In this document: positions 1 to 42,598 of the stretch, piece by piece
Numbering within the stretch: position 1 is the first letter of the stretch
How the letters are laid out: each line of letters starts with the position of its first letter
NCBI GenBank assembly: GCA_905234795.1
Contig: CAJOIQ010000020.1
Coordinates: 38,716-81,313, forward strand
Source of the DNA: an uncultured Bacteroidales bacterium
GTDB lineage: Bacteria > Bacteroidota > Bacteroidia > Bacteroidales > UBA932
Length of the DNA stretch: 42,598 bases
Direction: 5' to 3'
Notes under the pieces: model-generated
What the model saw: only the letters and a program-made list of their open reading frames with translations
What the model was told of the DNA's origin: nothing
Databases searched by the model: none
Translations under genes and position numbers: made by a program

Positions 1-485
<485 letters not shown>

Positions 486-540
486 AATTGTGTGTGTTAA
501 AATATTGTTTGTTAAACGTTATTGCTTTCAAAAGGCGGCA

Positions 541-548
541 CAAAGTTA
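541..548 (-). promoter_or_regulatory. gapA -7 promoter box
   Basis: On the minus strand the bases read TAACTTTG, matching the Bacteroidota TAnnTTTG element, about 55 bases before the gapA start. No good TTTG -33 partner is seen at 19-21 bases. Confidence 0.55.
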
Positions 549-596
549 CAAAAAAAATCCGATAATATCACAGATATTACCGAATATTAAAAATTT

Positions 597-1199
597 TTAA
601 CATATAGAAAAACAATCCCCGCCGAAGAGGCTGCGCTCCACGGCGTCACAGAGGATGTGACCCACCAGTGTCTGGCATTCCTGGATGCGCGGCGTGTCGG
701 TGGAAGGGATGCGGATCACATGGTCATAGCCGTCCATTTTGCAAAGCGCGCCGCCCACGATGGCCACCGCCACTATCCCCTTTTCCCGGCAGGCTTCCAG
801 TGCCTTGACCAGATTGGCCGAGTTGCCGGATGTAGAGATGCCCACAAAGACGTCTCCGGGGTTGCCGCAGGCCATGATCTGGCGATAAAACACTTGGTCG
901 TAGCCATAATCGTTGCCGATGGCGGTAAGGATGGACGTATCCACCGTGAGGGCCAGGGCAGGAACGCCGGAGCGGTTGAGGCGGAATTTGTTCACAAGCT
1001 CGGCCGCCATGTGCTGGGCGTCAGCCGCACTGCCGCCGTTTCCCGCCCAAAGGCTTTTGCCACCGGCGCGGTAAGTATCTACCAGCAGGGCCGCCACCGC
1101 CGCCACTTCCTCCATAGCCTTTTCGTCGGCCAGGAAGGCTTCCTTCACCCGGACCGATACGGCCACCTGTTCCTTTACAAAATCCTTGAAACTTGTCAT
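597..1199 (-). CDS. gmhA: phosphoheptose isomerase (sedoheptulose-7-phosphate isomerase)
   Basis: GmhA converts sedoheptulose 7-phosphate to glycero-manno-heptose 7-phosphate, the first step of ADP-heptose synthesis for the lipopolysaccharide core. The 200-residue protein matches the family length (about 190-200). It has one SIS domain: sugar-phosphate loop GNGGSAADAQHMAAE at residues 53-67 with the expected acidic residue E67, IGNDYGYDQVF near 94-104, the second phosphate loop STSGNSANL near 122-130, and the C-terminal PRIQECQTLVGHILCD segment carrying the conserved His. It stands alone between gapA and the small barrel gene. A TATCTTTG promoter box ends only six bases before the ATG, so the message should be nearly leaderless. 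A general SIS-domain isomerase is the only alternative and is less likely given the full set of GmhA motifs. Confidence 0.92.
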   Translation of the reverse strand: MTSFKDFVKEQVAVSVRVKEAFLADEKAMEEVAAVAALLVDTYRAGGKSLWAGNGGSAADAQHMAAELVNKFRLNRSGVPALALTVDTSILTAIGNDYGYDQVFYRQIMACGNPGDVFVGISTSGNSANLVKALEACREKGIVAVAIVGGALCKMDGYDHVIRIPSTDTPRIQECQTLVGHILCDAVERSLFGGDCFSIC

Positions 1200-1205
1200 A
1201 GACTA

Positions 1206-1213
1206 CAAAGATA
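1206..1213 (-). promoter_or_regulatory. gmhA -7 promoter box, leaderless configuration
   Basis: Minus-strand TATCTTTG ends at 1206 and the gmhA ATG begins at 1199. With transcription normally starting several bases after this box, the first transcribed base should fall at or next to the start codon. Confidence 0.6.
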
Positions 1214-1230
1214 AGCAATCTGCGGCACAT

Positions 1231-1260
1231 AAAAAAACGCAGCCCCCGGAGGAGCTGCGT
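1231..1260 (-). terminator. intrinsic terminator of the outer-membrane barrel gene
   Basis: Inverted repeat ACGCAGC (1237-1243) / GCTGCGT (1254-1260), followed on the minus strand by a run of T (1231-1236). It lies just past the stop of the gene at 1282 and before the gmhA promoter. Confidence 0.8.
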
Positions 1261-1281
1261 GAGGGTTATGAATCTCTACTT

Positions 1282-1746
1282 CTAGAAATTGTAATACAGG
1301 CCGATGGAGGAGCCCGCATTTAAATTAAACGAGAAGGCATTGTAGTAGTAGCCCAGCTGCATGATGTGGGTCACGATGCTGAAACGGTCGTTGATATCGA
1401 AGGCAATACCGGGACGGATTCCAATGCCCCATGCGGTTCCCGACTGTCCCTGCATGCTTTCTACCACAAACCTGAAGTTAGCATCGGCAAAGAAACGGGC
1501 CGGACCCCAGTCCAGGAAATAATAGCGGAAATACGGATCGATGGTGAAATCAAAAACGCCGTTTCCAAAACCAAAGCCCAGGGCAAGGCCGGCAGCCATA
1601 TTGTCATTGATGTTGTAACCCACCTCCGGAGTGAGAGCAAACTGAGGACCAGCGGCAGTGAAAGAGACACCGCCACCCACATACAACTGAGCCTTTGCAG
1701 TAAAGGCCATCAGAGCCAGTACAAGAACTAAAATAGTTTTTTTCAT
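1282..1746 (-). CDS. small outer-membrane beta-barrel protein
   Basis: A 154-residue exported protein. Residues 1-19 (MKKTILVLVLALMAFTAKA) form a signal peptide with an AKA cleavage site. The mature part is a series of alternating hydrophobic, glycine- and aromatic-rich strands (LYVGGGVSFT, AAGLALGFGFGNG, YFRYYFLDW, SIGLYYNF) and ends in a terminal phenylalanine, the usual signal for BAM-dependent assembly. This fits the small OmpA/OprF-barrel-like porin family common in Bacteroidota, with about eight strands. Substrate or partner cannot be read from the sequence. It is a single-gene unit with a strong promoter (1785-1816) and its own terminator. Confidence 0.75.
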   Translation of the reverse strand: MKKTILVLVLALMAFTAKAQLYVGGGVSFTAAGPQFALTPEVGYNINDNMAAGLALGFGFGNGVFDFTIDPYFRYYFLDWGPARFFADANFRFVVESMQGQSGTAWGIGIRPGIAFDINDRFSIVTHIMQLGYYYNAFSFNLNAGSSIGLYYNF

Positions 1747-1784
1747 AATTATTAAAATTTAGTTGGTTTTCAAGTACATCGATA

Positions 1785-1816
1785 CAAATATAAAACATTA
1801 TTTCCATTATTACAAA
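1785..1816 (-). promoter_or_regulatory. promoter of the outer-membrane barrel gene
   Basis: Minus strand: TTTG (1816-1813), 20-base spacer, TATATTTG (1792-1785). This is a full match to the Bacteroidota housekeeping sigma consensus; the start codon is about 38 bases downstream. Confidence 0.8.
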
Positions 1817-1819
1817 CCC

Positions 1820-1850
1820 TTTCCCAATCGGCACATTTTTATTATCTTTG
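1820..1850 (+). promoter_or_regulatory. promoter of the rnhA-recG operon
   Basis: TTTC (1820-1823), 19-base spacer, TATCTTTG (1843-1850). One mismatch in the -33 element. The rnhA GTG start is 19 bases after the -7 box. It is back to back with, and overlaps, the opposing barrel-gene promoter region. Confidence 0.65.
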
Positions 1851-1869
1851 TACACTCGATCGTCACACC

Positions 1870-2346
1870 GTGGACAAGAAACCAGCCATATACCTGTACA
1901 CCGACGGAGCTGCCAGCGGCAACCCCGGTCCCGGAGGCTACGGTATCGTGCTCCGGTGCGGCAACTATGAAAAGGAACTCTCCGGCGGCTTTGCCCGCAC
2001 CACCAACAACCGGATGGAGCTTCTGGCCGTAATCATCGGCCTGGAGCAGATCAAATGGGAAAACGCCGAAGTTCATGTCTGGAGCGATTCCTCCTACGTG
2101 GTCAAGGCTCTCAACGAGGGCTGGCTGGAGAACTGGAAACGCACCGGATTCAAGAAAAAGAAGAACGTGGACCTGTGGCTGCGCTTCGACGCCGTGTTCC
2201 ACCGGCACCGCGTGGCGTTCCACTGGATCAAGGGGCATGCGGGGCATCCCGAGAACGAGCGCTGCGACCGCCTGGCCGTGGCCGCCTACCAAGCCCCCAA
2301 CCTGCCGGAGGATACCGGCTACGAAGCTGATAATCAATTGTTATAA
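1870..2346 (+). CDS. rnhA: ribonuclease HI
   Basis: RNase HI degrades the RNA strand of RNA-DNA hybrids (R-loops, Okazaki primers). The 158-residue protein starts at a GTG and begins directly with the RNase H fold. The catalytic acidic residues are visible: D12 in YTDGAASGNPGPGG, E50 in NNRMELLAV, D73 in VWSDSSYVV and D133 in NERCDRLAV, with the H-containing loop HWIKGHAGHPENERC before the last one. The basic handle segment WKRTGFKKKKNVDLW (residues 89-103) is the bacterial HI-type hybrid-binding protrusion. It is the first gene of the operon; pdxA begins two bases after its stop. The RecG helicase, which also processes R-loops and stalled forks, is encoded further along the same operon. Confidence 0.95.
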   Translation: MDKKPAIYLYTDGAASGNPGPGGYGIVLRCGNYEKELSGGFARTTNNRMELLAVIIGLEQIKWENAEVHVWSDSSYVVKALNEGWLENWKRTGFKKKKNVDLWLRFDAVFHRHRVAFHWIKGHAGHPENERCDRLAVAAYQAPNLPEDTGYEADNQLL

Positions 2347-2348
2347 AT

Positions 2349-3386
2349 ATGGCATTACCCAAATTAGTCGTTGGCATCACGCAAGGTGACAGCAACGGTA
2401 TAGGATACGAAGTAATCATCAAATCCCTCTCCGACGAAAGAATCCTGGATTCCTTCACTCCGGTCATTTACGGGTCGTCCAAACTCATGGGCTTCTACCG
2501 CAAGACCATCCACAACATGGGTCCCATGGACATCAACGTCATCCAGGGAGCCGCCGATGCCAAACAAAGGAAAATCAACCTGGTGAACTGCCTGCCCGAC
2601 AACATTTACGCCGAGCCCGGACAAAGCACCCCGGACAGCGCCAAGGCGGCCATCAAGTCCCTGGAAGTGGCGGTGAAAGACCTCAAGGACGGCCAGATAG
2701 ACGTGCTGGTGACTGCCCCCATCAACAAGCGCGCCATGAACGCCGAGGGCTTTTCCAACACCGGTCACACCGAATACCTGCAAAAGGAATTCGGGGCCGA
2801 TGACGTCACCATGATTATGGTAAGTCCCAACCTAAAAGTGGGCGTGGTCACCGGGCACATTCCCCTGCGGGATGTCTCCAAATCCCTCACCAGGGAAAGC
2901 ATACTGGGGAAACTGCGCATCATGAAAGCTTCCCTGGAGCGCGACTTCGGCATTGCCGATCCCAAGATTGCCGTCCTGGGCCTGAACCCCCACTGCGGGG
3001 ATGGCGGCCTGCTGGGAGACGAGGAACAGAACATCATTCTCCCCGCCGTGCAGATGGCGCAGGCCGAGGGCATCCAGGCTTTCGGCCCCTACTCCCCCGA
3101 CGGCTTCTTCGGCCTGGGCAACTATTCCCGCTTCGACGCCACCCTGGCCATGTACCACGACCAAGGCCTGGCCCCCTTCAAGGCCATCGCCTTTGCCGAC
3201 GGCGTCAACTTTACCGCTGGTCTTCCCATCGTGCGCACCTCACCGGACCACGGCACCGCCTATGAAATGGCCGGCCGGGACGAGGCCGATCCCCGTTCCA
3301 TGATGAGCGCCATCTACACCGCCATCGACATCTTCCGCAAACGCCTCCAGTACGACACCCTCCAGGAAGGCAAGCTGAAGCGGTAG
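2349..3386 (+). CDS. pdxA: 4-hydroxythreonine-4-phosphate dehydrogenase
   Basis: PdxA oxidises 4-phosphohydroxy-L-threonine with NAD in the DXP-dependent route to pyridoxal phosphate. The 345-residue length fits the family (about 330-360). The metal- and substrate-binding motifs are in order: ITQGDSNGIGYEV at residues 10-22, TAPINK near 121, SNTGHTEYL with the first metal His, LNPHCGDGGLLGDEE with the second, MYHDQGLAPFK with the third, and RTSPDHGTAY near 296. The start at 2349 is separated from rnhA by two bases, so translation is probably coupled. The PdxA2 branch involved in acid-sugar catabolism is a less likely alternative, because there are no sugar-catabolism genes nearby. Confidence 0.94.
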   Translation: MALPKLVVGITQGDSNGIGYEVIIKSLSDERILDSFTPVIYGSSKLMGFYRKTIHNMGPMDINVIQGAADAKQRKINLVNCLPDNIYAEPGQSTPDSAKAAIKSLEVAVKDLKDGQIDVLVTAPINKRAMNAEGFSNTGHTEYLQKEFGADDVTMIMVSPNLKVGVVTGHIPLRDVSKSLTRESILGKLRIMKASLERDFGIADPKIAVLGLNPHCGDGGLLGDEEQNIILPAVQMAQAEGIQAFGPYSPDGFFGLGNYSRFDATLAMYHDQGLAPFKAIAFADGVNFTAGLPIVRTSPDHGTAYEMAGRDEADPRSMMSAIYTAIDIFRKRLQYDTLQEGKLKR

Positions 3387-3392
3387 GCACCT

Positions 3393-4286
3393 ATGGTACC
3401 GGAACTGGTGGACAAATACATTTTTCTGGTGCAGACCTTCGTGGAAGCGGGGGATGCCGGTCTTTCCTGGCCCCAGGTCCAACGTCGTTGGGAGGCCCGT
3501 TACGGAACCGAGTATCCCCGCCGAAGCTTTGCCAATCACCGGGCGGCCGTAGAGGAAGTCTTCGGCATAGCCATCACCTGTGACCGCAGCACCAACCAGT
3601 ACCGGATTGACGCCGGAGAAAGCGCCGTGGACAAACGGGAGGCGGTGGAGTACCTCATCAATACTTTCACTGTGAACAGCCTGCTCACCCTGGGCAAGGA
3701 ACGCCTGAGCGGCCGCGTGGCGGTGGAAGACGTCCCCTCCGGGCAAAAATGGCTCACCGTGGCCATGCAGGCCATGCTGGACAATGCTGTTCTGGAAATA
3801 ACCTACCATAAATATTTAAGTACGGAAACGGACCGTCGCACCATACTGCCCTACGCCGTCAAGGAATTCGCCAAGCGCTGGTACCTGGTGGCCTACAGCC
3901 AGGAAGCCGGGGCGCTGCGCACCTACGCCCTGGACCGTATCCTGGCCCTGGAGCGCACGGGTGAGAGTTTCAAGATGCCAAAGGGATTCGATGTGGACGC
4001 CCTTTTCCGGGACAGCTACGGCATTTATCTGCCCGAGGACCAGAAACCGGTTCTGGTGAAACTGAAGGCTACACAGCGGGAATCGGCCTACCTCCAGGAC
4101 CTGCCGCTGCATCCCAGCCAGGTGAGCCTGGGGGGCGGTATCTTCGCCCTGCGCGTCATCCCCAACCCCAACTTCATCATGGAACTGTGTTCCCGGGCCG
4201 ACAGACTGGAGGTCCTGGAACCCCTGGAGCTGCGCCAGGCCGTGCAAAAAGCCCTGAACAATGCAATTCAACTATATGAAAACTAA
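3393..4286 (+). CDS. WYL-domain transcriptional regulator
   Basis: A 297-residue cytoplasmic regulator. Residues 1-75 look like a helix-turn-helix DNA-binding region (LVDKYIFLVQTF ... LSWPQVQRRWEARYGTEYPRRSFANHRAAVEEVFGIAI). Residues 120-205 form a WYL ligand-sensing domain, with the signature W163-Y164-L165 in EFAKRWYLVAYSQEAGALRTYALDRI. Residues 215-290 match the C-terminal WCX-like extension. The WYL domain family is known to bind nucleic acid or nucleotide signals and to control stress, phage-defence and DNA-repair genes; the target here is unknown. It starts six bases after pdxA, and its last 11 bases overlap the following lipoprotein gene, so it is embedded in the rnhA-recG operon. No defence genes lie beside it. 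Confidence 0.82.
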   Translation: MVPELVDKYIFLVQTFVEAGDAGLSWPQVQRRWEARYGTEYPRRSFANHRAAVEEVFGIAITCDRSTNQYRIDAGESAVDKREAVEYLINTFTVNSLLTLGKERLSGRVAVEDVPSGQKWLTVAMQAMLDNAVLEITYHKYLSTETDRRTILPYAVKEFAKRWYLVAYSQEAGALRTYALDRILALERTGESFKMPKGFDVDALFRDSYGIYLPEDQKPVLVKLKATQRESAYLQDLPLHPSQVSLGGGIFALRVIPNPNFIMELCSRADRLEVLEPLELRQAVQKALNNAIQLYEN

Positions 4287-6471
4287 AATCTTTGCGGCGG
4301 TGGCTGCCACACTGGCCATTGTCGCCTGCTCGAGCAACGAAATGAAACCGCAAGAAGGCTACATCGGCCCGTCCCAGATGGAAATCACGGACGGCCACAT
4401 GACTCCCGAAGTGCTGCTGGCCCTGGGACGTCTGGGAGACCCTCAGCTGTCGCCCGACGGAAAAACCATCCTCTATGGCGTGAGCTATACGGACATCGCC
4501 GCCAACCGCAGCGTGCGCAACCTGTTCACCATCCCGGTGGAGGGAGGAGAGCCCACCCAGCTCACCATGGACGGGAAGAGCATCGCATCGGCCCGGTGGA
4601 GCAATGACGGAAACGCCATCTTCTTCCTGCAGGGCGGCCAGCTGTACAAGGCCCCCTACAAGAATGGCAAACTGGGAAAACGCTTGCAGCTCACCCAGGT
4701 GGAGAAAGGCATTGACGACTATCTGCTGTCCCCGGACCAGAACCAGCTGCTGTACGTTTCCACCGTGCACAGCGCCGTGGAAGTGCCTTCCGATACCGAT
4801 CCCCTGCTGGACAAGGCCGAAGCCTATGCTACCGAGGACCTGATGTACCGTCACTGGGACCACTGGCGCACGGAAATCAACCACACCTTCCTGGCCACAC
4901 TGGTCAACGGCGTGGTGAAAGAAGGCATGGACATCCTGGGAGATGATCTCTTTGAACTGCCCAACGGCCCCTTCGGAGACATTGCCGACCTGGCCTGGAG
5001 CCCCGACGGACAATACGTCGCCTTCTCCTGCAAGATGCTCACCGGCAAGCAGTACGCTTTCTCCACCAATACCTGCATCTACCTTTACAGTCCCCTCACC
5101 GGAGAGATTTCGGCCGTCACCACCCAGGGCGGTTACGACACCCATCCTGTCTGGAGCCCGGACGGCAGCCGCCTGCTGTGGCTGTCCATGGAGCGGGACG
5201 GCTATGAGGCCGACAAAGTGCGACTGATGATGGGAGAGGTGCTCTATGCCACGGCAGAAGACGGCCAGTGCTCCAACCCGGAGGTTGTCAATATCCGGGA
5301 TCTTACCGCCTCCTTTAAATATAACGTGGACGGTCCCGTGTGGGCGGCCGACGGAGAATCCGTTTACTTCGCAGCCCTTACAGAGGGTGTCCAGGCCATC
5401 TACAACCTTATCCCGGACCAGGAGCCCGTGCGCCTGACGGCCGATAACCTGTGGTTCGACTTCGGCTCTCCCTTCGGCGTGCTGCAGGACGGTACCCTTC
5501 TCACCACCTACGCCTCCATGGACTTCCCTACCGAGCTGGTGGCCGTGGCCGGCAACAGCGTGCGTCAAATCACCTTTGAGAACGAGCACCTGCTGGGCCA
5601 GCTGGACAAGCATGAAACCGAGGCCCGCTGGCTGGACACCGTGGACGGCCAGAAGATGCTCACTTGGGTGCTGTATCCGCCGCAGTTCGACGCTTCCAAG
5701 TCCTATCCCGCCATTGAAATCTGCCTGGGCGGCCCTCAGGGCACGCTTTCACAGGGCTGGAGCTACCGCTGGAATTACCTGCTCATGTGCCATCAGGGCT
5801 ATGTGGTGGTTCTCCCCAACCGCCGCGGAACAACGGCCTTCGGCCAGCCCTGGTGCGAGGAAATCTCCGGAGACTACATCGGCCTCAACATGCAGGATTA
5901 CCTCAGCGCAGCCCGTAACATCAAGGCCGAACCTTATGTGAGCGGCGTTGCCGCATGCGGTGCTTCCTACGGCGGCTACAGCGTATATTACCTGGCCGGC
6001 ATCCACAAGGATGTGTACGACTGCTTTATTGCCCATGCCGGTATCTTCAACGAGGAACACATGTACTTCACCACGGAGGAAATGTGGTTCCCCAACTGGG
6101 ACAACGGCGGTCTGCACGAATATGCCTATGAAGATGGTCAGGTGGGTCCTGCCGGAGACGGCGTCACCTTTGGCGGCCTCAAGCAGGGCGGCTCTCCCTG
6201 GAGCAAACTGCCCAAGGCCCAGCGCCATTATGCCAATTCCCCGCACAAACTGGTCCAGAACTGGCATACGCCCATCCTGTGCATCCACGGCGGCAGCGAC
6301 TTCCGCGTGCCCGTGGACGAAGGCATGGCCGCCTTCAACGTGGCCCAGATGATGGGCGTTCCTTCCAAACTGATTGTTTTCCCGGGCGAGAACCACTGGA
6401 TCCTGAAACCGCAGAACGCCCTTTACTGGCACCGCAGCTACTTTGAGTGGCTGGACCGCTGGATGAAATAA
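4276..6471 (+). CDS. S9 family prolyl-oligopeptidase/dipeptidyl-peptidase, lipoprotein
   Basis: A 731-residue envelope serine peptidase that probably releases dipeptides or cleaves proline-containing oligopeptides. The start at 4276 gives a clean lipoprotein signal, MKTKIFAAVAATLAIVAC with lipobox Cys18; an upstream in-frame ATG at 4261 would add five polar residues and is less likely. Residues 45-440 carry WD40/PD40-like propeller repeats (LSPDGKTILYGV, WSPDGQYVAFSC, WSPDGSRLLWLS). The C-terminal alpha/beta hydrolase domain has nucleophile S564 in GASYGGY, D675 in GGSDFRVPVDEG and H707 in PGENHW, a complete triad. Its start overlaps the end of the WYL gene. A role in peptide scavenging is inferred from the family; Bacteroidales encode many of these enzymes. 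Confidence 0.88.
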   Translation: MKTKIFAAVAATLAIVACSSNEMKPQEGYIGPSQMEITDGHMTPEVLLALGRLGDPQLSPDGKTILYGVSYTDIAANRSVRNLFTIPVEGGEPTQLTMDGKSIASARWSNDGNAIFFLQGGQLYKAPYKNGKLGKRLQLTQVEKGIDDYLLSPDQNQLLYVSTVHSAVEVPSDTDPLLDKAEAYATEDLMYRHWDHWRTEINHTFLATLVNGVVKEGMDILGDDLFELPNGPFGDIADLAWSPDGQYVAFSCKMLTGKQYAFSTNTCIYLYSPLTGEISAVTTQGGYDTHPVWSPDGSRLLWLSMERDGYEADKVRLMMGEVLYATAEDGQCSNPEVVNIRDLTASFKYNVDGPVWAADGESVYFAALTEGVQAIYNLIPDQEPVRLTADNLWFDFGSPFGVLQDGTLLTTYASMDFPTELVAVAGNSVRQITFENEHLLGQLDKHETEARWLDTVDGQKMLTWVLYPPQFDASKSYPAIEICLGGPQGTLSQGWSYRWNYLLMCHQGYVVVLPNRRGTTAFGQPWCEEISGDYIGLNMQDYLSAARNIKAEPYVSGVAACGASYGGYSVYYLAGIHKDVYDCFIAHAGIFNEEHMYFTTEEMWFPNWDNGGLHEYAYEDGQVGPAGDGVTFGGLKQGGSPWSKLPKAQRHYANSPHKLVQNWHTPILCIHGGSDFRVPVDEGMAAFNVAQMMGVPSKLIVFPGENHWILKPQNALYWHRSYFEWLDRWMK

Positions 6472-6477
6472 CGGCTT

Positions 6478-8607
6478 ATGGTATTGGATACAAGCATACA
6501 GTATTTGCCGGGAGTGGGACCCAAACGGGCCGAACTCTTGGAAAAGGAGCTGGGCATCGCCACCGTGGGTGACCTCATTCACTTGTATCCTTTCCGTTAC
6601 ATAGACCGCAGCAGCATCGTGCGTATTGCCGATGTGCAGCCGGAACTGGCCCAGGTCCAGGTGCGGGCCACGGTGCTCAAGGTGCGTCTGTTTGCCAAGA
6701 ACGGGGCCGAGCTCCCGCCGGAAAAACTCAAGTACAACGCCGTCAGTCGCCTGAGCGCCATCGTCTCCGATGACAGCGGAGAGATGGAAGTGGTGTTTTT
6801 CAAGGGAGTAAAGTGGATGCACGCGCGGCTGCAGCCCGGTTCCACTTTCATTTTCTTCGGCAAACCCGCCGTCTTCAACAATCACCTGAACATGGTGCAC
6901 CCGGAGGTAGACGCCCCCGACGGCAGCACCGGCGGCACGCTCACGGGCGTTTATCCCTCCACGGAAAAGCTGAAGAACGCCGGCATCACGGGCAAGATGA
7001 TGCTCAAATACATGAGCACGGCGCTCACCGAACTGTTGCCCGTCATCCAGGAAACCCTGCCGGACTATGTCTTGAAGGAAAAAGGACTGGTCCCCCTTAC
7101 ATATGCCCTGCGCCAGATCCATTTTCCAGTGGACCAGCAGGCGCTATCCAAGGCTTCCTACCGGCTTAAATTCGAGGAACTGTTCCTGCTGCAGTTGAGC
7201 CTTCTCAAACAGAAATACATCCGCAGCCGCAATGCCGTGGGCTTCAAGATGCCCGCGGTGGGAGACGCCTTCAACGCCTGTTACAACGCGCTGCCCTATC
7301 AGCTTACCGGAGCGCAGAAGCGCGTGATCCGGGAAATCCGGGAGGATATGCGCAGCGGCCACCAGATGAACCGTCTGCTGCAGGGAGACGTGGGCTCCGG
7401 CAAAACCATGGTGGCGGTGCTAAGCGCCCTCATCGCGGTGGGAAACGGCTACCAGGCCTGCATCATGGCTCCCACCGAAGTACTTGCCCAGCAGCACTAT
7501 GCCAATGTGGCCAAGTACCTCAAGCCCACGGGAGTACGCTGTGCCCTGCTCACCGGCACCACCACGGCCGCACAGCGGCGGGAGATTCACGCGGGACTGC
7601 AGGACGGCAGCATCGGCATACTCATCGGCACGCATGCCCTCATTGAGGACACCGTGAACTTCAAGGCGCTGGGGCTGGCCATCATTGACGAGCAGCACCG
7701 CTTTGGCGTGGAGCAACGTTCCCGGCTGTGGAACAAGGGCTATATGCAGGTACCGCCGCATGTGCTGGTGATGACGGCAACGCCCATTCCCCGCACCCTG
7801 GCCATGACACTGTACGGGGACCTGGACGTGTCTGTGATTGACGAGATGCCGCCGGGCCGAAAACCCGTCACCACCTTGTGCGTGGGAGAGGGAAAACGCC
7901 ACGCGATGCACAATTTCATCCGGGACGAGATTGCCAAGGGGCGCCAGGCTTTCATCGTGTATCCGCTCATCTTCGAGAGCGAAAAACTGGACTACAAGAA
8001 CCTGGAACTGGGATATGAGGAGATTGTAAAAGCTTTCCCGCTGCCCGATTATAAGGTAGCCATCGTGCATGGTCAGCAGACTGCCCAGGAAAAGGCGTTC
8101 AATATGGACGCCTTTGTGGCTGGACGTGCCAACATCCTGGTTTCCACCACGGTAATCGAAGTTGGGGTGGATGTGCCCAACGCCTCGGTGATGGTTATCG
8201 AGAGCGCCGAACGTTTTGGCCTGAGCCAGCTGCACCAGCTGCGTGGCCGGGTGGGACGCGGGGCCGAGCGTTCCTACTGTATCCTGATGAGGGGCACCAA
8301 AGTGTCTAAGGAAAGCCAGAAACGGCTGGACTTGCTGTGCGCCACCGAGAATGGTTTCGAACTGGCCGAGGAAGATATGAAACTCCGCGGCCCCGGGGAC
8401 TTGGAAGGCACCATGCAGAGCGGTCTGCCCGTTTCCCTGAACATCGCCTCCCTGGCCAAGGACGGAATTATCCTGAGCGACGCCCGCGGCTATGCCCAGC
8501 ACATCCTGGACCAGGATCCTACATTGGAAAAGCCCGGCAACGAGCGTCTCGCGGCCGAGCTTAAAAAGGACAAGTATCAGTCAAAAGATTATTCGCAGAT
8601 TTCATAG
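6478..8607 (+). CDS. recG: ATP-dependent DNA helicase RecG
   Basis: RecG is a double-strand DNA translocase that regresses stalled forks and processes Holliday junctions and R-loops. The 709-residue protein begins with the YLPGVGPKRAELLEKELGI helix-hairpin-helix-like entry and an OB-fold wedge domain (residues about 50-160). The helicase core follows: Walker A GDVGSGKT at residues 303-310, DEQHR at 404-408, the TATPIPRTLAMT motif III, and QLRGRVGRG (motif VI) near 585. The C-terminal region with MKLRGPGDLEGTMQSGLP is diagnostic of RecG. It starts six bases after the peptidase stop. RNase HI at the head of the same operon suggests shared expression of two R-loop-resolving functions; this is inference. 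Confidence 0.97.
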   Translation: MVLDTSIQYLPGVGPKRAELLEKELGIATVGDLIHLYPFRYIDRSSIVRIADVQPELAQVQVRATVLKVRLFAKNGAELPPEKLKYNAVSRLSAIVSDDSGEMEVVFFKGVKWMHARLQPGSTFIFFGKPAVFNNHLNMVHPEVDAPDGSTGGTLTGVYPSTEKLKNAGITGKMMLKYMSTALTELLPVIQETLPDYVLKEKGLVPLTYALRQIHFPVDQQALSKASYRLKFEELFLLQLSLLKQKYIRSRNAVGFKMPAVGDAFNACYNALPYQLTGAQKRVIREIREDMRSGHQMNRLLQGDVGSGKTMVAVLSALIAVGNGYQACIMAPTEVLAQQHYANVAKYLKPTGVRCALLTGTTTAAQRREIHAGLQDGSIGILIGTHALIEDTVNFKALGLAIIDEQHRFGVEQRSRLWNKGYMQVPPHVLVMTATPIPRTLAMTLYGDLDVSVIDEMPPGRKPVTTLCVGEGKRHAMHNFIRDEIAKGRQAFIVYPLIFESEKLDYKNLELGYEEIVKAFPLPDYKVAIVHGQQTAQEKAFNMDAFVAGRANILVSTTVIEVGVDVPNASVMVIESAERFGLSQLHQLRGRVGRGAERSYCILMRGTKVSKESQKRLDLLCATENGFELAEEDMKLRGPGDLEGTMQSGLPVSLNIASLAKDGIILSDARGYAQHILDQDPTLEKPGNERLAAELKKDKYQSKDYSQIS

Positions 8608-8617
8608 CCTCCCCCAT

Positions 8618-9664
8618 ATGAGAAAACTACTGATAACCATTGGCGTTCTACTGGCCGCAGCCTGCACGCAAGAGTCCCACACCTTGTTCGTGGGCACCTA
8701 TTCCGACGGATTCTATGCCCTGGATTTTGAAACTGGAGAAGTGATTGCAAAAGCACCCATGCCCAATCCTTCTTTCCTGGCCATTCAGGACTGCCGCATT
8801 TACGCCGTGAGCGAGATGCCCGACGAAAGCGCCGCCGTATATGCCTGGCGCTGGGGCGGCATCGGCTTCGAACTGCTGAACAGCCAGCCCACCGGCGTGC
8901 CGCAGCGCGGAGAAGATCCCTGCCATGTGGTCACAGACGGCCATCGGCTGGCCGTATCCAATTACAGCGGCGGCACCCTGGCCGTTTACACCCTTAAGAA
9001 GGACGGCAGCATCGGCCCCATGGATTCTCTCATCGTGAGCCGGACCGGCGGTCCGGACCTCTCCCGCCAGGACCAGCCGCACGTGCATTGCGCTGCCTTT
9101 ACGCCGGATGGTAACCATCTGCTGTTCAGCGAGTTCAGCGCCGATGCCATCGGGCAGGTCACGCTGGTCCCCGGCGGCGTGCAGGACCTTAGGACGGCCG
9201 CCATGGTACACAACGACTTCGGCCCCCGTCATTTGCTTTTTGACAAAAGCGGGAAGCATTTATATGTGATTGGTGAATTGTCCGGAATAATCAGCGTCTT
9301 CGACTACGAAAACGGACGCCTCACCATGAAGCAGAGTGTGAAGGCCGACCAGGTGGATGCCCGCGGCGCCGCCGACATCCATTTTTCCCCCGACGGACGT
9401 TTTCTCTATGCCAGCCTGCGTCTGCGGAACGACGGAATCGCCATTTTCCTGGTAGACCCCAGGACAGGTACCCTGACTCCGGCGGGTTATCAGCTCACGG
9501 GACCGCACCCGCGCAACTTTGCCATTACGGAAAACCTGGCCATCGTCGCCTGCAGGGACAGTGACCAGATTGAAATCTATCAGCGGGACCGCAATACCGG
9601 GCTGCTCAAAGACAGCGGCCGGCGCATCCCGGCACCCAAGCCCGTCTTTGTGGCGATGCAATAA
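8618..9664 (+). CDS. lactonase-family seven-bladed propeller lipoprotein (6-phosphogluconolactonase-like)
   Basis: A 348-residue protein of the PF10282 (YbhE/Pgl-like) lactonase family. The chosen start at 8618 gives a lipoprotein signal, MRKLLITIGVLLAAAC with Cys16; the longer reading frame from 8492 lies inside recG and lacks a signal. The propeller is recognisable from LFVGTYSDGFYALDFETGE, SNYSGGTLAVYTLKKDGSIG, DQPHVHCAAFTPDGNHLLFSEF, NDFGPRHLLFDKSGKHLYVIGELSG and IHFSPDGRFLYASLRLRNDGIAIF. Cytoplasmic YbhE hydrolyses 6-phosphogluconolactone, but this protein is predicted to sit in the envelope, so it may act on another lactone. It is the last gene of the operon; gdhA downstream has its own strong promoter. 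Confidence 0.8.
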   Translation: MRKLLITIGVLLAAACTQESHTLFVGTYSDGFYALDFETGEVIAKAPMPNPSFLAIQDCRIYAVSEMPDESAAVYAWRWGGIGFELLNSQPTGVPQRGEDPCHVVTDGHRLAVSNYSGGTLAVYTLKKDGSIGPMDSLIVSRTGGPDLSRQDQPHVHCAAFTPDGNHLLFSEFSADAIGQVTLVPGGVQDLRTAAMVHNDFGPRHLLFDKSGKHLYVIGELSGIISVFDYENGRLTMKQSVKADQVDARGAADIHFSPDGRFLYASLRLRNDGIAIFLVDPRTGTLTPAGYQLTGPHPRNFAITENLAIVACRDSDQIEIYQRDRNTGLLKDSGRRIPAPKPVFVAMQ

Positions 9665-9680
9665 ATCAATTATTAAAAAT

Positions 9681-9711
9681 TTTGAATTAAGCGCAATCTT
9701 CTGTAAATTTG
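9681..9711 (+). promoter_or_regulatory. gdhA promoter
   Basis: TTTG (9681-9684), 19-base spacer, TAAATTTG (9704-9711): a perfect Bacteroidota consensus. The gdhA ATG at 9740 gives a leader of roughly 20 bases. Confidence 0.82.
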
Positions 9712-9739
9712 CCGGTAGTAGTGTATTATTCTTTAAGTT

Positions 9740-11095
9740 ATGGATACTTTTACCCGCAATTACATTGAAGGATTCATGGGTCAGGTCATTGCCCGTAATC
9801 CCGGAGAATCGGAGTTTCACCAGGCTGTAAGGGAGGTGGTTGAGAGTGTAGCCCCCTACGTCGTATCCTATCCTCATCTGATGGACCAGAAGATCCTGGA
9901 GCGTCTGGTGGAGCCCGAGCGCGTCGTCATCTTCCGCGTCCCCTGGATGGACGACCGCGGCGAGGTTCAGATCAACCGCGGTTTCCGCGTACAGTGCAAC
10001 AGCGCCATCGGCCCCTACAAGGGCGGTATCCGCTTCCATCCCAGCGTGAACCTGAGCATCATGAAGTTCCTGGCCTTCGAGCAAACCTTCAAGAACGCCC
10101 TCACCACCCTGCCCATGGGCGGCGCCAAGGGCGGCAGTGACTTCAACCCCCGCGGAAAGTCCGATGCCGAGGTCATGCGCTTCTGCCAGAGTTTCATGAC
10201 GGAGCTGTGCCGCCACATCGGCCCCAACACGGATGTGCCCGCCGGTGACATCGGCGTGGGCGGCCGTGAGATCGGCTACCTCTTCGGCCAGTACAAGCGC
10301 CTGCGGGACGAATTCTCCGGCACGCTCACCGGTAAAGGCATCGCCTGGGGCGGTTCCCTGCTGCGTCCGGAGGCCACCGGTTATGGCCTATGCTACTTTG
10401 CCGAACAGATGCTGGCCACGCGGGGAGAAAGCTTCAACGGAAAGAAAGTAAACATCTCCGGCTCCGGCAACGTGGCCCAGTACGCCGCCCAAAAGGCCAT
10501 GCGCCTGGGCGCCAAGGTCCAAACCCTCTCCGACAGCGACGGCTTTATCTATGACCCCGACGGCCTGGACGAGGAAAAGATGGCCTTCGTGCTGGAACTC
10601 AAGAATATCCGCCGCGGGCGAATCAAAGAGTACGCCGTAAAATACCCCAAGGCTCAGTATTTCCCCGGGGAGCGTCCCTGGAGAATCGCCTGCGACATCG
10701 CCCTCCCCTGCGCCACCCAGAATGAGGTGGAAGTGACCGACGCCCAGAATATCGTGAAGGGCGGCTGCATCTGTCTGGCCGAGGGTGCCAATATGCCCAC
10801 CACCCCGGATGCCATCCGCATCATCCAGGGCGCCGGACTGCTCTATTCTCCCGGAAAGGCCTCCAACGCCGGCGGCGTGGCCACATCGGGCCTGGAAATG
10901 AGCCAGAACTCCATGCGCCAGAGCTGGACAGCCCAGGAAGTGGACGACTACCTCCGCCGCATCATGCAGGACATCCACACCGCCTGCGTAAAATATGGCA
11001 AGGAGGAAGACGGAACCGTAAACTATGTGAAAGGCGCCAATCTGGCCGGCTTCATCAAGGTGGCCGGCGCCATGACAGATCAAGGATTAGTATGA
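9740..11095 (+). CDS. gdhA: glutamate dehydrogenase, NADP-type
   Basis: GdhA interconverts 2-oxoglutarate plus ammonium and glutamate, the main ammonium-assimilation step in many Bacteroidales. Length 451 fits the hexameric 450-residue family. Visible motifs: the substrate pocket KGGIRFHPSVN at residues 94-104 with K94, K118 in FEQTFKNAL, catalytic K130 in PMGGAKGGSDFNPRGKS, the dinucleotide-binding GSGNVAQYAAQKAMRLGAKV near 240, and NAGGVATSGLEMSQNS near 375-390. A full consensus promoter lies directly upstream. The stop codon overlaps the start of the next gene as ATGA, so the two products should be made together. NADP preference is inferred from overall similarity to the anabolic enzymes. 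Confidence 0.96.
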   Translation: MDTFTRNYIEGFMGQVIARNPGESEFHQAVREVVESVAPYVVSYPHLMDQKILERLVEPERVVIFRVPWMDDRGEVQINRGFRVQCNSAIGPYKGGIRFHPSVNLSIMKFLAFEQTFKNALTTLPMGGAKGGSDFNPRGKSDAEVMRFCQSFMTELCRHIGPNTDVPAGDIGVGGREIGYLFGQYKRLRDEFSGTLTGKGIAWGGSLLRPEATGYGLCYFAEQMLATRGESFNGKKVNISGSGNVAQYAAQKAMRLGAKVQTLSDSDGFIYDPDGLDEEKMAFVLELKNIRRGRIKEYAVKYPKAQYFPGERPWRIACDIALPCATQNEVEVTDAQNIVKGGCICLAEGANMPTTPDAIRIIQGAGLLYSPGKASNAGGVATSGLEMSQNSMRQSWTAQEVDDYLRRIMQDIHTACVKYGKEEDGTVNYVKGANLAGFIKVAGAMTDQGLV

Positions 11096-14004
11096 CCCAG
11101 ACCACAGCGCTCATGGCCCGCCGAATCCGCAGGATTCTGCTGGTTTGCAACAATTACGACAATTTCTCCCTGGAGGAAGACGGCAGGCTGGACATGCGCA
11201 TCGCGCAGGAGTATGCCGACCTTAACCTGAGCGGGCCGCCCGTTTTCCAGCGGGTCTCATCCACCCGCGAAGCCCTGGAGAAATCGGCCGCCGGAGAGCG
11301 CTGGGACCTGGTTATCACCCTGTACAACGTGGGAGAAGTGGATGTCTTCTCCTTTGCCACCCAGATGAAGGAGGCCAATCCCGGCATGCCGGTGGTGCTG
11401 CTCACCTCCTTCTCCAAGGAAGTTTACCGGCAGCTGGAAAACCGGGACACTTCCTGCATGGACTACATCTTTAACTGGAACGGCAGCACAGACCTCATCA
11501 TCGCCATCATCAAGCTGCTGGAAGACAGCATGAACGCCCCCTCCGACATCCTGGAGAGCGGCGTTCAGTGCATCCTGCTGGTCGAGGATTCCGTGCGGTA
11601 TTATTCCACCTACCTGCCGCTGCTCTATAAACTGGTGCTGCAGCAGAACGTGGCCTCCGTGCGGGACGCCCTCAACGAGGAACAGCAGATTTTCCGTAAA
11701 CGTGCACGCCCCAAAATCCTCATGGCCACCAACTATGAGGACGCCGTAGCCCTGTACAACCGGTACAAGGAGAACCTTCTGGGCGTGATTTCCGATATCG
11801 GCTTTGTGCTGCACCGCGGGGACAAACCCGCCACCGAGAAACTGGACGCCGGCGTGGACCTGTGCAAGTTCATCCGCGCCGAATTCCCCAAGATGTCCAT
11901 CCTCATGCAGAGTTCCCAGGAAAGCATGCGCGCCGTGGCCGATGGCCTCAAGGCCGGCTTCCTGATGAAACGGTCCAAAACCCTTACCCACGACCTTTCC
12001 GAGTACATCGGCCGGGAATTCGGCTTCGGAGACTTTGTGGCCCTGGACTCCCACGGTAAGGAACTTGGACGTGCCCATGACCTGCAGGGGGCCGAAGAAC
12101 TCATCGCCCGCATCCCCGACAAAGAGCTGGAGCGCCTCAAGAGCAAGAACTACATCTCCCGCTGGATGCTGGCCCGGGGTCTTTTCACCGAGGGCATGGC
12201 CATCAAGAACACCAATTTCCAGGAGATGGAAGCCTACCGCAAGGCCGCCGTGGACAGCATCCACGACTACCGCGTGCGCCAGAGCCTGGGAGTAGTGGCC
12301 CGCTTCGACCCCGAAAAATTCAACGACACCATCTGGTTCTCCCGCATCGGAGAGGGTTCGCTGGGAGGAAAAGCCCGCGGCCTGGCCTTCCTGAACCACG
12401 TCCTGTACAAGCACAACCTGTACAACCAGTGGGAAGGGGTCAAGCTCACCGTGCCCCGCACGCTGGTAATCGCCACCGAATACTTCGACCGCTTCATCCT
12501 GGAGAACGGCCTGCAATATGTGATCAACTCCGACGTTTCCGATGCCGAGATTCTGTCCGAGTTCGTTTCCTCCAACCTGCCCCAGGACCTCACCCAGGCG
12601 CTGAGGGCTTTCATCCGCGTGGTTCGCACGCCCCTTGCCGTACGTTCCTCCTCCAAGCTGGAAGACTCTTATTATCAGCCGTTTGCAGGCGTATACTCCA
12701 CCTACATGATTCCGGCCGTAGAGAACGAGGACCAGCAGCTGCGACTCATCGCCAAGGCCATCAAGAGCGTCTATGCCTCCGTGTATTTTGCCGCCTCCCG
12801 CGGCTACATCACCGCCACCGCCAACGTCATCTCCGAGGAAAAGATGGCCATCATCCTCCAGGAGGTGTGCGGGGCCGAACAGGAGGGACACTTCTTCCCC
12901 ACCCTTTCCGGCGTGGCGCGCAGCGTGAATTTCTATCCCATCGGCTACGAAAAGGCCGATGAAGGCATTGTGAAACTGGCATACGGTCTGGGCAAGGCCG
13001 TGGTGGACGGAGAACAGGTGCTGCGCTTCTCCCCTGCCTACCCCAAGCACGTCCTGCAAACCTCAACGCCGGACCTGGCCTTGCGGGAAACCCAGCAGGT
13101 AATGTATGCCCTGGACCTGGCGCCGGAGAAATTCAAGACCTCGGTAGACGACGCCGTGAACCTGGAGCGCATCCCCATCACGGAGTGCGGGAAGTTCCCG
13201 TCCTTCTCCAAAGTGTGCTCCACCTTCGACTATGAGAATCAGCGAATCGTTGACTCCCCTCTGGCCAATGGCCCCAAGTTCGTCTCCTTCGCCCACGTGC
13301 TCCGTTACAACACCTATCCCCTGGCTCCCATCGTTCACAAGCTGCTGGAAATCTGCAGCGCCGAGATGCAGTGCAGCGTGGAACTGGAATTTGCGGCCGA
13401 GCTTTCTACCGGCGTGTTCAACGCCCTGCAAATCAGGCCGATATCCTCCGACAGCCTGGACACCAACGTGGACTGGACCAAGATAGACTGCTCCGGCGCA
13501 CTGGTGCTGTCCGGAAGCGCGCTGGGCACCGGCTGGCTCCCGGACCTCCAGGACGTGGTGTACCTCAAGGCCGGTGCCTTTGACAAGATGAAGACCGTGG
13601 AGATGGCCGCCGAACTCCGCCAGCTCAACGCCCGCATGCAGGCCGAAAAACGGCAGTACGTACTCATCGGCTATGGCCGCTGGGGTTCCAGCATTCCCAC
13701 CCTGGGCGTACCCGTTGCCTGGAGCGACATCTCCGAGGCCCGCGTACTGGTGGAAGCATCCCTGCCGGATTTCCGCATAGACCCCAGCCAGGGCACGCAC
13801 TTCTTCCAGAACCTCACCTCCTTCAACGCCGGTTATGTGAACGTGGATCCCTATACCCGCCCCGGTGATGTGCTGGACCTGAGCACCCTGGACGCCCTTC
13901 CTGCCGTGGAAGAAACGCCGTTTATGCGCCACGTACGGCTGGACAAAGCCCTCACCGTGTGCGTAGACGGACGTACCGGCAAGGCGCTAATCAAATTGCC
14001 GTAA
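11092..14004 (+). CDS. double-receiver / PEP-synthase-type ATP-grasp fusion protein
   Basis: A 970-residue cytoplasmic protein coupled to gdhA by a 4-base overlap. Residues 13-145 resemble a response-regulator receiver (RIRRILLVCNNYDNF ... WDLVITLYNVGE ... PVVLLTSF), but the strand that normally carries the phospho-acceptor Asp reads VITLYN, so it looks non-phosphorylatable. Residues 160-310 form a second receiver with an acidic pocket (VEDS at 164-167) and an acceptor-like D235 in VISDIGF. From about 415 there is a pyruvate phosphate dikinase/PEP-synthase N-terminal ATP-binding domain: IGEGSLGGKARGLAFL near 417-432 and VRSSSKLEDSYYQPFAG near 517-533. The swivelling catalytic-His domain and the PEP-binding barrel of true PEP synthase are absent. 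A conserved-looking tail (YGRWGSSIPTLGVPV) follows. Function unknown; a phosphotransfer or sensory role linked to carbon-nitrogen balance is inference. Confidence 0.8.
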   Translation: MTQTTALMARRIRRILLVCNNYDNFSLEEDGRLDMRIAQEYADLNLSGPPVFQRVSSTREALEKSAAGERWDLVITLYNVGEVDVFSFATQMKEANPGMPVVLLTSFSKEVYRQLENRDTSCMDYIFNWNGSTDLIIAIIKLLEDSMNAPSDILESGVQCILLVEDSVRYYSTYLPLLYKLVLQQNVASVRDALNEEQQIFRKRARPKILMATNYEDAVALYNRYKENLLGVISDIGFVLHRGDKPATEKLDAGVDLCKFIRAEFPKMSILMQSSQESMRAVADGLKAGFLMKRSKTLTHDLSEYIGREFGFGDFVALDSHGKELGRAHDLQGAEELIARIPDKELERLKSKNYISRWMLARGLFTEGMAIKNTNFQEMEAYRKAAVDSIHDYRVRQSLGVVARFDPEKFNDTIWFSRIGEGSLGGKARGLAFLNHVLYKHNLYNQWEGVKLTVPRTLVIATEYFDRFILENGLQYVINSDVSDAEILSEFVSSNLPQDLTQALRAFIRVVRTPLAVRSSSKLEDSYYQPFAGVYSTYMIPAVENEDQQLRLIAKAIKSVYASVYFAASRGYITATANVISEEKMAIILQEVCGAEQEGHFFPTLSGVARSVNFYPIGYEKADEGIVKLAYGLGKAVVDGEQVLRFSPAYPKHVLQTSTPDLALRETQQVMYALDLAPEKFKTSVDDAVNLERIPITECGKFPSFSKVCSTFDYENQRIVDSPLANGPKFVSFAHVLRYNTYPLAPIVHKLLEICSAEMQCSVELEFAAELSTGVFNALQIRPISSDSLDTNVDWTKIDCSGALVLSGSALGTGWLPDLQDVVYLKAGAFDKMKTVEMAAELRQLNARMQAEKRQYVLIGYGRWGSSIPTLGVPVAWSDISEARVLVEASLPDFRIDPSQGTHFFQNLTSFNAGYVNVDPYTRPGDVLDLSTLDALPAVEETPFMRHVRLDKALTVCVDGRTGKALIKLP

Positions 14005-14008
14005 TGCC

Positions 14009-14025
14009 CACGGCTGCCAGCCGTG
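14009..14025 (+). terminator. short GC-rich hairpin after the receiver/ATP-grasp gene
   Basis: CACGGCT (14009-14015) pairs with AGCCGTG (14019-14025) around a 3-base loop, starting four bases after the stop codon. There is no T-run, so this may be a stabilising 3' hairpin rather than the actual terminator. Confidence 0.4.
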
Positions 14026-14052
14026 ATACACAACCAATTCATTATCAGCAAC

Positions 14053-14098
14053 TTACAAGAATCCTCCTAGGTAAAAACGCCCAGGAGGATTCTTGTAA
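14053..14098. terminator. long bidirectional terminator between convergent genes
   Basis: A perfect 16-bp inverted repeat, TTACAAGAATCCTCCT (14053-14068) against its complement at 14083-14098, with a 14-base loop. It lies between the convergent ends of the genes stopping at 14004 (plus) and 14114 (minus) and can serve both strands. Confidence 0.75.
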
Positions 14099-14113
14099 AA
14101 TATTAAATATCAA

Positions 14114-15658
14114 TCATTTACACACCACGGCCTTAGCCACATTGATTCCGTCCATTGCCGAAGATACGATACCACCGGCATAACCGGCTCCTTCCCCGCA
14201 GGGATACAGGCCGGGCACGTCCACGTGTTCCAGTGTTTCCGGATTGCGCGGAAGGCGGATAGGTGAAGATGTACGGGACTCCACGCCCAAAAGCAGAGCA
14301 TCATTGGTATAATAACCATGCATGCTGCGGTCCACCTGTGGAAGTGCACGCCGCAAGCGCAAAGCCACATGCTGGGGAAGCAGTTCATGCAAAGGCGCAG
14401 TCAATGCGCCCGGATGATAAGATGTCTTGGGAAGGTCCTTGGATACGATTCCCCGGCAGAAGTCCTTCATGCGCTGCGCCGGCGCGGTAAAAGGGTGCTT
14501 TGCCCCGTGTTCTTGAGCCCAGGTATACATGGCCCGTTCCACATCCCGCTGGAAATCCATCAGAGCAAACGGCCCATGGTACCCGTCCGGCTGATCTCCA
14601 GGTTCAATCTGAACCACAATGCCGGAATTGGCCCATTTGGAATTGCGCGCCGCATTGGACATGCCGTTGAGCACTACCGTCCCGTCCTCCGTGGAAGAGG
14701 GAACCAGAATACCGCCCGGACACATACAGAAAGAGAACACTCCCCGCTCATCCACCTGCTGGACGAACGAGTATTCGGCAGTTGGCATAAAAGGCTGATA
14801 CTTACCGTGATACCGAATCTGATTGATGAGCCATTGAGGGTGCTCTACCCGCACACCCAAGGCAAAGCCCTTGGCTTCCAGAGCCCAGCCCTTAGCGGCG
14901 AATAGCTCATAGATATCCCGGGCGGAATGACCGCAGGCCAGAATGATTTTGGAAGCTTTGAAAATGGTTTTCCCGCAATACACCTGGAAACCGTCGGACA
15001 CGGGTACAATATCCGTAACACGGCTGTCAAAATGATATTCCCCGCCGTGGTCTTCGATGCAACGGCGTATGTTTTTCACCACCTCCGGAAGCCGGTCCGT
15101 TCCAATGTGCGGATGTGCATCAATAAGGATGTCCGGGCTTGCGCCAAAAGAAACCAGTTGGTACAGCACTTCCCGGATGTCACCCCTCTTACTGGAACGG
15201 GTATAGAGCTTCCCATCCGAAAAAGCACCAGCCCCACCCTCACCGTAGCAGTAATTGGAATCCGGATTCAGCACCCCTTCCAAAGAGAGTCTGGCCATGT
15301 CCACCTTGCGGCGTTCCACATCCTTACCGCGTTCTAAGACAATGGGTTTCAATCCCCTCTGGAGCAAGGTAAGGGCAGCGAACATACCGGCGGGACCAGC
15401 TCCCACCACCACCACGGGAGTGGCTTGGTGCACATCCAGATAAGGAGCCACAGTAAAGGGTTCCAGCGTCTCGGAACAGCGGCAAGCCTGAACCCTGTAC
15501 CGGTACAGAATCTCCTGACGGGCATCAACACTGCGGCGCACCACCTTCACCTGCCCCACTTGCTCCGGGCGAATGCCCAAAGCCTTGGCCGCAGCTTCAC
15601 GCAAATCACTATCCGTAAGCTCTTTACCTATCTTTTGTGCAATCTCAAACTCTTTCAT
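14114..15658 (-). CDS. FAD-dependent oxidoreductase (COG2509-like uncharacterised dehydrogenase)
   Basis: A 514-residue cytoplasmic flavoprotein. Residues 1-75 are an N-terminal alpha/beta extension (ALGIRPEQVGQVKVVRRSVDARQEILYRYRVQ) typical of this family. The FAD Rossmann motif is G86-A-G88-P-A-G91 in VVVVGAGPAGMFAALTLLQRG. Then come YGEGGAGAFSDGKLYTR, ILACGHSARDIYELF and a C-terminal FAD-closing segment, GLYPCGEGAGYAGGIVSSAMDGI. The substrate is unknown; the family is annotated only as NAD(P)/FAD-dependent oxidoreductase. It is a single-gene unit, divergent from tsaD, with a -7 box seven bases before the ATG. Confidence 0.85.
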   Translation of the reverse strand: MKEFEIAQKIGKELTDSDLREAAAKALGIRPEQVGQVKVVRRSVDARQEILYRYRVQACRCSETLEPFTVAPYLDVHQATPVVVVGAGPAGMFAALTLLQRGLKPIVLERGKDVERRKVDMARLSLEGVLNPDSNYCYGEGGAGAFSDGKLYTRSSKRGDIREVLYQLVSFGASPDILIDAHPHIGTDRLPEVVKNIRRCIEDHGGEYHFDSRVTDIVPVSDGFQVYCGKTIFKASKIILACGHSARDIYELFAAKGWALEAKGFALGVRVEHPQWLINQIRYHGKYQPFMPTAEYSFVQQVDERGVFSFCMCPGGILVPSSTEDGTVVLNGMSNAARNSKWANSGIVVQIEPGDQPDGYHGPFALMDFQRDVERAMYTWAQEHGAKHPFTAPAQRMKDFCRGIVSKDLPKTSYHPGALTAPLHELLPQHVALRLRRALPQVDRSMHGYYTNDALLLGVESRTSSPIRLPRNPETLEHVDVPGLYPCGEGAGYAGGIVSSAMDGINVAKAVVCK

Positions 15659-15665
15659 AACATAG

Positions 15666-15673
15666 CAAAAGTA
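15666..15673 (-). promoter_or_regulatory. FAD oxidoreductase -7 box, leaderless configuration
   Basis: Minus-strand TACTTTTG ends at 15666; the ATG begins at 15658, so the predicted first transcribed base is at or beside the start codon. No clear TTTG partner is seen upstream. Confidence 0.5.
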
Positions 15674-15704
15674 GCAATAATCGGCAAAATATCCTAAAAA
15701 TTGT

Positions 15705-15712
15705 TATCTTTG
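15705..15712 (+). promoter_or_regulatory. tsaD operon -7 promoter box
   Basis: TATCTTTG, 25 bases before the tsaD ATG. It is divergent from the FAD oxidoreductase promoter, and the two upstream regions overlap within about 30 bases. Confidence 0.6.
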
Positions 15713-15737
15713 TAAAATATCCATTTTACAAGTCAGA

Positions 15738-16760
15738 ATGGCAGACATTATACTGGGCATAGAATCTTCCTGCGACGACACCTCGGCGGCTGTCCTCAAA
15801 GACGGCGTGCTGCTGTCCAACGTCATTGCGTCACAGCAGGTGCACAAGGACTTTGGCGGCGTCGTGCCGGAACTGGCGTCGCGCGCCCATGAGCAGAATA
15901 TCGTTCCTGTGGTGTCCGAAGCCCTCAGGAAGGCCGGCGTAAAGGCCGATGAACTCTCGGCCATCGCCTTCACCCGCGGTCCCGGGCTGCTGGGCTCGCT
16001 GCTGGTGGGAACCTCCTTCGCCAAGGCCCTGTCCCTTTCCCTGGACATTCCCATGGTGATGGTAAACCACCTTCAGGGCCATATCCTGGCCAATTTCGTC
16101 CGGCAGGAAGGCGTTCCGGTGCGGGAGCCCAAGTTCCCCTACCTGTGTCTGCTGGTTTCCGGCGGAAACTCCCAGATTGTGCAGGTAAACAGCCCCCTGG
16201 AATACGAAATCCTGGGCCAGACCATAGACGACGCCGTGGGAGAAGCCTTCGACAAATGCTCCAAGATGCTGGGCCTGGGTTATCCAGGCGGCCCTGTCAT
16301 CGACCGCCTGGCCAAACTGGGCAACCCGGACCGTTTTCACTTCGCCAAGCCCAACATCCCGGGCCTGGACTACAGTTTCAGCGGCATCAAGACCTCCCTC
16401 CTGTACTTTGTGAGGGACCAGATGGCCATAGACCCCGACTTCCTGGAGAAAAACAAGGAGGACATCTGCGCCAGTTTCCAGAAGACGCTCATCGACATCC
16501 TCATGGGCAAGCTCATCCGCGCCGCCAAGGAAACCCGCATCCGGGAAATCACCATCGGCGGCGGCGTCAGTGCCAACAGCGGCCTCCGCAACCGTATCCA
16601 GGAGGAAGGAGAGAAACGCCACTGGAACACCTACCTGCCCGAATTCAAGTTTACCACCGACAACGCCGCCATGATTGCCGTGGCGGGCTGGTTCCAGTAT
16701 AAGGCCGGCGTCCGCACCCCGCTGGACGTGGCCCCCGTATCCCGAATGGCCGATTTTTAG
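15738..16760 (+). CDS. tsaD: tRNA N6-adenosine threonylcarbamoyltransferase
   Basis: TsaD transfers the threonylcarbamoyl group to A37 of ANN-decoding tRNAs, making t6A together with TsaB and TsaE. The 340-residue protein has the Kae1/Qri7 signature: GIESSCDDTSAAVL at residues 7-20, VVPELASRAHEQNI near 42-54, the iron-binding H111-xxx-H115 in HLQGHILANF, SGGNSQIV near 137, and GGGVSANSGLRNRI near 272. MtaB, encoded 6.3 kb downstream in the same operon, converts t6A37 to ms2t6A37, so the operon holds two successive steps of one modification. TsaB and TsaE are not in the window. Confidence 0.97.
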   Translation: MADIILGIESSCDDTSAAVLKDGVLLSNVIASQQVHKDFGGVVPELASRAHEQNIVPVVSEALRKAGVKADELSAIAFTRGPGLLGSLLVGTSFAKALSLSLDIPMVMVNHLQGHILANFVRQEGVPVREPKFPYLCLLVSGGNSQIVQVNSPLEYEILGQTIDDAVGEAFDKCSKMLGLGYPGGPVIDRLAKLGNPDRFHFAKPNIPGLDYSFSGIKTSLLYFVRDQMAIDPDFLEKNKEDICASFQKTLIDILMGKLIRAAKETRIREITIGGGVSANSGLRNRIQEEGEKRHWNTYLPEFKFTTDNAAMIAVAGWFQYKAGVRTPLDVAPVSRMADF

Positions 16761-16763
16761 ACC

Positions 16764-19700
16764 GTGAAAAAAGGCGTCCGCATATTTGCCTGGATCCTGG
16801 CACTCATCCTGCTGCTGCAAGTGGCGGTGATGGTGGTGCTGCAGTCTCCCACCGTCCAGACTTTCACGGGCAAGTGGGTCATCGGCAAGCTCCAGGACAA
16901 GATGGATGCCGACATCACCTTTGCATCGGCCAGCGTGCGGCCCTTCGACGCCATCGTCCTGGAGGACCTCCTGGTAAAGGACAGGGCCCCCGTGGTGGCC
17001 GATATGGACACGCTGCTGTATGTCAAACACCTGAGCGCCCGATTCTCTTTGATGGGGCTGCTGACAGGAGATCACATTTACGTGAATCGCGCCAAGCTGG
17101 ACGGCGGATGTTTCCACCTGGTGATGGAGCCCAATCCGGCCCATCCCGATGAACCGCTCACCAACCTGCAGCGCATCTTCCGCCTGGAAACCCCCGACAA
17201 CCCGGAAATGCACTGGGGAAACCTGCTGCATGCCCGTGCCGTAGAGATAAACAACGTCCATTTCCGCATGGAAAACCTGCCGATGGCCCAGCTTTATGAC
17301 CAGAGAGGCATCGTCCTTGGAGAAGGCGTCATTGACTGGAACCACCTTAACCTGGTGCTCACGCACGCCCTCATCAGCGGTCTGCGCATGCAGGACGACA
17401 TCATCACGGCTTCCCCCGACCATCTTTCCATCAGGGAGCTGGAAACCGGGCTCACCATAGACAACCTTAACGCCAAACGCGTCCGCGTAGGCAAGGGTAA
17501 CGTCCATATAGAGAATCTGCAGGGACAATTGGGCGGCAGCTCGCATCTGGACATTTCCAAACTGGACATGGACGGGAAGATGGATCATTACGACGATTTC
17601 CTCAACCGGATCCGGCTGGACATCACTTTGCGGGAGAACACCTTCATTGACATGAAGACGGTAAGCCACTTTGCCCCCAATCTGGAGCAGATGTCCTTCC
17701 GGGGACATGTACGGGGCCGGCTAGCGGGCACCGTGAGCGATTTTTCCCTATCCAACATGGTGGTGGAAAGCCTGGACGACGATGTCCTGGTCAAAACTTC
17801 CGGCCGCATGACCGGTCTCCCAGACATAGAAACCACCCTCCTGGACTTCCAGGTGGAAGAACTCCGTTTCGGCCTCAAGGACCTTGCCGGATTCATTAAC
17901 GACTGGGCGCCGGATGCCGACCTCTCTTCCTTCAAAAGCCTGGCACCCGGGGAAAAGTTCTCCCTGTCCGGCCACGTGAAAGGCCTGCTGGACGACATGG
18001 ATTTCCAGGGCGTCATCCTCTCCGACATAGGATCGGCCAAGGCCGATATCTACATGGACAACGCCATCAACCTCAAAAAGCCCATCGCCATCGGCGGGCG
18101 TTTGGATACGGAAGAACTTGATCTGGGTAAAATCCTGGGCAGCAAGGACCTGGGAGAGATTAGCATGACCAGCCGGCTGGAAGGCGTTTTCTCCCGCAGC
18201 GGTGGCGCACCCCAGCTGCAGCTGGACACCATCCATGTGAGAAAACTGGAAGCCCTGGGATATCCATACAGCGGCATTTCGGCATCGGGTTATTATAAGG
18301 GCAAGGATCTGGAATTCCTCCTCCGTTCCACCGATCCCAACCTGCAGTTGCAGGCCAGCGGAGAATATCATGAAACCGCCCGCAAAGACGGCCTGATGAA
18401 CATGGACGCCACTCTCTCGCACGCCAACCTGAACACGCTCAACCTGGACAAACGCGGCACCTCCATATTGGACAGCCTTAACGTGCAGGCCCGGTTCTTC
18501 CGCATGGATGGCCACACGCTGGGCACGGCCATCGCCAGCGGACTCAGGCTGGAAAACGGCAGCGGGAGGCGCCCCGTAGGAGACATTACGGTCCAGGTGG
18601 ACCAGGTGGATACCCTGCACAAGCTCACAATGGAATCCCGCTTTACGGATATCCGTTTTTCGGGAAACCATTCTGTCCTGGACCTCATCGGAGACCTCAG
18701 GAGCCTTACCCTGGGACGGGACCTTTCGGCCCTGTCGGCCGGGCAATTGCCGGATTACAGCGGAGCCACCTACTCCGTATCGGCACAAATCAAGGATATC
18801 CGGGACGTCATGGCATTCGTGGCTCCCGGCGTATACATTGAAAACGGGACCCGACTTAACCTGAATGTTTCCCCCGAAGGGTTGCTCCAGGCCCAGGTTC
18901 ACTCCGGCCGCGTAGCCCTGAATTCGGATTATATCCGGGACCTGGATCTGCACCTGCACAACCAGGATGACGCCCTCATCGGCGAGATAGGCGGCTCCAC
19001 CATCTATTTTTCCGGAGCGCAAATCAGCAACAACCGCCTCTCCCTTACTGCCCGGAAAAACCACATCGAACTGGGCTATACCTTTGAGAATGAAGAGGAA
19101 GAAAACACCCGCGCTCAATTAGAACTGAGCGGAGACCTGGCCCGCGGAGCCAAAGGACTGGAAGTAACCGCCAGGGCCAACCCCTCCCACATCTACTACA
19201 AGGGTAAAGGCTGGAACCTTTCTTCCGGAGACATCTTCGTTTCCGACGGTCATGTCAAGGTGGATTCCCTGCTGGCCAGCCACCAGAACCAGCGGCTGTT
19301 GGTGAACGGCGGATATGCCAAAGACTATGCCGATACCCTTACGGCCACCATGGACCAGTTTGACATCGCCCTGGTCAACACCATCCTGGGAGAAACCATT
19401 CCACCCATCGAAGGCCGCGCCACCGGACACGCCATCCTGCTGTCATCTGCAGCCGATACCCCGGGCCTGCTGGCCGGGATCGAGTGCGATTCCACCCGCA
19501 TCGACGGCAAGCCGCTGGGGCAAATTCGCCTGAACAGCCGCTGGGACGAGGACACCCAGCGATTTGTAGCCAAACTGAGTACGCTGCTGGACGGCAGGCA
19601 ACATCTGGAGGCCGACGCTTATCTGGTTCCCGAATCGGAGGAGGCGCAGCTTTCCCTTCAGCTGAACCGATTTGACATCGGTTATGCCCAATACTTCCTG

Positions 19701-21359
19701 CGCACCGTATTCAACGAATTCTACGGAGATTTGTCAGGCAAAGTCCAGTTGGCCGGAAAACTGGGAGACATGCATCTTTCCAGCCAGGACCTGAAACTGG
19801 ACGACACGCGCCTTACGCTGGATTTCACCCGGGTACCCTATGATGTTGCGGGAGATTTGGGCCTGGACGATGGCGGTCTGCACTTCAGGCAGGTGAGCGT
19901 CACGGACGCCGAGGGCGGCGTGGGAAGTATTACCGGAGGTATCCTGTTCAGCCTGAAGGATATAGAGAATTTGCGCATGGACACCCATGTGAACATGCGG
20001 GAAATGCGGGCCATCGCCCTTCCCCGCGGGGTGAATCCCGTGCTGTACGGCAATGTATACGCCAGCGGAAAGGTGGATGTCACCGGTCCGCTGAACCGAA
20101 TCAGCGTTTCCGTAGACGCCAGCAGTGCCAAAACCGGAGACATCCACCTTCCGTTGGGATCGGCCTCCAGCGGCAGTTCCACCCAGCTGCTCACCTTTAC
20201 AGAAGCCACCGACTCCCTGGAAGCGGATCCCTACGAGGAGATGATGGCCAGCCGGGAGCAGACGCGCACCATGAGCAACGACCTCCATTTCACGGCACGC
20301 ATCAAAGCGCTGCCCACCCTGCGGGCCTATATCGATATTGGAGAGGACAATTCGCTCAACGCCTCCGGAAGCGGAACCATAGAGCTGGAATCCAGTAACG
20401 CACAGGGGTTCACCCTGGGAGGAGACTACACCATTCAAGACGGCAGTTTCCACTTCTCCGTGCTCAATCTGGTAACCCGCAATTTCACCATCCAGGAAGG
20501 AAGTACCGTACGCCTCAACGGCGATGTATGGGACACGGACCTGGATGTCCAGGGCCTTTATGTAACCAAAGCCAGCCTGTCCAACCTCCTGCCTTCCTAC
20601 AGCGAATCCGAAAAGAGCAGCAGCCGGCGCACGGTGAACTGCGGCATCAACATCACCGGCAAAATCCGGAACCCGGAAGTGGACTTCGACATCGAAGTTC
20701 CGGACCTGAACCCTGTCATCCAGGGCCAGGTGGAAAGCGCCCTCAACTCCGAGGACAAGGTGCAGAAACAGTTCGTTTACCTGCTCATTGCGGGTAACTT
20801 CCTGCCCACGGAAGAATCCGGCGTTACCACCAACGGTACCGACATGCTCTACTCCAACGTCTCATCCATCATGTCCGGCCAGCTGAACAACATTTTCCAG
20901 AAACTGGACATTCCCCTGGACCTGGGTCTGAACTACCAGACCACCCAGGCCGGCCGGGATCTGTTTGACGTGGCCGTGAGCACCCAGCTGTTCAAGGGCC
21001 GGGTAATTGTAAACGGCACCGTGGGCAACAAACAGCTGGAAGGCGGCGCCACCACCAACGAGGTGGCCGGAGACGTAGACATCGAAATCAAGCTGAACCG
21101 GAGCGGCACCCTCCGCCTGAGCCTGTTCTCTCATTCGGCCGACCAATACACCTATTATCTGGACAACAGTCAGCGAAACGGCGGCGGTATCGCCTACCAG
21201 CGTGAATTCAATTCCTTCCGCCAGTTCTTCAGGGAACTCTTCGCTGGCAAGAAGAAACGGGAAGCCATGGCCCTGGAGGCCGCCCAGAATCCCGTGCAGA
21301 ACATTGTCCTGGAAATTGACGCCAACGGCAAATCCACTCCCGCCCATGACTTACGGTAA
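16764..21359 (+). CDS. tamB: TamB/AsmA-like translocation and assembly module protein
   Basis: A 1531-residue envelope protein starting at a GTG three bases after the tsaD stop. Residues 7-29 (IFAWILALILLLQVAVMVVLQS) anchor it in the inner membrane. The rest is a very long run of amphipathic beta-strand repeats with little helix, as expected for the periplasm-spanning hydrophobic-groove family (AsmA/TamB/YhdP) that moves phospholipids or helps barrel assembly. The last 350 residues match the conserved TamB domain: GSGTIELESSNAQGFTLGGDYTIQDGSFHFSV, EVPDLNPVIQGQVESALNSEDKVQKQFVYLLIAGNFLP, and LNIFQKLDIPLDLGLNYQ-like barrel segments. A TamA partner is not in this window. The identity is strong at family level; the phospholipid-transport role is inferred from homologues. 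Confidence 0.88.
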   Translation: MKKGVRIFAWILALILLLQVAVMVVLQSPTVQTFTGKWVIGKLQDKMDADITFASASVRPFDAIVLEDLLVKDRAPVVADMDTLLYVKHLSARFSLMGLLTGDHIYVNRAKLDGGCFHLVMEPNPAHPDEPLTNLQRIFRLETPDNPEMHWGNLLHARAVEINNVHFRMENLPMAQLYDQRGIVLGEGVIDWNHLNLVLTHALISGLRMQDDIITASPDHLSIRELETGLTIDNLNAKRVRVGKGNVHIENLQGQLGGSSHLDISKLDMDGKMDHYDDFLNRIRLDITLRENTFIDMKTVSHFAPNLEQMSFRGHVRGRLAGTVSDFSLSNMVVESLDDDVLVKTSGRMTGLPDIETTLLDFQVEELRFGLKDLAGFINDWAPDADLSSFKSLAPGEKFSLSGHVKGLLDDMDFQGVILSDIGSAKADIYMDNAINLKKPIAIGGRLDTEELDLGKILGSKDLGEISMTSRLEGVFSRSGGAPQLQLDTIHVRKLEALGYPYSGISASGYYKGKDLEFLLRSTDPNLQLQASGEYHETARKDGLMNMDATLSHANLNTLNLDKRGTSILDSLNVQARFFRMDGHTLGTAIASGLRLENGSGRRPVGDITVQVDQVDTLHKLTMESRFTDIRFSGNHSVLDLIGDLRSLTLGRDLSALSAGQLPDYSGATYSVSAQIKDIRDVMAFVAPGVYIENGTRLNLNVSPEGLLQAQVHSGRVALNSDYIRDLDLHLHNQDDALIGEIGGSTIYFSGAQISNNRLSLTARKNHIELGYTFENEEEENTRAQLELSGDLARGAKGLEVTARANPSHIYYKGKGWNLSSGDIFVSDGHVKVDSLLASHQNQRLLVNGGYAKDYADTLTATMDQFDIALVNTILGETIPPIEGRATGHAILLSSAADTPGLLAGIECDSTRIDGKPLGQIRLNSRWDEDTQRFVAKLSTLLDGRQHLEADAYLVPESEEAQLSLQLNRFDIGYAQYFLRTVFNEFYGDLSGKVQLAGKLGDMHLSSQDLKLDDTRLTLDFTRVPYDVAGDLGLDDGGLHFRQVSVTDAEGGVGSITGGILFSLKDIENLRMDTHVNMREMRAIALPRGVNPVLYGNVYASGKVDVTGPLNRISVSVDASSAKTGDIHLPLGSASSGSSTQLLTFTEATDSLEADPYEEMMASREQTRTMSNDLHFTARIKALPTLRAYIDIGEDNSLNASGSGTIELESSNAQGFTLGGDYTIQDGSFHFSVLNLVTRNFTIQEGSTVRLNGDVWDTDLDVQGLYVTKASLSNLLPSYSESEKSSSRRTVNCGINITGKIRNPEVDFDIEVPDLNPVIQGQVESALNSEDKVQKQFVYLLIAGNFLPTEESGVTTNGTDMLYSNVSSIMSGQLNNIFQKLDIPLDLGLNYQTTQAGRDLFDVAVSTQLFKGRVIVNGTVGNKQLEGGATTNEVAGDVDIEIKLNRSGTLRLSLFSHSADQYTYYLDNSQRNGGGIAYQREFNSFRQFFRELFAGKKKREAMALEAAQNPVQNIVLEIDANGKSTPAHDLR

Positions 21360-22053
21360 ACTCTATCTCATCCCCACGCCGCTGGGCGAAGGCAGCCCGG
21401 CCGATGTCCTCCCGGCACCGGTGCTGGAGCTTCTGCCCACCCTGGACCGCTTTGTAGTGGAGGAAACCCGCACCGCCCGGCGCTTCCTGTCCCAGGCGGG
21501 GCTCAAGGGGCATATCGGGGAGCTGGATTTCCACGAGCTCAACGAGCACACCAATCCGGCTCAGGTGGAGGCCTTCCTTCCCCTCTTTGCCGATGGCCAC
21601 GACGTAGGTCTGCTCTCCGAGGCCGGTCTCCCGGCCGTGGCCGATCCCGGCGCCCTGCTGGTGGCCCTGTGCCACCGTCACGGCATCCAGGTAGTGCCCC
21701 TGGTGGGCCCTTCCTCGCTGATGCTGGCCTTGATGGCCTCCGGCCTCAACGGCCAGTCCTTCGCCTTTGCGGGCTACATCCCCGCCAAGACCGAGGAACG
21801 CCGAAGCGCCCTGCGCAACCTGGAAAAGCGTTCGGCCCAATACCACCAGACGCAAATCCTCATTGAAACCCCTTATCGCAACGACGCCCTGATGGCCGAT
21901 ATGCTGCAGTGCCTGGGCGGTAATACCCGCCTTTGCGTGGCCGCCAACCTCACTTGCCCGGACCAGTTCATCTGCACCCGCCGCGTGACCGACTGGAAAT
22001 CCCAACCCGTCACCATCGGCAAACGTCCCTGCGTATTCCTGATCCTGTCATGA
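21346..22053 (+). CDS. SAM-dependent methyltransferase, tetrapyrrole-methylase/RsmI family
   Basis: A 235-residue protein. The start at 21346 overlaps the tamB stop by 14 bases; the reading frame is open further upstream, but that part lies in tamB. MTYGKLYLIPTPLGEGSPADVLP resembles the RsmI opening, and LLSEAGLPAVADPGALLVALCHRHGIQVVPLVGPSSLMLALMASGL matches the RsmI SDAGTPxxSDPG and GPSA region that binds S-adenosylmethionine. It is shorter than RsmI of E. coli (about 286 residues) and differs in the first motif (SEAG for SDAG), as in a Bacteroidota paralogue annotated only as SAM-dependent methyltransferase. Its target may be 16S rRNA C1402 or another RNA. Its neighbours TsaD and MtaB support an RNA-modification role. 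Confidence 0.78.
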   Translation: MTYGKLYLIPTPLGEGSPADVLPAPVLELLPTLDRFVVEETRTARRFLSQAGLKGHIGELDFHELNEHTNPAQVEAFLPLFADGHDVGLLSEAGLPAVADPGALLVALCHRHGIQVVPLVGPSSLMLALMASGLNGQSFAFAGYIPAKTEERRSALRNLEKRSAQYHQTQILIETPYRNDALMADMLQCLGGNTRLCVAANLTCPDQFICTRRVTDWKSQPVTIGKRPCVFLILS

Positions 22054-23414
22054 AAATAGCATTCACCACACTGGGCTGCAAGCTCAATTACGCCGAAACC
22101 TCTACCTACGAAAGAGGCTTCAAGGCCGCCGGCTGGGAGGTAGTCCCCTGGACCGCCCCCGCCGACGTCTATCTGGTGAATACCTGCGCCGTTACCGAGA
22201 CCGCCGAGAAAAAGTCCCGCAACCTCATCCGCCGCGCGCATAAAACCGCCCCCGACGCCCGCATCGTGGTCACCGGCTGCTACGCCCAGCTCCGCCGTGA
22301 CCAGCTTCTCTCCATCGACGGCGTCTGGAAGGTCTTCGGGGCCGATGAAAAGAATCTGATTGTCCCCACGACGGTGGAGGAAGGTACCCCCTGGGGGGCG
22401 TGTCCACCCCCGGACACGGGCAGGGGGAGGGGCCCGTTGGATACAAGTCCCGAAGGGACGCAGGAGACAATGGGAGGGGCCGGAATGGAGCAAAGCGGAA
22501 TGGAGTCCCCCCGGGGGGTACCTTCCTCCACCGCCGCCATTATCGGCGCTTACTCATCCGGAGAACGGACAAGGAGTTTTTTGAAGGTACAGGATGGGTG
22601 CGACAATTTCTGCGCATATTGCACGGTGCCGTTTGCGCGGGGCAGAAGCAGGAATATCCCCATCTGCGAGTGCGTGAAGATGGCCCGGGAGATTGCGGCA
22701 AAGGGCGTAAAGGAAGTGGTGCTGACGGGGGTGAATACGGGAGACTTTGGAAGGACTACCGGAGAGAGTTTCCTGGAGTTGCTCAAGGCATTGAATGAGG
22801 TAGAAGGAATTGAGAGATACAGGATTTCGTCCATAGAACCCAATTTGATTACGCCGGAGATTGTGGACTGGATTGCTTCCGGGACCAAGTTCCAGCGGCA
22901 CTTCCATATTCCGCTGCAAAGTGGAAGCGACACGCTTCTCAGGCGCGTGGGCCGACGTTACGACACCGCCCTCTTCGCTTCCCGCATCGACTACATCCGC
23001 CAGGCCATGGAGCGTCCGGGAGAGGCCAGGGTCTTCTTCGGCATCGACGTCATCGTGGGCCTGCCGGGAGAGACCGAGGAACTGTTCCAGGAAACCTACA
23101 ACTTCCTTAAGGACCGCATCAGGCCGGCCTTCATCCACGTGTTCCCCTACTCCCGCCGCCCCGGCACCCGTGCTGCGGAATGGAAGGACCAGGTACAGGA
23201 CAGCGTGAAGACCGAAAGGGTAGCCCGGCTGGAAGAGTTATGCGCTCAGCTGCATGCCGACTTTATTGCAGCCAACAAGGGCGTCCATGAAACCGTCCTG
23301 TGGGAATCGTCCGTCAAAAACGGCGTCATGGGCGGCTATACCGGCAATTACATCCGCGTGGAAAAACCATTCGACCCCACGCGGGTGAACACTTTGGAGG
23401 AGGTTGAACTATGA
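22050..23414 (+). CDS. mtaB: tRNA t6A37 methylthiotransferase MtaB with an in-frame inserted element
   Basis: MtaB is a radical-SAM enzyme with two iron-sulfur clusters that converts t6A37 to ms2t6A37. The start at 22050 overlaps the methyltransferase stop as ATGA. The N-terminal methylthiotransferase domain has cluster cysteines C10, C46 and C77; the radical-SAM core has C184, C188 and C191 in CDNFCAYC; a TRAM-like tail ends the 454-residue protein. Residues about 108-162, between the two domains, are encoded by a 162-base palindromic element and are low-complexity (Gly/Pro-rich). The enzyme is probably still active, because the insert falls in the linker and keeps frame. Codon use just downstream (22555-22930) differs sharply from both flanks. 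Confidence 0.92.
   Translation: MKIAFTTLGCKLNYAETSTYERGFKAAGWEVVPWTAPADVYLVNTCAVTETAEKKSRNLIRRAHKTAPDARIVVTGCYAQLRRDQLLSIDGVWKVFGADEKNLIVPTTVEEGTPWGACPPPDTGRGRGPLDTSPEGTQETMGGAGMEQSGMESPRGVPSSTAAIIGAYSSGERTRSFLKVQDGCDNFCAYCTVPFARGRSRNIPICECVKMAREIAAKGVKEVVLTGVNTGDFGRTTGESFLELLKALNEVEGIERYRISSIEPNLITPEIVDWIASGTKFQRHFHIPLQSGSDTLLRRVGRRYDTALFASRIDYIRQAMERPGEARVFFGIDVIVGLPGETEELFQETYNFLKDRIRPAFIHVFPYSRRPGTRAAEWKDQVQDSVKTERVARLEELCAQLHADFIAANKGVHETVLWESSVKNGVMGGYTGNYIRVEKPFDPTRVNTLEEVEL
22372..22533. repeat. palindromic element with terminal inverted repeats, in frame within mtaB
   Basis: The two ends are inverted repeats of 27 bases with one mismatch (22372-22398 and 22507-22533); the outer part reads GGTGGAGGAAGGTACCCCC. 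Each end also carries a near-palindromic C-run/G-run (CCCCCCGGGGGG at 22507-22518). Inside are smaller hairpins: 22399-22405 with 22412-22418, and GTCCC (22447-22451) with GGGAC (22455-22459). A direct repeat CGGAATGGAG occurs at 22481 and 22496. The length of 162 is exactly 54 codons with no stop in the mtaB frame. It has no coding capacity of its own. No second copy is present in the window. Confidence 0.8.
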
Positions 23415-24289
23415 CGGAACTTACGTTTTTAGGAACCGGAACGTCGCAGGGGGTGCCCATCATCGCCTGTCAGTGCCCCGTTTGCAAATCGGCCGACCCC
23501 AGGGACAAGCGGTACCGGGCATCGGCCTTTATCCGGCACGACGGCCTCAATATCCTGGTGGACGCCGGACCCGACTTCCGTTCCCAGATGCTGGCCAACG
23601 ACATCCGTCACCTGGACGCCATCCTCATCACCCACGGGCACAAGGACCATACGGGCGGGCTGGACGACGTCCGTTCCTTTAATTATATTGACAAAAAAGC
23701 CGTTGAGATTTACTGCGAGCCCAGGGTTCTCAAAGCACTTCGCAACGACTACGCCTACGCCTTCGAGGAGCACAAGTATCCGGGCGCGCCGGAGTGGCAC
23801 GTGCACCTGATTGACGAGCGTCCGTTCCGCGTGGATTCCCTCGCCGGCACCGGAGACCTTGAGTGGGTGCACGACGTGGGGTATTTCTATCGGCAACCTG
23901 ACGGCAGCCTCCAGCCATCCGATAACGCCATCCTGGAAGCACCGCACGATAATCCCAACATCGTCCCCATCCGCGGCTACCACGACAAACTGCCCGTACT
24001 GGGCTTCCGCGTGGGAAACATCGCCTATATCACCGATATGAGTACGCTCCCGGAGACCGAATTCCCCAAACTGCAGGGCCTGGAGCACCTTACCCTGAAC
24101 ACGGTGGGCTATTATCCCCACCACTCCCATTTTTCCCTGGAGCAGGCCATTGCGCTGGCCCGTACCATCGGCGCCAAACATACCTGGCTCACGCATCTGA
24201 GCCACGCCTTCCCCACCCACAGCCGCTTCTGCCAGGAATTGCCGGAAGACATTCAGCCCGCTTATGACGGCCTTACCATCCACGATTAA
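23411..24289 (+). CDS. MBL-fold metal-dependent hydrolase, PhnP-like
   Basis: A 292-residue metallo-beta-lactamase-fold phosphodiesterase-like enzyme, coupled to mtaB by an ATGA overlap. The N-terminus FLGTGTSQGVPIIACQCPVCKS carries a structural zinc-type cluster, C20, C22 and C25, as in PhnP. The two-metal motif is H74-G-H76-K-D78-H79 in ITHGHKDHTGGLDDVR. Later metal residues are likely D in ITDMSTLPE, and H in LTHLSHAFPTHS. PhnP cleaves cyclic ribose phosphate in phosphonate breakdown, but no phn genes are near; in Bacteroidota this family is generic. RNase Z is less likely because of the PhnP-style cysteine cluster. Confidence 0.82.
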   Translation: MTELTFLGTGTSQGVPIIACQCPVCKSADPRDKRYRASAFIRHDGLNILVDAGPDFRSQMLANDIRHLDAILITHGHKDHTGGLDDVRSFNYIDKKAVEIYCEPRVLKALRNDYAYAFEEHKYPGAPEWHVHLIDERPFRVDSLAGTGDLEWVHDVGYFYRQPDGSLQPSDNAILEAPHDNPNIVPIRGYHDKLPVLGFRVGNIAYITDMSTLPETEFPKLQGLEHLTLNTVGYYPHHSHFSLEQAIALARTIGAKHTWLTHLSHAFPTHSRFCQELPEDIQPAYDGLTIHD

Positions 24290-24310
24290 CAACTAAAACC
24301 TATAACCGCT

Positions 24311-25261
24311 ATGACGCAAGAAGTAATGCAGACCATCGACAGCATCCAGGTTAACCTGAATGCCGGTGGAATGAACACCATCAACATCATCCTGGCCTTC
24401 GTGATGTACGGCGTGGCCCTGGGCATTAAACCGCAAATCTTTGTGGATGTGTTCCGCAAACCCAAGAGCGTGCTGCTGGGCATGCTGTGCCAGTTGGTCC
24501 TGTTGCCGGCCTTCACCTGCGGCCTGGCCATCCTACTTACAGGATGGATCTCGCCCATGATGGGGCTCGGCATGATCCTGGTGGCCGCCTGCCCCGGTGG
24601 AAACATCTCCAACTTCATGAGTTCCCTGGGCAAGGCCAATATCGAGCTGTCCGTGAGCCTCACGGCCATCTCCACCGCACTGGCCATATTCCTCACTCCC
24701 TTCAACTTCTGGCTCTGGGGCACGCTGTATCTGAACAGCGCCGCGGTCACGGCCGACATCCCCCGGCTGGTGATTCCGCTGATGGACGTATTCAAGACCA
24801 TCTTCATCCTTTTGGGTATTCCGCTGGTGCTGGGCATCTTAACCAGCCAGTTCCTGCCCAAGGTGGCCGACGCCCTTAAAAAGCCCCTCCAGTGGCTCTC
24901 CATCATCATTTTCCTGGCCCTGGTAGTGCTGTCCTTCAGCAGTAACATAGACGCATTCCTGTTAAGCGTCAAATACATCTTCCTGGTGGTGCTCATCCAT
25001 AACCTGCTGGCCCTGGGTATCGGCTATAGCGTGGGTACCGTCGCCAAAGTGCCGTTCCGTGACCGCCGCACCCTCACCATCGAGACCGGCATCCAGAATT
25101 CCGGCCTGGGACTGGTGCTGCTGTTGGGCACGTCCATCTTCGCCAATTTCCCTCCTCACGGCGGAATGCTGGTCATCACCGCCTGGTGGGGCATCTGGCA
25201 CATCATTTCCGGCCTCACCGTGGCCACCATCTTCAATCGTAGCAAACGGGCCGATGCGTAA
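24311..25261 (+). CDS. bile acid:sodium symporter (BASS) family transporter
   Basis: A 316-residue inner-membrane protein with about nine to ten hydrophobic helices, beginning INIILAFVMYGVALGIKP. The family's sodium-site motif is visible as AACPGGNISNFMSSLGKANIELSVS near residues 96-120, and a second conserved helix as IETGIQNSGLGLVLLLG near 258-274. BASS proteins use sodium to import bile acids, pantothenate, pyruvate or other organic anions; the substrate cannot be told from sequence. It starts 21 bases after the hydrolase and overlaps the next gene by eight bases. In a gut bacterium a bile-acid role is possible, but no bile-salt genes are adjacent. Confidence 0.88.
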   Translation: MTQEVMQTIDSIQVNLNAGGMNTINIILAFVMYGVALGIKPQIFVDVFRKPKSVLLGMLCQLVLLPAFTCGLAILLTGWISPMMGLGMILVAACPGGNISNFMSSLGKANIELSVSLTAISTALAIFLTPFNFWLWGTLYLNSAAVTADIPRLVIPLMDVFKTIFILLGIPLVLGILTSQFLPKVADALKKPLQWLSIIIFLALVVLSFSSNIDAFLLSVKYIFLVVLIHNLLALGIGYSVGTVAKVPFRDRRTLTIETGIQNSGLGLVLLLGTSIFANFPPHGGMLVITAWWGIWHIISGLTVATIFNRSKRADA

Positions 25262-26204
25262 GATTTGGGAAAGGGACGGTCTTTACACCTTCCTTCGGCG
25301 CTATGTGGATCTCTGCACCCGGCTCAGCTACCGCCGGCTCACCGTCCAGGGAGCCATCCCCGACGAGAAAGCGGTCCTCATCTGCCCCAACCACACCAAT
25401 ACCCTGATGGATGCCCTGGTGGTGTTGCAGAGCCGCCAGGCCCCTACTGTCTTCGGCGCCCGTGCCGATATCTTCTCCCAGCCCGCCGTGGCCAAGATCC
25501 TGCGCTTCCTCAAGATTCTCCCCATGGTTCGCCGCCGCGACGGCATCCGCAACGTGCTGCGCAATTACGAGACCATGGACGAAGTCCAGGACGTGCTGGC
25601 CAACAACACTCCCTTCTGCATGTTCCCCGAAGGCCGGCACACCCCCGGACGTGAACTCCAGCCCCTGCAGAAAGGCGTAGCCCGCATGGCCTTCCAAAGC
25701 GCCTCCCAGCGTCCCACCCAGGTGGTTCCCGTGGGCATCAACTACAGCGATTTCTTCCACTATCGCGGCACCTGCGACCTTATCTACGGTGATCCTATCG
25801 ACGTAAACGCCTTCCTCGCCGCCCGTGAGGACCAGCTGGAAGCCGCCCGCTACCAGGCCTTCCTGGAGGAGCTTTCCCGGCGCATCAGCGCCCTGGTATG
25901 GGCCGATGTCCCCGCCCCGCGCCGCCATCCCCTTTTGAAGGTTTTGCTCTCTCCCCTGTGGTTGGTTGCCGCCGTGCTCTCCTTCCCCATGTGGTTCACC
26001 GCCGAATGGCTTTGCAAGCACAAGGTAAAGGACCGCGCCTTCCACAATACCGTCCGCTTTGGTCTCCGCCTGGTAGGCGGTCCGCTCACCTTCATCCTCT
26101 GGTCCGTCCTGTTCTTCCTGCTGCTGCCCTGGTGGCTTGCCCTGGCCCTGCTGCTGCTCTTTATCCCTTCCTACAGCTTCTTCTACGACTGGTTGTGTTA
26201 TTGA
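25254..26204 (+). CDS. lysophospholipid/glycerol-phosphate acyltransferase, PlsC family
   Basis: A 316-residue membrane-associated acyltransferase; the start at 25254 overlaps the transporter stop (the open frame upstream lies inside that gene). The catalytic motif is CPNHTNTLMDA, with H and D separated by five residues as in the GPAT-like branch (usual PlsC spacing is four). The acyl-acceptor motif is FPEGRHTPGRELQPLQKGVARMAF near residues 123-146, and VPVGINYSDFFHYRG forms the third block. Two hydrophobic segments near the C-terminus (PLWLVAAVLSFPMWFTAEWL and the stretch around ILWSVLFFLLLPWWLALALLL) anchor it. It should transfer fatty acyl groups to a glycerophosphate or lysolipid. It is the last gene of the tsaD operon. 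Confidence 0.85.
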   Translation: MRKIWERDGLYTFLRRYVDLCTRLSYRRLTVQGAIPDEKAVLICPNHTNTLMDALVVLQSRQAPTVFGARADIFSQPAVAKILRFLKILPMVRRRDGIRNVLRNYETMDEVQDVLANNTPFCMFPEGRHTPGRELQPLQKGVARMAFQSASQRPTQVVPVGINYSDFFHYRGTCDLIYGDPIDVNAFLAAREDQLEAARYQAFLEELSRRISALVWADVPAPRRHPLLKVLLSPLWLVAAVLSFPMWFTAEWLCKHKVKDRAFHNTVRFGLRLVGGPLTFILWSVLFFLLLPWWLALALLLLFIPSYSFFYDWLCY

Positions 26205-26257
26205 CGGGGGGGGGCGCCGCCGCGTGCTTTTCAGCTAATTAGTTGATATTTAACACT

Positions 26258-26303
26258 TTAAGTTTTTCTCTTGACACCATTTGGGATCAAGAGAAAAACT
26301 TAA
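26258..26303. terminator. long AT-rich inverted repeat between convergent genes
   Basis: A perfect 17-bp inverted repeat, TTAAGTTTTTCTCTTGA (26258-26274) with its complement at 26287-26303, and a 12-base loop. It follows the plus-strand tsaD operon and faces pckA. It probably acts as the terminator of the plus operon and, by symmetry, works on both strands. Between the acyltransferase stop and this repeat lies a run of nine G (26206-26214). Confidence 0.7.
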
Positions 26304-26338
26304 ATAATTAACAATCAGCACATTACAACATATCCACA

Positions 26339-26398
26339 AAAAAGAGACGCCCCAAAGGACGTCTCTTTTTGGATGAGATTCCGGGACAAACCCGGAAT
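26339..26398 (-). terminator. pckA terminator with preceding hairpin
   Basis: Read on the minus strand after the pckA stop, there is first a small hairpin, ATTCCGGG (26378-26385)/CCCGGAAT (26391-26398), then an 11-bp stem, AAAAAGAGACG (26339-26349)/CGTCTCTTTTT (26360-26370), ending in a T-run. The second is a textbook intrinsic terminator. Confidence 0.85.
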
Positions 26399-26407
26399 GA
26401 GGGACCA

Positions 26408-28000
26408 TTACAGCTTGGGACCAGCCTTGACCAGGGCCTTACCGGCCTTGTTGGCCTCGTACTTGTGGAAGTTCTTGATGAAGCGGCCGGCCAGGTCTTT
26501 GGCCTTCTCTTCCCACTCGGCGGCGTTCTTGTAGGTGTCGCGAGGATCCAGGATGCCGGTATCCACACCTTCCAGCTTGGTGGGCACGGTGAAGTTGAAG
26601 TAAGGAATGACCTTGGTGGGGGCCTTGTCGATGGCACCGTTCAGGATGGCGTCGATGATGCCGCGGGTGTCGCGGATGGAGATACGCTTGCCGGTACCGT
26701 TCCAGCCGGTGTTCACCAGGTAGGCCTTGGCACCGCTCTTCTTCATCTTCTTCACCAGTTCCTCGGCATACTTGGTAGGATGCAGCTCCAGGAAAGCCTG
26801 GCCGAAGCAGGCGCTGAAGGTAGGAGTGGGCTCGGTGATACCGCGCTCGGTACCTGCGAGTTTGGCAGTGAAGCCGGAGAGGAAGTAGTACTTGGTCTGC
26901 TCCGGGGTGAGGATGCTCACGGGAGGCAGTACGCCGAAGGCATCGGCGCTCAGGAAGATCACCTGCTTGGCGGCCGGGCCGTGGGACACGGGACGCACAA
27001 TCTTCTCGATGTGGTAGATAGGATAGCTCACGCGGGTGTTCTCGGTGACGGACTTGTCGTTGAAGTCAATCTTGCCGGCAGCGTCCACGGTCACGTTCTC
27101 CAGGAGAGCGTCGCGACGGATGGCGTTGTAGATATCGGGCTCGGACTCCTTGTCCAGCTTGATAACCTTGGCGTAGCAGCCGCCTTCGAAGTTGAACACG
27201 CCCTTGTTGTCCCAGAGGCGCTTGGGATCTGTGGAAAGGGTGGTTTTGCCGGTGCCGGAGAGGCCGAAGAAGATGGCGGTGTTCTCGCCGTTCATGTCGG
27301 TGTTGGCGGAGCAGTGCATGGCGGCAATGCCCTTCAGAGGCAGATAGTAGTTCATCATGGAGAACATACCCTTCTTCATCTCACCACCGTACCAGGTGTT
27401 CAGGATAACCTGCTCACGGCTGGTCACGTTGAAGGCGACGCAGGTGTCGCTGCGGAGGCCCAGTTCCTTATAGTTATCTACCTTAGCCTTGGAAGCGCAG
27501 TACACCACGAAGTCGGGCTCCTGGTCGAAGTCCTTCTGGTTCTGGGGACGCAGGAACATGTTGGTCACGAAGTGGGCCTGCCAGGCAACCTCCATGATGA
27601 AGCGGACCTTCATGCGGGTGTCCTTGTGGGTGCCGCAGAAGCCGTCCACCACAAACAGGCGCTTGCCGGAGAGCTGCTCCTGGGCCAGTTTCTTCACGGC
27701 CTTCCAGGTGGCCACGCTCATCTTGTGGTTATCATTGTGATATTCCTCGGTGTCCCACCAGATCTCGCCCTTCTTGCCTTCCTTGGTGGTGTTGTCGTAC
27801 ACAATGTACTTGTCTTTAGGGGAACGGCCGGTGTAGATACCGGTCATCACGTTGATGGCGCCAAGCTCTGTTACCTGACCTTTGTCATAACCCTCGAGAC
27901 CGGGTTTGGTCTCTTCGTTGTAAAGAACCTCGTACGTGGGGTTGTAAAGGATTTCCTTCACGCCCTTGATGCCGTACTTCCTGAGATTGATGTTTGCCAT
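26408..28000 (-). CDS. pckA: phosphoenolpyruvate carboxykinase (ATP)
   Basis: PckA interconverts oxaloacetate and PEP with ATP/ADP. In Bacteroidales it usually runs toward oxaloacetate, fixing CO2 on the route to succinate. The 530-residue length fits the ATP-dependent family (about 530-540). Visible motifs: [12 protein letters not shown] near residues 56-67 (oxaloacetate-binding Arg), [18 protein letters not shown] near 204-221, the kinase-1a P-loop GLSGTGKT at 246-253 followed by TLSTDPKR, and an adenine-binding segment [16 protein letters not shown] near 450. It is monocistronic, with its own consensus promoter and terminator. Confidence 0.97.
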
Positions 28001-28043
28001 AAAATGTGTATGTGTTTAAGAATTAATACTTTCTTCAAGTCTA

Positions 28044-28075
28044 CAAAGATACTCAATTATTGTGTTTTTTCCAAA
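28044..28075 (-). promoter_or_regulatory. pckA promoter
   Basis: Minus strand: TTTG (28075-28072), 20-base spacer, TATCTTTG (28051-28044). It is a full consensus; the -33 element lies inside the last codons of the upstream lipoprotein gene. The leader before the ATG is about 40 bases. Confidence 0.85.
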
Positions 28076-28989
28076 TGTGCGCCCAGGCGCTTGCGAAGCC
28101 CGGGAGCCAGGGAAAGACTTTCCATCTTTTCGGCCACAGTGAGCCAGCGCTCACTCATTTCATAGTCCTCCAGAAGGTAGAACGCCATGGCGATGTTATA
28201 GGCGGCGCAGGCCCGCTTCACGGTGTATCCCTTGGTCACGAAGGGGGTCCACACGTCGATGGCCTTGGCAAACTTTCCGTCATAGACATACTGCAGGCCT
28301 TCCAGCCATTCATCCACACGCATGTCGTCAAAATAGTAGAAGCTGAAACTCTCTGTCTTCCAGCCGGAAACAAAGCGGGAGCTGATGCGACGGGCTACCT
28401 CGGCGGCCTGGCCGTCCAGCTGGAGCTGGGCCAGCGTTTTGAGACCGTCAGCAGTGGTGACACCGTTGTTGTAAATCATGGGGTGCAGTACGGCGCTGCC
28501 ACTGTAGCGGGCCACTTTGTCCTCCCCCATACTGTCGTAAATCATCAGGCGGGTGCTCACGGGAATGGCCACGGGGCACACATAGGACGAGTCGATGGAA
28601 CGGGCGCCGGAAACCGGCTGGTTATCCTCCGGAGCAAATTCTCCCAGCCGGGTGGACAGGAGGAACACAACGTCCTTCTCCGTGTCCATCACCAGCGAAC
28701 GCATCTGCTCCACCGTCACGGAATCGGCCGACGGAATGTGGTAGATGTCCACCACTTCCTCCGATTCAAAATAATCCTCTTCCAGATACCGGGCCATGGC
28801 CGACGCCGTGCTGCGGTCGAAGAGGGAATCCAGATGGTTGGTCCCGTCCATATAGACGATGGACATGGTTTTGCGGTTAAGGTCCAGCCCGGAAGAAGAG
28901 GGCTGGCGTACCTCCAGGTGCAGGGGATACACCTGCGGGGAACAGGCTGCCAGGACAAGGGCGGCCACCAATACACTTGCACGTTTCAT
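28057..28989 (-). CDS. lipoprotein of unknown function (DUF6340-like)
   Basis: A 310-residue lipoprotein. The start at 28989 gives the signal MKRASVLVAALVLAAC with lipobox Cys16 and overlaps the rimO stop as ATGA; an upstream in-frame ATG would add a basic, non-signal stretch. The mature part has an alpha/beta first half (MSIVYMDGTNHLDSLFDRSTASAMARYLEEDYF, KDVVFLLSTRLGEF) and a helical second half with TPR-like pairs (EWLEGLQYVYDGKFAKAIDVWTPFV, RACAAYNIAMAFYLLEDYEMSERWLTVAEKM). This layout resembles a Bacteroidota family I recall as DUF6340; that name is from memory. No enzymatic motif is seen. The role is probably envelope-related. Confidence 0.75.
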   Translation of the reverse strand: MKRASVLVAALVLAACSPQVYPLHLEVRQPSSSGLDLNRKTMSIVYMDGTNHLDSLFDRSTASAMARYLEEDYFESEEVVDIYHIPSADSVTVEQMRSLVMDTEKDVVFLLSTRLGEFAPEDNQPVSGARSIDSSYVCPVAIPVSTRLMIYDSMGEDKVARYSGSAVLHPMIYNNGVTTADGLKTLAQLQLDGQAAEVARRISSRFVSGWKTESFSFYYFDDMRVDEWLEGLQYVYDGKFAKAIDVWTPFVTKGYTVKRACAAYNIAMAFYLLEDYEMSERWLTVAEKMESLSLAPGLRKRLGAHLEKTQ

Positions 28990-30293
28990 ATTACTTCTGC
29001 CATAAGGTCGTATTCGTCGGCGGCGGTGATGCGCACCTGCAGGAACTGCCCGATGAGGGATTCCGGGGTATCGGCAGCCGATGAAGGACATTTCACCAGG
29101 ATCTCACCGTCCACCTCGGGGCTTTCGAACTCGCTCCGGCACACCAGGATGCCGTCGTTTACATCGTCCACCAGCACGCGGACACAGGTGCCGATCCGGG
29201 ATTGATTGTATGCAAGGGATATGCCACGCTGAAGCTCCATGAGCTTATTCAGCCGTTGTTTTTTCACAGAAGGACGGACTTTGTCCGGGAAGTGGTCGGC
29301 ATCGAAGGTTCCCTCCTCCTCGGAATAGGTGAAAGCACCCATCCGCTGGAAGCGGGCGTCGGCCACGAAATCCATCAGTTCCTTGAATTCGGCAGCACCT
29401 TCTCCGGGATGGCCGACAATGAGGGTGGTACGCAAAACCACGCCCGGAACGCGCTCCCGCATGCGGCGGATGAGCTCCCGCGTCCAGGCGCCGTCAACGC
29501 CCCGGTGCATCTTGTCCAGCACGACGTCGGACACATGCTGCAGAGGGATATCCATGTATCGGCACACCTTGGGATTGGCGGCCATCTCCTCCAGCACATC
29601 CTCAGGGAAATCGGCGGGATAGGAATAATGAATGCGCAGCCATTCGATGCCTTCTACGGCCGACAAACGCCGCAGCAGTTGCGCCAGGCAGCGTTTTCCG
29701 TACACATCAAGACCGTAATACGTGGTATCCTGGGCAATGATCACCAGCTCCCGCACGCCCTGTGCGGCCAGTTCACGGGCCTCCTTCTCCAGCACCTCCA
29801 TGGGCACGGAACGGTGCGCCCCGCGGATGAAAGGGATGGCACAGTAGGAGCAGCGTCGGTTGCAGCCCTCGGAAATCTTGAGGAAGGCATAGGGATGCCG
29901 GCCGTCGGTGCGCACGCGACGATGGGCCTGGGAGACATCGGGCTTGCAGCCCAGGGCCTCAATCAGGGGCTCCAGCTCCCGCGCGCCGAACCAGCCGTCC
30001 ACCTCCGGAATAAGGTCCGGAAGCTCCGAAGGATACCGCTGGGACAGGCAGCCGAAAACAAGTAATCGGCCCACCTCCCCCTCTTTCTTGCGTTGGGCGG
30101 CCTCCAGGATAACCTGGATGCTCTGCTCCTTGGCATCGCCGATAAAGCCACAGGTATTGACAAGGAGCACATCCACGGGACGCGCCTCCCCTTCCGGGAC
30201 AATCTCATAGGAGCCTTGTACCTGGTACAGGAGATGCTCGGTGTCTACCGTGTTCTTGGAGCACCCCAGCGTTATGACCTGCAGGGACGGCAT
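28986..30293 (-). CDS. rimO: ribosomal protein S12 methylthiotransferase RimO
   Basis: RimO adds a methylthio group to an aspartate of ribosomal protein S12 through radical-SAM chemistry. The 435-residue protein begins VITLGCSKNTVDTEHL, the RimO-specific form of the opening motif. First-cluster cysteines are C11, C48 and C82; radical-SAM cysteines are C144, C148 and C151 in CNRRCSYCAIPFIRG. The C-terminal 65 residues form a TRAM domain. The GRHPYAFLKISEGC segment separates it from MiaB and MtaB. The ATG follows the stop of the DUF5606 gene with no gap, and the 3' end overlaps the lipoprotein gene, so three genes are coupled. This is the second methylthiotransferase in the window. Confidence 0.95.
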   Translation of the reverse strand: MPSLQVITLGCSKNTVDTEHLLYQVQGSYEIVPEGEARPVDVLLVNTCGFIGDAKEQSIQVILEAAQRKKEGEVGRLLVFGCLSQRYPSELPDLIPEVDGWFGARELEPLIEALGCKPDVSQAHRRVRTDGRHPYAFLKISEGCNRRCSYCAIPFIRGAHRSVPMEVLEKEARELAAQGVRELVIIAQDTTYYGLDVYGKRCLAQLLRRLSAVEGIEWLRIHYSYPADFPEDVLEEMAANPKVCRYMDIPLQHVSDVVLDKMHRGVDGAWTRELIRRMRERVPGVVLRTTLIVGHPGEGAAEFKELMDFVADARFQRMGAFTYSEEEGTFDADHFPDKVRPSVKKQRLNKLMELQRGISLAYNQSRIGTCVRVLVDDVNDGILVCRSEFESPEVDGEILVKCPSSAADTPESLIGQFLQVRITAADEYDLMAEVI

Positions 30294-30725
30294 TTATGCC
30301 TCCTTCTTGGCTTCGGCCTCACGCTCTTCGTCGGTGAGGAAGTCCAGGGAAGTGTATTTCTTGAGGGCGTTGTACCACTCCACCACCTTCTTCATGTGGG
30401 ACACGTAGAAGCGGTCGGGGTCGTAATTGGGAAGAGCCTTGGCGAAGAGGGCCTTCAGTTCTTTGTCGGAAGCCTTGGCGGTGGGGGCATCGGCCTCCCC
30501 AAGGACCTGGTGTATCTTGCCGAAGACGTCCTGCAGTTTCACCTCTTCCTCCAGCGTGTAGATGGAGATGTCGGCCAGGGTGGTAATACCGGCGCTAGCG
30601 CTGAAGTTATAGCGCTTTTTGTCCTCCAGGGCCTCTACGATTGCTCCGCTGCGGGACTGCGCGATATAGGTGAAAAGTCCGTGCTGACCACGGATGGAAA
30701 GGGTTTTTGCCAAATCGGTTTTCAT
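30294..30725 (-). CDS. DUF5606-type protein of unknown function
   Basis: A 143-residue soluble protein found across Bacteroidota. MKTDLAKTLSIRGQHGLFTYIAQSRSGAIVEALEDKKRYNFSASAGITTLADISIYT forms a small beta-rich domain (residues 1-60) typical of the family; the second half is helical and charged (KELKALFAKALPNYDPDRFYVSHMKKVVEWYNALKKY) and ends in an acidic-basic tail. Its place between coaE and rimO is the usual one. A TATCTTTG box inside the end of coaE may give it an extra promoter. No biochemical role is known to me. Confidence 0.82.
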   Translation of the reverse strand: MKTDLAKTLSIRGQHGLFTYIAQSRSGAIVEALEDKKRYNFSASAGITTLADISIYTLEEEVKLQDVFGKIHQVLGEADAPTAKASDKELKALFAKALPNYDPDRFYVSHMKKVVEWYNALKKYTSLDFLTDEEREAEAKKEA

Positions 30726-30732
30726 ATTGAAT

Positions 30733-31341
30733 CTACTTGCTTATTATCTTACAAAGATAAGAATTATTATCGAAAAAAGTTTGCTCTACCGCCAGGGACA
30801 GAGCCTCGGGCGTGCCGTCGTTGGTAAGGACCGCATCCACTTTGTCCTGCGGGAGCTCCTGCGCTTCCATGCGGGCAAGCACCGCCTGCTCCGGAAGGCC
30901 GTCACGGGCCATCACGCGGGAAAGACGCACCTCCCGGGAGGCCGTCACCAGCACCGCGGCGTCATAGGTCCCGTCAAAGAGGGGCTTGGACAGCAGGACG
31001 GCCGATTCCAGGACTACGAAGGGGACATCCTCCTTCTGCCGGGCTTTCCAGCGCAGGAAATCCTGCATCACCAGCGGATAAACGATGCCTTCCAGCTTTT
31101 CCCGGGCAGCGGCGTCGGAAAAGATGACGGCCGCAAGCGCCTTGCGGTCCAGATCACCCTCCGGCAGGCGCAAAGGCTTGCCCAGGGCTTTCTCCAGCCG
31201 GGCCACCAGCGAGGGGCGGCGGTCATAGAGGGCCTTGGTCCTCTCATCGGCATTATAGACAGGAATGCCCCGCTGTTCCAGCAGGGCGCACACGGCCGAT
31301 TTGCCGCTTCCGATAAGTCCTGTGACAACGACGGTTTTCAT
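30733..31341 (-). CDS. coaE: dephospho-CoA kinase
   Basis: CoaE phosphorylates dephospho-CoA at the 3' hydroxyl of ribose, the last step of coenzyme A synthesis. The 202-residue protein has the P-loop GLIGSGKS at residues 8-15, the substrate-lid region YNADERTKALYDR near 29-41 (D in the conserved YxAD motif), LEGIVYPLV near 83-91, and FVVLESAVLLSKPLF, the CoaE version of the DxPLL(F/Y)E block in altered form. VLVTASREVRLSRVMARDGLPEQAVLARMEAQ is the conserved Arg-rich lid. Its ATG is three bases after the ybbR stop. Expression is in the nusB-yajC-ybbR operon. Confidence 0.92.
   Translation of the reverse strand: MKTVVVTGLIGSGKSAVCALLEQRGIPVYNADERTKALYDRRPSLVARLEKALGKPLRLPEGDLDRKALAAVIFSDAAAREKLEGIVYPLVMQDFLRWKARQKEDVPFVVLESAVLLSKPLFDGTYDAAVLVTASREVRLSRVMARDGLPEQAVLARMEAQELPQDKVDAVLTNDGTPEALSLAVEQTFFDNNSYLCKIISK
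30752..30759 (-). promoter_or_regulatory. possible internal promoter before the DUF5606-rimO genes
   Basis: Minus-strand TATCTTTG within the last codons of coaE, 26 bases before the DUF5606-type ATG. There is no TTTG at the right spacing, so this is a weaker call than the full promoters. Confidence 0.4.
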
Positions 31342-31344
31342 CCC

Positions 31345-32310
31345 CTACAGTTCCACGCAGTCGAACACCTCCGGTTCCACCCGGTATTCCAGGACGCCGG
31401 ACGGGAGACGCTGCGTGCGGGGAGCGCACCGGCCCGTGAGAGAGGTGCTGAAGTCGTTCCAGTCCACATACAGCGTGAAGGATTCCAGCGGATCCCGGCC
31501 CAGCGGGAACACGCAGCGCAGGACCACCCTGGCCGTGGGGGGATACACCTGCAGCTGATGGCCGGAAGGGACATTCCTCGCCTGGACAGGGAGCGTTGCC
31601 TGCAATTCCACATAACGGGACACGGGAATCTCATAGCTCACCTGGTCCACGGAAAGGCGAACGCCTTCCGGGACATTGAGCTTGAGCACGCCGTGTTTGG
31701 ACTCCTTGATCTCCGTCATCACCAGGCGCGGTGTAATCACCCGCTCCACGGCGTCCAGGCGGGCCTGGTCTCCGTACACGGTGACGGTGTCAGGAGAGAC
31801 TGCAAGGGGGCCGCTCAGCATGTACTGGGGTCCAAGGGTTATCGAATGAGGCACTTCCACGGGCACCCGTTTGTGGTTCTCGACCGGAAAGACGAATTTG
31901 AGCGTATCGGTGATAAAGGCCTCCAGCTGCACGTTCTCCCCAAAGAACTGGGTGGTGTAGGAGTTCTTGGCGCCGCCGATCACCCCATAGGTATCGGGAC
32001 CCAGCCGGCGGAGGTCGGCACGGTCGAAGCGCACCTTCACCACCTTCCTGTCCTGCCGGCTGCTTTCCCGCACCAGACGGAAGCCGTCGGCACGGCAGCG
32101 CGCGCTCACCAGGACCGCATTCACGGACTCCATGCCGTGGCCCTCGATATTGCACTGGGCCACCACAGGGACGCTCACGGTACCGGAATAATCCTTGGAA
32201 AGATTGGAAAGCACCCACACCAGAAAGGCCAGAACAAAGGACAGGACCAGGATAATCCATTCCCGGCCCAGTCCCCCTTTGGCAAGGTGAAGGCGCTCCA
32301 GTAAAGACAT
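31345..32310 (-). CDS. ybbR: YbbR-like domain protein
   Basis: A 321-residue membrane-anchored protein. Residues 17-36 (EWIILVLSFVLAFLVWVLSN) form the single membrane helix, and the rest is extracytoplasmic. The YbbR repeats are seen as short beta units with the VSPDTVTVYGDQARLDAVERVITPRL pattern (residues about 168-195), which matches the canonical P-x-x-V-x-V-x-G motif. YbbR/CdaR activates the diadenylate cyclase CdaA in Firmicutes; in Bacteroidota it usually sits between yajC and coaE as here, with no cyclase gene adjacent. The role in this organism is therefore inferred only at domain level. The ATG lies two bases after the yajC stop. Confidence 0.85.
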   Translation of the reverse strand: MSLLERLHLAKGGLGREWIILVLSFVLAFLVWVLSNLSKDYSGTVSVPVVAQCNIEGHGMESVNAVLVSARCRADGFRLVRESSRQDRKVVKVRFDRADLRRLGPDTYGVIGGAKNSYTTQFFGENVQLEAFITDTLKFVFPVENHKRVPVEVPHSITLGPQYMLSGPLAVSPDTVTVYGDQARLDAVERVITPRLVMTEIKESKHGVLKLNVPEGVRLSVDQVSYEIPVSRYVELQATLPVQARNVPSGHQLQVYPPTARVVLRCVFPLGRDPLESFTLYVDWNDFSTSLTGRCAPRTQRLPSGVLEYRVEPEVFDCVEL

Positions 32311-32312
32311 CC

Positions 32313-32654
32313 TTACTGCTGGTTGGTCTCGGAATAGTCCTTGACCAGACCCTGTTTGTCCACGCGGAGCTTCACGTCACCGTCCACCTTGATGAGAACG
32401 GTTTTCTCGTTCACCTCCACAATTTCTCCGTAGATACCGCCCACGGTAACCACCTTGTCACCTTTCTTGAGGGCGTTGCGGAAGTTCTGCAGTTCCTTCT
32501 GCTGCTTGCGCTGAGGACGGATCATGAACAGCCACATCACTACAATGATGGCGCCGAACATCAGGATGGTGGGCCAGGCGCTGGCCTGCTGGCCTTGGGC
32601 GCCGGCGGGGGCTGCTGTGGGCCCCATCAGGAGGAATGCGTAAAGAAGATTCAT
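32313..32654 (-). CDS. yajC: preprotein translocase accessory subunit YajC
   Basis: YajC associates with SecDF and the SecYEG channel in the inner membrane. The 113-residue protein has a single helix (WPTILMFGAIIVVMWLFMIRP, residues about 27-47) followed by the family signature IRPQRKQQKELQNFRNALKKGDKVVTVGGIYGEIVEV. It has an Ala/Gln/Gly-rich N-terminal extension. The ATG overlaps the nusB stop as ATGA. Confidence 0.95.
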   Translation of the reverse strand: MNLLYAFLLMGPTAAPAGAQGQQASAWPTILMFGAIIVVMWLFMIRPQRKQQKELQNFRNALKKGDKVVTVGGIYGEIVEVNEKTVLIKVDGDVKLRVDKQGLVKDYSETNQQ

Positions 32655-33604
32655 AGGTTTTTGTTAATTATGCCCTGTGCCATGCGCTGCTTCACCAGAC
32701 GGTCCAGCAGACCGTTCACGAAGCCGTGGCTCTTGGGCGTGGAATAATACTTGGAAATCTCAACATACTCGTTGATGGTCACCTTCACGGGAATGTCGGG
32801 GAAAGTTTCGGCCTCGGCAAGGCCCATGGCGATGAGCACGATGTCCGTGGTGTACAGGCGGTCCCGGTCCCATTTGGAAACGGACTCCGAGATAAGGGCC
32901 TCATACTCCTTGAGACGGCCATAGGTGGCGGTGACCAGCGAATGGACAAAGTCCCGGTCGCTTTCCACATCCTTCTTTCCCCGGGCCACCAGGGAATCGC
33001 TCTGATAAAGCGGAGGATAGTTCCAGCGGCCGCTGCGGGCCATCTCTTCCAGGGAGCCGATGCATACGTTGAGCACGTACGGCAGTTCGTCGGCCCAGTG
33101 GATGGAGGCGTCTTCCAGGATGGCCGAGAGGGCTTCGTCGTCCTCGAATTCGGCAAAGATCTGCTTCCAGAGCGCAGCGTCCCCGGCAAGGGACTGCTCC
33201 GGAGCAGCCATATAGGCAGTGTAATAATCCCGCGTTTTGAGGGCCTCGTACAGGCTGTGCAGGAAAGCGTCCTGCTGCTCCCAGGAGAATTTCTTTTTCT
33301 CCAGCAGACGCTGGAAATCGGGATCCTTCTCCAGAAGGGCCGATACTCCGTTGCTCACGAACTTGAGGTTGGGATGGAGGTCTTCCTCCGTGGGATTGAA
33401 CTTGCCGCGGGCGGCTTCCACCATCTTGGCGGCCTGGGCCGTAAGGGCCGGAACCACGGCCATCATATAAAGATACAGGTCCCGAGTGGCTTCCGAAGAA
33501 GCGTCAAGGCTGGACAGCACTTCCTTCAACGAAAGGTCCGGATTTTCTGCATAGGCATACAGGACCTTGAAAGCCTTCACTCTTAGGATGCGTCGATTTA
33601 ACAT
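32651..33604 (-). CDS. nusB: transcription antitermination factor NusB, long Bacteroidota form
   Basis: NusB binds boxA RNA with S10 (NusE) in rRNA antitermination. The 317-residue protein is far longer than the 139-residue E. coli NusB, as is usual in Bacteroidota. MLNRRILRVKAFKVLYAYAENPDLSL at the N-terminus matches the RNA-binding Arg-rich start, and the C-terminal third has the NusB core: DRDRLYTTDIVLIAMGLAEAETFPDIPVKVTINEYVEISKYYSTPKSHGFVNGLLDRL. The middle segment (residues about 50-220) is helical and charged, with no assigned function. It heads the operon nusB-yajC-ybbR-coaE-DUF5606-rimO. Confidence 0.93.
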   Translation of the reverse strand: MLNRRILRVKAFKVLYAYAENPDLSLKEVLSSLDASSEATRDLYLYMMAVVPALTAQAAKMVEAARGKFNPTEEDLHPNLKFVSNGVSALLEKDPDFQRLLEKKKFSWEQQDAFLHSLYEALKTRDYYTAYMAAPEQSLAGDAALWKQIFAEFEDDEALSAILEDASIHWADELPYVLNVCIGSLEEMARSGRWNYPPLYQSDSLVARGKKDVESDRDFVHSLVTATYGRLKEYEALISESVSKWDRDRLYTTDIVLIAMGLAEAETFPDIPVKVTINEYVEISKYYSTPKSHGFVNGLLDRLVKQRMAQGIINKNL

Positions 33605-33621
33605 AGAACAAAATATTTCCG

Positions 33622-33629
33622 CAAATTTA
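33622..33629 (-). promoter_or_regulatory. nusB operon -7 promoter box
   Basis: Minus-strand TAAATTTG, 17 bases before the nusB ATG. It is divergent from an identical box on the plus strand at 33652-33659. No clear TTTG partner is seen. Confidence 0.55.
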
Positions 33630-33651
33630 GTGTTTTTTTCATTTATTTCCC

Positions 33652-33659
33652 TAAATTTG
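33652..33659 (+). promoter_or_regulatory. -7 promoter box of the PUR-family/purine-salvage operon
   Basis: TAAATTTG, 29 bases before the ATG at 33689. It mirrors the nusB box on the other strand within an 84-base AT-rich intergenic region. Confidence 0.55.
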
Positions 33660-33688
33660 TATTCATAATAATAAAAAACGGACTACGT

Positions 33689-34033
33689 ATGTACAGTGAA
33701 GATTTCGAGCGCGGCCATTCCCAGGAGCGCAATGCAGAAGATGTTTATTCCAAGCCGGTAAGAGCAGGAAAACGTACGTATTTCTTCGACGTCAAAAGCA
33801 CGAAGGGAAACAACGACTTTTACCTGACCATCACAGAGAGCAAGCGCCGTCAGGAAAGGGACGGTTCCTTCAGCTTCGACAAACACAAGATTTTCCTTTA
33901 CAAAGAGGATTTCGAGAAATTCCAGGAAGGATTGCAGGATGCCGTCAAGTACATCATGCACGACCTTCTCCACGACGCCCCCATCCGCCAGTACCCCGGC
34001 CGGGAGGAACAGGAAAACGCGGAAGAGTTCTAG
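33689..34033 (+). CDS. PUR-family single-strand nucleic-acid-binding protein (DUF3276)
   Basis: A 114-residue protein of the bacterial PUR-alpha-like family. The PUR fold is visible as AGKRTYFFDVKSTKGNNDFYLTITESKRRQERDGSFSFDKHKIFLYKEDFEKFQEGLQDAVKYI: a strand-rich half followed by a helix (residues about 26-92). Homologues bind single-stranded purine-rich DNA or RNA. The acidic C-terminal tail (GREEQENAEEF) is dispensable-looking. It leads an operon with the amidohydrolase and two phosphorylases; the link may be only co-transcription. Confidence 0.85.
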   Translation: MYSEDFERGHSQERNAEDVYSKPVRAGKRTYFFDVKSTKGNNDFYLTITESKRRQERDGSFSFDKHKIFLYKEDFEKFQEGLQDAVKYIMHDLLHDAPIRQYPGREEQENAEEF

Positions 34034-34039
34034 GATGGA

Positions 34040-35296
34040 ATGATTCTCCTGAAGAATGTGCTGCTGCAAGACCAACCCGCCCACATTTTGGTGGACGGCG
34101 GTCTAATAGCGCGCATTTCCCGGGAGCCGTTTTCTGTTCCCGGAGCCCTGGAAAAGGACTGCAGCGGCAAGGCCGTTATCCCGGGCTTTTACAACATGCA
34201 CACCCACGCGGCCATGATCCTGCTGCGCGGTATCCACGAGGACCTGTCCCTGTACGACTGGCTGGGCAACATCTGGAAGATTGAGGCCGGCCTGGACCGG
34301 GACTTCATCTATTGGGGCACCAAGGCGGCCTGCCTGGAAATGATCAAAAGCGGCACCGTGGGCTTCAACGACCAATACTGGTTTGCCCCCCACGCCCGCC
34401 AGGCAGCCCTGGAAATGGGCATCAGGCCCGTCGTCTCCTTCATTTTCCTGGACAGCGGCAAACCGGAACTGGCCCTTCGCCAGCGGGAAGCCTGCGAGCG
34501 CCTGTACCGGCGCTCCCTGGAATGGGAAGACCCTTCCACCTTCGCCGTTTCCATCCATTCCGTCTACACGGTCTGTGAGGACAACCTCCGCTGGGCTACG
34601 GACTTCGCCCGGGAGCACGGCCTGCGCATCCACCTGCACCTGGCCGAAACCGCCCTGGAGGACCAGGACTGCCGCAAGGCCCATAACGGCCTCTCCCCCA
34701 CCCGGTATTTTGAATCCCTGGGCATCTGGGGGCCCGATGTGATTGCCGCCCACTGCCTGTATCTGGACGACCGGGACGTGGAAATCCTGGGCCGGCACCG
34801 GGTGAACTGCGTGCACAACATCAACTCCAACCTCAAGCTCGCCTCCGGTTTCCGCTTCCGCTACAACGAGCTCAGGGATGCCGGCGCCAACGTGTGCATC
34901 GGCACCGACGGCGCGGCGTCGTCCAACAACCTGGACATCCTGGAACACATGAAAAACACCGCCCTGCTCCAAAAGGCCTGGCGCGGCAATCCCGCCGATA
35001 TGCCGCTGCAGGAGCTGATGGACTGCGCCACCGTCCACGGGGCCAAGGCCCTGGGGCTGGACGGAGGAGTTATCCGGGAAGGCGCACGGGCCGACCTTTC
35101 CCTGGTGGACACCCGCGGAGTAGCCTTCCTGTCACCCGCCCCTTTGGCCGCCAACCTGGTGTACGCCGCCCATTCCGACGTCATTTCAGACGTTATGGCC
35201 GGGGGCAGATGGCTGATGGAAGACCGCCACATTCCGGGAGAACAGGAAATCCTTTCCGCCGCCCGAACCCTACTTGATAGAATCAACCACAATTAA
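34040..35296 (+). CDS. amidohydrolase, MTA/SAH/adenosine deaminase-like
   Basis: A 418-residue metal-dependent deaminase of the ATZ/TRZ-MtaD branch. Metal and catalytic residues are visible: H54 and H56 in [10 protein letters not shown]200 and E203 in HLHLAET, H238 in [10 protein letters not shown], and D290 in [22 protein letters not shown] (near 260-270) replaces the more common [12 protein letters not shown] signature. This family deaminates S-adenosylhomocysteine, 5'-methylthioadenosine or adenosine to the inosine derivative. The two purine nucleoside phosphorylases immediately downstream would then cleave the product, supporting a nucleoside-salvage job. Guanine deaminase is less likely because of the ATZ-type motifs. 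It starts six bases after the upstream stop. Confidence 0.85.
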
Positions 35297-35304
35297 TAAC
35301 CGCT

Positions 35305-36138
35305 ATGGATCCCAGAATTGAAACCGTCAACCGACACGCCGAAGTCATTAAAGGACGCATTCAGGGACGTCAGCCCGTTTTGGGCATTGTCCTGGGCAGC
35401 GGCCTGGGCAAACTGGCCGAACAAATCCAGGACCCTGTCGTCATTCCCTATAAAGAACTTCCCGGCTTCCCCGTTTCCACGGCCACAGGTCATAAAGGCA
35501 ACTACATCGTAGGCCAGCTGGGTGGGAAAACCGTCATCGCCATGCAGGGCCGCATCCACTATTACGAGGGATACGGCATGGACAAAGTGGTCCTACCCAT
35601 CCGCGTGATGATTGCCGTGGGCATCAAGACCCTCATCGTCTCCAACGCCGCAGGAGGAACCAACCTCAGCTTCCACGTGGGAGACCTCATGGTCATCAAA
35701 GACCATATCAACCTGCTGCCCAATCCCCTCATCGGCCCCAACTGGGACGAGGAAGGTCCCCGTTTCCCGGACATGACCCGTCCCTATGACCCTTCCCTCA
35801 TCCGCCTGGCCTTCTCTGAGGCGCGCAAGATGGGCATCTCCCTCCAGCAGGGCGTATATGTAGGCGGCACCGGTCCTTCCTATGAGACGCCGGCCGAATA
35901 CAAGTATTTCCGCAGCATCGGCGGTGACGCCGTGGGCATGTCCACCATTCCCGAGGTCATCGTGGCCCGCCACGCCGGCATTCCCGTCTTCGGCATGTCC
36001 GTCATTACCAACGAGGCCCACGACGACTATGCCGACGATTATGTGAACGACGGAGAAGACGTGGTGGTGGCAGCCAATGCCGCAGCCGACAAAATGAGCC
36101 GCCTGATTGTAAATATGATTGAAAAAATGTCACTATGA
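35305..36138 (+). CDS. punA: purine nucleoside phosphorylase, copy 1 (Asn form)
   Basis: Trimeric PNP splits purine nucleosides with phosphate to base and ribose 1-phosphate. The 277-residue protein has [13 protein letters not shown] (phosphate loop, near 29-41), [11 protein letters not shown] near 84-94, VSNAAGGTN near 113-121, [13 protein letters not shown] with the base-binding Glu, and [13 protein letters not shown]. The base-specifying residue is Asn236 in SVITNEAH, aligned with human PNP Asn243, which favours 6-oxopurines (inosine, guanosine). It starts eight bases after the deaminase and is followed, with an ATGA overlap, by a close paralogue. Confidence 0.94.
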
Positions 36139-36959
36139 GTTACGCAGATACCATCAACCTGGCCGCCGACTATATAAAAACCCGTCTGGAGGGCCGTCAG
36201 CCCGTGGTGGGCATCGTCCTGGGCAGTGGCCTGGGCAAACTGGCCGATGAAATTGAGAATCCCCTGGTCATTCCCTACAAGGACGTTCCGGGCTTCCCGG
36301 TGTCCACGGCCATCGGCCACAAGGGAAACTTCATCATCGGCACCCTTTCCGGAAAAACGGTGATTGCCATGCAGGGCCGCATCCATTACTACGAAGGATA
36401 CGGCATGAACCTGGTCACCCTCCCCATCCGCGTGATGAAGGTGATCGGCATCCAGTACCTGTTTGTGTCCAACGCCGCCGGCGGCACCAACCTGAGCTAC
36501 CACGTGGGAGACCTCATGATCATCAAGGATCACATCAACCTGCTGCCCAACCCGCTCATCGGCCCCAACCTGGACGAATTCGGTCCGCGTTTCCCCGACA
36601 TGACCCGTCCCTATGACCCCGCCCTCATCCGCAAGGCCCAGAAGATTGCCGATAAACAGGGCATCTACCTGCAGCGCGGCGTGTATGTGGCCGTCACGGG
36701 TCCCTGCTATGAGACGCCCGCCGAATACAACTACTTCCGCAGCATCGGTGCCGACGCCGTGGGCATGTCCACAACGCCGGAGGTCATCGTGGCCCGCCAC
36801 AGCAGTATTCCGGTCTTCGGCATGTCCGTCATCACCGACGTCGCACACGCCACCGAGGATGAAGATTACGTCACCGACGGAGAAGCCATTGTGAAGGCCG
36901 CCGACGCCGCAGCCGACAAGATGACGGTCATCTTCAAGCGGCTGATCGAACAGCTGTAG
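36135..36959 (+). CDS. purine nucleoside phosphorylase, copy 2 (Asp form)
   Basis: A 274-residue tandem paralogue of the preceding gene, roughly two-thirds identical by eye, and without signs of decay: [55 protein letters not shown] and [13 protein letters not shown] are all kept. At the base-specifying position it has Asp235 (SVITDVAH) in place of Asn. In human PNP the Asn243-to-Asp change is known to admit adenosine, and methylthioadenosine phosphorylases carry Asp there, so this copy is predicted to prefer 6-aminopurines. That is inference from one residue. It overlaps copy 1 by four bases and ends the operon; the 43 bases to the next, convergent gene show no strong terminator. Confidence 0.9.
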
Positions 36960-37002
36960 CTTAGGGCCGCCGGTTCCATTATGGCTACGTTGAGCGGTAA
37001 TG

Positions 37003-39261
37003 CTACCCTTCCAGCGTCATCAACACGTCCAGATCCTTGTGCTCACCCACCAGCCAGATGACGTCCCCCTCTTCCAGGGGGATATGGGCGTCGGGGACGT
37101 GCAGGGTGCCGTCGGGCTTCTCGATGCCGGCTACCAGACAGTGGTAATGGTTGCGGATACCGCTGTCCTTGAGGGCCTTGCCCAGGAAAGGTGAGGAGGG
37201 ACCCACGGGAAGGCGGCGCAGTACCATTTCTCCGGCGCTGTAGTCTTCCGGCAGGGGTGACTCACAGCGTTTGAGGGCTGCGCCAAAAGTCTCCAGCCCG
37301 GCATCTGTGCCGATAACCTGGATGCGGTCCTGCGGGAAAATACGGTCCGTAGCTTTGGGGATGTTGATGCGCCGGGTGCCCCGCAGGATGGAGACCACAT
37401 GCACACCATATTTCTCCCCGAAACTCAGTTCCCGCAGCTCCTTTCCGGCCCACTCTACCTCGGCGGGAATGTCAAAATCGGCCAGATGCAGGTCCTTGTC
37501 CAGCAGATGGGTGGCATACTCGGGCTTCTTCTTCCCCAGGTATTCCTCCCGCATCTCGCGGGAACGCAGATTGGTCTGGAAGGTCCTCTCCAGCCGCTTG
37601 TAGGAGCGTTTGGTCCAGCGGTTGAAGAGCAGGAAGAAACCCAGCAGGGGCGCTATCAGAAGAATGATGAGCAGGGATACATGGAACAGCCGGGCCAGGA
37701 TGTAAACGACGATTCCTATGCCCAGGATGAGCCGGATGACCATGGTAGCCAGGAGCGGTGCCCGGTTGGCACGGTCGCTTTCCCACAGGGTGTCGAAAAC
37801 CCTGGAACCGCGGCTCTTCTTTACAGAAAGGGCCCGGAGGAAGGGTGACAAGACAGACAGCATCACCACAGCCGTCACCACGTTGGCCCAGATGCCAGGT
37901 ATCCACTTGACGGCAAGCGGGTACAGGACGGTGAAGCCGATGATGCAGATGGCTACGGTGATGATTCCGTTGATGACAATCATCCGGGCGATTTCCTTCA
38001 GATAGACCACCCAGGCGCTGTCTTTGGCAGCGGCTGGTGCGGCGGCCTGGGCATACTCGTCCAAAAGGAGCCGGGCCTTCGGGGGAAGGATTCTGCCGAT
38101 GAGCGCGTATGCAGGTTCGGCCAGGCGAATCATGTAGGGGGTGAGGAAGATGGTCACCACGGAGACGGCCACCACAATGGGGTAAAGGAAGTCGCTGGTC
38201 ACGCCCAGGGAAACGCCCAGGGTGGCGATGATGAAAGAGAATTCACCAATCTGGGAGAGGGAAAAACCGCTTTGGACGGCGGTCTTGAGCGGTTGGCCGG
38301 ACAGCAGCACGCCCACGATGGCGAAGAAGGGCTGCCCGATGAGAACGGTAAGGGTAATGACCAGGATGGGCAGCCAGTACTGGGCAATCATGGCGGGATC
38401 CACCATCATGCCCACGGACACGAAGAAGATGGCCCCAAAGAGGTCTTTTACAGGTTTGACCAGCCTCTCGATATGCTCGGCCTCCAGGGTTTCGGCCAGT
38501 ATGGAGCCCATGATGAATGCGCCGAAGGCGGCCGAGAAACCGGTTTTGGCGGCGATGACCACCATTACGAAACACAGCCCCAGGGCACTCACCAGCAGGG
38601 TTTCGTCGTTCATCAGGGAGCGCGTCTTGCGCAGGATGAGGGGGATGAGGTAGATGCCCACCACCAGCCACAGGACCAGGAAGAACACCAGTTTGAGGAT
38701 GCTCATCACCAGTTCTCCTCCCTGGAAATTGGACGATACGGCTACTGTGGAAAGCACCACCATGAGCACCACGGCCAGGATATCCTCCAGGATGAGCACG
38801 CTCATCACCAGGCCGGCGAAGCGGTTCTTGCTGAGCCCGAGGTCCTCGAAGGCCTTGTAAATGATGGTGGTGGAACTCATGCAGATCATCCCGCCCAGGA
38901 AGAGGGCGTCCATCCTGCTCCAGCCAAAGGCCGATCCCACCAGGAAACCCACCAGGATCATCCCGAAGATGATGACGAGGGTGGTGATGATGGCGGGACC
39001 GCCCGCTTTCATGATTTTCTTGAAGCTGAATTCCAGCCCCAGGGCGAACAGCAGGAAGATGACGCCGATCTCGGACCAGACGTGGATGCTGGCCGTGTCT
39101 ATGACGGACGGCGTGAGGGTAAAGTGCGGGCTGGCGATGAAGCCGGCCACAATATAACCCAGCACCAGCGGTTGCTTGAGCTTCTTGAAAACAAGCGTCA
39201 TGATGCCGGCGCAGATGAGAATGAGCGCCAGGTCGGCAATCAACGGGGCCAGGTTATCCAT
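37003..39261 (-). CDS. CPA2-family cation:proton antiporter with RCK_C/TrkA-C domains
   Basis: A 752-residue membrane protein. Residues 1-390 are the Na+/H+ (Kef/CPA2) exchanger domain with about 12 helices: LGYIVAGFIASPHFTLTP, SEIGVIFLLFALGLEFSFKKI, and GFSAAFGAFIMGSILAETLEAEHIERLVKPVKDLFGAIFFVSVGMMVDP. A second membrane region (about 430-570) follows. The C-terminus has two TrkA-C-like regulatory domains (about 600-670 and 675-752, ending VPDAHIPLEEGDVIWLVGEHKDL), without a TrkA-N nucleotide-binding domain between them. It probably exports K+ or Na+ in exchange for H+ for pH and osmotic control; the ion is not determinable. The ATG directly follows the rny stop with no gap. Confidence 0.88.
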   Translation of the reverse strand: MDNLAPLIADLALILICAGIMTLVFKKLKQPLVLGYIVAGFIASPHFTLTPSVIDTASIHVWSEIGVIFLLFALGLEFSFKKIMKAGGPAIITTLVIIFGMILVGFLVGSAFGWSRMDALFLGGMICMSSTTIIYKAFEDLGLSKNRFAGLVMSVLILEDILAVVLMVVLSTVAVSSNFQGGELVMSILKLVFFLVLWLVVGIYLIPLILRKTRSLMNDETLLVSALGLCFVMVVIAAKTGFSAAFGAFIMGSILAETLEAEHIERLVKPVKDLFGAIFFVSVGMMVDPAMIAQYWLPILVITLTVLIGQPFFAIVGVLLSGQPLKTAVQSGFSLSQIGEFSFIIATLGVSLGVTSDFLYPIVVAVSVVTIFLTPYMIRLAEPAYALIGRILPPKARLLLDEYAQAAAPAAAKDSAWVVYLKEIARMIVINGIITVAICIIGFTVLYPLAVKWIPGIWANVVTAVVMLSVLSPFLRALSVKKSRGSRVFDTLWESDRANRAPLLATMVIRLILGIGIVVYILARLFHVSLLIILLIAPLLGFFLLFNRWTKRSYKRLERTFQTNLRSREMREEYLGKKKPEYATHLLDKDLHLADFDIPAEVEWAGKELRELSFGEKYGVHVVSILRGTRRINIPKATDRIFPQDRIQVIGTDAGLETFGAALKRCESPLPEDYSAGEMVLRRLPVGPSSPFLGKALKDSGIRNHYHCLVAGIEKPDGTLHVPDAHIPLEEGDVIWLVGEHKDLDVLMTLEG

Positions 39262-40803
39262 TTACTTGGCGTATGCGACGGAACGGGTTTCCCGGATGAC
39301 GGTAATCTTTACCTGGCCGGGATAGGTCATCTCGTCCTGGATCTTCTTGGCAATTTCTCCGGAAAGGACTTCGGCCTGTTGGTCGGTCACTTGTTCGGCA
39401 CCCACGATTACGCGGAGCTCGCGGCCGGCCTGGATGGCATAGGCCTTGGTGACGCCGGGATAGGCTCCGGCCAGGTTTTCCATGCCGCGCAGGCGCTTGA
39501 TGTAGCTCTCGATCACCTCACGGCGGGCACCGGGACGGGCACCGGAGATGGCGTCTCCCACCAGCACCAGGGGAGCATAGAGGGAAGTCATCTCACATTC
39601 CTCGTGGTGGGCGCCGATGGCGTTGCAGATCTCGGGTTTTTCCTTGTACTGCTCGGCCAGTTTCATACCCAGCAGGGCGTGCGGGAGATCGGGTTCTTCC
39701 TCGGACACCTTGCCGATATCGTGCAGCAGGCCGGCGCGTTTGGCAATCTTGGGGTTGAGGCCCAGTTCGCTGGCCAGGATGGCGCTGATGTTGGCCACCT
39801 CACGGGAGTGCTGCAGCAGGTTCTGGCCATAGGAGGAACGGTATTTCATGCGGCCGATGAGACGGACCAGCTCCATGGACAGGCCGTGGATACCCAGGTC
39901 GATGCAAGTGCGCTTGCCGGTTTCCAGGATTTCTTCTTCCAGCTGCTTGGAAACCTTGGCCACCACTTCTTCGATGCGGGCGGGATGGATGCGGCCGTCC
40001 ACAACCAGCTGATGCAGGGCCAGGCGGGCCACTTCACGACGCACAGGGTCGAAGGCGCTCAGGAGGATGGCGTCGGGGGTGTCGTCCACCACAATTTCCA
40101 CACCGGTAGCGGCTTCCAGGGCGCGGATGTTGCGGCCCTCACGGCCGATGATGCGTCCCTTGATTTCGTCGTTCTCGATGGGGAAGGTGGTCACGGCATT
40201 CTCGATGGCGGTTTCCGTAGCAGTGCGCTGAATGGTGTTGATCACAATGCGCTTGGCTTCCTTGGCTGCGTTCAGGCGGGCCTCATCCATGCAGTCGTTG
40301 ATGTAGGCCTGGGCCTCGGTACGGGCTTCGGCCTTCATGGATTCCATGAGCTGGTTCTTGGCGTCCTGGGCGCTCATTCCGGCTATGGCCTCAATCTGGT
40401 GGATGACCTGGCCGCGAAGCTGCTCGTATTCCTGCTCTTTCTCCCGCATGGCGTCTTCCTGGGCCTTGGACTGGGCTTTCTGGGCCTCCAGTTCCTTGGT
40501 TTTGCGGTCGGCCTCGGCCAATTTCTGGTTCAGGGTGTTCTCCTTTTGGTGAACGCGGTTCTCGGCATCCCGGATCTGGGCATTTTTCTCGTTCACGGTC
40601 TTCTCATGTTCGCTCTTGAGCGAGAGGTACTTTTCCTTGGCCTGGAGGATGCGCTCGTTCTTGATTTTCTCACCTTCAATCTCGGCCTTCTCCAGAATCT
40701 CGTTGGCTTTTCCCTTGAGGATGCTCTTGCGAAGGGCTATGTACACGGCCAGTGCTATGGCGGCACCGGCGACGAATCCGATAATTAAACTGACGATATC
40801 CAT
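39262..40803 (-). CDS. rny: ribonuclease Y
   Basis: RNase Y is a membrane-bound endoribonuclease that starts mRNA decay. The start at 40803 ([27 protein letters not shown]) gives the N-terminal membrane helix; an upstream ATG at 40890 would add a non-family peptide. The 513-residue protein continues with a coiled coil (residues about 30-170), a KH domain ([28 protein letters not shown], about 210-240) and an HD domain ([16 protein letters not shown] ... AGLLHDIGK, about 335-375) with the metal His/HD residues. The leader contains the structured RNA and two inverted repeats. The antiporter follows with no spacing. Confidence 0.95.
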
Positions 40804-40820
40804 AAAATATATAGTGTTAG

Positions 40821-40834
40821 GTTTTGTACAAAAC
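40821..40834. repeat. 14-base perfect palindrome before rny
   Basis: GTTTTGTACAAAAC reads identically on both strands, 18 bases upstream of the rny ATG. It could be an operator for a dimeric regulator or a small hairpin in the leader; nothing else distinguishes these. Confidence 0.4.
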
Positions 40835-40836
40835 AA

Positions 40837-40869
40837 CATGTCTGCTTTCCCTGTGAGAAAACAGACATG
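40837..40869 (-). promoter_or_regulatory. hairpin in the rny leader
   Basis: CATGTCTG (40837-40844) pairs with CAGACATG (40862-40869) around a 17-base loop. It lies between the T-run of the structured RNA and the palindrome before rny. It may be a leader structure that controls rny, but lacks a T-run. Confidence 0.35.
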
Positions 40870-40872
40870 GGG

Positions 40873-41030
40873 TAAAAAAGCCGTCAGCATCTAGTCAGAA
40901 AATCTTATGGGTATAAGATTTGGGTTCCGGCCGTTTCTGGTATCCTGTCTTGCAGGCCCGCCATCCGCGGCCTGAGTCAACCCGGTGCGTTGAAACGTGT
41001 TGATTTCAGCTTTCGATGGTTGACGGCTAT
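40873..41030 (-). ncRNA. ssrS: structured RNA between zapA and rny, candidate 6S RNA
   Basis: On the minus strand an RNA of about 155 bases is bounded by a closing stem AGCCGTCA (41028-41021)/TGACGGCT (40886-40879), extended by CATC (41018-41015)/GATG (40891-40888), and is followed by a T-run (40879-40874). Inside, both flanks of an open central region carry small hairpins (TGAAA/TTTCA on the 5' side; a 9-bp AAATCTTAT/ATAAGATTT with an ACCC loop on the 3' side). Beyond them, an apical arm uses GGGTT/AACCC, GGCC/GGCC and CCTG/CAGG. A rod with a central bubble is the 6S RNA plan, and 6S genes are often next to zapA. 6S RNA mimics an open promoter and binds RNA polymerase. No covariance search was possible; an rny leader element is the alternative. 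Confidence 0.5.
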
Positions 41031-41033
41031 GCT

Positions 41034-41318
41034 TTACTGGTTGTCCTGGAGATAGCGCTGCAAATCCGTTTCCAGCAGTTTTTCCGCTTCCTTGCGATGG
41101 TCGAGCTCCTTTTGCATACTCAGGCGCAGCACGGTCTCGTTGAGGGCGACCAGGGACATGAGGTCGTTCACGGTGCGGCCGGGGTGGCTCCTGGTGAAGG
41201 CGGCGAAACGGTTGTTGATGGCATCGGCGGCCTGCCTGTACAGTTCCTCCAGCTCCGGGCTGGCGGCTGTCAGGTTAAAAACGCGGCCTGCAATCTTGAT
41301 GCTGATCTTCTGGTCCAT
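41034..41318 (-). CDS. zapA: cell division protein ZapA
   Basis: ZapA cross-links FtsZ filaments at mid-cell. The start at 41318 (MDQKISIKIAGRVFNLTAASPELEELYRQAADAINNRFAAF) gives 94 residues and matches the ZapA fold: a short beta hairpin, then a helical half predicted to form a coiled-coil dimer (LMSLVALNETVLRLSMQKELDHRKEAEKLLETDLQRYL). A longer reading frame upstream starts inside the preceding gene and is rejected. The ATG overlaps the stop of the coiled-coil gene (TAATG). Candidate 6S RNA begins about five bases after its stop codon. Confidence 0.88.
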   Translation of the reverse strand: MDQKISIKIAGRVFNLTAASPELEELYRQAADAINNRFAAFTRSHPGRTVNDLMSLVALNETVLRLSMQKELDHRKEAEKLLETDLQRYLQDNQ

Positions 41319-41587
41319 TAAGCGTCCTCCAAATAGGAGATGCATTTATCGATCTCCCGGATAATTTTATCGACCTTGGCCTTTGCATCGGCCGGGGCGG
41401 CCGCCGAAAAGGCCTCGGTGAGTTTGCGGGTCTCTATCTCTGACTCCAATTCGTTTATCTGTTGTCTCAGGGCAGCGCCGGTTTCCTCACACGCCTGTAA
41501 CTCCTGGCGGAGACGCTGGTTCTCCGCTTTCTCAGCCTCATAGCGCGCAATCAGCTGCTTGATATGTTCTCTGATATCTTCCAGCAT
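41318..41587 (-). CDS. small coiled-coil protein, ZapB-like
   Basis: An 89-residue cytoplasmic protein made almost wholly of a predicted coiled coil: MLEDIREHIKQLIARYEAEKAENQRLRQELQACEETGAALRQQINELESEIETRKL (residues 1-56), then an Ala-rich hinge and a short helix (AKVDKIIREIDKCISYLED). Size and build resemble ZapB, which links ZapA-FtsZ to the chromosome, and it is translationally coupled to zapA. Sequence identity to ZapB cannot be claimed from the sequence alone. A TAAATTTG box lies upstream (41610-41617). Confidence 0.78.
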   Translation of the reverse strand: MLEDIREHIKQLIARYEAEKAENQRLRQELQACEETGAALRQQINELESEIETRKLTEAFSAAAPADAKAKVDKIIREIDKCISYLEDA

Positions 41588-41609
41588 GGCCGGTTTTTGC
41601 CTTATTGGG

Positions 41610-41617
41610 CAAATTTA
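41610..41617 (-). promoter_or_regulatory. -7 promoter box of the zapB-like/zapA operon
   Basis: Minus-strand TAAATTTG preceded by TTGC 19 bases upstream (one mismatch to TTTG after shift). The start codon is about 23 bases downstream. Confidence 0.55.
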
Positions 41618-41676
41618 CAAAATAAATTCAAAAAAAGCAACCCGCAACGCGCTTTTCGGCAGGGACTATGGAACCT

Positions 41677-41712
41677 CCCGTTACACGAAAAAGGCCCAAA
41701 ACGTGTAATGGG
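41677..41712. repeat. 11-bp inverted repeat in the AT-richer tail
   Basis: CCCGTTACACG (41677-41687) and CGTGTAATGGG (41702-41712) form a stem with one G-T wobble and a 14-base loop. No T-run follows on either strand. It lies 55 bases before the promoter of the small membrane protein gene and could be a binding site or a remnant of an insertion. Confidence 0.45.
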
Positions 41713-41766
41713 ACGATCCTTTTACGATGTGTATCTCAAATCAAGCCGGGTGGGGACAATGTCGGT

Positions 41767-41797
41767 TTTGATTTCAATGGCAAAAACCATATCTTTG
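41767..41797 (+). promoter_or_regulatory. promoter of the small membrane-protein gene
   Basis: TTTG (41767-41770), 19-base spacer, TATCTTTG (41790-41797): a perfect consensus. The ATG at 41822 leaves a leader of about 17 bases. Confidence 0.78.
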
Positions 41798-41821
41798 CGA
41801 GAATTCATTAACGAGATTCTT

Positions 41822-42106
41822 ATGAAAACTACTGTGTACGCAAAAGAGACCGGTTCGGTTGTTATCACCATTTTACAGGTCTTGTTCGGTCTGGCCGGCA
41901 TCATCTGCCTCTTCATTGACGGCACATTAATTATTGGCATAGGCCTTATCGTCGCAGCCATCATGGCCATTCCATTTAAGACCTTAGTCAAGGCAGCCGA
42001 ATACTACATTGGCCTTACCGATGCTGAGTACAATATTGTCTCCAGTATGGAAGAATATGACCGAGCCAAGGCAAAAGAAAAAGCCAAAAAGATGCAGGAG
42101 AACTAA
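41822..42106 (+). CDS. small two-helix membrane protein, unknown
   Basis: A 94-residue protein; the start at 41822 lies just downstream of a perfect promoter, whereas the longer open frame from 41564 begins before that promoter. Two hydrophobic segments (VVITILQVLFGLAGIICLF and LIIGIGLIVAAIMAIPF, about residues 13-31 and 36-52) separated by a short turn form a hairpin in the membrane; the remaining 40 residues are soluble and end in a charged, Lys-rich tail (RAKAKEKAKKMQEN). No family is recognised. Base composition is lower in GC than that of the upstream genes. A second orphan gene follows 28 bases later, and the two may be co-transcribed. Confidence 0.65.
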   Translation: MKTTVYAKETGSVVITILQVLFGLAGIICLFIDGTLIIGIGLIVAAIMAIPFKTLVKAAEYYIGLTDAEYNIVSSMEEYDRAKAKEKAKKMQEN

Positions 42107-42134
42107 TCTCTCCAGATAATACGAAGCAACGATT

Positions 42135-42509
42135 ATGGGCAACGAGTTAACTAATCTGTACGGGGAACCGACAATTAAGATACTGGCACGGTGTTATTCC
42201 CCCCTTACGGGTCACTTTCAGAGCACCAATTTCGCCAACGAGATATGGGTATTTGAACCGTACAGAAAGATTTCCATCAGAGGTGTGGTGTATGATTTCT
42301 CTCAGATTACAGGGTATTCTTTGTCTGTGAATAATCAGATAGTGAGCTCAAACACAAAAACATCTACGGGTAGTGCCTTAGGAAGAGCAGCTTTAGGAGG
42401 GGCGTTGTTCGGTCCTGTTGGAGCTATTATTGGGGCCGGTACAGCAAAGCAGACAACAGAGTATGAAACAGAAGACAAGACCGTGATCACTTTATTCACC
42501 TTTAGATGA
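42135..42509 (+). CDS. small protein with C-terminal glycine-zipper helix, unknown
   Basis: A 124-residue protein. The first 75 residues look like a soluble beta-rich domain (ILARCYSPLTGHFQSTNFANEIWVFEPYRKISIRGVVYDFSQITGYSLSVNNQIVSS). Residues 76-104 (GSALGRAALGGALFGPVGAIIGAGTAK) form a glycine-zipper hydrophobic segment, as seen in small phage and accessory proteins that insert in membranes; a polar tail follows (EYETEDKTVITLFTF), ending in a short strand. Codons are less GC-biased than in the core genes. No family recognised; it may be transferred DNA. Confidence 0.6.
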   Translation: MGNELTNLYGEPTIKILARCYSPLTGHFQSTNFANEIWVFEPYRKISIRGVVYDFSQITGYSLSVNNQIVSSNTKTSTGSALGRAALGGALFGPVGAIIGAGTAKQTTEYETEDKTVITLFTFR

Positions 42510-42529
42510 TACCAAAAGTAGCACTACAT

Positions 42530-42598
42530 TCACGAGGCCAGGACCTTCTTCCGGAAGTCGCTGATTTTCAGGCTTGCGGGGATGGTCTCGCCCAGGAG
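42530..42598 (-). CDS. 3' end of an unidentified minus-strand gene (partial)
   Basis: On the minus strand an open frame enters from the window edge and reads LLGETIPASLKISDFRKKVLAS before a TGA at 42532-42530. The codon use is again of the GC-biased core type, unlike the two preceding genes, which suggests that a conserved gene resumes here. There are only 22 residues, so the product cannot be named. Confidence 0.4.
   Translation of the reverse strand, partial: LLGETIPASLKISDFRKKVLAS

Follow-up and report, generated by a model that had tools for sequence, protein, structure and literature searches.

Rickettsia palindromic elements (RPEs; Ogata et al. 2000) are described as repeats of some 105-150 bp that end in inverted repeats, form a stable stem-loop and occur both between genes and as in-frame fusions in conserved protein genes (PMC2229807, PMC10969869). 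In one of these accounts they encode a conserved peptide (PMC10969869). The element studied here lies within a methylthiotransferase gene of an uncultured Bacteroidales bacterium, and it agrees with those accounts in its terminal inverted repeats, long stem-loop and size (162 bp, and about 150 bp for the copies in another genome, G061). Copies are likewise found in frame in conserved genes, ten of 29 in this genome, as well as between genes. The sequence-only reading of this DNA had drawn the same comparison; it holds for in-frame palindromes in genes and fails for the peptide, since RPEs are described with one conserved peptide whereas 19 typed copies out of 21 here use five of the six combinations of orientation and phase. 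The two systems also differ in phylum, the present one belonging to relatives within the Bacteroidales, and in that different palindromes occupy one site in different species here. The branched, covarying core and the strand-biased wobble pairs of our element may be further differences. The family works like RPEs, an analogy with their description and not with their sequence.

ERIC, YPAL and the 107-bp form of NEMIS are bacterial MITEs for which in-frame gene fusions are reported (PMC2229807). They share with our element a small size, non-autonomy, hairpin formation and in-frame fusion to genes. Target site duplications are given for all three in that account, whereas none was noticed in passing here, and the copy-variable closing arms of our element are not among the features described in that account (PMC2229807). 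IS1272, a member of the IS1182 family, is reported to replace target stem-loops with no target duplication (PMC5678879). The present system is similar in that transposase genes are often flanked by the element and one palindrome apparently replaces another; it differs in that the element carries no transposase, is not an IS end and occurs in many genomes in which no such transposase was detected. REP and BIME repeats are associated with RAYT transposases (PMC3733652). Our element resembles them in being palindromic, dispersed and plausibly folded as a single strand. REPs are 20-40 bp long; the element is far longer and was found at none of four Y1_Tnp loci.

The host gene, which we take to be mtaB, occupies positions 22050-23414 on the + strand of the window (the whole 42,598-nucleotide stretch of DNA analysed; the window coordinates of the element below are on the same strand). 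From its ORF and Pfam matches it encodes a UPF0004 and radical SAM methylthiotransferase of 454 amino acids, and its relatives by sequence in the PDB are annotated MiaB and RimO. The element lies at 22372-22533, with its core in the + orientation relative to mtaB, and is matched by a covariance model at G000:C20:61097-61238 with 145 bits. Its closing stem consists of a left arm (22372-22398) and a right arm (22507-22533), which vary from copy to copy and covary with each other. The arms are 27-base inverted repeats whose single mismatch reads as T.G on the + strand, a wobble pair; looser ends of 30 nt, 93% complementary, can be drawn at 22369-22398 and 22507-22536. Hairpin H1 (22399-22418) has the loop ACCCCC and corresponds to columns 18-37 of alignment A3, in which 99.3% of its cells are paired and two of seven pairs have double-sided changes. 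Hairpin H2 (22433-22474; A3 columns 52-99 and alignment A4) contains a conserved internal loop and a G.U pair that 49 of 51 copies retain. Hairpin H3 (22485-22501), with a GCRAAGC apex, is the weakest stem in the subfamily (68.3% of cells paired as drawn in A3). The purine motif GGGAGGGGCC, invariant or nearly so in alignments A2 and A3, occurs as a 10-base direct repeat at 22425-22434 and 22472-22481, and CGGAATGGAG is repeated at 22481-22490 and 22496-22505. Two GGGAGGG motifs are also present.

The 162 bases form 54 codons and are stop-free in the mtaB frame, by the ORF call. Pfam places UPF0004 at residues 2-91 of the host protein and Radical_SAM at 179-353, with the element between them. 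The terminal repeats with one mismatch, the 10-base direct repeat, the open 54 codons and the linker position between two domains had all been put forward in the sequence-only reading, and all are borne out. It had also suggested folding the RNA: the element region has a predicted RNA fold of -102.7 kcal/mol against -80.0 +/- 4.5 for shuffled sequences (z -5.0; none of 200 as good). The complementary strand folds with z -4.9, close to the + strand. In the mtaB copy all six frames are free of stops, an outcome equalled by none of 300 dinucleotide shuffles. Eleven copies in this genome have from two to six open frames each, so that six-frame openness is not general; three of these (L001, L005, L008) are more open than their shuffles (p<0.05). 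The AlphaFold model, made with 45 aligned MtaB proteins, has a mean pLDDT of 87, with values of at least 90 in 320 of 454 residues. The pLDDT falls below 50 at residues 115-162, which lie in the element loop, and the loop is therefore predicted to be disordered. Such a floppy loop is likely harmless to the protein. In named records the relatives of MtaB come chiefly from uncultured Bacteroidales, many of them from rumen samples, and include two from Candidatus Cryptobacteroides at 62% identity, which makes the host a likely member of that group.

The sequence of the element recurs in this genome, so it is no chance palindrome; it belongs to a repeat family, as had been suggested from the sequence. 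A DNA search of this genome finds 12 more places, one of them a 31-base fragment, not counting two matches of the arms of the mtaB element against each other. The covariance model, built from 21 copies, gives 29 matches in this genome at E<=0.01 including the mtaB element. In the genus the family is present in 84 of 101 genomes (E<=0.001), this one counted, and 17 gave no match; strict filters were used and up to 31 candidates were scored per genome, so that per-genome copy numbers are lower bounds. Across the order, a sample of 197 other genomes gave no match (E<=1e-5, with 16 candidates scored in each); it included one genome from this genus and another from this family, and among all 198 genomes the present one is the sole match. 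The palindromic family is known here from a single genus. Rfam gave a best score below its gathering threshold for window positions 22200-22700 and no match up to E=1 for 11 loci. A literature search of open-licence PMC papers returned, among the papers listed, no report of such a family in Bacteroidales or Cryptobacteroides. The window holds other repeats. A 44-nt imperfect inverted repeat (77%, 2-nt loop) lies at 26236-26325; similar text (GTTTTTCTCTT... GGGATCAAGAG) adjoins a truncated copy of the element, L013, and is maybe another repeat family. Two diverged direct copies at 35320-36924 (75% and 81% in two blocks, spaced by 827 bases) are a possible tandem gene duplication.

Ten of the 29 copies in this genome are in frame in conserved genes, nine of them besides the copy in mtaB, which answers the earlier suggestion to look for further in-frame copies. 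The other hosts are truA, truB, tilS (a partial copy), murB, uvrA, and genes for a PLP aminotransferase, an M20 peptidase, a family-2 glycosyltransferase and a Radical_SAM_N protein, presumably of YgiQ type. Genes named hutI and folP from protein motifs, without Pfam, are additional hosts in other genomes. Because five of the six orientation and phase combinations are in use, no particular peptide appears to be selected. The in-frame list comprises ORFs that span a copy, and any out-of-frame copy within a gene would be found among the other 19, which look intergenic. Pfam searches of the flanking ORFs of 13 of these 19 (one of them single-sided) showed no case of one family lying in two parts around the element; several neighbours have no Pfam match, and unknown genes may be disrupted there. 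About one third of random lengths keep the frame, and ten copies in frame with no disrupted gene noticed fit purifying selection. The sequence-only reading had suggested that the family may tolerate or prefer in-frame entry into linkers. Tolerance is evident in ten genes; a preference is not, the pattern being what selection against frame-breaking copies would produce.

Family copies have a common core of hairpins H1, H2 and H3 with the two purine motifs, enclosed by a closing stem of about 15-30 bp. The closing arms vary in sequence between copies while pairing is held inside each copy, with strong covariation. In alignment A3 (21 rows) 91.2% of cells are paired, against 40-48% with slid partners, and covariation is 0.523 against 0.157 in shuffles, a value reached by none of 500; the weakest measure, the number of pair types, is matched by seven of 500. 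A3 derives from alignment A2 (30 rows) by removal of nine rows in which H3 is short or enlarged or the core diverges (L026, L027, L043, L144, L155, L161, L169, L170 and L171). An independent prediction by RNAalifold contains 40 pairs, 24 of them with double-sided changes. A model-aligned set of 52 matches (51 distinct) is 98.1% paired with covariation of 0.625 against 0.172, in an alignment that leans to the model. In 28 mtaB copies the arms are 94% complementary within a copy and 43% between copies, the former being high by construction because the arms were found as inverted repeats.

The wobble pairs of the family are biased to one strand. On the GGGAGGGG strand there are 114 G.T and seven A.C pairs, an excess that comes mainly from two H2 pairs, which are G.U or U.G in 49 of 51 and 37 of 50 copies; both these and the covariation counts are drawn from related copies, so that their independence is overstated. 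The arms alone have 20 G.T and six A.C pairs, with more G.T in 14 rows and fewer in three. When the arms of the mtaB copies are read in the sense of the mRNA there are 14 G.T and 16 A.C pairs (28 rows), and when they are turned by core orientation there are 19 and six (24 rows, four of the 28 having no assigned orientation); these rows are related too. The bias tracks the orientation of the element and not the sense of the mRNA, and the fold therefore seems to serve the element rather than the host mRNA. As the complementary strand folds nearly as well at the mtaB copy, it is the wobble pairs alone that carry the strand assignment. Their pattern suggests that the form under selection is a folded single strand. 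Biased deamination could be an added source of the G.T excess.

The same linkers can be read in other species. From 110 mtaB loci (L044-L153), eight identical and eight with a single anchor found by pattern were dropped, leaving 94 distinct genes. A palindrome counts as intact when its inverted repeat scores 12 or more and its core exceeds 30 nt; one is present in 28 of the 94 linkers, and the remaining 66 are empty, eroded or different; the covariance model also matches some linkers counted as unoccupied (L117, L118, L137). The median linker is 66.5 aa when occupied and 35.5 aa otherwise. On a quick MtaB tree with many weak branches the occupied or empty state changes 17 times, and core orientation changes seven times among 24 copies. 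The linker is a hot site, with 22 of the 26 model matches in 484 kb around 71 mtaB genes lying within it and four outside. Sequence that by eye resembles in-frame remnants is found in the 'empty' linkers L075, L086, L054, L088, L097 and L103. Single spots are also used in more than one species in murB, truB, the aminotransferase and the radical SAM gene. Other repeats occur in these linkers: L198 (truA), L056 and L094 (mtaB) and L225 (murB) contain short in-frame REP-like repeats with peptides such as CHSERSEES and VIPSEVEES, and the mtaB linker of L087 has head-to-tail SCTNNANFVHQNPENTG-like peptide repeats, a different kind in the same place.

Cores in mtaB linkers vary and flip between species, twice within near-identical arms. 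L076 and L077 have a common 23-base left flank and arms matching at 20/22 and 22/22, and their cores are opposite, with 68% identity when flipped and 47% unflipped; L082 has a core 86% identical to the one in L077. Between L105 and L110 the arms match at 15/16 on each side, and the cores have 57% identity flipped and 47% unflipped. A simple inversion of the core between its arms was considered and rejected, the cores of both pairs being too unlike even when flipped. Core replacement fits these pairs better than inversion alone. In truA the core lies at the same spot in this genome as in G028, in the opposite orientation. Of 30 truA loci 12 were missed by the pattern and 18 were read. Insert-free genes have 22-23 aa between anchors (L200, L211, L212, L214, L218, L220, L221), and this genome has 71 aa, so about 147 bp were gained here. 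The other gaps are 10 aa in L217, 32 aa in L215, 26 aa in L198 with its REP-like repeat, and 29-77 aa in L195, L196, L197, L199, L201, L203 and L205. In the aminotransferase copy one arm covers the host codons RAEV, which are kept in empty orthologues and mirrored on the far side. Inverted duplication of target flanks, considered for the truA, aminotransferase and folP arms, is not claimed; the arm GGAAGGGATACCCTCC... travels with the G061 copies, and the arm tips of many copies resemble it. Host codons in an arm are clear for the aminotransferase only, where copying from arm to arm after insertion would be the simpler reading.

Some copies appear to have moved recently as whole units. Seven loci in G061 (L354-L360) have near-identical core and arms, and L354 and L358 differ in both flanks and have 154 bases in common at 98%; some other G061 pairs match over longer stretches because their flanks too are repeats. 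Twelve loci in G016 have a common 110-base core (88-94%), L343 alone having wholly different arms. Transposase genes with the Pfam domains DDE_Tnp_1_6 and DUF772, which we take to be of the IS1182 family, are found near the element. It adjoins such a gene at ten of 13 loci, on both sides at six; the three without it are gene fragments, and some loci end at contig ends. The background for comparison is the four matches outside the linker in the 484 kb around mtaB genes. At the G027 and G113 transposase loci the right elements are 96% identical and the left ones 52%, which is another swap. This genome has one IS1182-like transposase found, in two overlapping frames at L154 2104-3713 (G000 contig 26), with inverted copies of the element on either side. 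At E<=1e-20 the transposase is present in 12 of the 101 genus genomes. It is absent from G016, listed as 98% complete, despite at least 30 element matches among 31 candidates scored; therefore another helper exists or the helper was lost.

The possibility that the element is itself the terminus of an IS1182-like IS was rejected. At L178/L179 it lies inside the IS, between apparent outer hairpins and the gene; the AAGAGGGTGACTAA hairpins outside it resemble IS ends (as inferred) and, unlike those of an IS1182-derived MITE, its terminal inverted repeats are not those of the IS. Hairpins of the form AAGAGGGTGACTAA ... TTAGTCACCCTCTT occur in L178 (1128 and 3245), L180 (1153 and 1184) and L020 (474-505), beside IS1182-like genes and other copies of the element, and may be IS ends or a common type of terminator. 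L362 (G000:C15:22624-23133) has one weak RVT_1 match in a 588-aa open frame, a reverse-transcriptase-like match that would be relevant if the element moves through RNA.

We therefore propose, with good confidence, that the mtaB insert is one copy of a family of folded palindromes, known here from a single genus and likely to have spread without an enzyme of its own as a folded single strand; this copy is in frame and is predicted to be translated as a floppy interdomain loop. The element would travel around the genome as folded ssDNA or RNA, and the fold itself would be what a mobilising enzyme recognises. A helper in trans would then be required, which is the least certain step. The best candidate, as yet unproven, is the IS1182-family transposase, favoured because the related IS1272 is reported to act on and replace stem-loops (PMC5678879). 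Selection would remove copies that break the frame or land in folded regions of proteins, and an in-frame copy such as that in mtaB would be translated into a floppy loop joining two folded domains. A bolder form of this proposal, possible but doubtful, is a system of palindrome exchange. A folded single strand recognised by shape would swap the inside of an existing hairpin while the stem stays, and the linkers of housekeeping enzymes would be permanent docking sites where, from one species to another, cores are exchanged or turned round with the frame kept.

The fold could also be moved by a different enzyme, a Y1 (HUH, RAYT-like) transposase that handles hairpin ssDNA as for REP and BIME repeats, with the link to IS1182 being a safe harbour only. 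Strand-biased wobble pairs suit ssDNA, this genome has two Y1_Tnp matches over the family cut-off and two below, and the linkers that hold the element elsewhere also carry shorter REP-like repeats (L198, L225, L056, L094). The element is however near none of four Y1_Tnp loci and is four to eight times the length of a REP, and we consider this unlikely. Quasipalindromes can be corrected by template switching between their arms during replication, and such switching might keep or create the palindromes as a mutational pattern with a functionless fold. Arm complementarity of 0.94 within copies and 0.43 between them is as this would predict, as are the mirrored RAEV codons, but it leaves dispersal to 29 places, the conserved core and the one-strand G.U pair in 49 of 51 copies unexplained. 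It is quite improbable as the whole account; template switching probably acts on the arms additionally.

Two further readings concern the protein. The strong fold in the mtaB mRNA could mean that the segment is spliced out of the RNA or bypassed by ribosomes, giving a protein without the loop. Removal would relax the frame, yet there is no internal stop among the matches listed, and the linker reads through in one frame in the 94 distinct and eight identical mtaB loci of the 110; the other eight have a single anchor, and in none are both anchors in different frames. Copies also occur in both orientations, and no Rfam family reaches its gathering score in the window segment and 11 loci scanned, so that this reading is very improbable. 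An ancient fixed MtaB linker, palindromic by chance, would account for vertical inheritance in some clades, for example L045 and L092 with cores 96% identical. It is refuted: the same sequence is found elsewhere in the genome, 66 of 94 mtaB linkers have no intact palindrome, and the state changes 17 times on the MtaB tree. Neither of the outcomes that the sequence-only reading had named as fatal to its own proposal, a lack of second copies or an insert common to all MtaB orthologues, was obtained.

In-frame palindromic elements are found in Wolbachia as well as in Rickettsia, both of which have reduced intracellular genomes where weak selection is an easy excuse. In the literature cited here they are best known from Rickettsia (PMC2229807, PMC10969869). 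A gut genus that offers dozens of copies and about 100 sequenced species, along with empty sites, apparent scars and exchanged cores, would open two questions to direct test: the way in which such elements move, and the frequency with which mobile DNA turns into protein. For biochemistry, the conserved fold is a concrete substrate.
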